Assembly (NCBI GenBank): GCA_000517565.1
Contig: CP007051.1
Location: 372,001 to 436,000 of the forward strand
DNA length: 64,000 nucleotides
Direction: 5' to 3'
DNA from: Desulfurella acetivorans A63
GTDB taxonomy: Bacteria; Campylobacterota_A; Desulfurellia; Desulfurellales; Desulfurellaceae
Shown: positions 1-64,000 of the stretch, one piece after another
How positions within the stretch are numbered: position 1 is the first letter of the stretch
Layout of the letters: each line of letters starts with the position of its first letter
Position numbers and translations under genes: made by a program
The notes under the pieces: model-generated
Databases searched by the model: none
What the model was told of the DNA's origin: nothing
The model's input: only the letters and a program-made list of their open reading frames with translations

Positions 1-2720
1 GAATCACCAAATAGGTATAGCTGGTTTGTAGCAAATTTTTCTACTGCGTAAAACATATCTATTATGGTGTTATAGATTACTGATTGATCAATCTTATCTT
101 CAAAAGAAAATATTTCGTTTCTTATATTTTGCACATCAAGAAGATCGTATATGAAAATAAGCGTTTTTATTATAGATGTGTAAGGCTGGTTTGTAAGCAT
201 GTTTAGCTTTATCAGACAACCCACACCATTGCTGTTCACAATAAGGTTTGTAATGTAGGTTGAGCCTATTTCTTTTTTCAATAGGTGCTTTTGTATGTGT
301 TCTTTGTAGACCTCTCTTGCAGAAGGTGGAAAGTAAAGCAAAGCGTATTTATCTATCAGGTATTTGTCAAAGTTTGTTTCTTTTAGTATGTTTGTATACA
401 TAAATATCTTTAGAAAAGAAAGCATAATAGAAAGCTCAGGTTTGGTATAGCCAATACCTGAGTCAATGCGAGCTGCAAGTGTTAGCTTGTTTGGAAAGTA
501 ATATTCAGATTCGCTAAATAGCTTTTTTTGCTTGAAAAACTCAACTAGCTCATAGAATATCTCTGGTTCTTTGATAGACCTTATCTCGTCAAGAGACACA
601 GCCAGGCTTTGCATGTAGTTATGGTCAAGCACCCTTTGTATGACTTCAGGTGTAAGTTTTTTTAAAATAGCATTGCGCTCATCTAGGTCTTTAATTACTT
701 TAGATTCCATTAGATCATTTAAGAGAATTTTGAGGTTTACTTCCTGATCTGATAGATCAACACCTGCTGAGTTATCCAGAGAGTCTGTATTTATTTTACC
801 TTTAAGCAGTGCATACTCAATGCGAGCTTTCTGTGTGAAACCTAAATTTGCACCCTCTCCTACAACCTTTGCCCTTACCTGGTTTGCATTTATACGTACA
901 TTGTCATTTGTTTTATCGCCTGCTTCTTCGTTTGTTTCATCGCTTGCTTTAACGTATGTTCCAACACCACCCATCCATAGCAGATCGACATCTGCTTTGA
1001 GTATCAGTTTGATTAGATCTTCTGAAGAGACTCTATCTTCGTTTGTTTTTAAAAACTCTTTGGCTTGAGGTGATAGCAAAATGGATCTTTCATCTCTTTT
1101 GCATATAAAGCCACCTTTTGATAGTACCTCTTTGTTGTAAAAACTCCAGCTTAGGGCATTGTCAAATAACCTTTTTCTTTCTTTGTATGAAGCTTCTATA
1201 TCTGGGTTTGGGTCGATAAATATTTCTTTATCGTTAAAAGCTGCTTTTAGCTGTATATTTTTTAGTTCAATCATAGCATTTCCAAACACATCTCCACTCA
1301 TATCCCCAATGCCAACGACGCTTATTGGCGTTGAGTCAAGTTTTATGCCAAGCTCTCTAAAGTGTCTTCTTGTGCACACAAGGGCGCCTTTTGAAGTAAT
1401 ACCAAGTTCTTTGTGGTCATAACCGAACTTACCACCGGAAGCAAAAGCATCTTTTAACCAGAAGTTGTATTCATTTTGGGCTATATCATTTGCAATGTCC
1501 GAAAACTTTGCTGTGCCTTTGTCTGCTGCTACAACAAGGTAAGGGTCAAAATCATCGTAGCATACTACTTCATCTGGCCTGATACGCTCTTTTGAGCTTG
1601 AATAGTTATCTGTGATATCAAGCATGCCTCTAATTAGTGTTTTGTATGATTCAATGGCTTTTTCTTGTAAGTCACCCCCACTTGTGTGCTTTATTATAAA
1701 ACCGCCTTTTGAGCCCACAGGGACAATGACAGCATTCTTTACCATCTGTGTTTTCATTAGTTCTAAGATCTCTAATCTGAAGTCATCTTTTCTATCGCTC
1801 CATCTTATACCACCTCGCGCTACCTTACCGCCTCTTAAATGACAGCCTTCCATTAAAAAAGAGTGTACATATATCTCATACATAGGTCTTGGAAGGGGCA
1901 TTTTTGATACCTTAGAAGAGTCTATTTTTAAAGATATGTAGTGGTAAGGTTTTTGTTTGTAAAAGTTTGTTCTGATTGTAGAGTCTATTATGTTAAATAT
2001 AGCAATTAGTATCTTGTAGTCTTGTATATTGTTTATTGTTTCCAATTCTTTATTTATTTGCTCAAAGAGTTCTTTTGTATTGCGCTGGTCTAAAGTTGGG
2101 TTAAACTTTTGATCAAATGCTTCAATAAAGCGCTTTGACAAATGGGAGTACTTAATTAAAGAACTAAGCATTGATATCCTTTTTACGCTAAAATCTACCT
2201 GCATCAGGTAATTGCCAAATGTCCTTAATAAGTCTATCTGTTTGTAGTCCAAAAGCTCTTTTGTGGTAAGTATATTTAGCTCATCGTTTTCTACAACCTT
2301 ATCAATTACAGCAAGAAAGTTTTCTTCTACAAGACGGGCATTTTTTTCTATGTCAAACTCAAAACTCTTTTCTATATTGTACCTTTGGATAAGTATATTT
2401 TTATCTTTAATGTTTAACTCAAAGAAATCTTCATACAATGCATTTAATCCTAAGTTTTTTAAAACAGGTAAAACTTCGTATAAAGGTATTTTGCAAAAAG
2501 CATAAACCTTAAAAAACAACTCATCTTTGTGCTTAAAAAACCTTACCTGTTTATTTTGAGTTGCTATTACATCCAGTATTGCCTGTGTATCAATCAGTGC
2601 TTCATCTGGTTCAATGTTTAGCTTGTAGTCATCATTGAAGCAAGATAAACATGAGTCTTTGATATTGTGTCTGGCTAAAAGCTCAGAGTAGGAAGAAGAC
2701 CAGGTTTGTGAATCTAACAT
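1..2720 (-). CDS. gdh: NAD-dependent glutamate dehydrogenase, large type (3' end outside window)
   Basis: Oxidises glutamate to 2-oxoglutarate and ammonium with NAD, in the cytoplasm. I translated the minus strand from ATG 2718-2720 and it stays open for 906 codons to the window edge. The core of the large bacterial GDH family is plain: RGGIRWSDR near residue 302, KTQMVKNAVIVPVGSKGGF near 323, then an RPDEVVCYDDFDPYLVVAADKG-like block and DAFASGGKFGYDHK. The N-terminal part before the catalytic core is about 300 residues, much shorter than in the 1,600-residue proteobacterial enzymes. An AGGAGG sequence lies just upstream of the start. The proline catabolic genes at 48.7-51.2 kb make glutamate, so it probably serves amino-acid oxidation. 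Confidence 0.9.
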   Translation of the reverse strand, partial: MLDSQTWSSSYSELLARHNIKDSCLSCFNDDYKLNIEPDEALIDTQAILDVIATQNKQVRFFKHKDELFFKVYAFCKIPLYEVLPVLKNLGLNALYEDFFELNIKDKNILIQRYNIEKSFEFDIEKNARLVEENFLAVIDKVVENDELNILTTKELLDYKQIDLLRTFGNYLMQVDFSVKRISMLSSLIKYSHLSKRFIEAFDQKFNPTLDQRNTKELFEQINKELETINNIQDYKILIAIFNIIDSTIRTNFYKQKPYHYISLKIDSSKVSKMPLPRPMYEIYVHSFLMEGCHLRGGKVARGGIRWSDRKDDFRLEILELMKTQMVKNAVIVPVGSKGGFIIKHTSGGDLQEKAIESYKTLIRGMLDITDNYSSSKERIRPDEVVCYDDFDPYLVVAADKGTAKFSDIANDIAQNEYNFWLKDAFASGGKFGYDHKELGITSKGALVCTRRHFRELGIKLDSTPISVVGIGDMSGDVFGNAMIELKNIQLKAAFNDKEIFIDPNPDIEASYKERKRLFDNALSWSFYNKEVLSKGGFICKRDERSILLSPQAKEFLKTNEDRVSSEDLIKLILKADVDLLWMGGVGTYVKASDETNEEAGDKTNDNVRINANQVRAKVVGEGANLGFTQKARIEYALLKGKINTDSLDNSAGVDLSDQEVNLKILLNDLMESKVIKDLDERNAILKKLTPEVIQRVLDHNYMQSLAVSLDEIRSIKEPEIFYELVEFFKQKKLFSESEYYFPNKLTLAARIDSGIGYTKPELSIMLSFLKIFMYTNILKETNFDKYLIDKYALLYFPPSAREVYKEHIQKHLLKKEIGSTYITNLIVNSNGVGCLIKLNMLTNQPYTSIIKTLIFIYDLLDVQNIRNEIFSFEDKIDQSVIYNTIIDMFYAVEKFATNQLYLFGD

Positions 2721-2749
2721 AAATAACCTCCTGTTAATTCTTAATTAAG

Positions 2750-2777
2750 ATTATATTACTGACTAAACTCATGTCAA
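2750..2777 (-). promoter_or_regulatory. Sigma-70 promoter of glutamate dehydrogenase
   Basis: On the minus strand TTGACA (2777-2772) and TATAAT (2755-2750) are separated by 16 bases. Both boxes match the consensus perfectly, about 30 bases upstream of the gdh start, so strong constitutive transcription is expected. Confidence 0.75.
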
Positions 2778-2801
2778 GCATTAGTTAATAAGTATTTTTA
2801 C

Positions 2802-2830
2802 TTGAATTTATAAGTTTTTTTTGATAAAAT
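2802..2830 (+). promoter_or_regulatory. Sigma-70 promoter of csaA
   Basis: TTGAAT (2802-2807), 17 bases, TAAAAT (2825-2830), followed by AAGGAG and the csaA start. It is divergent from the gdh promoter. Confidence 0.6.
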
Positions 2831-2854
2831 ATTTTTTAAAAAAGGAGTGAAAAT

Positions 2855-3202
2855 ATGACGATAAAACAAACAATTACTTATAATGATTTTGAAAAAGTAG
2901 ATATAAGGGTAGGTAAAATCTTAACTGTAGAAGATTTTCCGAAAGCACGAAAAAAAGCTTACAAATTACTAATTGATTTTGGTAGTGAAATAGGCTTGAA
3001 ACGATCAAGTGCACAGATTGTTGATAATTATACAAAAGAAGAATTGGTAGGAAGGTTAGTTTTGGCAGTTGTTAATTTTGCACCTAAGCAAATTGCAGAT
3101 TTTTTATCAGAAGTATTGGTGTTTGGTGTTAATGACAAAAATAATAACGTAAAACTTTTATGTGTAGATGGTGAAGTGGAACTAGGAAAGAGTGTATTTT
3201 AA
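2855..3202 (+). CDS. csaA: CsaA-type chaperone / tRNA-binding-domain protein
   Basis: A 115-residue protein made of a single EMAP-like tRNA-binding OB fold. It starts with the family pattern FEKVDIRVGKI, followed by ARKKAYKLLIDFG, and ends with GKSVF near the C-terminus. CsaA proteins of this length act as export-related chaperones in Bacillus and can bind tRNA-like structures; which role applies here is not visible. AAGGAG precedes the ATG at normal spacing. The gene has its own promoter, and the mdh promoter follows directly, so it is probably monocistronic with some readthrough. Confidence 0.85.
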   Translation: MTIKQTITYNDFEKVDIRVGKILTVEDFPKARKKAYKLLIDFGSEIGLKRSSAQIVDNYTKEELVGRLVLAVVNFAPKQIADFLSEVLVFGVNDKNNNVKLLCVDGEVELGKSVF

Positions 3203-3223
3203 AAAAATTGTTGGTCAAAAAGA

Positions 3224-3252
3224 TTGACAAAAAAACTCAAATTGAATATAGT
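3224..3252 (+). promoter_or_regulatory. Sigma-70 promoter of mdh-fum
   Basis: TTGACA (3224-3229), 17 bases, TATAGT (3247-3252). The -35 box sits in AAAAAGATTGACAAAA, a 16-base block that also occurs at the propionyl-CoA carboxylase promoter (22968-22983). Confidence 0.75.
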
Positions 3253-3286
3253 TTAGACAGATTTAATTTAATTTAGGAGGTTTTAT

Positions 3287-4237
3287 ATGTTAGCAAATGC
3301 TAAAATTAGCGTTATTGGTGCAGGTCAGGTTGGTGCTACAACAGCAGTGAGGATTGCAGAAAAAGAGTTGGCAAGGCAGGTTGTTTTGGTAGACATAGTT
3401 GAAGGTTTACCACAAGGCAAAGCCTTGGATGAAATGGAAGCTTCTCCAATTGAAGGCTTTGATACAGAAATTATAGGCACAAACGATTACAAAGACACAG
3501 AAAATTCCGATATCGTTGTAATTACTTCTGGGCTACCCAGAAAACCTGGCATGTCAAGGGATGATTTACTAAGTGTTAACGTTAAAATCGTTAAAGAAGT
3601 TACAGAACAAGTGGCAAAATACTCTCCAAATTCTATAATTATAGTAGTTACAAACCCATTAGATGCTATGGTTTATACGGCAAGCAAGGTGAGCGGTTTT
3701 GCAGATAATAAAGTTATGGGTCAAGCAGGATGCTTGGATTCGACTCGATTTAAGAGATTTATTGCATGGGAAGCAGGTGTTAGTGTAAAGTCTGTTGAAG
3801 CTATGACACTTGGTGGCCATGGTGATGATATGGTGCCTTTAGTTAGCTACTCTACAATTAGAGGTGTTCCGATTAGTCAATTTTTCACAAAAGAACAAAT
3901 TGATAGACTTGTAGACAGGACGAGAAATGGTGGAGGTGAAATTGTAAAATTACTAAAAACTGGTTCAGCATTCTATGCAACTAGTTCTGCAATAGTACAA
4001 ATGATTGACTCGATCGTAAGGGATAAAAAAGATGTTTTACCATGCGCTGTTAAGACACAAGGCAAATATGGTTTAGAAAAGGATTTATTTGTAGGTTTAC
4101 CTGTAAAACTTGGTATGTCAGGCGTAGAAGAAATTGTTGAGTTAAAGTTATCAGAAGAGGAATTAAAAGCATTAAAAGTATCTGCAGATCATGTTAAAGA
4201 ATTATGCAATAGAGTTGAAGAATTAAAACTTTTATAG
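3287..4237 (+). CDS. mdh: Malate dehydrogenase, LDH-like type
   Basis: Interconverts malate and oxaloacetate with NAD(H) in the TCA cycle. The 316 residues show the Rossmann motif GAGQVG at 11-16 and Asp36 at the end of the second strand, which favours NAD. LPRKPGMSR at 83-91 is the specificity loop with the arginine typical of malate rather than lactate dehydrogenases. DSTR is at 151-154 and the catalytic His is H178 in TLGGHGD. The start has TTAGGAGG upstream. The fumarase genes follow after 10 bases, so the enzymes that make and use malate are co-transcribed. Confidence 0.95.
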   Translation: MLANAKISVIGAGQVGATTAVRIAEKELARQVVLVDIVEGLPQGKALDEMEASPIEGFDTEIIGTNDYKDTENSDIVVITSGLPRKPGMSRDDLLSVNVKIVKEVTEQVAKYSPNSIIIVVTNPLDAMVYTASKVSGFADNKVMGQAGCLDSTRFKRFIAWEAGVSVKSVEAMTLGGHGDDMVPLVSYSTIRGVPISQFFTKEQIDRLVDRTRNGGGEIVKLLKTGSAFYATSSAIVQMIDSIVRDKKDVLPCAVKTQGKYGLEKDLFVGLPVKLGMSGVEEIVELKLSEEELKALKVSADHVKELCNRVEELKLL

Positions 4238-4247
4238 AAGGTGGCTT

Positions 4248-5096
4248 ATGTCTAGCATTAGAGAAATAAATGTCTCTATCATTGAAGATGCTATTTATAA
4301 TTTAGCAATTGAAGCTGCTTATAAATTGCCTGATGATATTCATCAAAAAGAGAAAGAAGCGTTTGAAAAGGAAAAATCTCCTGTTGGCAAAGCAGTATTG
4401 GAAACTATTTTAAAAAATGTAGAAGTATCTGCACAAGGGGTTTTTCCCTTGTGCCAGGATACAGGTTTGGCTGTAGTATTTATGGAGATAGGCCAGGATG
4501 TTCATTTTGTAGAAGGAAATTTGATAGATGCTATAAATAAAGGTGTTGAAAGGGCCTATAAAGATGCGTATTTAAGAAAATCAACATGTGATCCGCTTAC
4601 GAGAAAAAATTTGGGCAATAATTTACCGGCAATAGTGCATACATTTATCGTACCAGGTGATAAAGTTAAAATTTTCTTTGATGCAAAAGGTGGTGGTAGC
4701 GAATCTATGAGTAAAGTTCAGATGTTAAAACCCGCAGATGGTAGAGATGGTATAATAAAAACCGTGGTTGATTGGGTAATAGAAGCTGGTCCAAATCCAT
4801 GTCCACCCACTATAATCGGAGTAGGTATTGGAGGCGATTTTGAACGTAGTGCAATCTTAGCAAAAAAAGCAACACTAAGGCATTTAGGAGAAAAAAACCC
4901 AGATCCAAGACTTGCAGAAATGGAAGAAGAAATATTAACAAAACTTAATAACTCGGGTATAGGTCCTGCAGGCCTTGGCGGTATCACTACATCTCTTGGT
5001 GTTCATATAGAGATGGAACCTTGCCACATCGCAACACTGCCTTTGGCTATAAATACAGCGTGCCATGTAAACAGGCATAAAGAAATTTTAATTTGA
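4248..5096 (+). CDS. fumA: Fumarate hydratase class I, alpha subunit
   Basis: Carries the [4Fe-4S]-binding part of the two-subunit, oxygen-sensitive fumarase that hydrates fumarate to malate. The 282 residues match the N-terminal half of single-chain class I enzymes. PLCQDTG places a likely cluster ligand at Cys69; GPNPCPP puts another at Cys185, with the third probably Cys259 or Cys272. The neighbouring beta-subunit gene starts 10 bases after the stop. L(+)-tartrate dehydratase is homologous, but its place between mdh and sdh points firmly to fumarase. Confidence 0.92.
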   Translation: MSSIREINVSIIEDAIYNLAIEAAYKLPDDIHQKEKEAFEKEKSPVGKAVLETILKNVEVSAQGVFPLCQDTGLAVVFMEIGQDVHFVEGNLIDAINKGVERAYKDAYLRKSTCDPLTRKNLGNNLPAIVHTFIVPGDKVKIFFDAKGGGSESMSKVQMLKPADGRDGIIKTVVDWVIEAGPNPCPPTIIGVGIGGDFERSAILAKKATLRHLGEKNPDPRLAEMEEEILTKLNNSGIGPAGLGGITTSLGVHIEMEPCHIATLPLAINTACHVNRHKEILI

Positions 5097-5106
5097 GGAG
5101 CACTAT

Positions 5107-5664
5107 ATGGCAGAATATAAATTAAAAACACCTTTAACAGATGAAGACATTATTAAGCTTAAAGCAGGTGATAAGGTTTATTTAAGTGGTGTAGTATATA
5201 CAGGTAGGGATGCGGCACACATGCGCATGATAGAATCACTTAAACAAGGTGGAGAGTTACCTTTTGATCCCAAAGGGCAGGTTATTTATTATGTAGGTCC
5301 AAGTCCAGCAAGGCCAGGCTATCCAATAGGCTCAGCAGGACCAACGACAAGTTATCGTATGAATCCCTTTGCTCCTATACTAATTGAAAAAGGCTTAAAA
5401 GGCATGATAGGCAAAGGTAAAATGAGTCAGGAAGTTAAAGATGCTTGTGTTAAATACAAAGCTGTTTATTTTGCAAGTATCGGTGGTGCAGCAGCTGTTG
5501 TGGGTAGTGCAATAAAAAAAGCTGAGGTTATAGCTTACGATGACTTAGGTCCAGAAGCGGTAAGGAAACTTGAGGTTGAAGATATGCCCGTTTTTGTTTG
5601 CTACGATGCTTATGGAAATGATCTTTATGAGCTCGCAAAAAAAGAGTGGGCTAATAAATTATGA
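5107..5664 (+). CDS. fumB: Fumarate hydratase class I, beta subunit
   Basis: Second subunit of the fumarase, equal to the C-terminal domain of single-chain class I enzymes. The 185 residues include LSGVVYTGRDAAHMR near the N-terminus and GPTTSYRMNPF in the substrate region, both typical of the family. GAGGAG lies just upstream of the ATG. It is the last gene of the mdh-fum unit: a separate promoter for sdhC begins six bases after its stop codon. Confidence 0.92.
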   Translation: MAEYKLKTPLTDEDIIKLKAGDKVYLSGVVYTGRDAAHMRMIESLKQGGELPFDPKGQVIYYVGPSPARPGYPIGSAGPTTSYRMNPFAPILIEKGLKGMIGKGKMSQEVKDACVKYKAVYFASIGGAAAVVGSAIKKAEVIAYDDLGPEAVRKLEVEDMPVFVCYDAYGNDLYELAKKEWANKL

Positions 5665-5669
5665 AATAT

Positions 5670-5698
5670 TTGACATTTTATAAATTTTAAGTTAATAT
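5670..5698 (+). promoter_or_regulatory. Sigma-70 promoter of sdhCDAB
   Basis: TTGACA (5670-5675), 17 bases, TAATAT (5693-5698). Transcription should begin near 5705, giving a leader of about 50 bases that contains the 5728-5743 hairpin. Confidence 0.65.
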
Positions 5699-5727
5699 TC
5701 TAACAAATTTTATGAAAGGGGGTTTGA

Positions 5728-5743
5728 GGCTAAGATTTTAGCC
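5728..5743 (+). promoter_or_regulatory. Hairpin between ribosome binding site and sdhC start
   Basis: GGCTAA (5728-5733), loop GATT, TTAGCC (5738-5743): a perfect 6-bp stem. The only good Shine-Dalgarno sequence, AAAGGGGG at 5715-5722, lies about 30 bases before the sdhC ATG, on the far side of this stem. No in-frame ATG, GTG or TTG lies closer, because the frame closes at TAA 5731-5733. The hairpin may fold the two sites together or tune translation. Confidence 0.5.
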
Positions 5744-5754
5744 GAGAAACGCTT

Positions 5755-6129
5755 ATGAATTGGTATCGACCAAGTGCATCTTATAAGTGGCACGAAGGTT
5801 TTGTAGCTTGGGTTTTGCATAGGGTGACGGGTTTACTTTTAATTTTGTACCTTTTTGCCCATGAATGGGTAATATCAAATTTACAAAACCCACAAAGCTA
5901 CTCTCAGGCAATGGGCGTTCTTGAAAGTCCTGTATTTAAGTTATTAGAAGTTGGTCTGTGGCTTGTAGCAGCTTATCATGCTGTAAATGGTTTAAGGGTA
6001 GTGCTTGTTAATTTTGCAGGAGCAGCAGAACGCAGCAATTACAAAACTAACGTATGGATTTTTTGGGTTATTTTTGCCTTAGTTTTTGTGGCAGGCGCTA
6101 TACCTATGTTGATGGGTTTAGCTGGCTAG
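5755..6129 (+). CDS. sdhC: Succinate dehydrogenase cytochrome b subunit SdhC
   Basis: Membrane anchor of complex II, binding haem b and quinone. The 124 residues have three hydrophobic segments (about 25-45, 62-82 and 100-122). HRVTGLLLILYLFAHEW and LVAAYHAVNGLRVV are the usual haem-ligand and quinone-site regions. The start at 5755 is the first possible one in frame, although the ribosome binding site is unusually far away behind a hairpin. It leads sdhC-D-A-B, with 10 to 12 base gaps. The anchors are short and both carry histidines in the same motifs, as in two-haem complex II enzymes. Confidence 0.9.
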   Translation: MNWYRPSASYKWHEGFVAWVLHRVTGLLLILYLFAHEWVISNLQNPQSYSQAMGVLESPVFKLLEVGLWLVAAYHAVNGLRVVLVNFAGAAERSNYKTNVWIFWVIFALVFVAGAIPMLMGLAG

Positions 6130-6139
6130 GAGGTAGATT

Positions 6140-6520
6140 ATGGAATACATGAGAGGATATATTGATAGGTATCAAGGCAGTAGCAAATCAGGTGAATTTA
6201 ATTGGTTAATGCAGCGTGTATCAGGTATTGCTCTATTAGTACTTTTGCTTGGACACTTTTTTATACAGCACTTTATTAGTGCACCAGTGGGCGGAGCAGG
6301 TTATGCTGCAGTAGCTGCAAGACTTTCTGATTTAGGGTGGAAGCTTTTTGATATGACATTTGTGACATTTGCACTTTATCATGGTATAAATGGTATATTT
6401 ATGGTTATAGAAGATTATGTTTATTCTGGATGGAGGGTTTTTTGGAAAGGATTTTTTTGGGTAGTTGGCGTACTATACTGGGTTTTAGCTGCGCTAACCA
6501 TTATACCATTTAAGGGCTAA
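6140..6520 (+). CDS. sdhD: Succinate dehydrogenase membrane anchor SdhD
   Basis: Second membrane anchor of complex II. The 126 residues have three hydrophobic segments and repeat the SdhC pattern: LMQRVSGIALLVLLLGHFF and FALYHGINGI, including histidines in the two places where haem ligands are expected. This similarity to SdhC suggests the anchors arose by duplication and that both may take part in haem binding. GGAGG precedes the ATG. It lies between sdhC and sdhA in the same transcript. Confidence 0.88.
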   Translation: MEYMRGYIDRYQGSSKSGEFNWLMQRVSGIALLVLLLGHFFIQHFISAPVGGAGYAAVAARLSDLGWKLFDMTFVTFALYHGINGIFMVIEDYVYSGWRVFWKGFFWVVGVLYWVLAALTIIPFKG

Positions 6521-6532
6521 AAGGAGGCTAAT

Positions 6533-8344
6533 GTGGCTGATATAAAAGTTAAACTTGAAGAATTTGATGTTATTATAGTTGGTGCTGGTGGTGCAGGTTT
6601 GGCTGCTGCTGTGCAAACCGGACTTGCTAGACTAAAAACTGCTGTTATTACAGAAGTTTATCCAACAAGATCTCATACTGTATCTGCTCAAGGTGGTATT
6701 GCAGCTGCTCTTGGTAACATGGAAGAAGACCACTGGATTTGGCATATGTACGATACTGTTAAAGGGTCTGACTACTTAGGCGATCAAGATGCTATAGAAG
6801 AGTTTATTAAACATGCACCTGAGACAATATACGAGCTAGAACACTGGGGAGTGCCTTTTTCAAGGAATGAAAATGGCACAATTTACCAAAGGCGATTTGG
6901 CGGACACACAAGAAACTTTGGCGAGTCAGCAGTTCAGAGGGCATGTGCAATAGCAGACAGATCCGGCCATGCATTATTGCACGCATTATTTGAACGCACA
7001 TTAAGACCTGATATTGTTCAATATGTAAGTTATTATACAGAGTACTATGCAGCAGAATTATTCAGAGAAAAAGAAACTGGACGAGCAATAGGAATTTTGG
7101 CCTGGGATATGGTAAATGGTGGATTTACTATGTTTTTTGGCCAAGCAGTAATTTTTGCAACCGGTGGCAATACAAGAAACTATAGAACTGGTACTAACGC
7201 TCATATTAATACTGGAGATGGGTGGAAGCTTTGCTTAAAAGCTGGTGTTCCAATTGAAGACCCAGAGTTTGTCCAATTTCACCCAACAGGTATTTATGGT
7301 GTCGGCAACCTCATAACAGAAGGTGTTAGAGGTGAAGGTGGTTATTTAGTTAATGGTCTTGGTGAGCGTTTTATGCCAAAATACGCACCTAAAGTTATGG
7401 ATCTTGCCTCTCGCGATGTTGTTTCACGTGCTATGGCAACAGAAGTAAGAGAAGGTAGAGGCGTGGGTCCAAAGAAAGACCACATACTGTTAAAATTAGA
7501 CCATTTGGGCAAAGATTTAATTATGTCAAAACTTCCAGGAATATGGGAACTTGCTTATAAATTTGTAGGTGTGGATTGTACAAAAGAACCTATACCAGTC
7601 CAACCAACGGCTCACTACCATATGGGTGGTATACCTACTAATATAAAAGGTGAAGTTGTAGATTGGGATGGTGAAAAAGAAGTTAGAATTCCAGGTCTTT
7701 ATGCAGCTGGTGAGTGTGCTTGTCAATCTGTTCATGGAGCTAACAGGCTTGGTACAAACTCATTGCTAGATCTTGTTGTGAACGGTAAACAGGCAGGACA
7801 GTGGGCGGCAAGATATGTTTTAGAAGAAAAACCAGAATGGCCGACTCCACCGCTTGAAAATATAGCCGATGAGTACGGTAAAGAAACTATTGAACAGGTT
7901 AAAGCTTATTTTGATGGTGGTCCAGGCGAAATTAAAATGGATGATATATGGGAGAGATTAAGAGATTCTATGCAGCACAACATGTCTGTGTTTAGAATTG
8001 AAAGTGGACTTAAAGAAGAATTAAAAGAAATAGATAAATATTTTGAAGAATTTAAAAAAGTTGGCATGACAGATAAAAGCCCATATTTCAACACTGAGTT
8101 GATTGAGCTACTAGAACTTGAATCTCTACTTTATGTTTCTAAAGTGGAAACAGAAGCTGCACTTGCAAGGCAGGAAAGCCGCGGTGGTCATTTCAGGGAT
8201 GATTATCCAGAAAGGGATGATGTCAATTGGCTTAAACATACCCTTGTCAAATGGAAAGATGGGAAAGTGGAACTTGACTACAAACCTGTTAGAATGAAAG
8301 GTGCAACTGCGCCAACATTCCCACCAAAGAAAAGGGTATATTAA
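6533..8344 (+). CDS. sdhA: Succinate dehydrogenase flavoprotein subunit SdhA
   Basis: Catalytic FAD subunit that oxidises succinate to fumarate on the cytoplasmic face of the membrane. The 603 residues start at GTG 6533, eight bases after AAGGAGG; the ATG at 6531 is in another frame. The dinucleotide motif GAGGAG is at 17-22. SHTVSAQGG places the covalent FAD histidine at H48. The HPTG block and RLGTNSLLDLVV near the C-terminal third complete the active-site signature. Full length for the family. Confidence 0.96.
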   Translation: MADIKVKLEEFDVIIVGAGGAGLAAAVQTGLARLKTAVITEVYPTRSHTVSAQGGIAAALGNMEEDHWIWHMYDTVKGSDYLGDQDAIEEFIKHAPETIYELEHWGVPFSRNENGTIYQRRFGGHTRNFGESAVQRACAIADRSGHALLHALFERTLRPDIVQYVSYYTEYYAAELFREKETGRAIGILAWDMVNGGFTMFFGQAVIFATGGNTRNYRTGTNAHINTGDGWKLCLKAGVPIEDPEFVQFHPTGIYGVGNLITEGVRGEGGYLVNGLGERFMPKYAPKVMDLASRDVVSRAMATEVREGRGVGPKKDHILLKLDHLGKDLIMSKLPGIWELAYKFVGVDCTKEPIPVQPTAHYHMGGIPTNIKGEVVDWDGEKEVRIPGLYAAGECACQSVHGANRLGTNSLLDLVVNGKQAGQWAARYVLEEKPEWPTPPLENIADEYGKETIEQVKAYFDGGPGEIKMDDIWERLRDSMQHNMSVFRIESGLKEELKEIDKYFEEFKKVGMTDKSPYFNTELIELLELESLLYVSKVETEAALARQESRGGHFRDDYPERDDVNWLKHTLVKWKDGKVELDYKPVRMKGATAPTFPPKKRVY

Positions 8345-8355
8345 GGAGGGGCAAG

Positions 8356-9078
8356 ATGGCATTTGATGTTGGAGATAAAGTAATATTTAAGGTATTTAGG
8401 TACGATCCTGCAAAAGATAAAGCTCCTTATTTTAAAGATTATGAAGTTACTATAGAAAGAAAAGGAATGATGGTGCTTGATGGTTTAAATCAAATAAAGT
8501 GGCATATAGATGGTTCACTTAGTTATAGAAGAAGCTGCAGGGAAGGCGTATGTGGTTCTGATGGTATGAATATAAACGGCATGAATACAACTTCCTGTAT
8601 GGCTCATATTGAGGATTACAACAGCAATGTTTTAATTATTAAACCTCTACCAGGTTTTCCTGTTATTAAAGATCTGGTATGCGATTTTACTGACTTTTTT
8701 AATAAGTATTATGCAGTAAAGCCGTATCTAATAGAAAAAACACCACCACCTGGAACAGAGAGATTGCAGAGTGTAGAAGACAGGGCAAAAATTGATGGTT
8801 TGTATGAGTGCATATTGTGTGGATGCTGTTCAAGCTCTTGTCCTTCCTATTGGGCTGATCCAGATTATTTGGGTCCAAGTGCATTACTTAATGCAGCACG
8901 TTTTGTTATGGATACAAGAGATGAAGGCAGCGATGAGAGACTTGATGCTGTAAATAATATACACGGTGTATGGCGATGCCATACTATATTAAACTGTATA
9001 CATGCCTGCCCAAAAGAATTAAACCCCACAAAAGCTATAGCATCTCTCCAAAAAGAGATTTTAAAACGCAAGTACTAG
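8356..9078 (+). CDS. sdhB: Succinate dehydrogenase iron-sulfur subunit SdhB
   Basis: Passes electrons from the flavin to the membrane quinone. The 240 residues show three cluster motifs in order: SCREGVCGSDG with a later Cys for [2Fe-2S], CILCGCCSSSCP for [4Fe-4S], and CHTILNCIHACPKELNP for [3Fe-4S]. The last matches succinate dehydrogenases of the E. coli type closely. AAGGAGGGG lies upstream of the ATG. A strong terminator follows, closing the sdh operon. Confidence 0.96.
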   Translation: MAFDVGDKVIFKVFRYDPAKDKAPYFKDYEVTIERKGMMVLDGLNQIKWHIDGSLSYRRSCREGVCGSDGMNINGMNTTSCMAHIEDYNSNVLIIKPLPGFPVIKDLVCDFTDFFNKYYAVKPYLIEKTPPPGTERLQSVEDRAKIDGLYECILCGCCSSSCPSYWADPDYLGPSALLNAARFVMDTRDEGSDERLDAVNNIHGVWRCHTILNCIHACPKELNPTKAIASLQKEILKRKY

Positions 9079-9086
9079 TTTACTTT

Positions 9087-9117
9087 AAGAAGGGCTTTTG
9101 CCCTTCTTTTTTCTTTT
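9087..9117 (+). terminator. Rho-independent terminator after sdhB
   Basis: A 9-bp perfect stem, AAGAAGGGC (9087-9095) with GCCCTTCTT (9100-9108), loop TTTT, followed by a T-rich run to 9117. It is one of only two convincing intrinsic terminators in the window. Confidence 0.92.
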
Positions 9118-9142
9118 CAAAAATCAATTACTATGGTAAAAT
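9114..9142 (+). promoter_or_regulatory. Possible promoter of alr-mlaEFD
   Basis: TTTTCA (9114-9119), 17 bases, TAAAAT (9137-9142). The -35 box is poor, but transcription must restart after the sdhB terminator and this is the best pair before alr. Confidence 0.4.
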
Positions 9143-9159
9143 AAATACAGGTGGTTTTG

Positions 9160-10269
9160 ATGTATGAAGTTATAAAAGAAATTAATTTAAAAACAATAGT
9201 TGAGAATTTTAAGAACATACAAAATTATGTGGGTAATGTAGATGTAATACCTGTAATTAAAGCAGATGCTTACGGACATGGAGCAATTGAAGTTGCACAA
9301 AGTTTAAGAAAAATTGTAAATAACTATTTTGCTGTAGCTTTTACACAGGAAGCTATCGAATTGAGAAAAAATAACATTAAAAACAACATATTAATTTTAA
9401 GCAGATCGGGGTTTGACGATGTTGAAGATTTATATAATTATAATTTAACACCTGTTATTCATGATTTTTTTGTTTTGCAATCAATTATAGATTTTTCAAA
9501 ATCAAAAAAATGCAGGCTGCCGATACATTTAAAATTCAACACAGGCATGAATAGATTAGGTTTTAATAAATCTGATTTGAATCATATAATTGAGCTATAC
9601 AAAAAAAATAAAGATTTTATAGATATTGTTGGTGTTATGTCGCATTTTTCAAGTTCAGAGTCAGATGTAAGAATAACAAGTAAGCAAATCTACGAATTTG
9701 AAGATATAGTTAATACCATAAAATCCAGTGATTTAGATGTTAGATACTATCATATAGCAAATAGTGGTGGTTTATTGAACTATAAAAATGCGTATTTTAA
9801 TGCGGTAAGGGCTGGTATTTCTTTGTATGGATACTATCCCAAAAAAATAGAAGATAATCCTATTAATATAAAGCCTGCTATGAGTATAAAAAGTTTTATT
9901 ATAAGTAAACGAATTGTAAATAAAGGGGAAGGAATAAGCTACGGTCCAAGCTTTATTGCAGATAAAGATATGCAAATTGCAATTGTAGCTTTTGGTTATG
10001 CTGATGGTTTATTTAGATGCATGTCTAATAAGTTTAATGCAATTGTAAACGATAAAATATGTAAAAGCGTGGGTACTATTTGCATGGACATGTTTGCTAT
10101 TGATGTTAGCGATGTTGAAGCCAGAGTAGGTGACGAAGTTATTATTATGGGCGAAAGTAAAAATTGCAAGATAGATGCAGATGATTTAGCACGCTTTGCA
10201 TCAACTATTAATTATGAAATTCTTACTAATATTGGAAAAAGTTTAAGAACAAAAAAGGTATACATATAA
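9160..10269 (+). CDS. alr: Alanine racemase
   Basis: PLP enzyme that converts L- to D-alanine for peptidoglycan. I place the start at ATG 9160, five bases after AGGTGG, giving 369 residues; an in-frame GTG at 9151 lies inside that ribosome binding site. VIKADAYGHG holds the PLP lysine (K34) and GEGISYGPS the second catalytic tyrosine of the C-terminal barrel. CMDMFAIDV is the usual substrate-site block. The stop overlaps the mlaE start by one base, so cell-wall and envelope-lipid genes are translated together. Confidence 0.93.
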   Translation: MYEVIKEINLKTIVENFKNIQNYVGNVDVIPVIKADAYGHGAIEVAQSLRKIVNNYFAVAFTQEAIELRKNNIKNNILILSRSGFDDVEDLYNYNLTPVIHDFFVLQSIIDFSKSKKCRLPIHLKFNTGMNRLGFNKSDLNHIIELYKKNKDFIDIVGVMSHFSSSESDVRITSKQIYEFEDIVNTIKSSDLDVRYYHIANSGGLLNYKNAYFNAVRAGISLYGYYPKKIEDNPINIKPAMSIKSFIISKRIVNKGEGISYGPSFIADKDMQIAIVAFGYADGLFRCMSNKFNAIVNDKICKSVGTICMDMFAIDVSDVEARVGDEVIIMGESKNCKIDADDLARFASTINYEILTNIGKSLRTKKVYI

Positions 10270-11036
10270 TGTTTATTTTTACTTACTTTGGAAGTTTAAT
10301 AGTAAATTTTATTGACCAATTAGGTGGTATTGTTATTTTAGCTTCAAAAGCATTAATTAATGTTTTTAAGGGTTCTTTTAGAATAAAACAAACCATTGAT
10401 CAATTTTACACTATTGGCGTAACATCAAGTTTTATTGTAATTTTAACCTCGCTTTTTATTGGTATGGTTGAAGCTTTACAAATTTACCATGGCTTCCAAA
10501 AGTTTGGTGCAGAAAACATAATAGGCTATACTGTAGCCGTGTCTTTAGGCAGAGAGCTTTCTCCTGTATTTACTGCTTTAATGATAGTTGCAAGAAATAT
10601 CTCTGCAATGAGTGCAGAAATTGGCACAATGAAAATTACAGAACAGATAGATGCTATGGAGGTTATGGCAGTTGACCCTATAAATTATATTGTTACGCCA
10701 AGAATTGTTGCTACTGTTGTTATGCTACCGTTTTTAGTTGCTTTATCTAATGTTGTAGGTAATATTGGTGGTTATATTGTTGGTGTTTTTATACTAAAAG
10801 TCAATTCAGTATCTTATATTGACAATATAAAACAATATCTTGATTTAAGCGATTTAACCTATGGTTTCATTAAAGCGGCAGTATTTGGATTGATTATTTC
10901 TTCAATTGGTTGCTATATGGGTCTAAATACCTCAAAAGGAGCAAAAGGTGTTGGTTTGTCTACAACAAAAGCTGTTGTAGTATCAAGCGTAGCTATTTTA
11001 GTTGCTGATTACATTTTGTCAGCATTTTTATTTTAA
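10269..11036 (+). CDS. mlaE: Phospholipid ABC transporter permease MlaE
   Basis: Inner-membrane permease of the Mla/MCE lipid transport system. The 255 residues have about five hydrophobic segments and the family pattern around LGRELSPVFTALMIVARNISAMSAEIG, followed by EQIDAMEVMAVDPINYIVTPRI. The start codon overlaps the alr stop (TAATG). It is followed by the ATPase and MCE genes in the order E-F-D. No MlaA, MlaB or MlaC gene is present nearby. Confidence 0.92.
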   Translation: MFIFTYFGSLIVNFIDQLGGIVILASKALINVFKGSFRIKQTIDQFYTIGVTSSFIVILTSLFIGMVEALQIYHGFQKFGAENIIGYTVAVSLGRELSPVFTALMIVARNISAMSAEIGTMKITEQIDAMEVMAVDPINYIVTPRIVATVVMLPFLVALSNVVGNIGGYIVGVFILKVNSVSYIDNIKQYLDLSDLTYGFIKAAVFGLIISSIGCYMGLNTSKGAKGVGLSTTKAVVVSSVAILVADYILSAFLF

Positions 11037-11037
11037 T

Positions 11038-11769
11038 ATGATAGAAATTAAAAATTTAAGAAAAGCTTTTGGCAATCAGGTAGTTTTAAACAATTTAGAT
11101 CTAAAAATAGAAGCAGGTAAAATAACAGTGATATTGGGCAAAAGTGGCCAGGGTAAAAGTGTCTTAATAAAAAGCATTATAGGTACATTAAAACCAGATT
11201 CTGGTAAAATAATGTTTGATAATAAAAATTTATTGGATATGAAATTGCCAGAATTTAACAAAATAAGAATGAAATTTGGTGTGCTTTTTCAAGAAGCCGC
11301 GTTGTTTGATTCGATGAATGTTTTTGAAAATGTAGCTTTTCCTGTTGTTGAACATAAGCTTATTAATAAAAAAAATATCAAAGACGAAGTAAGACGAGTA
11401 TTGGATTTGGTAGAACTTGGTGATGTAGAAGAAAAATACCCAAGTGAACTATCTGGTGGTATGAAAAAACGCGTAGGGCTAGCAAGAGCTATTATTACAA
11501 AACCTCAAATAATTTTCTTCGATGAGCCAACGACTGGTTTAGATCCAATTGTTTCATATTCTATAGCAAAACTTATTAAAGATATGAAAGCTAAATTAAA
11601 TACAACATGCTTGGTTATTACACATGATCTTGATGTAGCAAACTTGATTGCTGACTTTATAGGTTTTTTAGATGGTGGGAAAATTATAGAGTTTGATGAA
11701 AAAGAAAATTTCTTTAGATCAAATTCTCCAATTGTTAGAGAGTTTTTAGATGCATTTAAAGGAGGCTAA
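11038..11769 (+). CDS. mlaF: Phospholipid ABC transporter ATPase MlaF
   Basis: Cytoplasmic ATPase that powers MlaE. Walker A is GKSGQGKS at 34-41; the signature LSGGMKKR, Walker B IIFFDEP and a D-loop LDP follow. I chose ATG 11038, one base after the mlaE stop, because the protein then begins MIEIKNL as the family does; the frame is open 12 codons further upstream inside mlaE. There is no clear Shine-Dalgarno, so translation is probably coupled to mlaE. Confidence 0.92.
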   Translation: MIEIKNLRKAFGNQVVLNNLDLKIEAGKITVILGKSGQGKSVLIKSIIGTLKPDSGKIMFDNKNLLDMKLPEFNKIRMKFGVLFQEAALFDSMNVFENVAFPVVEHKLINKKNIKDEVRRVLDLVELGDVEEKYPSELSGGMKKRVGLARAIITKPQIIFFDEPTTGLDPIVSYSIAKLIKDMKAKLNTTCLVITHDLDVANLIADFIGFLDGGKIIEFDEKENFFRSNSPIVREFLDAFKGG

Positions 11770-11772
11770 TTA

Positions 11773-13200
11773 ATGAAAAAAGAGACAACAATTGGTCTTT
11801 TCGCTTTTGCTATAATAGTATTGTTTGGGGCAATGACAATAAAACTTGGTCAAATTAGTCTTACAAAAAGACCAACATACACACTTTATGCAACATTTTC
11901 AAATGTATCTGGACTGAAAAATAAGGCTAAAGTAACTGTTGCTGGTGTTGAAGTAGGTTATGTTAAAAATATTGAATTAACACCACAGGGTGCTAAAGTT
12001 GCCATGGAAATTTACTCTAATTATAAAATACCCAAAGATTCAATTTGTTCAATTTCTACAACAAGCTTGCTTGGAGAAACCTACATTGAGATTACGCAAG
12101 GCAAAAGCAATATTTATTTAGCCAATAATCAGTCTTTTATTTATACACAATCTGCTGTTGGATTAAATAATGTTGTGCGTGGTGCAAGTGAAGTACTAAA
12201 TCAGCAAAACAGAGATAATCTTGCTAAAGCGCTTGAAAATATTGCCGTATTAACGGCTAATTTAAATGAAGTAGTCAATGAAAACAGAGCGGCACTCAGG
12301 GCGACAATTTTAGAAGCAAAACAGGCAATGCTTGCATTTAACCAAGCAATGTCAAATATAAACGAAACTGTTTTGCAATCAAGGCCTGATTTAAAAGTAG
12401 CGCTTGAAAATGCAAAAAAATCAATGGGCAAACTCAATGCTTCTTTGGATAATATTTATGCTTTAACAGAAGATGTTAAAGAAGGAAAAGGAACCATTGG
12501 TGGTCTTATGACAAAAGATGAAATATACAACAATATTAATAATGCAACAGCAAATATCGATGAGATTTCAAGAAAAATTAATGAAGGCAAAGGCACAGTG
12601 GGTAAGCTAGTAAATGATGAGGGTGTTTACGATAATCTAAATTCAACGCTTAAAGATTTAAAAGAATACTTTGGCCGCATGAATAGAATACTTGTACAGG
12701 CAAATATTCAAGGTAATTACTTAACGCGCGGTGGCAATTCTATGGGAATTGCGGGTGTAAATATATATACAGCACCTGATAGGTTTTATAGAATTGAAGC
12801 GGTTAATGAGAAGAATTACGAAAATACACCAAATCCTTCTAGTCAGAATACAAAAACGCGCATAACAGCAGAAATGGGCAAGCGCTACAATAACATAGTT
12901 ATAAGAGGCGGCATTATTGAGTCAACTTTTGGTGTTGGTGCCGACTATTATGTTACGCCTGATCTGAAATTAACAGCGGATGCATTTGATTTTAACCATT
13001 CAAACGATATAAGGGATCACAATGCACAACTAAGGATTCAAGCTTCATATAGAATTTTAAGACATTTTTATTTATATGGTGGTGTTAATGACTTATTAAA
13101 TAGCCAATCAAGATCGCCTTTTATAGGTTTGGGTATGAAATTTACAAACGAGGATTTAAAATACTTTGCAGGGGCTGCAAGCAGTATACCGCATAATTAA
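11773..13200 (+). CDS. mlaD: MCE-domain lipid transporter MlaD with C-terminal beta-barrel-like domain
   Basis: The 475 residues are far longer than the roughly 180 of E. coli MlaD. In order: a membrane anchor (about 7-25), one MCE domain (about 37-115, with FSNVSGLKNKAKVTVAGVEVGYV), a long helical part (about 140-310), and a C-terminal region of alternating strands rich in aromatic and polar residues. The helical part contains two copies of an EGKGT(I/V)G motif. The last part reads like a small outer-membrane barrel. Such MCE-barrel fusions are known from a diderm Firmicute, where one protein spans the envelope. This would explain the absence of mlaA and mlaC. Confidence 0.85.
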   Translation: MKKETTIGLFAFAIIVLFGAMTIKLGQISLTKRPTYTLYATFSNVSGLKNKAKVTVAGVEVGYVKNIELTPQGAKVAMEIYSNYKIPKDSICSISTTSLLGETYIEITQGKSNIYLANNQSFIYTQSAVGLNNVVRGASEVLNQQNRDNLAKALENIAVLTANLNEVVNENRAALRATILEAKQAMLAFNQAMSNINETVLQSRPDLKVALENAKKSMGKLNASLDNIYALTEDVKEGKGTIGGLMTKDEIYNNINNATANIDEISRKINEGKGTVGKLVNDEGVYDNLNSTLKDLKEYFGRMNRILVQANIQGNYLTRGGNSMGIAGVNIYTAPDRFYRIEAVNEKNYENTPNPSSQNTKTRITAEMGKRYNNIVIRGGIIESTFGVGADYYVTPDLKLTADAFDFNHSNDIRDHNAQLRIQASYRILRHFYLYGGVNDLLNSQSRSPFIGLGMKFTNEDLKYFAGAASSIPHN

Positions 13201-13209
13201 GGAGAGTAT

Positions 13210-14562
13210 ATGTTTTATAAAAGCACACGTTGTGGGGTAGATAAGATTAGCTTTAAAGATGCAATAATGATGGGCCTTGCAACAGATGGTGGCCTCATTG
13301 TGCCAGAATTTGTACCAAAACTTTTGCCACAAAATTTAAAAAACGATGATTTTAAATCCATTGCATTTGAAATATTTAAACTCTATATAGATGATATCAA
13401 AGAAAAAGACATATTTGATCTTATTGAAAAGAGCTATGCTGTTTTTGATGATATTGAGGTTACACCTATTAGGCAATTTGATAGCTTATATATTTTAGAG
13501 TTATTCCATGGTCCAACTTATGCATTTAAAGACATTGCTTTGCAGTTTTTAGGAAATCTTTTTGAGTATATTTTAGATGAGCGCAATCAAACATTGAATG
13601 TGCTTGGTGCTACAAGTGGCGATACGGGTAGTGCCGCAATTTATGGACTTAAAGGCAAAAAAAATGTCAAGGTATTTATACTTTATCCTAAAAATGGCGT
13701 AAGCCCTACTCAAGAGCTTCAAATGTGTGATATTGAAGATAAAAATGTTTTTCCAATAGCCATAAATGGTACATTTGATGATTGTCAGAATATCATAAAG
13801 GAAATCTTTAAAGATAATACTTTTAAAGAAAAGTACCATTTAGGCTCTATCAATTCTATTAATTTTGCCCGAATTTTAGCTCAGATTGTATATTATTACT
13901 ATGCATTTTTAAAAATAGGTAAAAATGTATTGTTTAGTGTACCAACAGGCAACTTCGGTGATATATTTGCAGGATATTTAGCTAAATTAATGGGTTTGCC
14001 AGTAGAAAAACTTATTTTAGCCACAAACGAAAATGATGTATTATATAGGTTTGTACGCTTTGGTGATTATTCAAAACAAAATGTTAAAAAAACGTTAAGT
14101 CCTTCTATGGATATACAACTTGCAAGCAATTTTGAGCGTTATATCTATTACTTATATGATCAAGATTGTAACAAAGTTAAAAATTTGATGGTAGAATTAA
14201 ATAAAAATAGCAAACTTTCATTTACCGATAAACTCAATCAAATACAAAGCGATTTTAGCGCGTATAGAACAAGCGATAAGGAAATTTTAGAAACTATTAA
14301 ATATTTTTATGAAAAATATAATTATATTATAGATCCACATACTGCTTGTGGAGTTAAAGCGGCCTTAAAGGAAGGTAAACAAACAATATGTTTGGCTACT
14401 GCTCACCCCGCTAAATTTAGTGAAGCTATAGAAAATGCTTTGGGCTTTAAAATAGACATGCCTGAAAAATTAGCAAAACTTAAAACAAAAAAAAGAAATT
14501 TTGAGCAAGAAAACAGTATTGAAGCAATCAAACATTTTATAGAATTAAATGCTAATGTATAG
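13210..14562 (+). CDS. thrC: Threonine synthase
   Basis: PLP enzyme converting O-phosphohomoserine to threonine, the last step of threonine synthesis. The 450 residues carry the PLP lysine at K107 in GPTYAFKDIALQFLGN, and the phosphate-binding GATSGDTGSAA block. FSVPTGNFGDIFAGY in the second half is also typical. GGAGAG precedes the ATG, ten bases after mlaD. No other threonine gene is adjacent. Confidence 0.94.
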   Translation: MFYKSTRCGVDKISFKDAIMMGLATDGGLIVPEFVPKLLPQNLKNDDFKSIAFEIFKLYIDDIKEKDIFDLIEKSYAVFDDIEVTPIRQFDSLYILELFHGPTYAFKDIALQFLGNLFEYILDERNQTLNVLGATSGDTGSAAIYGLKGKKNVKVFILYPKNGVSPTQELQMCDIEDKNVFPIAINGTFDDCQNIIKEIFKDNTFKEKYHLGSINSINFARILAQIVYYYYAFLKIGKNVLFSVPTGNFGDIFAGYLAKLMGLPVEKLILATNENDVLYRFVRFGDYSKQNVKKTLSPSMDIQLASNFERYIYYLYDQDCNKVKNLMVELNKNSKLSFTDKLNQIQSDFSAYRTSDKEILETIKYFYEKYNYIIDPHTACGVKAALKEGKQTICLATAHPAKFSEAIENALGFKIDMPEKLAKLKTKKRNFEQENSIEAIKHFIELNANV

Positions 14563-14568
14563 TCACCA

Positions 14569-14595
14569 TTGACTTTTTAATAACCATATTATAAA
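14569..14595 (+). promoter_or_regulatory. Possible promoter of glcD
   Basis: TTGACT (14569-14574), 15 bases, TATAAA (14590-14595). The boxes are good but the spacing is short. Confidence 0.4.
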
Positions 14596-14606
14596 TTAGG
14601 CGTAAT

Positions 14607-15965
14607 ATGAAATTTGATTATTTAAAGGATTTACTGGGAAATCGTTTTTTAGAAGAAAAAATTGATAGGTTACAATATGCTTACGATGCTACGCAAAAAA
14701 TGTATATGCCAGATTGCGTGGTACTTCCAAAAAATACTGAAGAAGTAAGCAAAATAGTAAAGTTTGCAAACGAAAATAAAATACCTGTTGTTGCCAGAGG
14801 TTGCGCAAGTGGATTTAGTGGAGGCGCACTCAATATAGATGGCGGAATAGCACTTTCAATGGAACTTATGAATAATATAATAGAGATTGATTTAGATAAT
14901 TTGATTGCTACAGTTGAGCCTGGTGTGGTAAATTATGATTTACAAGTAAAATTAAAGCCGTTTGGTCTGTTTTTTCCACCGGATCCTTCAAGCTGGAAGT
15001 TTTCTTCAATTGGTGGTAATATAGCAGAAAATGCAGGTGGTCCAAAAGCGGTTAAGTATGGGGTAGTTAAAGATTGGGTTTTAGGTTTAGAAGTGGTGCT
15101 TGCAGATGGTTCTATAATTAATGTTGGATCTAAAAATGTTAAAGATGTTGCAGGATACAATTTAACACAGCTATTTGTAGGTAGTGAAGGAACACTAGGT
15201 ATTATAACAAAAGCGCTATTGAAGTTACATCCAATTGCACAAGGTAGTCAAACATTGCAAGCTACTTTTTATGATATGAGCCTTGCAGCTAAAACTGTAA
15301 GTGATATAATAAAAAATAAAATTATACCGAGTTCTTTAGAATTTGTTGACCATCAAGCAATACTTACTGTAGAAGATGCTCTGAAAGCTAATTTGCCAAC
15401 AGACGCCGATGCTATTTTAATTATTGAAGTGGAAGGCTCAAAATTTCAAATTAAAGAAGATGTAGAAAAAATAGTGCAAATATGCACTGAAAATGGAGCA
15501 AAAGTTAAAATTGCACATTCAATTGAAGAAGAAGAAAGTATATGGCTTGCAAGAAGGTCGATTTCACCTACACTAAAGCGCATAGCTGATGGTAAATTAA
15601 ACGAGGACATAGTTGTGCCACGATCTAAAATTGCCGAAATGATTAAAAAAACTCAAGAGATTGCAAAAAAGTACAATGTTTTGATAGTCAATTTTGGTCA
15701 TGCAGGTGATGGTAATATTCATACAAATATTATGTATAACACAAAAGATAAAGATGAAGAAAAAAGAGCGTATCAAGCAATGGATGAAGTTTTTGATGAA
15801 TGTTTAAAGTTAGGTGGTTCTATTAGCGGTGAGCATGGTATTGGTATCACCAAGCAAGATTATCTGGAGCGCCAGGTGGGTTCAAGAACAATACAGTTAT
15901 ACAAACAAATAAAATATGCATTTGATCCAAACAATATACTAAACCCTCATAAAATGAAACTATAA
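14607..15965 (+). CDS. glcD: FAD-linked 2-hydroxyacid oxidase, GlcD-like
   Basis: FAD subunit of a glycolate or D-lactate dehydrogenase. The 452 residues have the PCMH-type FAD domain (VARGCASGFSGGA near 70, IGGNIAENAGGPKAVKYGV near 138) and the FAD-oxidase C domain ending FDPNNILNPHKM. NFGHAGDGNIH is the catalytic histidine region of this family. The stop overlaps the start of the iron-sulfur partner gene. Substrate cannot be fixed from sequence; glycolate, D-lactate and D-2-hydroxyglutarate oxidases look alike. Confidence 0.88.
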   Translation: MKFDYLKDLLGNRFLEEKIDRLQYAYDATQKMYMPDCVVLPKNTEEVSKIVKFANENKIPVVARGCASGFSGGALNIDGGIALSMELMNNIIEIDLDNLIATVEPGVVNYDLQVKLKPFGLFFPPDPSSWKFSSIGGNIAENAGGPKAVKYGVVKDWVLGLEVVLADGSIINVGSKNVKDVAGYNLTQLFVGSEGTLGIITKALLKLHPIAQGSQTLQATFYDMSLAAKTVSDIIKNKIIPSSLEFVDHQAILTVEDALKANLPTDADAILIIEVEGSKFQIKEDVEKIVQICTENGAKVKIAHSIEEEESIWLARRSISPTLKRIADGKLNEDIVVPRSKIAEMIKKTQEIAKKYNVLIVNFGHAGDGNIHTNIMYNTKDKDEEKRAYQAMDEVFDECLKLGGSISGEHGIGITKQDYLERQVGSRTIQLYKQIKYAFDPNNILNPHKMKL

Positions 15966-17221
15966 TGGATGAGAGATTAAAAAAAGAGTGGGAATCGTGC
16001 GTAAAGTGCGGTCTGTGTCGCAGCGTATGTCCCGTTTTTAAGGAATTGCGCCAGGAGCCTTTTGTTGCCCGTGGTCATATAAGTTTATTAAGTGAGTTTA
16101 TAAAAGGCAACTTTGATTTTGATAGTGAAAAATCCAAAGATTATCTATATAAGTGTCTTTTATGTACCACTTGCGTTGAAGCTTGTCCAAATGATTCTGG
16201 CACAGATACAATAGTTGAAATTGCAAGAAGGCGGATTGTAGAATTACATGGTTTGCCGCTTTATAAAAAAGTAATGGCAAAAATCCTTCTAAATAGGAAC
16301 CTTATGGATTTAAGTGCTCTAAGCGCAAATTTATTATCTGTGTTTTTATTTAACAAAAATACAAATACATCAAGACAGTCTAATAGCTTAAAAATAAAAT
16401 TACCTTTTGTTGATAAAGACAGACTACTACCACCTTTAGCGCCAAAAACTTTTTATCACAAATATGAAAGTTACGGAAAAAATGCAAAAATATCAATTTT
16501 CCCTGGATGCTTGATAAATTATACATATGTAAAAATAGGTGATGCTTTTATAAATATATTACATAAACTAAATATTAGCTACTTAATAGAAAAAAGAGCA
16601 AGTTGTTGCGGTGCTCCTATTTATTTTAGTGGTAATTTTGATGATGCAAAAATTCTTGCCAAAAGAAACATTGATTTATTTTACAATCAAGATATTGATT
16701 ATTTAGTGGTTCTTGAGCCAACTTGCGCTAGCATGATGAAGTTTGATTACCCAAAATTATTTATGTATTTTGATGATGAAGAATACATAAAAAAAGCTAC
16801 TGAATTTGCAGAAAAGATAATTGACCCGGTAAAATACCTATATGATAATACAGATATAAAAGATAGATTAAAGGACACTGGGTTAACTGTAACCTACCAC
16901 GATCCATGTCACCTAAAGCGTACGCAAAAGGTTAAAAATGAACCAAGAGATTTAATAAAGCATGCTGCAAAATTTAAAGAAATGAAAGAAGCCGATAGAT
17001 GTTGTGGTAATGGTGGTACATTTAGTATAGACTACAGAGATTTATCTTTGAAAATTGCTTCAAGAAAAATTGACAATATATTGAATAGTAAAGCTCAAGT
17101 ACTTGTGACAGGTTGCAGTGCATGCATTATGCAATTATCAGAAGCTTTGCATATTGCAGGTCATGATGAGATAAAAACGCTCCATACGCTTGAGTTAATT
17201 GATAAATCACTGGGAGGTTGA
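15965..17221 (+). CDS. glcF: Iron-sulfur subunit of 2-hydroxyacid oxidase, GlcF-like
   Basis: Electron-transfer partner of the preceding flavoprotein, probably feeding membrane quinones. The 418 residues begin with two ferredoxin motifs, CVKCGLCRSVCP at 12-23 and CLLCTTCVEACP near 60-71. Two CCG domains follow: SCCGAPIYFSGN with upstream GCLIN, and YHDPCHLKR with RCCGNGG and a final GCSAC. The ATG lies at the glcD stop, so synthesis of the two subunits is coupled. Confidence 0.88.
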   Translation: MDERLKKEWESCVKCGLCRSVCPVFKELRQEPFVARGHISLLSEFIKGNFDFDSEKSKDYLYKCLLCTTCVEACPNDSGTDTIVEIARRRIVELHGLPLYKKVMAKILLNRNLMDLSALSANLLSVFLFNKNTNTSRQSNSLKIKLPFVDKDRLLPPLAPKTFYHKYESYGKNAKISIFPGCLINYTYVKIGDAFINILHKLNISYLIEKRASCCGAPIYFSGNFDDAKILAKRNIDLFYNQDIDYLVVLEPTCASMMKFDYPKLFMYFDDEEYIKKATEFAEKIIDPVKYLYDNTDIKDRLKDTGLTVTYHDPCHLKRTQKVKNEPRDLIKHAAKFKEMKEADRCCGNGGTFSIDYRDLSLKIASRKIDNILNSKAQVLVTGCSACIMQLSEALHIAGHDEIKTLHTLELIDKSLGG

Positions 17222-17222
17222 C

Positions 17223-18092
17223 ATGCCTAAAATAAGAAAAGCTGTGTTTCCGGTTGCAGGATTTGGTACCCGGTTTTTGCCTGTTACTAAATCATCGCCA
17301 AAAGAAATGTTGCCTTTGGTGGATAAGCCTTTAATTCACTATGGCGTAAAAGAAGCAGTTGATGCAGGTATTGAACAGGTAATACTAATAACAGGAAGAG
17401 GCAAGCGAGCTATTGAAGACTATTTTGATATTTCTTTTGAGCTTGAATTTCATTTAAAGTTGCACAATAAAGAAGAATTGATCGAAGAAATGCGCTCGAT
17501 TAGTAATATGGCAGATTTTGTTTACATGCGCCAGGAAGAGCCGAAGGGTCTTGGACATGCAATCTTGAGAGCAAAAGATGTTGTGGGTAATGAACCGTTT
17601 GTTGTGATTTTGCCAGATGACATAATTATTAATGAAAAAGGTGCGATAGAGCAATTAATGGAAGTTTACAATAAGTACAATTGTTCTGTGCTTGGTCTTG
17701 AAATGGTTGATCAAAAAGAAACAGACAAGTATGGGATAGTTGGTGGTATAAAATTTGAAGAAAATATATATAAACTTGACCAGTTTGTTGAAAAACCGAG
17801 CCCTCAAGAAGCACCAAGTAATATTGCTATTATTGGCAGGTATATTTTTACACCACGTATTTTTGAAGCATTACAGTCGATACCTTATGGAAAAAATAAT
17901 GAATTGCAATTAACTGATGCCATAAAGTTTTTATCTACAAAAGAAGCTATATATGGCAAACTGATTGAAGGCAAAAGATTTGATTGCGGATCAAAGTTAG
18001 GTTTTCTCAAAGCTACAGTTGAGCTATCCTTACAGGATGATTCAATCAAAGAAGAATTTAAACAATATTTGATAGAGGTTGTAAATGCTTGA
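17223..18092 (+). CDS. galU: UTP-glucose-1-phosphate uridylyltransferase
   Basis: Makes UDP-glucose for envelope polysaccharides. I place the start at ATG 17223, behind GGGAGG, which gives 289 residues beginning MPKIRKAVFPVAGFGTRFLP; an upstream in-frame start inside glcF has no ribosome binding site. The nucleotide-binding GFGTRFLPVTKSSPKEMLPLVDKP block is characteristic. VILPDDIII holds the metal-binding Asp pair, and FVEKP follows. It overlaps serS by 8 bases. Confidence 0.93.
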   Translation: MPKIRKAVFPVAGFGTRFLPVTKSSPKEMLPLVDKPLIHYGVKEAVDAGIEQVILITGRGKRAIEDYFDISFELEFHLKLHNKEELIEEMRSISNMADFVYMRQEEPKGLGHAILRAKDVVGNEPFVVILPDDIIINEKGAIEQLMEVYNKYNCSVLGLEMVDQKETDKYGIVGGIKFEENIYKLDQFVEKPSPQEAPSNIAIIGRYIFTPRIFEALQSIPYGKNNELQLTDAIKFLSTKEAIYGKLIEGKRFDCGSKLGFLKATVELSLQDDSIKEEFKQYLIEVVNA

Positions 18093-19341
18093 TGTGAGTA
18101 TTTTAAGACAAAACCCAAGATTAATTGAAGATACGCTAAAAAAAAGAGGTAATACAAGCATAGATTTGAATAAACTTATTGAGCTTGATGAACAAATAAG
18201 GAAAATTAAATCTGAAATAGACTCTCTTTTACACACAAGGAAGGTAATTTCCAAAGAAATTGGTTCAATTAAAGCAAAAAAAGGTGATTCAAAAGAGCTT
18301 GAAGCCAAAGTCAAAAGTATCTCTTTAGAAATAGAAAACCTTGAAGAAAGTCTATCTAAAAAAAATGAGCAATTTTTGTCTATGTGGCTTTTGGTGCCAA
18401 ACTTAGTGGATGACTCAGTCGCTCTTGGAAAAGATGAGAGCGAAAATGTTGAAATAAGAAGGGTTGGAGAGCCAAAGTTATTTGAATTTGAAGTAAAAGC
18501 CCATGATGAGATCGCAAAAGATTTGGATATTTTGGATTTTGATAGGGCTGCTAAGGTTTCTGGTAGCAGGTTTGTTTATTATAAAAATCAGGGTGCAAAA
18601 TTAGAGCGTGCTCTAATCAATTTTATGCTTGATTTGCATACTAAAAATGGCTACAGCGAAATCATTGTTCCTTATATTGTAAATGAAGATAGCATGATTG
18701 GTACAGGTCAGTTTCCAAAATTTAAAGAAGAAGCCTACAATGTGGAAGGTCAATTTTTAATCCCTACAGCAGAAGTGCCCCTGGTTAATTTTCACAAAGA
18801 TGAACTATTAAGCGAATCATTGCTTCCAATTAAGTATGTAGCCTACAGTGCATGTTTTAGAAAAGAAGCAGGAAGCTATGGCAAAGATGTCCGTGGCATA
18901 ATCAGACAGCATCAATTCAATAAAGTTGAGCTTGTACAATTTACTAGGCCTCAAGATTCATTTGATGCTTTAGAAAGCTTAACAAACCAAGCCGAATTAG
19001 TTTTAAAAGAATTAGGTTTGCCCTATAGGGTAGTTATGTTATGTAGCGGGGATTTAGGTTTTGCAAGCGCCAAAACATACGATCTTGAAGTATGGTTTCC
19101 TTCGCAAAACCGTTATAGAGAGATTTCATCTTGTTCAAATACACTTGATTTTCAAGCAAGAAGGGCTAAAATAAAAGTGAAAGGAAGTAAAGGAAATTAT
19201 TATCCACACACTTTAAATGGTTCTGGTGTTGCGGTTGGTAGATGCTTTGCAGCAATTTTAGAAAATTTCCAAACAAAAGATGGAAATGTTAAAATTCCTG
19301 AAAAGCTAGTTTCCTACTATGGTGGTGAGTTTTTGGTATGA
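18085..19341 (+). CDS. serS: Serine-tRNA ligase
   Basis: Class II synthetase charging tRNA-Ser. The 418 residues have an N-terminal helical hairpin arm (about 28-100, rich in Lys and Glu) that contacts the tRNA. The catalytic domain follows, with TAEVPLVNFH, motif 2 FRKEAGSYGKDVRGIIRQHQFNKVEL and motif 3 LNGSGVAVGRCFAAILEN. The length is normal. The start lies inside galU and the stop overlaps the next gene by four bases. Confidence 0.96.
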   Translation: MLDVSILRQNPRLIEDTLKKRGNTSIDLNKLIELDEQIRKIKSEIDSLLHTRKVISKEIGSIKAKKGDSKELEAKVKSISLEIENLEESLSKKNEQFLSMWLLVPNLVDDSVALGKDESENVEIRRVGEPKLFEFEVKAHDEIAKDLDILDFDRAAKVSGSRFVYYKNQGAKLERALINFMLDLHTKNGYSEIIVPYIVNEDSMIGTGQFPKFKEEAYNVEGQFLIPTAEVPLVNFHKDELLSESLLPIKYVAYSACFRKEAGSYGKDVRGIIRQHQFNKVELVQFTRPQDSFDALESLTNQAELVLKELGLPYRVVMLCSGDLGFASAKTYDLEVWFPSQNRYREISSCSNTLDFQARRAKIKVKGSKGNYYPHTLNGSGVAVGRCFAAILENFQTKDGNVKIPEKLVSYYGGEFLV

Positions 19342-20051
19342 TTTTTGAAGATGAAAGATACAGGCAATTTGGCGCACGATGCGTTTTTTTTGATAGAGAA
19401 TCAGGTGTTAGCAACCCCCCTTTTGATTCTCTAAATGTTAGCTATACTGTAGGTGATTTGGCATTAAATGTAGAAAAAAACCTTGAAATTGTCAAAAAAC
19501 AATTGAATGTAAGCACAATTGCAATGTTAAATCAGATTCATTCTGATAATATTATTGAATATAATGGAGAAGTTGTTGATGCTGATGGTTTTTTCACTGA
19601 TAAAAAGGGTGTTTTTTTGTCTATAAAATTTGCAGATTGTTGTCCAGTAATTTTTATGGATGTAAAAAATAAAATTATTGCAAGTGTTCATAGTGGCTGG
19701 AAGGGTGCATATTTGAAAATTTCACAAAAAATGCTTGAAAAACTCTACAGTTTAGGCTCTAAAAGTGAAGATATTATAGTAACATTAGGTCCTCATATTT
19801 GTGAGAATTGCTATGAAGTCAAAGACGATGTTGCAAATTTATTTGACCAGAAATTTATAAAATTCAAAGATGGTAAAAGATTTTTATCACTGAGCTCATC
19901 TATAATTGAATCGTTAGTAGAAAAAGGCATTAATATGAATAATATAGTTGATTTAAAAATATGCACTTATGAAAGTAAAGATTTTTTTTCTTACAGAAGA
20001 GATAAGCTTACTGGTCGCAACATTGGTGGTGTTTTTTTGCTTGATTATTAG
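19338..20051 (+). CDS. pgeF: PgeF/YfiH-family protein (peptidoglycan editing or purine nucleoside phosphorylase)
   Basis: The 237 residues are of the laccase-domain DUF152 family. The metal-site pattern is present: SIKFADCCPVIF, SVHSGWKGAYL and TLGPHICENCYEV. Family members have been described as purine nucleoside phosphorylases, as multicopper-like polyphenol oxidases and as editors that keep L-Ser out of peptidoglycan. The sequence cannot choose among these. ATG overlaps the serS stop (ATGA). Confidence 0.85.
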   Translation: MIFEDERYRQFGARCVFFDRESGVSNPPFDSLNVSYTVGDLALNVEKNLEIVKKQLNVSTIAMLNQIHSDNIIEYNGEVVDADGFFTDKKGVFLSIKFADCCPVIFMDVKNKIIASVHSGWKGAYLKISQKMLEKLYSLGSKSEDIIVTLGPHICENCYEVKDDVANLFDQKFIKFKDGKRFLSLSSSIIESLVEKGINMNNIVDLKICTYESKDFFSYRRDKLTGRNIGGVFLLDY

Positions 20052-20057
20052 AAAAAA

Positions 20058-20759
20058 ATGTATAAAATAGCAAATACATTTATGTTAATTTTCTTAATTT
20101 TTTTTATCTTTTTGCTTATACCACAAATGGCTCTTGCATGGGGTCCAGGCGTACATACACTTATATCGTTTAACTTGCTCGATGAGCTTAAAGCTTATGG
20201 AAGCGTTTTTTATCCTATCGTTTCAAACAATTTTTGGGAATTTTTATACGGTAGTTTAGCACCAGATTTTATGGTTGCAAAAAAACTTGTATCAAAGAAA
20301 AACAACTCACATAATTTTGATTTTGCTGATAAACTTATTGATAGTGCAAAAAATGAAAAAGAATTATCATTTGCGCTTGGGTACTTATCTCATTTGGCTT
20401 CCGATAAAATAATGCATGAAGTTTTTTTGAGTGATTATAAAATAGTAAATTCATTTGAACATATTAGTGTTGAGCTTTTATCAGATGCCTACTATGCTAA
20501 TTATTTAAATGTCGTTTCGTTTGTATTAAAAAGAAAAAGCGCTTTAGATAAACCTCTTAAAGCAAATTTTGGACTTGTCATTAATACATTTATAGGCAAA
20601 AATATATTGAGATTATCAACAAAAAATGCTATTTCTTCAATATCAAAAAACATAGTTGTCAATAACTTCAAGATAGAAAAGATAGATAAAAAAGTGATAG
20701 ATAGTTATATTAAATTTTCGCTTAAATCAAGCTTGACACGTATAACCAAATTGAAATAA
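20058..20759 (+). CDS. Secreted zinc-dependent phospholipase C-like protein
   Basis: The 233 residues begin with a signal peptide ending in ALA (cleavage after Ala27), which leaves Trp28 as the mature first residue. In zinc phospholipase C and S1/P1 nuclease folds the mature N-terminal residue is itself a zinc ligand. The remaining ligands can all be placed: H33, D70, H85, H112, D116, H120, H135 and E139, with the H-x3-D and H-x3-E spacings of the Bacillus cereus enzyme. It therefore looks catalytically intact, acting in the periplasm or outside. The substrate is unknown. It starts six bases after pgeF with only a weak ribosome binding site. Confidence 0.72.
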   Translation: MYKIANTFMLIFLIFFIFLLIPQMALAWGPGVHTLISFNLLDELKAYGSVFYPIVSNNFWEFLYGSLAPDFMVAKKLVSKKNNSHNFDFADKLIDSAKNEKELSFALGYLSHLASDKIMHEVFLSDYKIVNSFEHISVELLSDAYYANYLNVVSFVLKRKSALDKPLKANFGLVINTFIGKNILRLSTKNAISSISKNIVVNNFKIEKIDKKVIDSYIKFSLKSSLTRITKLK

Positions 20760-20762
20760 AAA
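20733..20762 (+). promoter_or_regulatory. Probable promoter of rho
   Basis: TTGACA (20733-20738), 18 bases, TAAAAA (20757-20762), inside the end of the preceding gene and about 30 bases before rho. Confidence 0.5.
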
Positions 20763-20793
20763 AATAAATAAAATAGGAGGGTATTAAAATTGC

Positions 20794-22047
20794 ATGATGG
20801 ATATCAACATTGAAGATTTAAAAAAAAAGAAACTTGTAGAGTTAATAGAGATAGCAAAAGCTTTGGAGATAGCTATTGCAAGTAAAAAAAAGGAACAGTT
20901 AATTTTTGAAATTACGAAAAAGCTATCTGAAAAAGAAGGTATAAGCTATGGCGAAGGTGTACTCGAAATTTTGCCTGATGGTTTTGGTTTTTTAAGGTCT
21001 CAGAAAAATAACTACCTACCATCTCAAAACGATATATACGTATCTCCAAGCCAGATAAAAAGATTTGCCTTAAGAACGGGTGATTTTGTTTCTGGACAAA
21101 TTAGAGAGCCCAAAGATAATGAAAAATACAGGGCACTTTTGAGGGTCGAGGCTGTAGAGTTCGAAGACCCAGAGCATATGAAAGAACGCGATTATTTCGA
21201 TAATCTAACGCCACTTTATCCAATGGAAAGGATAAAATTGGAAGTTTCAAAAGATAATGTTGCAATGCGTGTGATGGATTTAATAACGCCAATTGGTAAA
21301 GGTCAAAGAGGTTTAATTGTTGCACCCCCAAGAACTGGTAAAACTGTGCTTTTACAAAATATTGCAAATAGTATATCACAAAATCACCCAGAAGTTGTTA
21401 TGATGGTTTTATTAATTGATGAAAGGCCAGAAGAAGTAACAGACATGGCTCGCTCTGTAAAAGCCGATGTAATAAGTTCAACATTTGATGAGCCACCAGA
21501 TAGGCATATACAGGTCGCAGAAATTGTTTTAGAGAGAGCAAAAAGGCTTGTTGAGCGAAAACTTGACGTAGTAATTTTGCTTGATTCAATAACAAGACTT
21601 GCAAGGGCATACAATGCAGTAATTCCACCAAGCGGCAAGGTTTTATCTGGTGGTTTAGATTCTAATGCTTTGCAAAAACCAAAAAGATTTTTTGGGGCAG
21701 CAAGAAATATTGAAGAAGGCGGTAGTTTGACGATTATTGCAACAGCTCTTATCGATACTGGTTCAAGAATGGATGATGTTATTTTTGAAGAATTTAAAGG
21801 CACAGGTAATATGGAATTGCATTTGGATAGAAATTTATCCGATAGGCGCATTTTCCCTGCAATAGATGTGACAAGAAGTGGTACAAGAAAAGAAGAATTA
21901 TTGATACCAAAAGAAGATTTAAACAGATTATGGATACTGCGAAAAGTACTTATGGAAATGAACGATGTAGATGCTATGACATTTTTACTGGAGAAACTTT
22001 CAAAGACTCAAAGCAACAAAGAATTTTTAGAATCTATGAATAGATGA
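20794..22047 (+). CDS. rho: Transcription termination factor Rho
   Basis: Hexameric RNA helicase that ends transcription. The 417 residues contain the N-terminal Rho domain (1-45), the cold-shock-like RNA-binding domain ([14 protein letters not shown], near 53-66), Walker A APPRTGKT and Walker [17 protein letters not shown]. The ATG lies 12 bases after AGGAGGG, slightly far; a second ATG follows directly. Intrinsic terminators are scarce in this window, so Rho probably ends many of these transcripts. Confidence 0.96.
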
Positions 22048-22961
22048 ATTTTTCATCTAACTATTTTTTAGCACCCATGGCATCTTATACGGATAAACCT
22101 TTTAGAAAAATAGCCAAAGATTATGGGGCAGGTTTGACCATTAGCGAACTAATATCTATTAATTCTATATACTACAACAACCCTAAGGCATTTGCTTTAG
22201 CAAAACGAAATGATAATGAAATACCCTTTGCTATCCAACTTTTTGGGTATGATATAGATCTGTTTATAAAAGCTGCATTAAAGATAGAATCAATGTGCGA
22301 TATCATAGATATCAATGCAGGCTGTCCTGTACCAAAAGTTTTAAAGGCAAAAGCAGGCGCATATTTGTTAAAAGAAAAAAAACATCTTATAAGTATTGTG
22401 GAATCACTTAAAAAATACATTAAAAAACCAGTTAGTGTTAAAGTCAGAATGGGGTTTGATAATGATAACATAAATACGATAGATTTTTATAGAGATCTGG
22501 AAAATGCAGGCTGTGACATGGTTACAATTCATGCTCGTTTAAGAAATGGCTTTTATAACTCAAGCGTTGATTATGAACATATTGCTCTTGTTTGTAGCCG
22601 TTTAAAAATACCTATTGTAGCTAATGGAGGTATTGATTCTTATGAAAAATTAAAAGAAGTCAAAAAGATTACAAATTGCAAGTATTTTATGATCGGACAG
22701 GCTGCTTTAAAAAAGCCGTACATTTTTGAAGACTTATTAAATAAAAAAGATAGCTCAAGAAATATTGAATATATAAAAAATCTTATGTTAAATCATTTTA
22801 CTTTAATGATTGAAGAGTATGGAGAAAATGCACATAAATTATTTAGAAAATTTGCGCATCGATATTTAAGTGGGTATAAAAACGCAAAGTTAATTAATTT
22901 TTGTATAAATAATAGCAAAAATTCACAAGAGATTCTAAATATTATTAACTCTATAAAATAA
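22044..22961 (+). CDS. dus: tRNA-dihydrouridine synthase
   Basis: Flavoenzyme that reduces uridines in the D-loop of tRNA. The 305 residues form the TIM barrel plus C-terminal helical domain. The catalytic cysteine is C94 in NAGCPVPK, the FMN-site KVRMGF and GNGG-like VANGGI blocks follow, and FMIGQAAL replaces the common MIGRGA. The N-terminal motif is APMASYTD, where most DusB proteins have APMAGVTD. The ATG overlaps the rho stop. Confidence 0.9.
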
Positions 22962-22974
22962 ATAAGTAAAAAGA

Positions 22975-23003
22975 TTGACAAAATTTAATAAACTTAGTAT
23001 AAA
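22975..23003 (+). promoter_or_regulatory. Sigma-70 promoter of the propionyl-CoA carboxylase operon
   Basis: TTGACA (22975-22980), 17 bases, TATAAA (22998-23003). The 16 bases around the -35 box equal those at the mdh promoter. Confidence 0.75.
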
Positions 23004-23037
23004 TTAGGAAGATAGTATATTTTTATAGGAGGAGTAA

Positions 23038-24582
23038 ATGAAAGATAAACTGAAAGAACTAAAAGAAAAAGAGCAAGAAGCTGAAATTGGTGGCGGTTTA
23101 CAGCGCATTGAAAAACAGCATGCTCAAGGCAAACTAACAGCAAGAGAAAGGCTTAATTTACTGCTTGATGAAGGCAGTTTTGTTGAGTTAGATAAATTTG
23201 TTGTGCACAGATGTGCAGATTTTGGAATGGATAAACAAAAAATTTATGGTGATGGCGTTGTTACTGGATATGGCACGATTGATGGAAGATTGGTGTATGT
23301 TTTTAGTCAGGATTTTACAGTCTTTGGTGGATCTCTTTCTAGTATGCATGCCAAAAAAATATGTAAAATTATGGATTTAGCCGCTAAAACAGGTGCTCCT
23401 GTAATTGGTTTAAATGATTCTGGTGGTGCTAGAATCCAAGAAGGTGTAGAATCGCTTGGCGGTTATGCTGATATATTTTTGAGAAATACACTGTTTTCTG
23501 GTGTTGTGCCACAGATTTCAGTTATTATGGGTCCAACGGCTGGTGGTGCAGTGTATTCTCCTGCTGTAACAGACTTTACAATAATGGTGAAAAATACAAG
23601 TTTTATGTTTATAACGGGTCCAGATGTTATAGAAGCAGTAACAGGCGAAAAAATAACCAAAGAGGAACTTGGTGGTGCAGAAGCTCATACTACTAAGACG
23701 CAGGTTGCACATTTTGCTGCAGAAAATGATGAAGATGCTTTAATGTTAGTTAGAGAATTGTTGCAATTTATACCACAAAACAATATGGAAGAGCCACCAT
23801 TTGTGCCAACAGATGATCCAATAAATAGAAATGAAGAATCAATTTATGATCTTATACCATCTGACCCAAATAAACCTTATAATATAAAAGACCTGATTAA
23901 AAAAGTAGTTGACGAAAATTATTTCTTTGAAATTCAAGAAAATTATGCGAAAAATATTGTAATTGGTTTTGCAAGGCTTGGAGGCAGAAGCGTTGGCATT
24001 GTTGCAAATCAGCCAATGTATTTTGCAGGTGCTCTTGACTATAAAGCAGCTATTAAAGCTGCAAGATTTGTTAGGTTTTGTGATGCGTTTAATATTCCAA
24101 TTATTACTTTTGAAGATCAGCCAGGATATATGCCAGGTGTTGCTCAAGAACACAATGGCGTTATAATCCATGGTGCAAAATTGCTTTATGCATACGCTGA
24201 GGCAACTGTTCCTAAAATTACATTGATTGTAAGAAAAGCTTACGGTGGAGCCTATGATGTTTTAGGTTCAAAACATTTTAGAGCAGATATAAACTATGCG
24301 TATCCAATTGCAGAAATTGCAGTTATGGGACCAGATGGTGCTGTAAATATATTGTTTAGAAGGGAAATTCAGGAAGCAGAAAATCCTGTAGAAAAGAAAG
24401 CTGAAATTGTAAAGATGTATAGAGAAAAATTTGCAAACCCATATATTGCTGCATCACTTGGATATATTGATGAAATAATTGATCCAGCCCAAACCAGATT
24501 AAAACTTATTCAAGCTTTGGAATTAACTAAAAACAAAAGAGAATCAAATCCACCAAAAAAACATGGTAACATTCCACTATAG
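23038..24582 (+). CDS. pccB: Propionyl-CoA carboxylase, carboxyltransferase subunit
   Basis: Transfers CO2 from biotin to propionyl-CoA, giving methylmalonyl-CoA. The 514 residues form two crotonase-like halves, with the oxyanion-loop blocks [20 protein letters not shown] and [14 protein letters not shown]. The length and the motifs fit the PccB / methylmalonyl-CoA decarboxylase alpha group. AGGAGG lies five bases before the ATG. Biotin carboxylase and carrier genes follow, and the mutase operon at 33-40 kb uses the product. A general acyl-CoA carboxylase is the alternative. Confidence 0.92.
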
Positions 24583-24590
24583 GAGGGAAA

Positions 24591-26144
24591 ATGGTTGCTT
24601 ATAAAAAATTTAAGAAAGTATTGATTGCAAATAGAGGCGAGATAGCCGTTAGGATATGTAGAGCTTGTAGAGAGATGGGTATTACAACAGTGGCAGTGTA
24701 TTCCGAAGTAGATAGAAATGCTTTGCATGTAAGGTATGCCGATGAAGCATATTATATTGGCCCTGCACCTGCAACTGATAGCTATTTAAGAATTGACAAA
24801 ATAATAGAAGTCGCACTTAAGAGCAATTGCGATGCCATTCATCCTGGGTATGGATTTTTAGCAGAAAACTCAGAATTCGTAAATGCTTGTAATAAAAACA
24901 ATATTACATTTATTGGACCAAATACTCAATCAATGTATATTTTAGGAGACAAAACTAGAGCAAGACAAAAAATGATTGAAGCTGGTGTTCCAATAGTTCC
25001 GGGTATTAAAGATCCTGTTAAAGATTTGAATGAAGCACTAAAAATTGCAGATGAGATTGGATATCCAATAATGTTTAAAGCTTCGGCTGGTGGTGGCGGA
25101 AAAGGCATGAGACTTATAAAATCAAAGGAAGAATTTCAAGCTGTTTATGATTTAGCCAAAGGCGAAGCGTTAAGCGCATTTGGCGACGATAGAATGTATA
25201 TTGAAAAAGCTATAGAAAAACCTAGGCATGTTGAGGTTCAAATTGCTAGAGACAAATATGGTACAGGTATTCACCTATTTGAAAGGGAATGTTCTATCCA
25301 AAGAAGGCATCAGAAAGTTATAGAAGAATCTCCATCAATGGCAATTAACGATGAAATAAGACATAAAATGGGTGAGGCCGCTGTTAGAGCAGTTGCTGCT
25401 GCAAATTATGATAGTGTGGGTACAGTAGAATTTTTGGTTGATAAAGATATGAATTTTTATTTTCTTGAAGTAAATACAAGAGTTCAAGTAGAGCATCCAG
25501 TAACTGAACTTGTAACAGGTATTGATATTGTAAAACTTCAAATAGGTATAGCAGAAGGTAAACCTTTGCCAATAAAACAAGAAGAAGTTCGCCAGTATGG
25601 TCATGCAATTGAATGTCGAATTTATGCGGAAGATCCAGACAAAAACTTTATGCCATCACCTGGTATAATTGAAGGTTTAAGATTGCCTGGGGGGCCTGGT
25701 GTTAGGGTAGATACAGGCGTGTATGAAGGAGCAGAAATCCCAATATACTACGATCCTATGGCAGCAAAATTGCTTGTATGGGCAAAGGATAGAAACGCAG
25801 CAATAGCAAGAATGCAGAGGGCTTTAAGTGAGTTTATCGTAAAAGGCATTAAAACTACAATTCCTTTTCATCAAAAAGTTTTAAGGAATCAAGATTTTAT
25901 AGATGGTAATATAAGTACAGACTTCATAGATAAGGAAGTTTTAGAAAAACCTCAACCAAGGGAAGGTTCTGCTATAGCTGCAATTGCTGCTGCTGCTATT
26001 GCTGAGTATTTAAGAGAAAAATCACTAAAAAATAAACTCTTAGTATTTAAAGAAACGTGTGGCGCCGGAAGCCCATGGAAAGAAGCAGGAAAAAGGGCTG
26101 CAATGCTTGGTTTAAGCTTTGGAGATATCTATAAAACCTCTTAA
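24591..26144 (+). CDS. pccA: Acyl-CoA carboxylase, biotin carboxylase subunit
   Basis: Carboxylates biotin with ATP and bicarbonate. The 517 residues have the N domain beginning with KVLIANRGEIAVRICRAC, the ATP-grasp glycine loop AGGGGKGM, and the C domain with EHPVTELVTGIDIV. The protein is about 65 residues longer than E. coli AccC. The extra C-terminal part (after about 450) holds an alanine-rich stretch, IAAIAAAAIAEYL, and ends without a biotin domain. Gaps to both neighbours are short (8 and 20 bases). Confidence 0.92.
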   Translation: MVAYKKFKKVLIANRGEIAVRICRACREMGITTVAVYSEVDRNALHVRYADEAYYIGPAPATDSYLRIDKIIEVALKSNCDAIHPGYGFLAENSEFVNACNKNNITFIGPNTQSMYILGDKTRARQKMIEAGVPIVPGIKDPVKDLNEALKIADEIGYPIMFKASAGGGGKGMRLIKSKEEFQAVYDLAKGEALSAFGDDRMYIEKAIEKPRHVEVQIARDKYGTGIHLFERECSIQRRHQKVIEESPSMAINDEIRHKMGEAAVRAVAAANYDSVGTVEFLVDKDMNFYFLEVNTRVQVEHPVTELVTGIDIVKLQIGIAEGKPLPIKQEEVRQYGHAIECRIYAEDPDKNFMPSPGIIEGLRLPGGPGVRVDTGVYEGAEIPIYYDPMAAKLLVWAKDRNAAIARMQRALSEFIVKGIKTTIPFHQKVLRNQDFIDGNISTDFIDKEVLEKPQPREGSAIAAIAAAAIAEYLREKSLKNKLLVFKETCGAGSPWKEAGKRAAMLGLSFGDIYKTS

Positions 26145-26164
26145 AAAATTAAAGGAGTTAAAAT

Positions 26165-26671
26165 ATGTCCTATGTAGTAAAAATGGATGATATTGAGTAT
26201 AAGGTAAAAGTTAAAGAACTTGAAGCTAACAAATTTGAAGTTTATATAGACGATAAATCATATGTTGTAGATGCAAGACTAACAGAAGGTAGTGTGTATT
26301 CTTTGCTTATTAACAATGAATCTTTTGAAGCTGATGTAGATTACAAAGGTGAAAACAACTATAATGTATTAACTGAAGGTGATTTGTTTAAAATCAGTGT
26401 TATTGATGAAATGAAAGCAAAATTGTTGCAACGCAGAGGTGGGACTGTTGCAGAAGGCAAACAGATAATAAAATCAGAAATGCCTGGAAGAGTAATAAGT
26501 GTAAAAGTAGCTGTTGGCGATACCGTTAAAGAAGGCGATATACTGTTAATATTAGAAGCAATGAAAATGCAAAATGAAATTAAAGCACCAAAAAGCGGTG
26601 AAGTAAAGGAGCTTTTCGTAAAAGAAGGAGAAAATATTGCTGCTGATTCAAAATTAGTGGTTATAGAATAG
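26165..26671 (+). CDS. Biotin carboxyl carrier subunit
   Basis: Carries biotin between the carboxylase and the transferase. The 168 residues have an N-terminal beta-rich part (1-80), a short linker and a biotinyl domain from about 100. The biotin lysine is K134 in EAMKMQ. AAAGGAG precedes the ATG. Together with the two upstream genes it makes a complete three-subunit acyl-CoA carboxylase. The terminator just downstream closes the operon. Confidence 0.92.
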   Translation: MSYVVKMDDIEYKVKVKELEANKFEVYIDDKSYVVDARLTEGSVYSLLINNESFEADVDYKGENNYNVLTEGDLFKISVIDEMKAKLLQRRGGTVAEGKQIIKSEMPGRVISVKVAVGDTVKEGDILLILEAMKMQNEIKAPKSGEVKELFVKEGENIAADSKLVVIE

Positions 26672-26682
26672 ATAATTTTTTT

Positions 26683-26718
26683 TGGGCTCTATTATTTTTA
26701 GAGCCCATTTAATTTTCA
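26683..26718 (+). terminator. Rho-independent terminator of the carboxylase operon
   Basis: TGGGCTCTA (26683-26691) pairs perfectly with TAGAGCCCA (26699-26707) around a 7-base loop, and an A/T tail with TTTT follows. On the minus strand the tail would be A-rich, so it works for the + strand transcript only. Confidence 0.85.
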
Positions 26719-27146
26719 AGCATTATTGTGACAGGTCCATCATTTAGAAGTTCAATTTTCATTGAAGCACCAAAAATACCAGTTTGAGTATTTATATTAT
26801 ATTTTTTGAATTCCTCTATCATTTCATTGTAAAGCTGGGAAGCGTTTTGGGGTTCCATCGCATCAAAAAAAGATGGTCTGTTGCCCTTTTTTGTGTCTGC
26901 TGCCAAAGTAAATTGACTAACAAGCATTATAGAGCCATTAATTTCTTTTAATGATAAATTAAACTTTTTATTAGAATCTTCAAAAATTCTCAAATTGATA
27001 ATCTTTTTTACCATTAAATCAATATTTTGCTTATTATCATTTTTACAAAAACATACAAGCGCAAGTAAACCATTGGTTATTTGGGAATACAGTGTATTAT
27101 CAATATAAAGTTTTGCGTAACTAACGCGTTGCAATAAACACTTCAT
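26709..27146 (-). CDS. dtd: D-aminoacyl-tRNA deacylase
   Basis: Frees tRNA from D-amino acids mischarged on it. The 145 residues have both active-site signatures: SQFTLAAD, followed by GNRPSF, and the C-terminal GPVTIML. Full length for the family. The start codon lies 26 bases inside the upstream gene, so it is the last gene of the transporter operon. Alanine racemase at 9 kb shows that the cell makes D-alanine. Confidence 0.92.
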   Translation of the reverse strand: MKCLLQRVSYAKLYIDNTLYSQITNGLLALVCFCKNDNKQNIDLMVKKIINLRIFEDSNKKFNLSLKEINGSIMLVSQFTLAADTKKGNRPSFFDAMEPQNASQLYNEMIEEFKKYNINTQTGIFGASMKIELLNDGPVTIMLEN

Positions 27147-27603
27147 CTAAGCTCACCTTCAATTTTTTTCCTAAATATTTTTCCAATTCTAAAATTAAAT
27201 CTTTTGTATTGCTAAATTCTTTTTTATATATACCATTTTGAGTTAAAATCCTTACCAGAAAACTATCTATACAATATTTTATATTGTTTTGCTCTAGCAA
27301 TTTTATTGTTTGTAAGAGAAAATCGTAATCGATATCAATTTGGCTTGCAACATCTATAATAAAAAAAGCTGCCATTAGTTTTTCTTTTGTGTTCAAAAAT
27401 TCAAATTTATCAATTAGATAAAATTTACTAACAATGTATATATTATTTGATTCTTTAAGTTCAAAATTGAATAGGTAAAGTAAACTTAATTGTTTCTTAC
27501 CGTAAACAATAGCATCAATTTTACCTTTTGGTGTAACTATTTTGACAAAATTGATATTTGGTGATCCTGTTTTTTTTACAATAATGCCATTTTCATTGAT
27601 CAT
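27121..27603 (-). CDS. RecO-like protein, shortened
   Basis: The 160 residues resemble the N-terminal OB fold and part of the helical domain of the recombination mediator RecO: GIIVKKTGSPNINFVKIVTPKGKIDAIVYGKK is close to the usual opening of that family. RecO is typically about 240 residues and often has a zinc site, and neither the extra length nor the cysteines are present. It starts directly at the ATPase stop (TAAATG) and overlaps dtd. The assignment rests on the N-terminal third and is moderate only. Confidence 0.5.
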   Translation of the reverse strand: MINENGIIVKKTGSPNINFVKIVTPKGKIDAIVYGKKQLSLLYLFNFELKESNNIYIVSKFYLIDKFEFLNTKEKLMAAFFIIDVASQIDIDYDFLLQTIKLLEQNNIKYCIDSFLVRILTQNGIYKKEFSNTKDLILELEKYLGKKLKVSLDEVFIATR

Positions 27604-28878
27604 TTACTGCAAGCTTACCTCTTCTGTTTCACTATCATAAGCTAACAAATCTGCAAACCTTGTCCAGCTAATAAATGTTTTAAATATTTTTTCGGGATCT
27701 TCTTGAGGTAGTCTATTGCTTATTTCATTTATAATATCTTCTTTGTACAAAAATTCGTTATCTGAATTTTTAACGATATCAACAAGGTGTCTTACGAGTC
27801 TTAAATCAAGAATTTCTTTTTTCCAAATTTGTTTGCGTTGTTCTATGTCTGATTCAATAAATTTTCTTCCAATTGTGGTAAAAACGATGCTTCGCCTTGG
27901 TGTATCAACAAAATCCAGCAATTCTGCAGCTTTTGTAATTTTAATTATATCTCCAAATTCTCTATTGAGTTCTACCGCTATATGGAATATGTCATCATAG
28001 CCTCCATGTGAATCCAAAAATTCCAGCAATCCGACGATTTCTCCAGGTGAGGCATCTGGTAACGCTTCAAAGACATTTTCTTTTCTTTGTGTTTCTATAG
28101 CTTCTGGTATATCAGGTAAATCACTTGCTGTAATAATATCATGGATGTAATCAACCATGTTTAAAAAATCAATACTTCTATAATCCCTTGGGCGAGGCAA
28201 TTTGTTTTCTATTACGGTTTTAATTTGCGTTGGTTTACCACCAAGAACGATTATTCTATCACTCAAATACACAACTTCTTTGATATCGTGACTTACAATT
28301 AGTATTGATTTGGGATTTTGGGTTGATTGCCAGATATCGATTAACTCAGATCTTAATGATTCAGCAACAAGCGTATCAACATGACTAAAAGGTTCGTCCA
28401 TTAAAAGCAATTCTGGTTGAACCGCAAGAGCTCTTGCTACACCCACGCGCTGTTGCATGCCACCTGATAATTCTTTAGGATATGCTTCTTCAAAACCAGC
28501 AAGACCTGTTATTTTTATTACCATGTTTGTATATTTTTCTACTTCATTTTTATCAAGATTAAGTGGTTTTAAGGCCAATTTTATATTTTCTTCAACATTA
28601 AGCCACGGTAGTAGGGCAAAATTTTGAAAAACCATTGAAACATTAGGATTTATATTAACTACAGGTTTTCCTTTATAGAAGACGCTACCTAAAGATGGTT
28701 TTAATATGCCACAAATCATACGCAAAAGCGTAGATTTCCCAGAACCAGAAGGTCCCAAAATTGATACCACTTCATTTTCAAATATGTCAAAGCTTATGTT
28801 TTTAAGCACTTCTAATGATTTTTTTGTGGATAGGCTAAAACTTTGCGAGACATTTTTTATACTGCAAATTGCATCCAT
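27604..28878 (-). CDS. ABC transporter ATPase with C-terminal AAA-associated domain
   Basis: The 424 residues are an ATPase of the nitrate/sulfonate/taurine type followed by an extra domain. Walker A GPSGSGKST is at 42-50, the signature LSGGMQQRVGVARAL, and Walker B LLLMDEPFSHVD. From about 275 the chain matches the AAA-associated C-terminal domain found on a subset of these ATPases, whose function is not established. GAGGTGAG precedes the ATG, four bases after the permease gene. No substrate-binding protein is encoded nearby, so the cargo is unknown. Confidence 0.87.
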   Translation of the reverse strand: MDAICSIKNVSQSFSLSTKKSLEVLKNISFDIFENEVVSILGPSGSGKSTLLRMICGILKPSLGSVFYKGKPVVNINPNVSMVFQNFALLPWLNVEENIKLALKPLNLDKNEVEKYTNMVIKITGLAGFEEAYPKELSGGMQQRVGVARALAVQPELLLMDEPFSHVDTLVAESLRSELIDIWQSTQNPKSILIVSHDIKEVVYLSDRIIVLGGKPTQIKTVIENKLPRPRDYRSIDFLNMVDYIHDIITASDLPDIPEAIETQRKENVFEALPDASPGEIVGLLEFLDSHGGYDDIFHIAVELNREFGDIIKITKAAELLDFVDTPRRSIVFTTIGRKFIESDIEQRKQIWKKEILDLRLVRHLVDIVKNSDNEFLYKEDIINEISNRLPQEDPEKIFKTFISWTRFADLLAYDSETEEVSLQ

Positions 28879-28881
28879 AAC

Positions 28882-30612
28882 TCACCTCACTTTATAGTTT
28901 TGCGATATCTTATAGAGGTTTTTCCATACAAGTTTATTAAAAAATACCACAGTTAGAGCCATTGTTAAAACACTGGCTGCTAAAAGTGGAATTTGTCCTG
29001 AGTTAGCTGCCTGGCTAATAAGGGCACCTATACCGGTTGTTGTTAAAGTTTGATTTTTAAATGTAACATATTCAGCTACAATAGAAGCATTCCAAGCACC
29101 ACCTGCGGCTGTTATCCAACCTGTTACAAGATAGGGAAATATAGCTTTAAAGTAAATTGAGCTAAATCTTTCCCATAAAGAAAGCTTAAAAATTTTGCCC
29201 ATCTCAATCATTTCAGACGGAATACTTAAAGCACCAGCTATCACATTAAAGAGAATATACCATTGTGTACCCATCAACATTAAAATAACACTTCCATAAC
29301 TTAAATTTATTTTTAAAATGTAAAATAGACCTATTAAAGCAGGGAAAAGCATAGGTGCAGGAAAACTAGCAGTAATTTGTATAATTGGTTGTAAAATCTT
29401 TGATAGTTTTGGAGATAGACCTAAATATATACCAAGCGGTATTGTCCATAAAGAACCTATTAAAATTGTTATCAGTACACGAATTAGTGTATATGCATCT
29501 GATTTGAAAATCGTATACCATGTAATAGATGGCAGATTTTTTATCATAAAAATGATTTTATAACTAGTGTAGATAATAAAAATAACAATTGCTATTAAGA
29601 TTAGGTTTGCAAAAAATTTAGCTACCAGATTTTTTTTTATTTTTCTGTTTTTTTCTTTTTTTGTGTTTGTTTTTAAATATTTAAATTTTTCTTCGAACCA
29701 CATTGAAGTTTTTTTGTATGAATTTCTTACAAATTCTAATATATTTGAATCTATAAGTAAGTTTAAAAACCATGATTCTTTGGGTTTTGAAGTTAAAGAA
29801 TATTCAATCTTAAATTTTTCAGACCACGCGACAAGTGGTTGCCATACAAATTGATCTAGTACCACGATAATTATAATCATAGCCAAAATACCATACAACA
29901 TTGCAGTATAATTTCCAGCATTTGCTGCTGTAGACATATAAGACCCTAAACCTTCTAATCTAAAATTTTTATTTCCAAGTGAGAATTCTTCACATACCAT
30001 AAGAAAAAACCAACCGCCTGCCATACTCATCATGCTATTCCAGATAAGGGATGAAATAGTAGTGGGAAATTCTATCCATTTAAACTTTTGCCACCAATTT
30101 AGTTTATATATACTTGCAACTTCATTAAATTCTTGAGGTATACTATTTAATGTTCCATAGAACCCAAAAACCATATTCCATACCTGACCTGTAAAAATCA
30201 TTATTATGCTGGCAAGTTCAAGACCTGTATTACTATTTGGAAATAATGCAATTAAAGCTAAAACTACAGCAGGTAAAAAACCAAGTACGGGTATACTTTG
30301 TAAGATATCTAAGATAGGCAACAATAGTTTTTCTGCGGTTTTATTTTTATACATAAAGTACCCATAAAAAATTGTAAAAACAAAAGAAAAACCAAATGCA
30401 ATAAGTGCTCTTGATAAAGAGAAAAGACTGTATTTGATCAATGAACCGATAGAAAGATTTATATTTGCTTCATAGTTTATATGAGATGTAGCTTGTTTGG
30501 CATAGTGTGAAATTATATACAGAAAGCTTAAAAGCAATAAAATAAATATAAAATCAGCAATCAAACTTCTTTTTTTAACAACATCAAAATTTATACTTGA
30601 TAAACTTAGCAT
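28882..30612 (-). CDS. ABC transporter permease, two fused permease domains
   Basis: The 576 residues hold two binding-protein-dependent permease domains in tandem, about 1-300 and 330-576, each with around six membrane segments. The EAA-like coupling loops are NEVASIYKLNWWQKFKWIEFP and SEMIEMGKIFKLSLWERFSSIYFKAIFP. A single chain therefore replaces the usual permease dimer. The start codon and codons 2-4 lie inside a 19-base segment that can pair perfectly with the leader (see the leader entry), so translation is probably regulated. Confidence 0.87.
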   Translation of the reverse strand: MLSLSSINFDVVKKRSLIADFIFILLLLSFLYIISHYAKQATSHINYEANINLSIGSLIKYSLFSLSRALIAFGFSFVFTIFYGYFMYKNKTAEKLLLPILDILQSIPVLGFLPAVVLALIALFPNSNTGLELASIIMIFTGQVWNMVFGFYGTLNSIPQEFNEVASIYKLNWWQKFKWIEFPTTISSLIWNSMMSMAGGWFFLMVCEEFSLGNKNFRLEGLGSYMSTAANAGNYTAMLYGILAMIIIIVVLDQFVWQPLVAWSEKFKIEYSLTSKPKESWFLNLLIDSNILEFVRNSYKKTSMWFEEKFKYLKTNTKKEKNRKIKKNLVAKFFANLILIAIVIFIIYTSYKIIFMIKNLPSITWYTIFKSDAYTLIRVLITILIGSLWTIPLGIYLGLSPKLSKILQPIIQITASFPAPMLFPALIGLFYILKINLSYGSVILMLMGTQWYILFNVIAGALSIPSEMIEMGKIFKLSLWERFSSIYFKAIFPYLVTGWITAAGGAWNASIVAEYVTFKNQTLTTTGIGALISQAANSGQIPLLAASVLTMALTVVFFNKLVWKNLYKISQNYKVR

Positions 30613-30732
30613 AAACTCACCCCTAACATTTGTAAGCAGATGAGTTTATGCTAAGTTTACCCATCTGCTTACATATAAGTTTTGTTGCACGAGTTGGGAA
30701 CTTCCATTCATTAAACTCCTAATTTTAAAACT
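30601..30732 (-). promoter_or_regulatory. Structured mRNA leader with two competing helices, candidate translational switch
   Basis: Reading the minus strand, 30673-30662 (TGTAAGCAGATG) pairs perfectly over 12 bases with 30642-30631. The loop between them, 30659-30641, is a perfect 19-base complement of 30619-30601, which contains the end of the ribosome binding site, the permease ATG (30612-30610) and its first codons. The two helices share two bases and cross, so they exclude each other or form a strained pseudoknot. The 19-bp form hides the start codon. Upstream is an AGGAG (30720-30716) with two overlapping short reading frames. I recognise no known riboswitch class. Confidence 0.75.
30646..30711 (-). 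CDS. Candidate leader peptide, 21 residues
   Basis: ATG 30711-30709 stands four bases after AGGAG and opens a 21-codon frame beginning MNGSSQLVQQ and ending WVNLA. It crosses the first arm of the 12-bp hairpin, and its TAA stop (30648-30646) lies inside the 19-base anti-start segment. A second frame begins at ATG 30707-30705, eight bases after the same AGGAG, encodes 12 residues (MEVPNSCNKTYM) and stops within the first hairpin arm. Either could let a ribosome decide which helix forms. No peptide of this kind is known to me. Confidence 0.4.
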   Translation of the reverse strand: MNGSSQLVQQNLYVSRWVNLA

Positions 30733-30738
30733 GCAGCT

Positions 30739-30767
30739 AGTATAACTTAGGCTATTTTTTTTGTCAA
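30739..30767 (-). promoter_or_regulatory. Sigma-70 promoter of the ABC transporter operon
   Basis: On the minus strand TTGACA (30767-30762), 17 bases, TATACT (30744-30739). The -35 box overlaps the antiporter stop codon. The start of transcription should be near 30732, so the leader is about 120 bases. Confidence 0.75.
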
Positions 30768-31927
30768 GAAATTTTTGGGCTTATAAGCTGCAACGCAAAG
30801 GGTGTAACAAGTGTAGTTAATAGTGATATTAAAACAATTAAAGCATATAGCTCATCATTTAGAATTCCACTTGTTTTTCCAATTGTAGCAAAAATTAATC
30901 CAACTTCTGCCCTTGGTATCATTGAAAACCCAACAGCTAATTTGTTATAAAAACCATTAATAAAAAATCCACTAGCCATCTTGCCTAGGATAGCTATTGT
31001 TAAGAATATAAGCAAGTCTGTTATAAGCCTGTTAAAAGTTGAAAAACTCAATTGGCTTAGATTAAATGACAAACCTATATATACAAAAAAGAATGGCTCA
31101 AAAAAATTTTGTAATGTTTTAAGTTGTGATTTTGCCTTTTTGAATAAATTATCAAGTTTGATAGTTTTAGACAAATTTAGCGTTTGCAGACTGTAGCCTA
31201 TAATAAATGCACCCAAAATATTTAAATGAACGAGTTTATAAGAAACGAAAGAGTATGCTATAATTGCAAAAAAAATTATTGAACTAACATAGTTTGCGTT
31301 TTTATCAAAACTAAAATTTATTGCATTTTGTAATATAATTTTTATAAAAGGCACCATTAAAAAAAGTATTGTAGCATAGAGTATAATACTAAATGCAATT
31401 TCTAAATTGATAGTTTTTGTTTGCGCGAAATTTGATACTAAAAGCAACATTATAATACCAATTATATCATCTATAACAGCTGCAACTAACACAATGTTTG
31501 CAACAGTCGTGTTTTGTTTTTTTAAATCCATAAAAGTTTTTAGCGTAACTCCTATGCTTGTTGCCACAAGACTGCCTGCTATAAAAAATGATTCGTTTTG
31601 GTTATAATCTAAAAGTTTAGCAATAGTAAGTGCTATAAAAAATGGAACAAAAGATCCTATAATAGCTACAAAAACACCTTTTAAATTTGTTTTAAACCCA
31701 GCCTTTAAATTTATTTCTAAACCAGATTCATAAAGCAAAAACAATATACCTATTTCTGCAAACACATAAAATACTTCGTTTGGTACAATCAGATTAAAAA
31801 TACATGGGCCTAGCAAGATACCTATTGCTACAAAAGTAATTAGTTCTGGTATTCCAAAATTTTTAAGCCATTTGCCAAATATTTGTGTCAAAAGCAAAAT
31901 TAAGCTTATAAATAATATTGATAACAT
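30764..31927 (-). CDS. Cation:proton antiporter (CPA2 family)
   Basis: Membrane Na+ or K+/H+ antiporter for ion and pH balance. The 387 residues are almost all membrane segments (about 11 to 12), with the ion-site aspartate pair in AAVIDDIIG and the early GIPELITFVAIGILLGP block. No C-terminal RCK/TrkA domain is present, unlike KefB or KefC. The ATG is at 31927, with no Shine-Dalgarno, and a good -10 box ends only seven bases upstream, so the message is probably leaderless. Confidence 0.88.
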   Translation of the reverse strand: MLSILFISLILLLTQIFGKWLKNFGIPELITFVAIGILLGPCIFNLIVPNEVFYVFAEIGILFLLYESGLEINLKAGFKTNLKGVFVAIIGSFVPFFIALTIAKLLDYNQNESFFIAGSLVATSIGVTLKTFMDLKKQNTTVANIVLVAAVIDDIIGIIMLLLVSNFAQTKTINLEIAFSIILYATILFLMVPFIKIILQNAINFSFDKNANYVSSIIFFAIIAYSFVSYKLVHLNILGAFIIGYSLQTLNLSKTIKLDNLFKKAKSQLKTLQNFFEPFFFVYIGLSFNLSQLSFSTFNRLITDLLIFLTIAILGKMASGFFINGFYNKLAVGFSMIPRAEVGLIFATIGKTSGILNDELYALIVLISLLTTLVTPFALQLISPKIS

Positions 31928-31933
31928 AATAAA

Positions 31934-31962
31934 ATTATAGCATAAATGATTTTGCTTGACAA
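31934..31962 (-). promoter_or_regulatory. Promoter of the antiporter gene
   Basis: On the minus strand TTGTCA (31962-31957), 17 bases, TATAAT (31939-31934). The -35 box occupies the same bases as the -35 box of the divergent dksA-like promoter. Confidence 0.65.
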
Positions 31963-31984
31963 ATTATAAAAATAAGCTTTAATA
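31956..31984 (+). promoter_or_regulatory. Promoter of the dksA-like gene
   Basis: TTGACA (31956-31961), 17 bases, TTAATA (31979-31984). It shares its -35 bases with the antiporter promoter on the other strand, so the two cannot be occupied together. Confidence 0.55.
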
Positions 31985-32009
31985 GTAACAGATTTTAGGG
32001 GGTTTTAGT

Positions 32010-32351
32010 ATGGACGAGAAAACCTTAAACGAGCTTAAAGATAGATTGTTATACTTAAAAAGAGAGATTCAGCAGAGAATTAAGGACAATAATGATCGTG
32101 TTAGAAGCTTAGAAAGTGGCGATGAAGCTGATTTTTCAAATAGTATTTCCTACAAAGATCTTACTTACAATTTAATAGAAAAAGATAGAGCCCAATTAAT
32201 TGAAATTGAAGAAGCGCTTTATAGAATGGAAAACAATACATATGGTATTTGCGAAAGATGCAAAGAGCCTATAGAAATTGAGAGATTAAAAGCAAAACCT
32301 ACAGCAAAATACTGTGCTAAGTGTAAACGTATTATCGAATCTAATAGGTAG
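32010..32351 (+). CDS. DksA/TraR-family zinc-finger protein
   Basis: Probable RNA polymerase secondary-channel factor. The 113 residues have an N-terminal helical hairpin (about 1-70) with acidic SGDEADFSNS at its tip region, then a four-cysteine zinc finger (C81, C84, C102, C105 in CERC and CAKC). It is shorter than the 151-residue E. coli DksA, like the smaller members common outside the gamma group. Role in stringent control is an inference. The comF frame overlaps its end by 38 bases. Confidence 0.85.
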   Translation: MDEKTLNELKDRLLYLKREIQQRIKDNNDRVRSLESGDEADFSNSISYKDLTYNLIEKDRAQLIEIEEALYRMENNTYGICERCKEPIEIERLKAKPTAKYCAKCKRIIESNR

Positions 32352-33021
32352 TCTTAAAAGTCTTATTTTTCCTTCAGTTTGTATTTTCTGCCAAAGACCA
32401 ATTAAAAACGGCTATATTTGTAATAATTGTATGAATGATATGGTGTATAAAGGCCCAAGATGCATAAAGTGTTCGAAACCTGTTAATCAAAATACACTAT
32501 TATGTTCAAATTGTTCGCAAAAAACTTATTATGAAAAAGGTTTTGTGCTTTTCTCATATAATAATCAAAAAGTAGCCAATTTGATAAAGTGGTCCAAATT
32601 TAGTGGACATTTTTACTATTTAAATTCAATAAAACATTTCAAAGAACATATAGATTTTAGTATTTTTGATGGTGTTGAGGCATTAATTGCCGTTCCCATG
32701 CATAGAAAGGATTTACAAAAACGAGGTTACAATCAGTCTCTTATTATAGCAAAAATACTCAGCACTTTATCGGGTATTTGTGTATATTATGATATAATCG
32801 AAAAAACACTACAAACAAAACCTCAAGTAGGTCTAAAAAGGCATGAACGTCAAAATAACCTAAGAAATGCTTTTGTTTTAAATCCAAAAGCGAAGAAATT
32901 TAAAAAGGTATTAATAGTTGATGATGTTGTAACAACAGCATCAACTATTAACGAGTGCGCTAAAGTTTTATCAAGTCTTGATATAAAGGTAAACTTTTTT
33001 GCAATGGCTTCAGAGTTTTAA
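32314..33021 (+). CDS. comF: ComF-family phosphoribosyltransferase-like protein
   Basis: The 235 residues have an N-terminal four-cysteine zinc ribbon (CIFC, CNNC, CIKC, CSNC) and a C-terminal phosphoribosyltransferase fold with the PRPP loop VLIVDDVVTTAST. ComF proteins take part in DNA uptake or recombination. The start is uncertain: GTG 32314 is the only normal start codon in frame before the conserved part, it lies inside the dksA-like gene, and it lacks a ribosome binding site. The 3' end overlaps the convergent maeB by four bases. Confidence 0.8.
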   Translation: MLSVNVLSNLIGSLKSLIFPSVCIFCQRPIKNGYICNNCMNDMVYKGPRCIKCSKPVNQNTLLCSNCSQKTYYEKGFVLFSYNNQKVANLIKWSKFSGHFYYLNSIKHFKEHIDFSIFDGVEALIAVPMHRKDLQKRGYNQSLIIAKILSTLSGICVYYDIIEKTLQTKPQVGLKRHERQNNLRNAFVLNPKAKKFKKVLIVDDVVTTASTINECAKVLSSLDIKVNFFAMASEF

Positions 33022-35330
33022 GAATTACTATTACCATTTTGCCTTTCTTTCCTTTGAGCATCAAATACAGCTAAAGCTATCATATCTTCTATGGTTCTAA
33101 CAGGTGAGCCCATCTCAAGGACATGTATACTTTTTTTAAGACCAAGCAGTATTGGTCCTATAGGGTATGCACCACCTAGCTTGTACATGAGCTTATAGGA
33201 GATGTTTCCTGCATCTAGGTTTGGAAAGATAAATACATTAGCTTCTTTGCCTTTTATTGTGTTAAATGGGTAGAATTCATCCCTTAGGGTTACATCGCTT
33301 GCAATGGTTGCCTGCATTTCTCCTTCTATTAGTAAATCCGGATTTATTGATTTTGCTATCTCTACTGCTTTTTTTACCTTTATTGCTTCTTCTTGGTCAT
33401 TGCTGCCAAAGTTTGAAAACGATAACATTGCAACAACAGCCTGTGCGTTTGTCAGGTCTGTATAGAATTTGGCTGTTTCTATAGCTATGTAGGCAAGAGT
33501 CTGAGAATCTGGGTTTATATTTATCGTGGTGTCTGCAAATAAGTATATACGGTTTTTAATGACCATTACATATACACCTGCAACAGGTACATTGGGAGAT
33601 TTTTCTGTAACCTGCAAGATGGGTCTTATAACTGTTGGGTAGTTGTAGGTTTCCCCGATAAGCAATGCATCAGCATCACCTTCCCTTACCATCATAGTAG
33701 CAAATACATTGGGTCTATGGTTTATAATGTAGCCTGCCTCTTCTTTTGTTATGCCCTTTCTTTGCCTTATCTCAAGCAGTCTTTCTATATAGTGCTGTCT
33801 TTTTGGTGACTGCATTGGGTCTATGAACTCTATTTTGTCTATGATCTTTGGGTTTAGCCCTAATTCTTTTACCTTGTCTACAACAAACTCTTTGGTTCTA
33901 CCTCTTGAACCTACAAATACAGGTTTAAATATACCTTCTTCCAAGGCATTTTGAACAGCTCTTAAAATATTTGGATTTGTAGTTTCTGTAAATACCACTC
34001 TTTTTGGATTTTCTTTGGCTTTTTCATATATGTAGCGTGTTATGGATCTTGTTTTGTCAAGTTTTAACTCCAAAGTCTTCTTATACTCTTGCATGTCAAA
34101 GTGCTCTATCCTTGCTACCTTAGAGTCAATTGCAGCCTGTGCAACGGCGCTTGATACGTATATTAAAGCCCTTGGGTCAAATGGCTTTGGTATGATGTAG
34201 TCTGGACCAAACTTTAAGTTTGATAAGCCGTAGGCTTTAAGTACACCTTCTGGCACATCCATTTTAGCTAGGTTTGCTAGAGCTTTTGCAGCTGCTATCT
34301 TCATTTCTTCATTTATAGCAGTAGCCATGGTATCCAGTGCGCCTCTGAATATGAAGGGAAATACTAGCACATTGTTTATCTGGTTTGGGTAATCGCTTCT
34401 GCCTGTTCCTACTATAGCATTGGGGTTTGCTTCTTTTGCTTCTTCGTATGTAATCTCAGGCGTTGGGTTTGCCATGGCAAATATTATAGGGTGATCATTC
34501 ATGGATTTTACCATTTCTTTTGTAAGTATATTTGGCTGGGATAAGCCGAAGAATACATCAGCACCTTCTAGGGCTTCCTTTAGCGTTCTAACAGGGAGGG
34601 TAGTTGCAAACATTTCTTTGTATGGGTTCATCCCTTCGGTTCTGCCTTTGTATATTACACCTTTTGAGTCTATCATTATGATATTTTCCCTTTTTACACC
34701 AAGGCTTACATAAAACTTGGCGCAGGCAATGCCCGCTGCTCCTGCGCCACTTATTACTACCCTTATGTTTTGTATTTCTTTTTGGCTTATTTCTAAAGCA
34801 TTAAGGAGTGCTGCGCCAGAGACCACAGCTGTACCATGCTGGTCATCGTGGAATACCGGTATGTTCATTTTCTTTTTAAGTTCATCTTCTATGTAAAAGC
34901 ATTCTGGGGCTTTTATGTCTTCAAGGTTAATACCGCCAAATGTTGGCTCCATGGCAGCTACAATTTCTATGATTTTATCCGGGTCTTTTTCGTTTAGCTC
35001 TATATCAAATACGTCTATATCTGCAAACTTCTTAAACAAATTGCCTTTACCTTCCATTACTGGCTTTCCAGCTAGCGCTCCAATATCGCCAAGGCCAAGT
35101 ACAGCTGTGCCATTTGTTACGACAGCTACAAGGTTTGATTTTGTGGTGTATTTGTAGGCATCCTGCGGATTTTCTTTTATCTGCATGCATACTTCTGCAA
35201 CGCCTGGTGTATAGGCTAGCGATAGGTCTTTTTGACTGTTAAATGGCTTTGTGTACCTTACTTCTATCTTACCCGGTTTTTCCAAGCTATGGTAGTCTAG
35301 TGCTTCTTGCTTTAGGGTTTTGTCTTGCAT
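33018..35330 (-). CDS. maeB: Malic enzyme with phosphotransacetylase-like domain
   Basis: Decarboxylates malate to pyruvate, making NAD(P)H. The 770 residues (ATG 35330, seven bases after AAGGAGG) hold an N-terminal malic domain with [13 protein letters not shown] and [11 protein letters not shown], the NAD-binding half with [16 protein letters not shown], and a C-terminal phosphotransacetylase-like domain from about 430. In related enzymes that domain is regulatory. It is the last gene of the methylmalonyl operon, where it would drain C4 acids to pyruvate. Its base composition is visibly richer in G and C than its neighbours. Confidence 0.94.
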
Positions 35331-35357
35331 CAATTTTCCTCCTTAATAATATTCTAC

Positions 35358-36689
35358 TTATTTATCTGCTTGTGTTGCACAAATAAGTACAGCATCCCAT
35401 ACAGCACTGTATGGTGGCGAGTATGCAAAATCCAAATACTTAACTTCGCTAACTTTTAAATTTGCATATATTGCAACAGACAAAGCGTTAATCCTTAAAA
35501 TTCCGTCATAAGAACAAATTTGAGCACCAAGCAGCTGTTTTGTTTTTATATCACTTATAAGTGAAACTATTATTTCCTTATTGTTTGGTAAATAATGTGC
35601 TTTTTCATTTGCAACAATAGTTGTAATTTTTGGTTCAAATCCAGCATCTTGTGCTTGTTTTAAGCTTAATCCAGTTTTTGCTATACCTAAATCAAACAAT
35701 TTAAATACAGAAGTGCCTGTTATACCTTCAAATACTTCATTACCTCCTGTTGCATTTATGCCTGCAATGCGGCCTTGCTTGTTTGCATTTGTGCCAAGTG
35801 GAAAATATACATGTTTCTTTAATAATTTATGATAAATAGTTGCACAATCTCCGCAGGCAAAAACATCTTCAATATTAGTTTTCATTTTTTGATCAACATC
35901 AATTGCATTGTTTGAGAAGAAGTTTAAACCACTACCAATCAAAAAGTCTGTATTTGGTTTAAACCCAGTTGATACATTAACAACATCACACTCAAATGTG
36001 CCTTTGTTTGTTATCACCTTAAGAGGTGAATCTATTTTTTCTATATCAACAGAACAAATTAGCTTTACGCCATTGTTTTGTAATTCTTCAATAGCCTTTT
36101 GTCTTATTTCATCAGTATATTCTAGCAAAATATTATCTAATTTTTCTAAAATTACAACTTCTAAACCACGTTTTTTTAAATTGTCTGCAAGTTCTAAATT
36201 GATAAATCCCCCACCTATAAGAACTGCTTTTTTACAATTTTCGCTTATTAGATATTTGTTTAGTTTTCTTCCATCCTCCAATGATTTTAGGGAAAAAACG
36301 CCTTCATTTGTTATTCCATCAATAGGTGGTAAGTTACTTTTGGCGCCAGTAGCAATAATTAATTTATCATAATTAAGCTCATATTGGTGGTTTGAGAGAT
36401 TATTTTTCACCAAAACTACGCGCTTTTTTGTATCAATACCAATTGCTTCTTCATTTAACCTTAAATCTATATTGCGTTTTTCTCTAAATTCTTTTGCGCT
36501 TACTGCTACAACTTCTTCCATATCTTTTTTGAGGCCTATTATATACGGCATACCACAGGCACCGTATGAAACATCCTGGGTTTTTTCAAGCATAATAACA
36601 TGTGCATCTTTTTGCCTTCTTTTTGCCTGGCTTGCAGCACTTGCACCAGCTGCATCTGCTCCTATTACAACAATCTTTGTTGGTTCCAT
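35358..36689 (-). CDS. CoA-disulfide reductase-like flavoprotein
   Basis: FAD and NAD(P)H disulfide oxidoreductase of 443 residues. The FAD motif GADAAGASAA is at 10-19, the single redox cysteine is C45 in SYGACGMPY, and the second dinucleotide fold has VLIGGGFINLELA. This single-Cys architecture is shared by CoA-disulfide reductases and by the CoA-dependent NAD(P)H sulfur oxidoreductases of sulfur-reducing archaea. It lies between the epimerase and malic enzyme genes, with gaps of one and 27 bases. A role in CoA recycling or sulfur reduction are both open. Confidence 0.82.
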   Translation of the reverse strand: MEPTKIVVIGADAAGASAASQAKRRQKDAHVIMLEKTQDVSYGACGMPYIIGLKKDMEEVVAVSAKEFREKRNIDLRLNEEAIGIDTKKRVVLVKNNLSNHQYELNYDKLIIATGAKSNLPPIDGITNEGVFSLKSLEDGRKLNKYLISENCKKAVLIGGGFINLELADNLKKRGLEVVILEKLDNILLEYTDEIRQKAIEELQNNGVKLICSVDIEKIDSPLKVITNKGTFECDVVNVSTGFKPNTDFLIGSGLNFFSNNAIDVDQKMKTNIEDVFACGDCATIYHKLLKKHVYFPLGTNANKQGRIAGINATGGNEVFEGITGTSVFKLFDLGIAKTGLSLKQAQDAGFEPKITTIVANEKAHYLPNNKEIIVSLISDIKTKQLLGAQICSYDGILRINALSVAIYANLKVSEVKYLDFAYSPPYSAVWDAVLICATQADK

Positions 36690-36690
36690 A

Positions 36691-37086
36691 TTATCCTCCT
36701 TGCACTAGTTCTGTTAAAATAATGCTTGATTTTGGATGTAAAAATGCAATTAATGTGTTGTTTGAGCCTTGTTTTGGTTTTTCGTTAATCATTTTTACGC
36801 CTTTTTTCTTTAAGGATTCAATTTTTTGTTCTATATTATCACATTTATAGGCTATATGATGAATCCCAGGTCCTTTTGTTTCCAAGAATTTTTTTATTGG
36901 GCTATTGTCTGATATTGGTTCTAAAAATTCTAAATGAACGCCATTACAATCAAATTTGGCAATTCTTACACCTTGTTCTTCTACTGTTTCTTTGCCTAAG
37001 TAGTTAAAACCTAATATGTTTTTATAAATTTCTATGGCTTCATTTAAGTCATTTACAGCTATACCTATATGATCAATGCTTTTCAT
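36691..37086 (-). CDS. mce: Methylmalonyl-CoA epimerase
   Basis: Interconverts (S)- and (R)-methylmalonyl-CoA. The 131 residues form the two-repeat glyoxalase fold: DHIGIAVNDL at the start gives a metal-binding His (H6), HLEFLEPI the middle ligand, and GPGIHHIAYKCDNI the third. The ATG, four bases inside the MeaB gene, has GGAGG upstream. Its position between the mutase chaperone and the reductase confirms the pathway. Confidence 0.93.
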   Translation of the reverse strand: MKSIDHIGIAVNDLNEAIEIYKNILGFNYLGKETVEEQGVRIAKFDCNGVHLEFLEPISDNSPIKKFLETKGPGIHHIAYKCDNIEQKIESLKKKGVKMINEKPKQGSNNTLIAFLHPKSSIILTELVQGG

Positions 37087-38045
37087 ATTGCCTCCATTAT
37101 TTTGTCAATCACAGTGTAAAAATTCAACTCCTTGTTGTAAATTTTTTTTATGGTTGCTTTATCAAAAAAGCTTTTTATGTTTTGGTTTGATAAAATTTTG
37201 TCAATCATAGCTTTACTAAGTGTATCAATAAGCTCTGACTCTATAAAATACTGTCTTTTTTTAGCTAAATTGCTCGAGTTTTTGATGAAATTCAAGTAAT
37301 TTGATATTTCTTTTTTAAGTAAGTCTATACCACTCTCTTGAAAAGTGTTTGTAGCAATCGTTTTCAACACTGCTGGTTTGGGTTGTTTTTGACTTAAGTT
37401 TGCAATATCGGATATTTCTTTGAATAATTTTTGAGCAAAATCTAGATCTGCTTTGTTTATAACATATATATCTGCAATTTCTACTACACCTGCTTTCATG
37501 GCCTGAATTTCATCACCAAAACCAGGTGCAAATATAAGTACAACGCAATCTGCAACTTTTACAACGTCAATTTCGCTTTGACCAACGCCCACTGTTTCTA
37601 CAATAATTATATCAAAACCTGCTGCATCTAAAACCTTAATGGCATCTTTTGTAGCTTGAGATAAACCACCAAGCGCACCGCGTGAAGCCATTGATCGTAT
37701 ATATACAAATGGGTCAGTGGTGTGGCTTTGCATTCTTATACGATCGCCAAGTAAAGCTCCTTTTGTAAATGGACTGCTTGGGTCTATTGCTAAAACCGCA
37801 ACGCTTTTGTTATCATTTCTAAAAGCTTTGATTAATTTGTCTGTAATTGTAGATTTACCAGCACCAGGTGAGCCAGTAATTCCAATAATACTTGCTTTTC
37901 CGGTATAGGGAAATATTAATTTTAAAAAAGGTTTTTTTATTTTATACTCAGAGTTTTCAATAAAACTTATGGCTTTTGCTATATAGCGTATTTGTTTATT
38001 TAAAATACCATCAACCAATTTTTGAATTTCTTGATTTTGATTCAT
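37083..38045 (-). CDS. meaB: MeaB-type GTPase chaperone of methylmalonyl-CoA mutase
   Basis: Protects and reloads the B12 mutase with cofactor. I place the start at ATG 38045, giving 320 residues beginning [13 protein letters not shown]; an in-frame start 15 codons upstream is possible but lacks support. P-loop [11 protein letters not shown] is at 55-65, ETVGVGQSE is the G3 region, and NKAD is the base-specificity motif. It overlaps the cobalamin-binding subunit gene by 35 bases, so translation is coupled to it. Confidence 0.92.
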
Positions 38046-38421
38046 TTTCAATAAAATCCACAATTGTTTTAATAGATGTACCTGGGCCAAAAATTGCTCT
38101 AATGCCTTTTGATTTTAAAAATTCGATATCGGAATTTGGGATAACACCGCCCCCAAAAACAATTATATCATCTGCACCAACATTGTGCAGCTCTTCTACG
38201 ACTTTTGGAAATAATTCATTATGAGCACCACTTAGCAAACTCAAACCTACAAAATCCACGTCTTCTTGGACCGCTGCAAGCGCAATTTGTTTTGGTGTTT
38301 GTCTTATGCCAGTGTAAATTACTTCATAGCCATTTTCCTGTAAAGCCCTTGCAATAAATTTTGCACCTCTATCATGGCCATCAAGACCTGGTTTTGCTAT
38401 TAAAATTCTAATTTTTCGCAT
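38011..38421 (-). CDS. Methylmalonyl-CoA mutase, cobalamin-binding subunit
   Basis: The 136 residues form a B12-binding Rossmann domain. DGHDRG (14-19) is the DxHxxG motif with H16 as lower ligand of cobalt; the SLLSGAH and GGGVIPNSD blocks line the nucleotide tail. Here the domain is a separate protein rather than the C-terminus of the mutase chain, as in archaeal and many bacterial enzymes. GGAGG lies upstream of the ATG, ten bases after the catalytic subunit gene. Confidence 0.94.
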
Positions 38422-38431
38422 TTTGCCTCCA

Positions 38432-40081
38432 TTAAATTATCACGCTTTCTTTGTACTCACCAAATTCCTGTCTTAGTGTATCTGCAATTTCTTGCAATGT
38501 AGCATAATTCTCAACGCACTCTATAACAACTGGCATTATGTTTTGATCAGATCTGGCAGCTTCTTTTAATAGATTTAAACTTTTTAATACTTTTTCGTTA
38601 TCTCTTTGAGACTTAATTCTTTGAAGATTTTTTATTTGTTCAAATCTTAGCGAAGGATCAACTTTAAGTAAATCTTTTGGTGGTTCTTCTTCAATTTGGA
38701 AACTATTTACACCTACAATAATTCTTTCTTTATTTTCAATATCCATCTGGTATTGGTAAGCTGAATCTTGAATTTCTTTTTGTACAAAACCCTGTTCAAT
38801 GGCAGCTACCATACCACCAAGTTCGTCGATTTTATTTATATATTCCCATGCTTTTTCTTCTATCGTATCTGTTAGGCTTTCTATATAATATGATCCGCCA
38901 AGCGGATCAACAACATTTGCAACACCTGACTCATAAGCTATTATTTGCTGGGTCCTTAAGGCTATTCGAACGGATTTTTCAGTAGGCAAAGCAAGGGCTT
39001 CATCCATAGAATTTGTATGAAGGCTTTGCGTACCACCAAGTACGGCTGCAAGTGCTTGAAGTGTCACTCTTATGATGTTGTTTTCTGGCTGTTGAGCGGT
39101 AAGTGTTGAACCGCCTGTTTGTGTGTGAAATCTTAACATTTGCGACCTTTCATTTTTTGCATGAAAGCGTTCTTTCATGATTTTTGCCCACATGCGCCTT
39201 GCAGCTCTAAATTTCGCTACTTCTTCTAAAATATCGTTGTGTGCATTAAAAAAAAACGATAGCCTTCCAGCAAAATCATCTACATTTAAACCTTTTTCAA
39301 TAGCACTTTTAACATATTCAATACCATTTGCCAATGTAAAAGCTACTTCTTGGACAGCTGTTGAGCCTGCTTCTCTTATGTGATAGCCAGAAATACTTAT
39401 GGTATTCCATTTTGGTACTTCTTTTGAGCAGTACTCAAAAATGTCTGTGATTATTCGCATTGAAGGTTTTGGTGGATAAATATATGTACCGCGTGCAATA
39501 TATTCTTTTAGGATATCATTTTGGATAGTACCGCGCAAAAGTTTTTTATCCACACCTTGCTTTTTGCCTACAACTATATACATAGCAAGCAATATAAAAG
39601 CTGTAGCGTTAATTGTCATAGATGTTGACACTTTATCAAGTGGAATATCTTTAAACAAAGTTTCCATGTCATCTATTGTGTCTATAGCTACACCAACCTT
39701 ACCAACCTCTCCTTCGCTCATAGGAGAGTCTGAGTCATAACCAATCTGTGTAGGCAAATCAAATGCAACAGATAAGCCTGTTTGGCCTTGCTTTAATAAA
39801 TATTTATAACGTTCATTTGATTCTTTTGCTGTACCAAAACCAGCGTATTGTCGCATTGTCCAAAACTGGCCCCTATACATGGTAGGATATGGTCCTCTTG
39901 TAAAAGGATACTGACCAGGATACGATAAGTTTTGTTCATAATCTTTTACATCACAATCTGTATATAAATCTTTCACATCAAGATAAGAGCTTGTTTTAAA
40001 CCTTTCTTTTCTTGTGGGGTTTTTTTTGATGTAAGGTATTAAGGTTTTTTCTTGCCAGTTTTTGTAGCCATTTTCGCTCAT
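38432..40081 (-). CDS. Methylmalonyl-CoA mutase, catalytic subunit
   Basis: Rearranges (R)-methylmalonyl-CoA to succinyl-CoA by a radical mechanism. The 549 residues are the TIM-barrel subunit only: [28 protein letters not shown] is the substrate-channel signature, [11 protein letters not shown] and [24 protein letters not shown] follow. The first gene of the operon, with AAGGAGG before the ATG. The enzyme needs the small B12 subunit encoded next. Together with the carboxylase at 23-26 kb it completes propionate conversion to succinyl-CoA. Confidence 0.96.
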
Positions 40082-40113
40082 CTTGAATCCTCCTTTTTTA
40101 ATGCTTGCACTAA

Positions 40114-40141
40114 ATTATATACTTAACGTTGAAAAAGTAAA
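40114..40141 (-). promoter_or_regulatory. Promoter of the methylmalonyl operon
   Basis: On the minus strand TTTACT (40141-40136), 16 bases, TATAAT (40119-40114), about 33 bases before the mutase start. Confidence 0.55.
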
Positions 40142-40220
40142 CTAAATTTTAACATATATTTTAATTATGCGAAAATTAAAAAAGTTAACAAAATTATTAT
40201 AAAGTGATAAACTTACACAA

Positions 40221-40248
40221 TTGACAATAGCTACAAAATGTATATATT
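40221..40248 (+). promoter_or_regulatory. Promoter of grx-paaK-ACT
   Basis: TTGACA (40221-40226), 16 bases, TATATT (40243-40248), followed by AAGGAGG and the glutaredoxin gene. Confidence 0.6.
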
Positions 40249-40275
40249 CTAAAACAAAAAAGGAGGTATTTAAGT

Positions 40276-40548
40276 ATGGATAGTACTCAAAAAGATACAA
40301 TAAAAAAACAACCACGCGTAGTTGTTTTTTCTACTCCAAGCTGTCCTTGGTGTACAAGGGTAAAGGACTATTTAAGGAAAAACAGTATTAATTTTAAAGA
40401 TGTAGATGTTTCAAGAGATAGAAAAGCAGCGGAGGATATGGTGAGAATGACAGGTCAAACCGGTGTGCCGGTGGTACTTATCGGTTCAAGGGCTATTGTA
40501 GGTTTTGATAAAGCAAAAATTGATAAACTTTTAGGGTTGTCTTCATGA
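40276..40548 (+). CDS. Glutaredoxin-family protein
   Basis: Small thiol-disulfide oxidoreductase of 90 residues. The active site CPWC is at 23-26 and TGVPVVLIG gives the cis-proline substrate-binding loop. The spacing and length match NrdH/glutaredoxin-like proteins. The unusual feature is the Trp within the CxxC, where classical glutaredoxins have Tyr. It overlaps paaK by four bases, but a functional link with that ligase is not established. Confidence 0.85.
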
Positions 40549-41840
40549 TATATGATGATGAAATTGAAACTCTACCAAGAGAAGCCCTAGAAGCTCTGCA
40601 ATTTAAAAGACTTCAGCAAACACTTGAGCGGGTATACGCTCTTGTGCCTTTTTACAAAGAAGCATTTAAAAAAGCAAATATTTTACCAGAAGATATAAAA
40701 TCTCTAAAAGATTTACATAAATTACCATTTACCACTAAAGATGATTTGAGAGAAAGCTATCCTTATGGTATGTTTAGTATGCCTATTAACAAAATCGTTC
40801 GCATACATGCATCAAGTGGAACAACGGGTAAACCTACTGTTGTTGGTTATTCAAAAGCTGATATTGAAGAATGGGCTCAATTGATGGCTAGATCTTTTGT
40901 TGCTTGCGGTGTAACGGATAAAGATATTATACAAAATGCTTATGGCTACGGTTTGTTTACAGGGGGATTAGGCGCCCACTACGGTGCAGAAAAATTAGGC
41001 GCAGCAGTAATTCCTATATCTGGAGGCAATACCAAAAAGCAAATTATGATTATGGTGGATTTTAAGTCAACTGTTCTAACAGCTACACCTTCTTATGCCC
41101 AGCTTCTTGCAGATACAATAGAAGAAATGGGTTTACTTGATAAAATAAATTTAAGAGTAGGCGTTTTTGGGGCTGAACCCTGGAGTGAAAATATGCGTCA
41201 AAAATTAGAAGAAAAACTCCGAATAAACGCTATGGATATATATGGTCTAAGCGAGATAATGGGTCCTGGTGTAGCAATTGAGTGTGAAGCTAAAGAAGGC
41301 TTGCATATTTGGGAAGATGCATTTATACCAGAAATAATAGATCCCCAAACACTAGAACCATTAGAAGATGGTCAGGAAGGGGAACTTGTTATTACAACTA
41401 TAAAAAAACAGGCTATGCCACTAATAAGATATAGAACAAAAGATATTACAAGAATTATAAAAGAACCATGCAAGTGTGGCAGGACCCATAGGCGAATACA
41501 AAAAATATTAGGCAGAAGCGATGATATGTTAATTATAAGAGGTGTAAATGTATTTCCAAGCCAGATAGAATCAGTTTTGATGGAAATTGAAGGACTTGCA
41601 CCTCACTATCAGTTGATTGTGGATAGAGTTAATAATTTGGATACGCTTGAAGTGCAAGTAGAAGTTGATAGCAAGGTTTTTTCTGATGAAATCAAAAGGC
41701 TTCAAAGTTTACAAAATCAAATTCAAAAGGATATAAAGGATCTTTTAGGTATTACAACAAAAGTTACACTTGTTGAGCCAAGGACTATACAGCGCAGCGA
41801 AGGTAAAGCCAAGCGTGTAATAGATAAAAGAAAAATATAG
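40545..41840 (+). CDS. paaK: Phenylacetate-CoA ligase family enzyme
   Basis: Adenylate-forming ligase that makes an aryl- or acyl-CoA from the acid, ATP and CoA. The 431 residues have the P-loop [10 protein letters not shown] near 88, [12 protein letters not shown] near 230 and [12 protein letters not shown] near 330, in the order typical of PaaK. An ACT-domain gene follows 10 bases later, a pairing seen in many anaerobes that oxidise aromatic amino acids. The true substrate may be phenylacetate or another arylacetate from amino-acid breakdown. Confidence 0.9.
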
Positions 41841-41850
41841 AGGCAAGCTA

Positions 41851-42288
41851 ATGAAAAGATTAAATCAAATTTCCGTTTTTGTTGAAAACAAACCTGGCAG
41901 ATTACTGGATGTAGTTGAGGTATTGGGTAATAATAACATTGATATAAAGGCCATAAGCCTTGCAGATTCATCGGATTTTGGCATAGTAAGATTTATTTGC
42001 GAAGACCCGAAGTTTGCTCATGAAATACTTACCAAAAATGGTTTTACTGCAAGCCTAACCGAAGTTTTGGCTATAGCTATAAGCGATAGGCCAGGATCGC
42101 TTGCAAAAGTGTTAAAATCTTTCAAAGAAAGCAATATTAACATAGAGTATATGTATGGGTTTTCTGCAAAAATAAAAGATTATGCTGTGATGATAATAAA
42201 AGTTTCTGATTTAGAAGAAACTATAAAATGTTGTATTGCAAATAACATACAAATATTATCGCAAAGCGATATTAAAAGCATTGTATGA
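41851..42288 (+). CDS. Double ACT-domain protein
   Basis: The 145 residues are two ACT domains in tandem (about 4-70 and 73-140), each beginning with the pattern of a ligand-binding ACT fold: ISVFVENKPGRLLDVVEVL and ALAIAISDRPGSLAKVLKSF. No catalytic domain is attached. It probably binds an amino acid and regulates the neighbouring ligase or a related pathway. It ends just before the 6S RNA promoter. Confidence 0.85.
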   Translation: MKRLNQISVFVENKPGRLLDVVEVLGNNNIDIKAISLADSSDFGIVRFICEDPKFAHEILTKNGFTASLTEVLAIAISDRPGSLAKVLKSFKESNINIEYMYGFSAKIKDYAVMIIKVSDLEETIKCCIANNIQILSQSDIKSIV

Positions 42289-42290
42289 TG

Positions 42291-42318
42291 TTGAAATTTC
42301 TATTATTTTTGGTATAAT
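42291..42318 (+). promoter_or_regulatory. Promoter of 6S RNA-ygfA
   Basis: TTGAAA (42291-42296), 16 bases, TATAAT (42313-42318). Transcription should begin near 42325. Confidence 0.6.
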
Positions 42319-42329
42319 AGGTTTAGGTT

Positions 42330-42530
42330 TTAGTTTAATTTAAATTGGCCTTGGGTGTTCGTGATGCAATTTTTCCTTAGAGCCAACACCTAACAATGGG
42401 GGGCCAGTATCAGGTAGCCTTATGGCGCTTGAAAAAGTGCCGTGAAAGGCTATTCTCGAGGTACCCACTTATCATTGCTAGGTTCTAGGAAAATTCCGCA
42501 CACGGCACCTTAGGCTTTAATATAAATTTT
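42330..42530 (+). ncRNA. ssrS: 6S RNA (SsrS)
   Basis: A rod-like RNA that would bind RNA polymerase. The closing stem pairs GCCTTGGGTG (42348-42357) with CACCTTAGGC (42506-42515), extended by AT-rich flanks. Inside, CCTTAGAGCC (42375-42384) pairs with GGTTCTAGG (42481-42489), TAGCCT (42415-42420) with AGGCTA (42447-42452), and the apical hairpin is GGCGCTT with AAGTGCC around GAAA (42424-42441). GGTGTTCGTG after the closing stem is typical of 6S. The next gene is ygfA, its classic neighbour. End points are approximate. Confidence 0.85.
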
Positions 42531-42543
42531 AAAGAAGTTTGTA

Positions 42544-43098
42544 ATGGAAGTTTATAAATATACAAAAAAACAATTAAGGCGTGATGCTTTAAACGAAAGA
42601 AGACTCTATTCTAAAAAATTCGTATTATCAAAAAGTCAAATCATATCGAAAAAGTTAGCGGATTTTCTTAAAAATAAGCGTATTAAAAATGTAGTTTCAT
42701 ATAATCCTATAAATAATGAAGTTCAACCAAACTTTTTCATAATAGGCAATAGCTTTAATATATTTTTTACAAAAATGGAAGGAAAGTTTCTACGTATTGC
42801 TAAATCAAAAAGTTTTAAAAAAGGTAAATTTTCTGTTTTAGAGCCATTTTGTGGTATTTTTGCATTTAAAAAAAACATTGATTGTTTTATTGTTCCTGCC
42901 CTGGCAGTCGATAAAAGAGGTTATAGAGTGGGATATGGTTTGGGTTTTTACGATAAATTACTTAAAAATTCAAAAGCTTTAAAAGTAGGTGTATGTTTTG
43001 ATTTTCAAGTTAAAAATTTTTATATTCAAGAAGATGATTTCGATGTTTCTCTTGATTACATAATTACTGAAAAAAGAATTTTAAAGTGTAGGAGATAG
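42544..43098 (+). CDS. ygfA: 5-formyltetrahydrofolate cyclo-ligase
   Basis: Recycles 5-formyl-THF to 5,10-methenyl-THF with ATP. The 184 residues have the basic N-terminal helix KKQLRRDALNERR, the variable middle part, and the signature VPALAVDKRGYRVGYGLGFYDKLL. The ATG is 14 bases or so after the 6S RNA 3' end, with no terminator between, so the 6S precursor probably continues into this gene. rny follows after two bases. Confidence 0.9.
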   Translation: MEVYKYTKKQLRRDALNERRLYSKKFVLSKSQIISKKLADFLKNKRIKNVVSYNPINNEVQPNFFIIGNSFNIFFTKMEGKFLRIAKSKSFKKGKFSVLEPFCGIFAFKKNIDCFIVPALAVDKRGYRVGYGLGFYDKLLKNSKALKVGVCFDFQVKNFYIQEDDFDVSLDYIITEKRILKCRR

Positions 43099-43100
43099 GT

Positions 43101-44654
43101 ATGTCAATGATATTATTTAGTGTTTTAACATTAATATTAGGTCTTTTAATAGGTTATCTTGGTGTTTATTTTCTGCAAATCAAAAAAAAGGAGTATTTAA
43201 AACAAAAAGCTGAGGATATAATCAAAAATGCAGAAATTGAAAAAGATAACATGTTAAAGAAAGCCGAAATTGATATTAAAGATTATACACTTACAGCAAA
43301 AAACCAGATTGATGAAGAAATCAGAGAAAAAAGAAAAGAAATTCAAAAATGGGAAAAAAGACTTCAAATGAAAGAAGAGACTTTAGACAAAAAACAACTT
43401 CAACTTGATAGTAAACAGGAACAGTTAAATAAAAAATTGGAAGAACTTAAAGAAAAAGAGCAATTTTTAGACGAGGAAAGTGCTAAACTTACAAGTTTAC
43501 TCGAAGAACAAAAAAGAAAAATTGAAGAAATTGCTAGAATGACTACTGAAGATGCTAAAGAATACCTTATCAAACAAATTGAAGATGTTGCAAAAAAAGA
43601 AGCTGTTGTAAGACTTAGAGAAATCGAAGAAGAAGTTAATGAAAATGCAAAAAAAATTTCGCAGAAAATACTAAGCCTTACCATGGAAAAGATGGCAAGC
43701 ACGTTTGTAATGGAAAAAACAATATCTACTGTTAGTTTGCCAAATGATGAGATGAAAGGAAGAATTATAGGCAGAGAAGGCAGAAATATTAGGTCCTTTG
43801 AAAAAGAAACCGGTGTAGATTTAATCATCGATGATACTCCAGAAGTTGTTGTAATATCAAGTTTTGATCCAAAGAAAAGAGAAATTGCTAAAGTTGCTTT
43901 AGAAAAGTTGATACAGGATGGTAGAATTCACCCGGCTCGCATAGAAGAAGTTGTTGAAAAAGTTAAACAGGAGCTAGAACAGGAAGCTATTGAAGAGGTT
44001 AAATCTTTAATATTCGATTTAGGTATAGAAAATTTACATCCAGAGATTATTAAGCATTTGTCAATGTTAAAATATAGGACGAGCTATACGCAAAATGTTT
44101 TACAACATTCTGTGGAGGTAGCCTACATGGCTGGGATTATGGCAGCCGAGCTTGGGCTTAATATAAAATTAGCTAAAAGGGCAGGTCTTTTGCATGATAT
44201 AGGAAAATCTACGGATCAAGAAATGGAAGGCTCACATACAACAATTGGGGCAGAAATAGCAAGAAAGTACGGAGAAAATGAGTATGTTATAAATGCTATT
44301 ATGTCTCATCATGGTGAGGTAGAGCCCAACTGTGTTGAAAGTGTTCTTGTTTCAATTGCTGATACTTTGAGCGCAGCAAGACCCGGTGCTAGAATGGAAG
44401 TACTTGAAAACTATATTAAGCGATTGGAAGAATTGGAAAAAATTGCTAAAAAATACAAGAATGTCAAAAATGCATATGCAATTCAAGCTGGCAGAGAGCT
44501 AAGAGTTATAATTGAAGATCAATTTACAAGCGATAATGATGCTTATCTTGTCGCAAAAGAGATTGCAGAAGAAATAAAAGAAAACATGACTTATACTGGA
44601 CAGGTTAAAGTAGTAACAATTAGAGAATTAAGGGCTGTTGAGTATGCAAACTGA
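43101..44654 (+). CDS. rny: Ribonuclease Y
   Basis: Membrane-bound endoribonuclease that starts mRNA decay. The 517 residues show one N-terminal membrane helix (about 5-24), a long Lys/Glu-rich coiled coil (about 30-190), a KH domain (GRIIGREGRNIRSFEKETGVDLIIDD near 218), and an HD domain with LLHDIGKS and SHHGEVEP. Full length. GGAGATAGGT precedes the first of two ATG codons. The ymdB gene overlaps its end, the usual arrangement. Confidence 0.95.
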   Translation: MSMILFSVLTLILGLLIGYLGVYFLQIKKKEYLKQKAEDIIKNAEIEKDNMLKKAEIDIKDYTLTAKNQIDEEIREKRKEIQKWEKRLQMKEETLDKKQLQLDSKQEQLNKKLEELKEKEQFLDEESAKLTSLLEEQKRKIEEIARMTTEDAKEYLIKQIEDVAKKEAVVRLREIEEEVNENAKKISQKILSLTMEKMASTFVMEKTISTVSLPNDEMKGRIIGREGRNIRSFEKETGVDLIIDDTPEVVVISSFDPKKREIAKVALEKLIQDGRIHPARIEEVVEKVKQELEQEAIEEVKSLIFDLGIENLHPEIIKHLSMLKYRTSYTQNVLQHSVEVAYMAGIMAAELGLNIKLAKRAGLLHDIGKSTDQEMEGSHTTIGAEIARKYGENEYVINAIMSHHGEVEPNCVESVLVSIADTLSAARPGARMEVLENYIKRLEELEKIAKKYKNVKNAYAIQAGRELRVIIEDQFTSDNDAYLVAKEIAEEIKENMTYTGQVKVVTIRELRAVEYAN

Positions 44655-45420
44655 GTTTTTGCGCATTTTGTTTGTAGGCGATATAGTGGGGGATGTAGGA
44701 AGAAAAATTGTTATAGATAAACTGGATTTTCTCAAAGAAAAATACGCTTACGATGTAGCTATAGCAAATATAGAAAATTTAGCAGGCGGTTTTGGGATAA
44801 CAAAAGAAACGTATGATGCTATAGAACCTTACTTTGATGCATTTACTACAGGTAATCATGTTTGGGATAAAAAGGATTTTCTTATTAATATTGATAGTAT
44901 GAATAAAGTTGCAAGGCCTTTTAATATGCCAAATACAAAAGGAAAACCTTACGTAATTGTAGAAAAAAATTATACACAGGTTTTGGTTGCTACGTTTTTA
45001 GGTAGAATTTTTATGAATCCTGTTGAAAATCCATTTATTTTATTAAATCAATTAATTAGGGAAGATTTACCTACAATAAAGATTATTGATTTTCATGCGG
45101 AAGCAACAAGCGAAAAACAGGCATTTGGCTGGTTTTGTGATGGTAAAGTTAGCGCATGTCTTGGAACACATACGCATGTGCAGACAAATGATGAAAAAAT
45201 TTTACCGGGTGGTACAGCATATATTACAGATGTAGGTTTAACAGGATGCCATGGCGGTGTTATTGGCTTTAAAAAGCAAGCTATAATCGAAAAGTTTATA
45301 ACTTATATGCCAACAAAATTTGATGTGTGCAAGGAGGATTTGAGGCTAAATGCCTGTATTGTTGATATTAATGTTTATACAGGCAAAGCACTGAATATAG
45401 AAAAAATAAATGAAGCTTAG
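44644..45420 (+). CDS. ymdB: YmdB-type metallophosphoesterase (TIGR00282)
   Basis: Phosphodiesterase of 258 residues that in Bacillus acts on cyclic nucleotides and affects late developmental choices. Metal-site motifs: GDIVGDVG near the N-terminus, NIENLAGG, TGNHVWD, DFHAEATSEK and LGTHTHVQT. I chose ATG 44644, which lies inside the rny stop region; an in-frame TTG two codons earlier is less likely. It is the last gene of the 6S-ygfA-rny unit, as the next promoter begins two bases after its stop. Confidence 0.9.
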   Translation: MQTEFLRILFVGDIVGDVGRKIVIDKLDFLKEKYAYDVAIANIENLAGGFGITKETYDAIEPYFDAFTTGNHVWDKKDFLINIDSMNKVARPFNMPNTKGKPYVIVEKNYTQVLVATFLGRIFMNPVENPFILLNQLIREDLPTIKIIDFHAEATSEKQAFGWFCDGKVSACLGTHTHVQTNDEKILPGGTAYITDVGLTGCHGGVIGFKKQAIIEKFITYMPTKFDVCKEDLRLNACIVDINVYTGKALNIEKINEA

Positions 45421-45422
45421 TC

Positions 45423-45458
45423 TTGACAAACACATTGGTTAGTAATATACTAACCAAT
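45423..45458 (+). promoter_or_regulatory. Promoter with 25-base operator palindrome, homocysteine operon
   Basis: TTGACA (45423-45428), 17 bases, TATACT (45446-45451). Across the spacer and -10 box lies a perfect palindrome with 11-base arms ATTGGTTAGTA (45434-45444) and TACTAACCAAT (45448-45458) around ATA. A dimeric repressor bound here would block RNA polymerase. The regulator is not known; an ArsR-type SahR-like factor sensing S-adenosylhomocysteine is one possibility for a methionine-pathway operon. Confidence 0.8.
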
Positions 45459-45479
45459 TATTATTCAAGGAGGTGTCCT

Positions 45480-46679
45480 GTGGAATTTAAGGTTAATAAG
45501 ACAATCGATGAAATAAACGAAAAAATAAAAAGAAAAGAGGTAGTGGTTGTTAATGCAATAGAAATGATAGACATCGTTAGAAAACATGGTTGTATAGAAG
45601 CAGCTAAAAAGGTTGATGTTGTAACCACAGGCACTTTTGGAACAATGTGCTCAAGTGGCGCACTAATAAATTTTTGGCATACAAAACCAAAGATAAAAGC
45701 TTCTAAGGTATGGTTTAATGATGTTGAAGCTTATGGCGGAGTGGCTGCTGTTGATTGTTATCTTGGAGCAACAGCGGTTAAAGAGGGTGATCCGTTAAAT
45801 AGTATTCATCCTGGTAGATTTAATTACGGCGGTGGCCATGTTATCGAAGATTTAATTGCTGGCAAAAAGGTATTGCTTAGAGCAGAAGGTTATGGTACGG
45901 ATTGTTATCCAGCAAAAGAGTTTGAAAAAGAAATTACTATTTCTGATTTAAGAGATGCTACATTATTAAACCCGCGCAATGTTTACCAAAACTATTCTGT
46001 TGCTATAAATACTACAGATAAAACAATTTATACATATATGGGTGTATTAAAACCAAATATAAGCAATGCCACGTATTCTTCGGCAGGAGAGCTATCTCCG
46101 TTGTTTAATGACCCGTTTTACAGGACAATAGGCATAGGCACAAGGATATTCTTAGGTGGTGGGATAGGTTATGTAATCTACCAGGGTACTCAACATGACC
46201 CGGACGTAGAAAGAAACGAAAGGGGTTTGCCAAAATCAGGTGCAGGAACATTAGCAGTTGCAGGTGATATGAAGCAAATGAATACTAAATACATAAAAGG
46301 CGCGTCAATTTTAGGATACGGTGTATCTTTAAGTTTGGGGATTGGTATACCTATACCGATAATCAATGAAGAAATGGCTTTTTTTTGCGGTGTTAGCGAT
46401 GAAGATATACAGGCATATATTTATGATTATGGTTACGATTATCCAAACAAAATTAATAAAACATATGGCCTTGTAACTTACAAAGAACTCAGAAGTGGTA
46501 CAATCATAATTGACGGTAAAGAGGTACCAACAACACCACTATCAAGCTATTACATGGCACTTGAAATTGCTGAAGAGTTAAAAAAATGGATATTGGATGG
46601 TAAATTTTACCTTACTAACCCAGCTTGTTTAATTGGGCAATCAAGTGATTATGAACCACTTAAGTATGTGAAATGCTAA
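45480..46679 (+). CDS. Homocysteine biosynthesis protein (HcyBio, COG1900)
   Basis: Member of the DUF39 family shown in methanogens to be needed, with a NIL-ferredoxin protein, for making homocysteine from aspartate semialdehyde and sulfide. I place the start at GTG 45480, four bases after AAGGAGGTG; this gives 399 residues beginning VEFKVNKTIDEINEKI. The family blocks GTFGTMCSSGALINF, NPRNVYQNYSVAINTT and GIGTRIFLGGGIGYV are intact. The conserved cysteine in MCSSG is thought important for sulfur handling. A sulfidic habitat would suit this route. Confidence 0.85.
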   Translation: MEFKVNKTIDEINEKIKRKEVVVVNAIEMIDIVRKHGCIEAAKKVDVVTTGTFGTMCSSGALINFWHTKPKIKASKVWFNDVEAYGGVAAVDCYLGATAVKEGDPLNSIHPGRFNYGGGHVIEDLIAGKKVLLRAEGYGTDCYPAKEFEKEITISDLRDATLLNPRNVYQNYSVAINTTDKTIYTYMGVLKPNISNATYSSAGELSPLFNDPFYRTIGIGTRIFLGGGIGYVIYQGTQHDPDVERNERGLPKSGAGTLAVAGDMKQMNTKYIKGASILGYGVSLSLGIGIPIPIINEEMAFFCGVSDEDIQAYIYDYGYDYPNKINKTYGLVTYKELRSGTIIIDGKEVPTTPLSSYYMALEIAEELKKWILDGKFYLTNPACLIGQSSDYEPLKYVKC

Positions 46680-47383
46680 GATTTTATAGGCAAAATGTTG
46701 TTAACGATTTATACGGTTTTGAAGTAACAATAAAAGAGAGTAATTTATTTGTAAAAACATGCAAAGATCTAAAGGAAATAGCATTTGAAACATTATATAA
46801 AATTAGGAAAGATTTAGAAAACTATATTTTAAAGTCAAAAGAATTTTTTACATCACTTTCACCCATAAAACAAGATAAAAGCGCTCCCTTTATAGTAAAA
46901 AAAATGATTAAAACATCACAAATGATGGATGTTGGTCCAATGGCTTGCGTAGCTGGGGCTATTTCGCAGGAATTAGGAAAGGTATTATTGAAGCATTGCG
47001 AAGAATGCATTGTAGAAAATGGTGGCGATATTTTTTTGAAGTTAAACAAAGACGTAAGCTTAGGTTTATATGTAGGTAAAGATCACCCATTAAATGATAT
47101 TACAATACTTTTGAAAAAATCTGATAAACCATATGGTATATGCACATCAAGTGCTAAGGTAGGGCCATCTCTATCATTTGGCATAAGTGATGTGTCACTT
47201 ATTATTTCTCACGATGCATATTTTAGTGATTGTCTGGCAAGTGCTTGTGGTAATATAATAAAAAACGATAAAGACCTTCATAAAGCAGTTGATCTTGCAA
47301 GAAAATACAAAGAAACAATTGGATGTTGCTTTATTTGTGATGGCAAGATAGCTTTTTGGGGCGATATTGAGTTAGGAGGCTAA
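46673..47383 (+). CDS. UPF0280 family protein (COG2122)
   Basis: The 236 residues match UPF0280, a family related to the flavin transferase ApbE, with GPMACVAGAISQELG, CIVENGGDIFLK and GICTSSAKVGPS near the expected places. Genes of this family cluster with COG1900 and NIL-ferredoxin genes in anaerobes and are implicated in the same homocysteine route; the reaction is not established. The ATG lies inside the end of the preceding gene. Confidence 0.82.
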   Translation: MLRFYRQNVVNDLYGFEVTIKESNLFVKTCKDLKEIAFETLYKIRKDLENYILKSKEFFTSLSPIKQDKSAPFIVKKMIKTSQMMDVGPMACVAGAISQELGKVLLKHCEECIVENGGDIFLKLNKDVSLGLYVGKDHPLNDITILLKKSDKPYGICTSSAKVGPSLSFGISDVSLIISHDAYFSDCLASACGNIIKNDKDLHKAVDLARKYKETIGCCFICDGKIAFWGDIELGG

Positions 47384-47385
47384 TA

Positions 47386-47814
47386 GTGATAGCAAAAAAA
47401 GTTTTATTAAAATTTTCCAAAAAAGCAGCTGGTAGACCTATTATTTGTGAACTTTCCAGAAAGTACGATTTGACATTTAATGTGATGGAAGCAAAAATTT
47501 CGCCTAAAAAAGAAGGCTTGATGATACTTGAGCTTATTGGAACAGAAAATGCCTACAATAGCGGTATTGAATACTTAAAAGAAAACGGTGTTGAGATTTC
47601 TAGTATAGAAGACCGAGTTTTTAGAGACGATGATTTGTGCTACCACTGCGGGTATTGCTTAAGTGTTTGTCCAACCGATGCTCTTATTATAGATGATAGA
47701 CAAACAATGAAGGTTTCATTTTATAAGGATAAATGTATAGCATGTGAGTTATGTGTTAAAGTATGTCCCACAAAAGCAATGAAAATACGCGGTCTTGATG
47801 GTGATTTAATTTGA
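47386..47814 (+). CDS. NIL-domain ferredoxin of homocysteine synthesis
   Basis: The 142 residues start at GTG 47386 behind GGAGG. An N-terminal NIL domain (about 1-75) is followed by two [4Fe-4S] motifs, CYHCGYCLSVCP and CIACELCVKVCP. In methanogens the equivalent protein works with the COG1900 protein to supply electrons or sulfur for homocysteine formation. It is the last gene of the three-gene operon; its stop overlaps the convergent gene by nine bases. Confidence 0.87.
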   Translation: MIAKKVLLKFSKKAAGRPIICELSRKYDLTFNVMEAKISPKKEGLMILELIGTENAYNSGIEYLKENGVEISSIEDRVFRDDDLCYHCGYCLSVCPTDALIIDDRQTMKVSFYKDKCIACELCVKVCPTKAMKIRGLDGDLI

Positions 47815-48696
47815 TTTGATGCTTTGAATTAATATACCACTTGCAATTATACTAAGACCTATAAATGAACTAATAAGTATTTTATCGCCCAAAAATATAT
47901 GTATATAAACCAAAGATAGAAAAGGTGTTAAATATAACAAATTAGAAACAAGGTATGTTGGAGCTTTTAGTGCTTTAAACCAAAATACATAAGATATGCC
48001 ATTTATAAAAAAACCATTTAAAAACAACCAAAACCATACATTTATACTTGGTAATTTTATATGTGATAATAGTAAAACAGTTGGTATCATAAAAATAACT
48101 GCAGCTAAAAAAAATACTAAAGCCGATACAGTTTGATCATATTTAAATTTTTTACCAAGTATGCTGAATAAAGCAAATACAAATGCATAAAGCAATGCAA
48201 GAAAATCTCCTTTGAGGTTAGAAAAATTTAGGTTTGTTAAATTGCCATTTGTTACAATTACAAATATACCAAAGAAACTAATAAGGATAGCGATTATTTT
48301 TTTAAAAGTTAAACGTTCTTTTAATATAAAAACTCCTAAAATCACAACCATTATAGGCCAGGTATAAGCAAGCAGAAAAACCTCTTGTGCACCAGCAATA
48401 CTAAAAGCTCCATAAAGAATAAGATAACAAAAATAAGTACCCAAAAAGCCCAGTAAAAACATATTTGCATAATCTTTGAATTTGTATTGTTTTAGTAAAT
48501 GTAATTTGTTTTGAAAAATATTAACGAAAAATAAAACAACAAAAGATATAATACTTGAATAAAAAAGCATTTGGATATTATTTAACTCAACAAGTATTTT
48601 TTTTGATACTACAGGAATTGCTGCCCATAATATAATACAAAGCGCTAAATAAAAATATGCACTAAGTTGTTCTTTATATATGTTTATTTTAGACAT
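47806..48696 (-). CDS. EamA/DMT-family transporter
   Basis: Membrane exporter of the drug/metabolite superfamily. The 296 residues have about ten hydrophobic segments in two EamA repeats, with the repeat-end patterns FLLAYTWPIMVVILGVFILKERLT and YLTPFLSLVYIHIFLGDKI. Substrate is not predictable; many relatives export amino acids. It follows the proline dehydrogenase gene by four bases in the same transcript, so overflow of amino acids is a reasonable guess. Confidence 0.85.
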   Translation of the reverse strand: MSKINIYKEQLSAYFYLALCIILWAAIPVVSKKILVELNNIQMLFYSSIISFVVLFFVNIFQNKLHLLKQYKFKDYANMFLLGFLGTYFCYLILYGAFSIAGAQEVFLLAYTWPIMVVILGVFILKERLTFKKIIAILISFFGIFVIVTNGNLTNLNFSNLKGDFLALLYAFVFALFSILGKKFKYDQTVSALVFFLAAVIFMIPTVLLLSHIKLPSINVWFWLFLNGFFINGISYVFWFKALKAPTYLVSNLLYLTPFLSLVYIHIFLGDKILISSFIGLSIIASGILIQSIKSN

Positions 48697-48700
48697 TAAT

Positions 48701-49591
48701 TTACTCTAAATGTAAAGCAGTTTTAATTATATTCGGATTTTCTTTTAGTCTGCGTTTAGCATATGCTAGCCATTGTTCACCATATGGAACATAAATTCTT
48801 AGTCTATGTTTTTTATCTAATATAAATTGTTTTAAGTTTTCGCCTACTCCCAATAACATTTGAAACTCATATTCATCTGGTTTTAGATTATAATCTTTAA
48901 TAAGTTTCATTGCGTGAAATATAAGCTTTTCATCATGTGTAGCAATGCCCACATAAGCTTTTTTCTTGAACAATTCTTCTAAGCAATACTTATAATTTTC
49001 TACAATAATCTCTCGATTTTTGTAGGCAATTTTTTCTGATTCAACATAAATGCCTTTGCAAAGTCTTATGTTCATTTTATCATCGGATAAATACTCAATA
49101 TCATCTATTGTTCTTTTTAAATAAGCTTGTAAAACTGTTCCTACGTGTTGACCAAATTCTTTTCTAAGTTGTTTATACATTTCAATAGTGTCTGTTGTGT
49201 ATGGGGAGTTTTCCATATCTATCCGCACAAAATTATCAAGTTCAAAAGCCCTTTTTACTATCTCTCTAATATGGTCAAAACCTAATCTTTTACTTAAAGC
49301 AAAGCCCATCTGTGTGGGCTTTAGAGATAGATTGGCATTTAAATTGTTAGCTTTAATTTCTTCGAGTACTCTTATGCACTCATTTTTATAAAAAACTGCT
49401 TCTTCAATTTTTTTTACATCTTCACCAAGAACATCAATCGTACTCATGATGCCATTTCTGTTAAATATTTTAGTAAGATTCAAAGCATCTTCTAAGTATG
49501 AACCTGCAATATATTTTTTGGCAAATATAGAAACGATGTTTGATGGCACGTAATCAATTGTATTTGACACAATTGTGTGAAATAAAGACAT
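48701..49591 (-). CDS. putB: Proline dehydrogenase
   Basis: FAD enzyme that oxidises proline to pyrroline-5-carboxylate. The 296 residues form the PRODH barrel, with ANLSLKPTQMGF, VRIDMENSPYT, GTVLQAYLKRT, VRLCKGIY-like IRLCKGIYVESE, and EFQMLLGVGE near the expected positions, as in the separate one-domain enzymes of Thermus and Bacillus. The ATG has GGAGG nine bases upstream. It sits directly after pruA, which completes the pathway to glutamate. Confidence 0.92.
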   Translation of the reverse strand: MSLFHTIVSNTIDYVPSNIVSIFAKKYIAGSYLEDALNLTKIFNRNGIMSTIDVLGEDVKKIEEAVFYKNECIRVLEEIKANNLNANLSLKPTQMGFALSKRLGFDHIREIVKRAFELDNFVRIDMENSPYTTDTIEMYKQLRKEFGQHVGTVLQAYLKRTIDDIEYLSDDKMNIRLCKGIYVESEKIAYKNREIIVENYKYCLEELFKKKAYVGIATHDEKLIFHAMKLIKDYNLKPDEYEFQMLLGVGENLKQFILDKKHRLRIYVPYGEQWLAYAKRRLKENPNIIKTALHLE

Positions 49592-49595
49592 TATT

Positions 49596-51227
49596 TTATT
49601 CCTCCATCATGAAAGGATATTCAAACATTTGAGGTGGATTAAAGTTTTCTTTTATAGCTCTTGCGCTTGTCCACCTGATTAAGTTTAATAGACTACCTGC
49701 TTTGTCATTTGTGCCACTTGCCCTTGCGCCCCCAAATGGTTGCTGGCCTACTACTGCTCCTGTTGGCTTATCATTAATGTAAAAATTTCCAGCTGCTTGT
49801 TCTAACTTTTCAACGGCGAGATTAATGGCTGCTCGATCTTGTGCAAAAACAGCGCCTGTTAAACCGTATGGGCTTGTTTGGTCGCATAGTTCAAGTGTTT
49901 CTTTATATTTTGAATCATCGTATAGGTAAAATGTTACAACAGGTCCAAAGATCTCTTCTGTCATTGTTTTAAATTGTGGGTTATCAGTTAAAATAACCGT
50001 TGGTTCTATGAAGTAACCTTGAGTATCATCGCATTTTCCACCTTTTAGAATTTTAGCTTCATTTGAGTTTTTAGCATACTCAATATATGAAGATATTTTT
50101 TTAAATGCTTCTTTATCAACAACAGCATTCATAAAATTTCTAAAATCTTCTGGACTTCCAATTTTAATTTTGTCTATTTCATGGAATAGATCATCTTTTA
50201 TTTCATTGTATAAACTTTTTGGCAAGTATACTCTTGATACCGCCGAGCATTTTTGTCCTTGATACTCAAAAGCGCCCCTTATTATAGCTGTTATTAAAGC
50301 TTTTTTATCGGCACTTTGATGTGCAAATATGAAATCTTTGCCGCCCGTTTCACCAACAATGCGAGGATATGACTTATATAATGGTATATTTTTGGCAATT
50401 GTTGACCACATATTATGAAAAGTTTCCACACTACCAGTGAAATGTAGACCTGCAAAATATGGGTTAGAAAAAATGTATTCACCTATTTCAGAGCCTTGTG
50501 CAGGTAAAAAGTTTATTACACCATCAGGTAAACCTGCTTCTTTTAATACTTGCATAAAAATATATGGGGCATATACGGAACTTGATGCAGGTTTAAATAT
50601 TGATACATTACCCATAATTACTGGTGCTGTAGGTAAATTGCCAGATATTGATACAAAATTAAATGGAGGTGCAGCGAAAATAAAACCTTCAAGTGGTCTA
50701 TACTGCATAATATTCCACACCCCTTTTGGCGAGTAAGGCTGGTCTTCATAAATTTGTTGCATGTAGTAAACATTAAAACGCAAGAAATCTATAAGCTCAC
50801 AAGCTGAATCAATTTCCGCTTGAAATGCATTTTTGCTTATAGAAATCATCGTAACTGCATTTATCAGGTATCTATATTTAGTACTTAATAGTTCTGCTGC
50901 TTTGAGAAAAATTGCAGCGCGTTCTGAAAAATCGTACTTACTCCAGATTTTTGCAGCCTTTAAGCTTTCATTTATAGCCAGGGCTATTTCGTCTTTTGAT
51001 GCTTTGTAATAATAACCAAGAAGTTCACTGTGATCATGAGGGGAACGAATTTCTACTTTTTTTTCTGTTTTGTACTCTTTGCCACCAATAATTAAAGGTA
51101 TTTCAACCCTCTCCGATTTTATTTTTTTTATAGCATCCTTTAATAATTGCCTGTGAGTTGATCCTACCTCATAATTATAAACCGGTTCATTTAATGCTTG
51201 AGGTACTTTAACTTTACAATTTTTCAT
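49596..51227 (-). CDS. pruA: L-glutamate gamma-semialdehyde dehydrogenase
   Basis: Oxidises pyrroline-5-carboxylate to glutamate with NAD. The 543 residues have the aldehyde dehydrogenase motifs VGETGGKDF with the general base glutamate, and FEYQGQKCSAVSRVY with the catalytic cysteine. FGGARASGTNDKAG near the C-terminus is typical of this subfamily. AACCTCC read on the minus strand gives GGAGG upstream of the ATG. First gene of the proline operon, with gdh available to use the glutamate. Confidence 0.94.
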   Translation of the reverse strand: MKNCKVKVPQALNEPVYNYEVGSTHRQLLKDAIKKIKSERVEIPLIIGGKEYKTEKKVEIRSPHDHSELLGYYYKASKDEIALAINESLKAAKIWSKYDFSERAAIFLKAAELLSTKYRYLINAVTMISISKNAFQAEIDSACELIDFLRFNVYYMQQIYEDQPYSPKGVWNIMQYRPLEGFIFAAPPFNFVSISGNLPTAPVIMGNVSIFKPASSSVYAPYIFMQVLKEAGLPDGVINFLPAQGSEIGEYIFSNPYFAGLHFTGSVETFHNMWSTIAKNIPLYKSYPRIVGETGGKDFIFAHQSADKKALITAIIRGAFEYQGQKCSAVSRVYLPKSLYNEIKDDLFHEIDKIKIGSPEDFRNFMNAVVDKEAFKKISSYIEYAKNSNEAKILKGGKCDDTQGYFIEPTVILTDNPQFKTMTEEIFGPVVTFYLYDDSKYKETLELCDQTSPYGLTGAVFAQDRAAINLAVEKLEQAAGNFYINDKPTGAVVGQQPFGGARASGTNDKAGSLLNLIRWTSARAIKENFNPPQMFEYPFMMEE

Positions 51228-51241
51228 TTTGAACCTCCAAA

Positions 51242-51294
51242 AACTTACTTTACTTTAAATTATATACACTTAATTTTATTAAGTCAAGTAAGTT
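51242..51294 (-). promoter_or_regulatory. Promoter of the proline operon with nested inverted repeats
   Basis: On the minus strand TTGACT (51287-51282), 17 bases, TATAAT (51264-51259). A 7-3-7 palindrome, ACTTAAT and ATTAAGT (51268-51284), covers the spacer and -35 box. Outside it, AACTTACTT (51242-51250) and AAGTAAGTT (51286-51294) form a 9-base inverted repeat. These are candidate operator sites. Confidence 0.6.
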
Positions 51295-51315
51295 ATAAAA
51301 AAAATTTAAAACTAC

Positions 51316-51344
51316 TTGACTATTAAATTAATTTGTGATATTTA
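51316..51344 (+). promoter_or_regulatory. Promoter of the liv operon
   Basis: TTGACT (51316-51321), 17 bases, TATTTA (51339-51344), leaving a leader of about 50 bases before livJ. Confidence 0.5.
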
Positions 51345-51398
51345 GTAAATTTAGTTCTATATTTAAATGTAAAAATTTATTTATGCAAGGGGGTGTTT

Positions 51399-52532
51399 AT
51401 GAAACTAAAAAACCTATTATGGGTAGTAGTTTCGCTCATCTTTGTTTTAAGCTTTAGCAGTTCTTATGCTGCAGGTGTAATTAAAATTGGTGTTCAAGCA
51501 CCAATTACAGGTCCTTTTGCAAATGAAGGCCAAGGTATTGATAATGCAGTAAAAATGTTGGTTGAACAGCAAAATGCAAAAGGTGGTTTGTTGGGTAAAA
51601 AGTTAGAGGTTGTTACATGTGACGATGAAGGCACGGCAGTAGGAGGAGCAATTTGCGCAAGAAAACTAGTAAATGATGGTGTTATAGCAGTAATTGGTAC
51701 ATATTCTTCAACACCAGCAGAGTCAGCTGAACCAATTTATGCAAGAGCAGGTGTTTTGCAAACAAGCGATGCTACAGCCGATTCTCTAACAAAACATGGT
51801 TATTGGACATTTTTTAGAAACTCTTGTCCAAATAGCGCAGAAGCAACATTTACAGCTGATTTTTTAGTTAAAAAAATGCATTTTAAACGTATTGTGGTTT
51901 TATCTGATTACTCTACTTATTCTTCAGATTTAGCTGATGCTACTGTAGCGGCCCTTAAGAAAATTGGCGGCAATGTAATATATAAAGGAAAAATTCAAGC
52001 TGGTTCACAAAACTTTACGCCAATTTTAACTAAAATTAAAGCTATGAACCCTGACGTGATTTATTTTAGCGGCTATTATACAGATGGTGGATTAATTAGG
52101 GCACAACAAGTTGCTTTAGGTATTAAAGCAGCTTTTGTAGGTGGAGACTCAAATGATAACCCAGAATTCTTTAAATTAGCAGGAAAGTCTGCAAATGGCG
52201 TTTATATGATTAATGTTCCAAGGCCAGATATTTTGCCATATCCTTTAGCAAAAGAATTTTTGAGAGATTACCAAGCAAAATACCATATGATGCCACCAAG
52301 TATTTGGACGCTATTTAATGCAGATGGTTTAAGGGCCATAATGTATGCAATCGAAAAAACTAAAACAACAGATACCAAAAAACTAGCAGCCTTTTTGCAC
52401 AATTTGAAAAATTTTCCTGGTATAACCGGTCCTATAACTTTTACAAAAGATGGTGAAAGAGCTGGTAGCAGGTTTATGGCTTATGAAATTTACAATAACA
52501 ATCAATACAAAGTTGTTTACAAAGAAGACTAA
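51399..52532 (+). CDS. livJ: Branched-chain amino acid ABC transporter, substrate-binding protein
   Basis: Periplasmic receptor of the Liv transporter. I chose ATG 51399, behind AAGGGGGTG; the frame opens two codons earlier at a GTG inside that site. The 377 residues begin with a signal peptide of about 24 residues ending in SYA. The mature part has the type I periplasmic fold with IKIGVQAPITGPFANEGQG and VIAVIGTYSSTPAESAEPIYARAG. Ligand could be Leu, Ile, Val or a related amino acid or amide. Confidence 0.92.
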   Translation: MKLKNLLWVVVSLIFVLSFSSSYAAGVIKIGVQAPITGPFANEGQGIDNAVKMLVEQQNAKGGLLGKKLEVVTCDDEGTAVGGAICARKLVNDGVIAVIGTYSSTPAESAEPIYARAGVLQTSDATADSLTKHGYWTFFRNSCPNSAEATFTADFLVKKMHFKRIVVLSDYSTYSSDLADATVAALKKIGGNVIYKGKIQAGSQNFTPILTKIKAMNPDVIYFSGYYTDGGLIRAQQVALGIKAAFVGGDSNDNPEFFKLAGKSANGVYMINVPRPDILPYPLAKEFLRDYQAKYHMMPPSIWTLFNADGLRAIMYAIEKTKTTDTKKLAAFLHNLKNFPGITGPITFTKDGERAGSRFMAYEIYNNNQYKVVYKED

Positions 52533-52534
52533 GT

Positions 52535-53437
52535 ATGGAAATTTTTTTACAGCAAATTGTTAATGGTTTGGCAATAGGAAGTATTTATGCCCTTGTGGCC
52601 ATAGGTTATACTATGGTGTATGGTGTGATGAAGCTCATCAACTTTGCACATGGTGACCTTGTGGCCCTTGCGGCCTATGTGGGATTAACTGTTCTTATGC
52701 AAGCTTTTGGAATGCATTTGTCTAATTTATGGGCAGTTATCTTAATGTTTACTGTAACAGCTATGTTTATATCTTTATTTGGCATAATATTAGAAAGATT
52801 AGCTTATAGACCGCTAAGAAAAGCACCAAGGCTGAGTGCAGTTGTATCAGCGCTTGGTGCATCGCTTGCAATAGAAAACGGTATTATGCTGATTTGGGGA
52901 CCAAACATCAAGGTTTTTCCATCAAATATATTTCCAAGCACGAGGTGGCACATAAGTGGTGTAGTTATTAATTCCACTCAAATAGCAATACTTTTGCTTT
53001 CAATCATTTTAATGATTGCTTTGTATATTTTTATTAATAGGACAAAAATTGGCACTGCTATTAGAGCAAGCGCGATAGATCAAGATGCTGCAAAACTGAT
53101 GGGTATTAATGTTAATGGTATAATAATAGCAATATTTGCGCTAGGTTCCTTTTTGGGCTCTATTGGCGGCCTTTTTATAGGTATTTATTATCGAGAACTC
53201 TATTTTCAAATGGGCTGGATTTATGGACTTAATGCTTTTATTGCTGCAATTATTGGAGGCATTGGAAATATTCCCGGTGCTATGCTTGGTGGTATGTTGC
53301 TTGGGATTTTTAATGTGCTTATCGCTGGCTACGTTTCAAACACATGGTCTGAGGCTTTAACTTTTGCACTTTTAATTATAATTTTGATTATAAAGCCAAC
53401 CGGGATTTTAGGTGAAAGAGTAGCGGAGAAAGTTTAA
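52535..53437 (+). CDS. livH: Branched-chain amino acid ABC transporter permease LivH
   Basis: The 300 residues are a LivH-type permease with about eight membrane segments. IYALVAIGYTMVYGVMKLINFAHGD near the N-terminus and GIGNIPGAMLGGMLLGIFNVL near the C-terminus are the family signatures. It starts two bases after livJ without a strong ribosome binding site and abuts livM, with overlapping stop and start. Confidence 0.93.
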   Translation: MEIFLQQIVNGLAIGSIYALVAIGYTMVYGVMKLINFAHGDLVALAAYVGLTVLMQAFGMHLSNLWAVILMFTVTAMFISLFGIILERLAYRPLRKAPRLSAVVSALGASLAIENGIMLIWGPNIKVFPSNIFPSTRWHISGVVINSTQIAILLLSIILMIALYIFINRTKIGTAIRASAIDQDAAKLMGINVNGIIIAIFALGSFLGSIGGLFIGIYYRELYFQMGWIYGLNAFIAAIIGGIGNIPGAMLGGMLLGIFNVLIAGYVSNTWSEALTFALLIIILIIKPTGILGERVAEKV

Positions 53438-54381
53438 TGAGAAAAAACTTGGTTTGGTATATTTTGTTTTTTACAATTGCTGTTATATACCCACATTTTG
53501 TTGATCCATCTTGGGTTGATATAGGTACAACGTTTGCACTTTACTCTGTGGTGGCTTTAAGTCAGGATATTGTTTTGGGTAAAGCAGGCATGTTTGATAT
53601 GGGTCATGCTACTTTTTTTGGCATTGGTGCTTATACTGCAGCAATTTTAAATACAGTATACAATATTCCTATAATTTATACAATTCCCATTGCTATAGCA
53701 TTATCCGCTTTGTTTGGGATTATCATATCTTGGCCAATAATTCATCTAAGAGGAGATTATTTACTTGTTGCAACAATTGGTTTTAATATTATTTTTTACC
53801 AGGCATTGCAGAATAATTTATTTGGCTTAACAGGTGGTCCAAATGGAATATTTGGTATAGGAGCGCCAGTGATATTTGGAATAAATATCTCAAGTCAAAG
53901 GGCAATCTATTACTTTGCATGGTTTATTTTGTTAATTACAATGCTCATTATATACAATATCGATAAAAGTAAATTAGGAAGAGCGTTTCATTATTTAAGA
54001 GAAAGCGAAATAGCAGCAGAAAGTTTTGGTGTAAATAAAAGATTTTATAAAGTTTTAGCATTTGCTTTGGGAGCTGGTGTCGCAAGTTTAGCAGGTGTAA
54101 TTTTTGCAGTTCAATATGCTGCTGTAAGTCCTGAAACATTTAACTTTACACAATCTGTTCTTTTTTTTACTATAGTTATTGTTGGTGGCCCATCATCTAT
54201 TCCCGGCATACTTCTTGGTACTTTTGTTATGTTTGTTGTGCCTCAATTTTTTAGAGAGTTTGCAACAGCAAGATATTTTGTTTTTGGCATTGCTATGATC
54301 TTAACTATGATATTACGTCCTCAAGGTATTTGGCCTGCAAAGTTTGGAAAATTACCAAAGTATTTAACCAAAGAGAGTTAA
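53437..54381 (+). CDS. livM: Branched-chain amino acid ABC transporter permease LivM
   Basis: Second permease of the transporter, 314 residues with about nine membrane segments. LSQDIVLGKAGMFDMGHATFFGIGAYT near the N-terminus and the coupling region LRESEIAAESFGVNKRFYKVLAFALGAG mark the family; GGPSSIPGILLGT follows. It begins in the livH stop codon (TAATG). Confidence 0.93.
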   Translation: MRKNLVWYILFFTIAVIYPHFVDPSWVDIGTTFALYSVVALSQDIVLGKAGMFDMGHATFFGIGAYTAAILNTVYNIPIIYTIPIAIALSALFGIIISWPIIHLRGDYLLVATIGFNIIFYQALQNNLFGLTGGPNGIFGIGAPVIFGINISSQRAIYYFAWFILLITMLIIYNIDKSKLGRAFHYLRESEIAAESFGVNKRFYKVLAFALGAGVASLAGVIFAVQYAAVSPETFNFTQSVLFFTIVIVGGPSSIPGILLGTFVMFVVPQFFREFATARYFVFGIAMILTMILRPQGIWPAKFGKLPKYLTKES

Positions 54382-54383
54382 GT

Positions 54384-55139
54384 ATGCTTTTACAATTGAA
54401 TAATGTTTTTAAAACATTTGGTGGTATAGTTGCAATAAATAATTTAAGTTTTGAAGTAAGAAACAATCAGATTTTGGGTCTCATTGGACCAAATGGAGCT
54501 GGTAAAACCACAGTTTTTAATTGTATAACGGGTATATATAAACCTGAAAAAGGCACTATTTACTTTGATGGAAAAAATATAACGGGTTTAAAACCTCATG
54601 TTATATCAAAGTTAGGCATCGCACGAACATTTCAAACTATTAGACTGTTTCCATCTATGAGTGTTGCAGAAAATATTATGGCAGGCAGACACACTAAATG
54701 TCGTCAAACTTGGTTTGATAGTTTAATTAGGACTCCAAAATACTTTAAAGATGAAAAAGAAAATTGGTTAAAAATAAAATATTATATTGATTTGTTAAAA
54801 TTGAGTGAATATACAACTTCAATTGTTAGTAGTTTGCCTTATGGATTACAAAGAAAAGTTGAAATAGCGCGAGCTCTTGCTAGTGAACCAAAGTTGCTTA
54901 TTTTAGATGAACCAGCAGCAGGTTTAAATAATAAAGAAACGCAAGAACTTGTTGATTTAATATATCAGATTAAAGCTATGGGTATTACAATACTTCTTAT
55001 TGAACATGATATGGATATGATGATGAGTCTTGCAGAATATATAATAGTGATGAATTTTGGTGAAAAAATAGCTGAAGGTATTCCAAGCGAAATTCAATCA
55101 AATCCACAGGTAATAGAAGCGTATTTGGGAAGTGAATAA
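54384..55139 (+). CDS. livG: Branched-chain amino acid ABC transporter ATPase LivG
   Basis: One of two ATPases of the transporter, 251 residues. I place the start at ATG 54384, two bases after the livM stop, giving MLLQLNNVFKTFGG; the frame extends upstream inside livM. Walker A GPNGAGKTT, signature region LPYGLQRKVEIARAL and Walker B LLILDEPAAGLN are present. The next ATPase gene starts in its stop codon. Confidence 0.94.
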   Translation: MLLQLNNVFKTFGGIVAINNLSFEVRNNQILGLIGPNGAGKTTVFNCITGIYKPEKGTIYFDGKNITGLKPHVISKLGIARTFQTIRLFPSMSVAENIMAGRHTKCRQTWFDSLIRTPKYFKDEKENWLKIKYYIDLLKLSEYTTSIVSSLPYGLQRKVEIARALASEPKLLILDEPAAGLNNKETQELVDLIYQIKAMGITILLIEHDMDMMMSLAEYIIVMNFGEKIAEGIPSEIQSNPQVIEAYLGSE

Positions 55140-55849
55140 TGGAAACAATTTTACAAATAACTGACTTAGAAGTTTCTTATGGTTCTGTTGTAGCTCTAAA
55201 AGATATTACTTTTAATGTAAAATCCGGAGAAATAGTTGTACTTGTAGGCGCAAACGGTGCAGGCAAAACCACAACGTTAAGAGCCATAAGTGGTCTGGTA
55301 AAACCAAAAAAAGGAGAAATAATTTTTGAAGGAAAACGAATTGATCACTTGCATCCCCATAAAATAGTGCGTTTAGGTATATCACATGCTCCAGAAGGCA
55401 GAAGGATATTTGGTACATTGACAGTATATGAAAATCTGATGCTTGGAGCATATACGCAAAAACAAATCGACAAAAACACGCTTGAATGGATTTATAATCT
55501 TTTTCCAAGATTAAAAGAAAGATCAAAACAACTCGCAGGAACACTTTCAGGTGGTGAGCAACAGATGTTAGCAGTTGGAAGGGCTTTAATGAGCAAGCCA
55601 AAGCTTTTACTTTTAGATGAGCCAAGCCTTGGATTATCACCTGCTTTAACCAAGATTATTTTTGATACTGTAAAGCAAATTAGAAACAGTGGTGTTACAA
55701 TTCTTATGGTAGAACAAAATGCCAAAGCGGCTTTAAAATTTGCAAATAGAGGATATGTATTGGAAGTGGGGAAAATAGTGTTAAGTGGCACATCTGAAGA
55801 GCTCTTATCTTCCCAGAAAGTTGTAGAAGCGTATCTGGGTAGAAAGTGA
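55139..55849 (+). CDS. livF: Branched-chain amino acid ABC transporter ATPase LivF
   Basis: Second ATPase of the transporter, 236 residues. Walker A GANGAGKTT, signature LSGGEQQMLAVGRAL and Walker B LLLLDEPSLGLSP are intact, and GISHAPEGRRIFGTLTVYENL is the LivF-type Q-loop region. It starts with ATGG overlapping the livG stop. The small winged-helix gene follows nine bases later. Confidence 0.94.
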   Translation: METILQITDLEVSYGSVVALKDITFNVKSGEIVVLVGANGAGKTTTLRAISGLVKPKKGEIIFEGKRIDHLHPHKIVRLGISHAPEGRRIFGTLTVYENLMLGAYTQKQIDKNTLEWIYNLFPRLKERSKQLAGTLSGGEQQMLAVGRALMSKPKLLLLDEPSLGLSPALTKIIFDTVKQIRNSGVTILMVEQNAKAALKFANRGYVLEVGKIVLSGTSEELLSSQKVVEAYLGRK

Positions 55850-55858
55850 ATGTGATTT

Positions 55859-56170
55859 ATGACTATTTATATTGATATACCAAAATCGACCATTATTCAA
55901 ATATTGAAAGATATAAAAGAAAAAGAATTAGGGGGAGCATTAAATACATTATGGTGGTTTTTTAATGAAGCCTCAAAGATACCTACAGATAATTGGCAAA
56001 TTAAAGGCGATCCAGAAATTATTGCAGAAGATTTGGGTTTATCAAAAGTAATTGTATACAAACACATAAAAACATTGAAAGAACTCAATTATATAAAGCA
56101 AGTAGATCCAAAAAAACATGTCTATGTTTTAAATAGTTCAATGTTTACGAGAAGGTATTTTTTTGGTTAG
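55859..56170 (+). CDS. Small winged helix-turn-helix protein of unknown function
   Basis: I do not recognise a named family. The 103 residues contain a winged helix: PEIIAEDLGLSKVIVYKHIKTLKELNYIKQV near 50-82, where a recognition helix and wing are visible, followed by a basic C-terminus. The N-terminal part has ALNTLWWFFNEA, a hydrophobic helix that may dimerise. Plasmid replication initiators and some transcription regulators have this fold. Its position nine bases after livF suggests a local regulator, but nothing proves this. Confidence 0.6.
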   Translation: MTIYIDIPKSTIIQILKDIKEKELGGALNTLWWFFNEASKIPTDNWQIKGDPEIIAEDLGLSKVIVYKHIKTLKELNYIKQVDPKKHVYVLNSSMFTRRYFFG

Positions 56171-56185
56171 TCAATATTTTTATTG

Positions 56186-56214
56186 TTGAAATTTTTTATC
56201 AATAGTGTTATAAA
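56186..56214 (+). promoter_or_regulatory. Sigma-70 promoter of trpB2
   Basis: TTGAAA (56186-56191), 17 bases, TATAAA (56209-56214), then TTAAGGAG before the gene. Confidence 0.6.
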
Positions 56215-56243
56215 TTTGTTATAAAATTATTAAGGAGTAGATA

Positions 56244-57605
56244 ATGGAAGTAAAAAAAATTTTGCTTAATGAATCGGATATGCCAAAATATTGGTATAAT
56301 GTATTGCCAGATTTACCAAACAAAATAGAACCGCCTTTGAATCCAGCCACAAATCAACCTTTAAATCCGCAGGATCTGGAGCGTTTATTTGCAAAAGAGC
56401 TGATTGAACAAGAATTAAGCAACAAAAGTGAGATAGAAATACCTCAAGAAATTAGAGAAATTTACGCAATATATAGACCAACGCCTTTGGTTAGAGCTTA
56501 TAATTTAGAAAAAGCATTGAATACACCAGCTAAAATTTATTACAAAAACGAATCAGTTTCTCCTGCTGGCTCTCATAAACCAAACACAGCTATAGCGCAG
56601 GCGTATTACAATAAGAAAGAAGGTATATTGTCTTTGACTACAGAAACTGGAGCAGGCCAATGGGGAAGCGCACTGGCTTTTGCTGGCAGTATGTTTGGTT
56701 TAAATGTAAAAGTTTATATGGTAAAGGTTAGCTATGAGCAAAAACCATACAGAAAATCAATGATAAATGTATGGGGTGCTACGATATATCCATCACCTTC
56801 AAACACAACGAATATAGGTAGAAAAATTTTAGAAAAAGATCCACATAACAATGGGTCTTTGGGTATAGCCATAAGTGAAGCAATTGAAGCAGCCCTTGAA
56901 AACCCAAATACGCATTACAGTCTTGGAAGCGTTTTAAATCATGTATTGCTGCATCAAACTATTATTGGTTTGGAAGCAAAAAGACAATTTGAACTCATTG
57001 GAGAGTATCCTGATGTGATACTTGCGCCCTGCGGCGGTGGAAGCAATTTAGGTGGTATTGCTTTGCCTTTTATTAGAGACAAAATTAATGGTAAACAAGT
57101 TAGGGTAGTTGCAGTAGAACCACAAAGTTGTCCTACGCTTACAAAAGGTGTTTATACTTACGATTTTGCAGATTCTGCAAAAATGACACCACTTTTGTTT
57201 ATGTACACTTTAGGTCATAATTTTATGCCGCCTTCCATACATGCTGGTGGGCTTCGTTATCATGGAGACTCGCCTATTATTAGTAGGCTTTACAAAGATG
57301 GTCTAATTGAAGCTACAACGCTTAAACAAACGGAAGTATTTGAAGCAGCAGTACTTTTTGCTAAAACGGAAGGCATTATTCCAGCACCAGAGACAGCCCA
57401 TGCAATAAAAGCTGCTATAAATGAAGCAATTATAGCCAAAGAAGAGCAAAAGCAAAAAAATATTTTAATCTGTTTTAGCGGTCATGGCCATTTTGATATG
57501 GCAGCCTATGACAATTACTTATCTGGCAATATGCAAGATGCTGAATTTTCAGATGAGTTAATTGAAAAAGCGTTAAAAGATTTGCCACAGATAAAAGTAA
57601 ATTGA
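56244..57605 (+). CDS. trpB: Tryptophan synthase beta chain, TrpB2 type
   Basis: PLP enzyme that condenses indole with serine. The 453 residues are longer than TrpB1 (about 400). The PLP lysine is K112 in [31 protein letters not shown] and [13 protein letters not shown] mark the TrpB2 group. No trpA is next to it, as is usual for TrpB2, which may act as an indole-salvage enzyme or as a serine deaminase. It has its own promoter and its stop overlaps the tRNA-Val promoter. Confidence 0.92.
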
Positions 57606-57630
57606 CATTTTTTAAATAAAATGCTATGAA
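57602..57630 (+). promoter_or_regulatory. Promoter of tRNA-Val and the thrS operon
   Basis: TTGACA (57602-57607) overlapping the trpB stop, 17 bases, TATGAA (57625-57630), 12 bases before the tRNA. Confidence 0.65.
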
Positions 57631-57641
57631 TAGTCTCAATT

Positions 57642-57716
57642 GGGCGCATAGCTCAGGGGAAGAGTACTTGCTTGACGCGCAAGTGGTCGGTGGTTCGAAA
57701 CCACCTGCGCCCACCA
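57642..57716 (+). tRNA. tRNA-Val (anticodon GAC)
   Basis: A 75-base cloverleaf: acceptor GGGCGCA with TGCGCCC, D stem GCTC/GAGT, anticodon stem CTTGC/GCAAG with loop TTGACGC (anticodon GAC), T stem GGTGG/CCACC with TTCGAAA, and encoded CCA at the 3' end. thrS begins 15 bases later without a terminator. Confidence 0.97.
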
Positions 57717-57731
57717 TATAGAGGTTAAAAA

Positions 57732-59594
57732 ATGCGAATAGGAAAAGGTGTAAATTTGTTTGATTATGTTAAAGCGCATAAGTTAAAAAATGTTATAGCA
57801 GCGAAAGTTGATGGCAAAATTGTTGATTTAAATTTTACTTTAGATAAAGAAAGCGATGTGGAATTTATAGATATAGATTCAAAAGAAGGTTTGGAAATTC
57901 TTCGGCATTCTGCAGCTCATATTATGGCTCAAGCTATTCAAACACTATTTAAAAATGCAAAGTTTGCTATAGGTCCTGCAATAGAAAATGGTTTTTATTA
58001 TGATGTTGATGTGGGCAGACCTCTGACACAGGATGATTTAAAAGCCATTGAAATACAGATGAAAAAGATTACAGCAGCTAATTATCCATTTGCTCGCACA
58101 AATGTGTCAAAGAAAGAAGCTTTAAGGCTTTTTAAAGAAAAAGGCGATGAGTATAAAGTAGAGATTATAGAAAGTATACCAGATGAACAGGTAAGCTTGT
58201 ATCAGCAAGGTGATTTTGTTGATTTTTGCAGGGGGCCACATATACCATCAACTAATTATTTAAAGCATTTTAAGCTTTTGAGCGTTGCAAGCGCTTATTT
58301 TAGGGGTGACGAAACTCGTCCAAGTATGCAGCGTATATACGGTACAGCATTTGCAACAAAAGAAGATCTGGACAATTATTTAAATTTTTTAGAAGAAGTT
58401 AAAAAGAGAGACCACAGAAAGTTAGGGAAAGAACTTGATTTATTTAGTATAAATGATGACGTAGGAGCTGGTTTTGTTATTTGGCACCCAAAAGGTGCAA
58501 TGCTTAGAGAGATTATTGAAACATTTGAGAAAAAAGAGCACTTAAAAAGAGGATATGAATTTGTTAGAGGTCCAGAATTACTAAAAACTCAATTATGGAA
58601 AGTTAGCGGTCATTATGATAATTACAGAGAAAATATGTATTTTACAGAAATTGAAAATGTTTCTTTTGGTATAAAGCCTATGAACTGCCTTGGCCATATC
58701 CAGGTTTACAAATCTCGTTTAAGGTCCTACAGAGAATTGCCAAAAAGATTTTTTGAGCTTGGGGTGGTTCACAGACATGAAAAAAGTGGCGTGTTGCATG
58801 GTCTTCTTAGGGTTAGAGAATTTACGCAAGATGATGCGCATATTTTTTGTACAAAAGAACAACTAAATGACGAAATTATAGGTGTTTTGGATTTTGTAAA
58901 ATATGCCATGGACATATTTAAATTTGATTATGAGATGGAAATTTCAACAAGGCCTGAAAAATCAATTGGCACTGATGAAGATTGGGAAAATGCAACAAAT
59001 GCGCTAATTAATGCTTTAGAAAATACAAAAAGGCCATATCAGATAAACGAAGGCGATGGCGCTTTTTATGGACCTAAAATTGATGTTAAACTAAAAGATG
59101 CAATTGGCAGAAAATGGCAGTGCGCTACCATTCAGTGTGATTTTACATTACCAGAGAGGTTTAATTTAGAATACATCGATAAAGATGGTTTACCAAAAAG
59201 ACCTGTTATGGTACATAGGGTCATACTTGGCTCGATAGAGCGTTTTATTGCTGTGTTGATAGAAAATTATGCAGGTGATTTTCCTTTGTGGTTAGCACCT
59301 ATTCAGGCAAGAGTAATTCCTGTTTCTGAAAAATTTGACAATTATGCAAATGATGTGTATGAGCAACTAAAAAAAGCCGAAATTAGAGTTGATATAGAAA
59401 AAAGAAACGAAACCATAAGCAAGAAAATCCGTTACGCTGAGCTAGAAAAAATACCATATGTACTTGTTGTAGGTCAAAAAGAAAGTGAAAAAAATGGGGT
59501 TTCTGTTAGAAAAAGAAAAGAAGGAGATTTGGGTTTGTTAAGCATTGATGAATTCATTACAAAGATTAAGAATGAATCAGGGGGTGTTTTATAG
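57732..59594 (+). CDS. thrS: Threonine-tRNA ligase
   Basis: Class II synthetase charging tRNA-Thr, 620 residues. A short TGS domain (1-50) is followed by the editing domain with the [11 protein letters not shown] zinc-site pattern and FCRGPH, then the catalytic core with [33 protein letters not shown] and [11 protein letters not shown], and the anticodon-binding domain. GAGG precedes the ATG. First protein gene of a translation operon that the tRNA-Val promoter probably drives. Confidence 0.96.
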
Positions 59595-60109
59595 TTTCCA
59601 AGTGTGACCTGCCACCAATTAATGACCAGATTAGAGCTGACAAAGTAAGGCTAATTGATCAAGACGGCAAACAACTTGGTATAGTAAGCCTTAAAGAAGC
59701 TTTGGAAAAAGCTCACGCTGCTGATTTGGATTTGGTTGCAATTGCGCCAAATGCGGATCCAATAGTTTGCAAAATAATGGATTATGGAAAATTCAAGTAT
59801 GATAAGCAAAAAAAAGAAGAAAAAAGCAAGAAAAAACAAAAAATAATGAAAGTTAAAGAGCTGAAAATGAGGCTCAATATTGCAGAAAATGATTACAAAG
59901 TAAAACTTAACAATGCAATTGAATTTTTAAAAAATGGTGATAAGGTAAAATTTAGTATATTTTTTAAAGGCAGGGAAATTGAAAAGAAAAATTTGTTTTT
60001 TGTTTTATCTGATAGGATTAAAAATGATTTAGAAAATTATGCAGTCCCGGAAGGTAAAGAAACATTCGAAGGAAGAAGGTTAACTGTATCTTTTATACCA
60101 AAAAAATAA
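59591..60109 (+). CDS. infC: Translation initiation factor IF-3 (ATA start)
   Basis: Controls start-codon choice on the 30S subunit. The first ATG in frame (59702) cuts off 37 conserved residues; upstream the frame reads [22 protein letters not shown] and matches IF-3. The only candidate behind the ribosome binding site AGGGGGTG is ATA 59591-59593, which overlaps the thrS stop (ATAG). IF-3 genes are known to use rare starts such as ATT, by which IF-3 represses itself. The rest ([26 protein letters not shown]) is standard, 172 residues. Confidence 0.9.
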
Positions 60110-60124
60110 TTGGAGGATATTTTA

Positions 60125-60322
60125 ATGAAGTTTAAAACTAAAAAATCTGCAGCAAAAAGAGTTAAAGTAACAGCTAATGGATTTTTAAAAACAAGAAGAG
60201 CCAATAAAAGTCATTTACTTGCGCACAAATCTTCAAAAAGAAAAAGGAGACTAGGACAGGCTCGAATTTTGAAAGGCACAATTGCTAACAATCTCAAAAA
60301 GATGCTTGGAGGTTTAAATTGA
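60125..60322 (+). CDS. rpmI: Ribosomal protein L35
   Basis: Basic protein of the large ribosomal subunit, 65 residues beginning [19 protein letters not shown]. The start is ATG 60125, behind TTGGAGG; an in-frame TTG at 60110 is part of the ribosome binding site. It sits in the universal order infC-rpmI-rplT, where expression can be regulated by L20. Confidence 0.96.
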
Positions 60323-60663
60323 GGGTAAAAACTGGTATTGTAAGAAGAAGAAGACATAAGAAAATTTTAAAATTAGCAAAAGGTTTCTATCAAAGAAGAC
60401 ATTCTACATTTAAAAATGCTGAAGAATCAGTAAGAAGAGCTTTAGCTAATGCTTATGTAGGAAGGAAAGAACGCAAAAGACAATTCAGAAGACTATGGAT
60501 TGCAAGAATTAATGCAGCAGTGCGTGAAAATGGTTTAACTTACAGCCAATTTATAAATCTTTTAAAGCAAAAAAATATATTGCTAAACAGAAAAATGCTA
60601 AGTGAGCTTGCTATTAATAATCCTGAGAACTTTAAAGCGCTTTTGGATAAAGTTAGAACATAA
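60319..60663 (+). CDS. rplT: Ribosomal protein L20 (TTG start)
   Basis: Large-subunit assembly protein that binds 23S rRNA. The 114 residues start at TTG 60319, six bases after GGAGG, overlapping the rpmI stop (TTGA). The N-terminal basic extension [20 protein letters not shown] and the [21 protein letters not shown] block are typical. In other bacteria L20 also represses this operon by binding the rpmI leader. Confidence 0.96.
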
Positions 60664-60688
60664 AGTTATTTAATTGCAGGAGGCAAAT

Positions 60689-61711
60689 TTGCATGATGTA
60701 TTAAATCAGCTTGATGAAAAACTTGAGAAAGCCAAGACACAAGAAGATATAAAGCAAATAAGAAGCTTTTTTTTAGGTAAAAACGGTCTTATAACCAATT
60801 TATTTAAACAATTGGCTAGTTTATCACAAGAAGATAGAATAAAAGAGGGCAGAGTTTTAAATGAATTAAAAGAAATTGTTACGCGAAAAATTGAAAGTAA
60901 ACTTCAAGATATAAAAAATGCAAAAAAACAACAAGAATTAATTCAAGAAATTGATTTGTTTTTGGATGGTAAAAGTCCAAATATTGGTAGTATTCACCCA
61001 GTTAACCTTGTGATAAAAGAAATATCTGATATTTTCTTATCAATGGGTTTTGGCGTAGAAGATGGACCAGAAGTTGAACTTGATTTATATAATTTTGAGT
61101 TGTTAAATATACCAAAAAACCATCCTGCACGTGATATGCAGGATACCTTTTACATTGATGAAAATAGACTTTTGCGCACACAAACAAGTGGTGTCCAGGT
61201 TAGAACAATGCTTAAAAAAAAGCCACCATTGATGTTTATAGCTCCAGGTAGAGTTTACAGGCGTGATTCGGATTTAACACACTCACCAATGTTTCATCAG
61301 ATTGAAGGTTTAGCTGTAGATAAAAATATAAGATTTTCCGACTTAAAAGGTGTACTGGAGGCTTTTTTAAATGAATTTTTTGGTAAAACTAAAGTGAGAT
61401 TCAGGCCAAGCTATTTCCCATTTACAGAACCCTCAGCTGAAGTTGATATTGGCTGTGTTATTTGTGGTGGTAAAGGTTGTAGGGTGTGTTCAAATACTGG
61501 CTATTTAGAAGTACTAGGTTGCGGCATGGTTCATAGAAATGTATTAAAAAATGTAGGGTACGAGGGTTTTAGAGGCTTTGCATTTGGCCTTGGTGTTGAA
61601 AGATTTGCAATGTTAAAGTATGGAATTGATAACATAAGGCTGATGTTTGAAAATGATTTAAGGTTTTTGGAACAATTTAGTAATTCATTTTATCCAAAAG
61701 GTTTAGTATGA
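60689..61711 (+). CDS. pheS: Phenylalanine-tRNA ligase, alpha subunit
   Basis: Catalytic alpha subunit of the heterotetrameric synthetase. I place the start at TTG 60689, five bases after AGGAGG, giving 340 residues; the frame is open upstream through that site. The coiled-coil N-terminus precedes GPEVELDLYNFELLNIPKNHPARDMQDTFY, and the catalytic core has RTQTSGVQVR, GRVYRRD and GFAFGLGVERFAML. It overlaps pheT by four bases. Confidence 0.95.
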   Translation: MHDVLNQLDEKLEKAKTQEDIKQIRSFFLGKNGLITNLFKQLASLSQEDRIKEGRVLNELKEIVTRKIESKLQDIKNAKKQQELIQEIDLFLDGKSPNIGSIHPVNLVIKEISDIFLSMGFGVEDGPEVELDLYNFELLNIPKNHPARDMQDTFYIDENRLLRTQTSGVQVRTMLKKKPPLMFIAPGRVYRRDSDLTHSPMFHQIEGLAVDKNIRFSDLKGVLEAFLNEFFGKTKVRFRPSYFPFTEPSAEVDIGCVICGGKGCRVCSNTGYLEVLGCGMVHRNVLKNVGYEGFRGFAFGLGVERFAMLKYGIDNIRLMFENDLRFLEQFSNSFYPKGLV

Positions 61712-64000
61712 AAGTATCGTATAATTGGTTAAAAGAATTTGTAGATATACCTGTTAGTTCTTTTGAATTAGCAGAAAAATTTACGTTATCTGGTTTAGAA
61801 GTAGAATCTATCATTAATACACAAGATGCATGTTTTGATAGTATTGTAGGAAAAATTTTATCCAGGCAACCTTTGCCAAACAATCTTTACCTTTTAGTTG
61901 TTGATATTGGAAAAAAACAACTTTCTATTGTAACAAGTGATTATCATTTAGATATCGGTGATAAAGTTGGCGTTGCACAAGCAGGTACTAATTTTAATGG
62001 TATAGTAAAAGAAAAGAAATTTGGGAAATACATTTCTGAAGGCTTTTTGCTATCAGCAAGTGAGCTTGGTTTAGAAGAAACTTCAAACAATGTATTTGTC
62101 CTTGATAGTTCATTTGAGGTTGGCACAAAACTTAAAGACTTGGAAGTATTTAACGATTTTATTTTTGACATAAGTATTACGCCAAATAGGGCTGATTGCT
62201 TAAGTATTTTGGGTATAGCAAGAGAAGTATCCATTTATTACAATAAACCAATAAAATTAAAAGAATGCCAGATAATTAAAGAAGATAATAAATTTAGTGT
62301 GATTTTGGATAAAGATTGTCCAAGTTACATTGCAAGTAATTTGAAAGTTAACATAACATCTTCATGTTTTGATATAAGACAAAAGCTTATAAAGTGTGGT
62401 GTAAGGCCCATAAATAATGTAGTTGACATTACAAATTATTGCATGTTGGCTTTGGGTCAGCCGATGCATGCTTTTGATAAAGATAAAATTGGAAATAAGA
62501 TTATTGTTAGAAATGCTTTTAAAAAAGAGCGCATTGTAGCTTTAAATGATGTGGAGTATGAACTTGAAGATGATCTTGTCATATCTGATGATAAAAAAGC
62601 TATTGCAATAGCTGGTATAATGGGTGGCAGGGATAGTCAAATAGATGAAAATACAACTAACATAATTCTTGAATGTGCTTATTTTGTTCCAGAACGCATA
62701 AGAAAAACATCAAAAAAACTAAAGTTATCTTCTGAGAGCTCTTATAGGTTTGAACGAGGCATTGATCCAAATTTAAATGAATATGCAACGTATTTTGCTA
62801 TAGATTTATTAAAGCAATATGCTAATGCTGAAGTAGTCGGCATCACAAAAAATATTACCAAAAAAGCACCCATAGAAGTAACATTTACTGTTGATGAAAT
62901 AAATAATTTTTTAGGTTCAAAATATGAAAAGAAAAAGTTTTATCAAATAGGTTTTGAAATTAAAGAAACACCTTCGAATTTGGTTGCTATTGTCCCCACT
63001 TATCGTATTGATATCGAAAATATGGAAGATATTGCAGAAGAGATAGCTAGAATTGATGGCTACGATAAACTGCCTTCTACAAAGCCTTGTATGAGTATAA
63101 ACTGTGAGCCTGTTAAAGATAAAAAAGACTCAATTAGGCTATTGTTAAAATCAAATGGTTTATTTGAAGCTATAAATTATTCATTTGTTGATGGTCATTT
63201 ACTATCAAAACTTACCAATTCAAGTAATCTATTGTATTTAAAAAACCCACTAACACAAGAACAAAACTGCATGAGAAATACGCTATTTTTAGGCTTAATG
63301 GAAAATTTAGTTTTTAATTTAAATCACAATATAAAATCCGTTGCTTTATTTGAAATTGGTAAAATTTTTGATTTGGAAAATGAAAGTAATGCACTTGGCA
63401 TAATATTGCATGGATTTAAACCAATAAATTGGTATACGCAAAAAAATTTATTTGACTTTTATGATATAAAAGGATTATTTGAGGCAATATTTGGTTTATT
63501 TGAGTGTAATATAGAATTTAAAAATCAAGAGCTTGCATTTATGCATCCCAAAAAAACTTTAGCTGTCTATAACAATGGAAATTATATTGGTTTTTTTGGA
63601 GAAATTCACCCAAATGTTTATGATATTTTTGAGATTAAGTTTTTAAAATCAGGTGTTTTATATGGAGAGATCTTAATTGATAGTTTTGATAGATTTAAGA
63701 GTTTTCATTATAAGTCTTTACCAAAATTCCCGATAGTTGTTAGAGATTTAAATATCGTGGTTGATAAAAGTGAACGTGTAGATGAAATAAAAAGTACTAT
63801 CAGTAATTTTGAATTTGTTTATAAAGTAAATCTTATTGATGTGTACGATATGGCAAACAAAAAGAGTCTAAATTTTAGAATAGAGTTATATTCCCAGGAG
63901 AAAACACTTTCAGATGAAGATATAGAAAAACTTATCAATGAGATATTTTTAAGTTTAAAAGATAAATTTAAAGCTGCTATTAGGGGGAAAGAAAATGGAC
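61708..64000 (+). CDS. pheT: Phenylalanine-tRNA ligase, beta subunit (3' end outside window)
   Basis: Beta subunit with tRNA-binding, editing and B5 domains. From ATG 61708 the frame stays open for 764 codons to the window edge. It begins MKVSYNWLKEFVDIP, has the EMAP-like domain (about 40-150), ITPNRADCLSILGIARE, then GGRDSQIDENTTNIILECAYF, and the FDX anticodon-like domain near the C-terminus (LPKFPIVVRDLNIVVD). The protein should end within a few codons. AGGGGG at 63981-63989 followed by ATG 63996 may start the next gene. Confidence 0.95.
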   Translation, partial: MKVSYNWLKEFVDIPVSSFELAEKFTLSGLEVESIINTQDACFDSIVGKILSRQPLPNNLYLLVVDIGKKQLSIVTSDYHLDIGDKVGVAQAGTNFNGIVKEKKFGKYISEGFLLSASELGLEETSNNVFVLDSSFEVGTKLKDLEVFNDFIFDISITPNRADCLSILGIAREVSIYYNKPIKLKECQIIKEDNKFSVILDKDCPSYIASNLKVNITSSCFDIRQKLIKCGVRPINNVVDITNYCMLALGQPMHAFDKDKIGNKIIVRNAFKKERIVALNDVEYELEDDLVISDDKKAIAIAGIMGGRDSQIDENTTNIILECAYFVPERIRKTSKKLKLSSESSYRFERGIDPNLNEYATYFAIDLLKQYANAEVVGITKNITKKAPIEVTFTVDEINNFLGSKYEKKKFYQIGFEIKETPSNLVAIVPTYRIDIENMEDIAEEIARIDGYDKLPSTKPCMSINCEPVKDKKDSIRLLLKSNGLFEAINYSFVDGHLLSKLTNSSNLLYLKNPLTQEQNCMRNTLFLGLMENLVFNLNHNIKSVALFEIGKIFDLENESNALGIILHGFKPINWYTQKNLFDFYDIKGLFEAIFGLFECNIEFKNQELAFMHPKKTLAVYNNGNYIGFFGEIHPNVYDIFEIKFLKSGVLYGEILIDSFDRFKSFHYKSLPKFPIVVRDLNIVVDKSERVDEIKSTISNFEFVYKVNLIDVYDMANKKSLNFRIELYSQEKTLSDEDIEKLINEIFLSLKDKFKAAIRGKENG

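Follow-up and report, generated by a model that had tools for sequence, protein, structure and literature searches.

In several bacterial leaders, a ribosome that translates a short upstream open reading frame (uORF) sets the choice between RNA helices and, with it, access to the ribosome site of the downstream gene. This is the case of the antibiotic-responsive leaders of ermC and ermB (PMC5118997) and of toiL-topAI (PMC12121999), whose targets are a methylase or a toxin-antitoxin pair. The mgtQ-mgtB leader of Salmonella follows a logic of four segments in which helices 1:2 and 3:4 compete with helix 2:3, and the acidic second codon of its uORF destabilises the ribosomes (PMC8092293). Another uORF, mgtL, contains acidic and proline codons and is poorly translated at low magnesium, which turns mgtA on (PMC11552253). 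The locus described here lies on the minus strand of a 64,000-nt stretch of the Desulfurella acetivorans A63 genome, referred to below as the window. The reading that we favour, with some confidence, is that the leader of its ABC transporter operon is a translational attenuator in which a ribosome reads a leader peptide, working like Salmonella mgtQ-mgtB and probably linked to magnesium. The features on which this reading is built are the following, in the order of transcription:

30739..30767, minus strand: sigma-70-type promoter TTGACA-17-TATACT, with 11 of 12 consensus matches, overlapping the stop codon of an antiporter gene upstream
30716..30720, minus strand: Shine-Dalgarno sequence of the uORF, AGGAG, 8 nt before the uORF ATG
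30669..30707, minus strand: uORF of 12 codons, candidate leader peptide MEVPNSCNKTYM; ATG at 30707, TAA at 30671-30669 inside segment 2
30689..30694, minus strand: segment 1 (ACUCGU, uORF codons 5-7), partner 30664-30659; helix of 6 bp in three leaders, of 5 bp in the second copy, with a single two-sided change
30659..30673, minus strand: segment 2, the 5' arm of a 12-bp hairpin (15 bp with G-U pairs), similar to the permease ribosome site
30631..30661, minus strand: segment 3, pairing alternatively with segment 2 (through 30645-30631) or with segment 4 (through 30661-30638, including the 19-mer 30659-30641)
30599..30622, minus strand: segment 4, inside the 24-bp helix 3:4; it holds the ATG and first codons of the permease as well as its ribosome site (GGGGTGAG, 30623-30616)
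28882..30612, minus strand: regulated gene for the fused double permease (576 aa) of an NrtB/CmpB-like ABC transporter (Pfam PF00528, two stretches)
27604..28878, minus strand: second gene of the operon, an ABC ATPase with C-terminal AAA_assoc_C (PF00005 and PF09821)

Helices around the permease start

The first-pass annotation of this DNA had pointed to two exact helices in the leader and had called them very unlikely by chance. Both are present on the minus strand: the 19-mer 30659-30641 (TAAACTTAGCATAAACTCA) can pair along its whole length with its exact reverse complement at 30619-30601, within which lies the permease ATG (30612-30610), and two further stretches, 30673-30662 (TGTAAGCAGATG) and 30642-30631, are likewise exactly complementary and form the arms of a 12-bp hairpin. 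The 19-mer occupies the loop of this hairpin and also overlaps its 3' arm by 2 nt. When G-U pairs are counted, the 19-bp helix grows to 24 bp and the 12-bp helix to 15 bp. Among the perfect inverted repeats of the window (loop up to 60), the 19-bp arm ranks longest and the 12-bp arm third-longest. The claim of improbability holds for the 19-mer, which is far beyond chance (dinucleotide shuffling of the whole window, repeated 60 times, gave no arm longer than 15), and does not hold for the 12-mer alone, which is unremarkable (about 0.7 arms of 12 per shuffle) and notable only through its interlocking with the 19-mer. Folding of the 200-nt leader gave a z of -4.9. The layout read from the sequence is one of four segments with putative helices 1:2, 2:3 and 3:4, as in leader-peptide translational attenuators. 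Helix 3:4 has a stability of about -31 kcal/mol and helix 2:3 of about -21 kcal/mol, and helix 1:2, between the uORF and the 5' arm of the 12-bp hairpin, is weak in folding models.

Four leaders from three genomes were compared, namely the permease leaders of the window genome and two sister species and a second copy present in one of the sisters. In the more distant sister, whose permease is 83% identical, 23 of the 24 pairs of helix 3:4 are kept over 11 substitutions (P about 0.001), with two two-sided changes and several to or from G-U. The second copy keeps all 24 of them relative to the window over 12 substitutions (P about 4e-5 under random placement), and with this copy included 99% of cells pair, against 50% or less when the partner is slid. 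Helix 2:3 is present in the four leaders with one two-sided change; its core in the more distant sister keeps 9 of 9 pairs, one A-U having become G-C. Helix 1:2, in which ACUCGY of uORF codons 5-7 pairs with RUGRGU of segment 2, is likewise found in the four leaders with one two-sided change. A single base of segment 2, changed from A to G, is matched by U to C in its partners within both segment 1 and segment 3. Together, the substitutions argue strongly for helix 3:4, modestly for helix 2:3 and weakly for helix 1:2, the last two falling short of significance on their own because the comparison comprises three genomes and four leaders. The annotation had seen the mutually exclusive helices as a translational on/off platform, and the compensatory changes, found in the two sister species, where both helices are kept, and in the paralogous copy, lend weight to that proposal. 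It had also looked towards Hippea-like genomes; there the leader is absent from the four same-order orthologues of the ABC transporter (0 of 4 loci).

A covariance model (R1) was built from the three permease leaders, leaving the second copy out. It had no match across 80 distant ABC loci, and neither this model nor BLAST found further copies in the window genome. A weak match in sister genome G001 (G001:C18:240994) was rejected as a leader copy, being a 14-bp hairpin where another gene ends, and so were apparent plus-strand matches, which are the identical palindromic helix read backwards. Another weak match lies on the plus strand of the window at 19182-19305 (16 bits, E 0.013), within coding sequence, and is probably due to chance.

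The upstream reading frame and a possible switch

Promoter-grade matches of the TTGACA-17-TATACT kind are rare within the window, and the one ahead of the uORF is kept in both sister genomes (TTGACA...TATACT or TATAAT). It predicts an mRNA start at about 30732, some 12 nt ahead of the uORF ribosome site. Elsewhere in the window, two more exact fits to the pattern TTGACA-N15..19-TATAMT were seen (45423-45451 and 2750-2777), and a 6S RNA gene was recognised at 42344-42520 (48.7 bits, Rfam gathering score 46.4).

A ribosome site (AGGAG or AGGTGAG) at comparable spacing precedes the uORF in each of the four leaders. The uORF stop falls inside segment 2 or a few bases from it in all of them. It belongs to the 5' arm of the hairpin, except that in the more distant sister it stands at the end of the hairpin core. 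The equivalents at the matching place of the sister genomes are MEVPNSCNRAYM and MDIPNSRKKIYVAGE, one of which begins MDIPNS. Alignment of the uORFs of the window and G001 contains a sole indel, of 3 nt, and three of the five changes between the two closest species are synonymous. Coding-selection tests gave P values of 0.04-0.09, so that the substitution pattern offers modest support for selection on the peptide. Across the four leaders, position 2 of the peptide is E, E, D and D, and position 5 is N, N, N and G. We infer that the uORF is probably translated.

In the attenuator that we propose, the short uORF would be translated from the ribosome site near the 5' end of the mRNA. A ribosome reaching the uORF stop would cover segment 2, segment 3 would pair with nascent segment 4, and the permease ribosome site and AUG would be hidden (OFF). 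A ribosome stalling or dropping off at the first codons (M-E/D-V/I-P-N-S) would cover segment 1 and leave segment 2 free to capture segment 3 first, with the permease start open (ON). The likely signal would be low magnesium, or the weak translation arising from it, as in the enterobacterial mgtQ and mgtL leaders; we infer both this signal and the direction in which the switch works. Since helix 3:4 exceeds helix 2:3 in stability, the choice between helices would have to be kinetic, made during transcription. Folding was carried out with the ribosome footprint masked, before and after segment 4 was made. Before segment 4, helix 2:3 of the three permease leaders formed in full with the P site at codons 1-7, was weaker at codons 8-9 and was blocked with the P site past codon 9 or 10; the second copy behaved similarly, helix 2:3 declining gradually over the last codons. 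The conserved part of the peptide (M-E/D-V/I-P-N-S) lies within the early stretch where helix 2:3 can form. Once segment 4 was made, helix 3:4 won at equilibrium in nearly every case, whatever the position of the ribosome, so the ON state needs a kinetic trap. The uORF stop of G001 lies further into the leader than that of the window, and a terminating ribosome would therefore also cover part of segment 3 there. Further points against the attenuator are the weak peptide-level selection and the different peptide of the second copy.

A possible magnesium signal and rival readings

The R1 model found the second copy at G002:C63:46464-46585 in one sister genome, with 66 bits and an E value of 6.8e-11. 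It contains promoter-like sequence, a uORF (MDSCGPRSSTK) with a ribosome site that ends just before segment 2, the 12-bp hairpin and a start-hiding helix of 26 bp. The start that it hides opens a 33-codon ORF (MLRLLDIFKLFFRNKLIFEKQNDCSLSFRSTFL) on the reverse strand of this contig (locus L114), beyond which the +1 frame encodes a membrane-like stretch (...RKSIIAILLFILGLTLLLLVA); the ORF may be a small membrane protein split by a frameshift or an assembly error, upstream of the gene that follows. This next gene codes for an NRAMP-family protein. NRAMP-related magnesium transporters are marked by DxxG in their first helix and TxxA/T in the sixth (PMC8806188), and the protein carries both motifs, as DAGG (helix 1) and as the TTIA of TTIAPW (helix 6). 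Its closest solved structure is EleNRMT 7QIA (E 6e-53, against 2.6e-15 for MntH), and the gene is by its sequence probably an NRMT-type magnesium transporter. Because the second copy precedes this gene, magnesium is the leading candidate signal, a link drawn from one second copy in one genome.

Neither CorA nor MgtE is found in any of the three genomes (the window genome and its two sisters), MgtE being present in 18 of the 22 other genomes of the class. In the NRAMP protein that the window genome itself encodes, the motifs read DAGS and AVIM, which is not the magnesium signature. It is tempting, though doubtful, to suppose that the NrtBC/CmpBD-like ABC transporter (double permease plus AAA_assoc_C ATPase) takes part in magnesium uptake, under a magnesium-responsive switch common with the NRMT, in a genus from which CorA and MgtE have disappeared. 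No magnesium importer of the ABC type is known to have been described. Four same-order genomes, whose orthologues are without the leader, carry both the ABC transporter and MgtE. The transporter is thus no simple substitute for MgtE, and within the class its distribution does not mirror MgtE loss. Among solved structures, the nearest to the transporter pair are nitrate (Nrt) and bicarbonate (Cmp) transporters, namely NrtB 8w9m and CmpB 9u9z for the double permease and CmpD for the ATPase. The ATPase gene adjoins the permease in most homologous loci. A distant relative has been described as a possible novel ABC system (PMC3688454), and the literature on PF09821 gives no substrate. As a raw count, 3 of 80 distant loci have an NRAMP gene no more than 4 kb from the ABC permease: it adjoins the transporter, with DxxG and TTIS, in L036 and L099, and lies two genes from the permease, with TTIA, in L030. 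As a sign of a link, this neighbourhood is suggestive only. If the magnesium link is true, this widespread PF09821-type transporter would be tied to divalent-metal homeostasis and the family would gain a substrate hypothesis.

The same attenuator might answer to a different signal, and we give some weight to this possibility: a shortage of Pro, Asn or Ser, an antibiotic or another metal would slow the ribosome at rare CCC and TCG codons. The codons CCC-AAC-TCG are invariant across the three permease leaders, yet CCC makes up 8% of the Pro codons and TCG 4% of the Ser codons in the window, and similar uORFs sense ribosome-targeting drugs, as toiL does (PMC12121999). However, the second copy (MDSCGPRSSTK) is without these codons and stands before the NRMT-type gene, and the pairing of segment 1 accounts for part of their conservation.

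It is improbable that the conserved GGAGUU...CCCAACUCG region is instead the aptamer of a riboswitch of an unknown class, binding a ligand or magnesium directly and acting through a translational platform. The 5' region is strongly conserved across the three permease leaders, and GAGUU can pair with AACUC, but this region is the uORF with its ribosome site, the two closest species differ in it at third codon positions, and in the second copy it is largely replaced while the uORF and the helices stay. The near-perfect promoter lies so close upstream that no room is left for a separate aptamer; the mRNA start just ahead of the uORF ribosome site, together with a uORF that enters the hairpin arm, makes a translating ribosome the likely sensor. 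No Rfam covariance model matched the leader at its gathering score, and the sub-threshold matches were mostly microRNA-like hairpins, which agrees with the annotation's remark that common riboswitch cores gave no match. Among the homologous ABC loci scanned for known riboswitches, only tRNAs matched.

A fixed inhibitory hairpin or an RNA thermometer, merely lowering permease translation without a regulated alternative fold, is very improbable: it would fit the far greater stability of helix 3:4 over helix 2:3, but the latter is kept in the four leaders with a two-sided change, and in the model helix 3:4 is still intact at 55 C. Hardly credible is a palindrome acting as DNA, either an operator or a functionless recent template-switch copy, since the inverted repeat is perfect over 19 bp in the window genome but the diverged leaders keep pairing through G-U, which breaks a DNA palindrome and not an RNA helix, and no similar stretch occurs elsewhere in this genome.

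Comparison with described attenuators

If the leader-peptide attenuator is real and linked to magnesium, it would be an example of this kind of control outside enterobacteria, arrived at with unrelated genes, and it would bear on the idea of ribosomes as a general magnesium gauge. With ermC, ermB and toiL-topAI it would share a ribosome on the uORF that sets the choice of helix and the access to the downstream ribosome site; unlike in those systems, no resistance gene is found here. The likeness to mgtL-mgtA and corL-corA (PMC11552253) lies in a uORF with acidic and proline residues and in two mutually exclusive folds. In both of those leaders, poor translation at low magnesium switches expression on, and they act through Rho-dependent transcription termination. 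In this leader it is the ribosome site that the helix hides, and neither hairpin is followed by a U-run or a terminator-like site.

The closest resemblance in layout is to mgtQ-mgtB (PMC8092293). Both have a short uORF with an acidic second codon, helices 1:2 and 3:4 set against helix 2:3, and a helix 3:4 that hides the ribosome site of the transporter gene. By sequence, each of the four leaders has such a short ORF with its own ribosome site ahead of the regulated gene. A probable magnesium transporter, though of another family, follows the second copy. In contrast, the phylum, the genes and the peptide differ, and the leader starts at its own promoter, whereas that of mgtQ is inside an operon. 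The CCC codon lies within segment 1 in mgtQ and just ahead of it here. MgtQ has acidic residues at positions 2 and 5 (Asp2, Glu5), whereas each of the four uORFs has a single one, at position 2. Helix 2:3 is the more stable in mgtQ; here it is not thermodynamically favoured once segment 1 is covered, helix 3:4 remaining the stronger. Because both the acidic fifth codon and the relative stability of helix 2:3 were looked for and proved different, the relation of this leader to mgtQ is one of analogy, not of membership.
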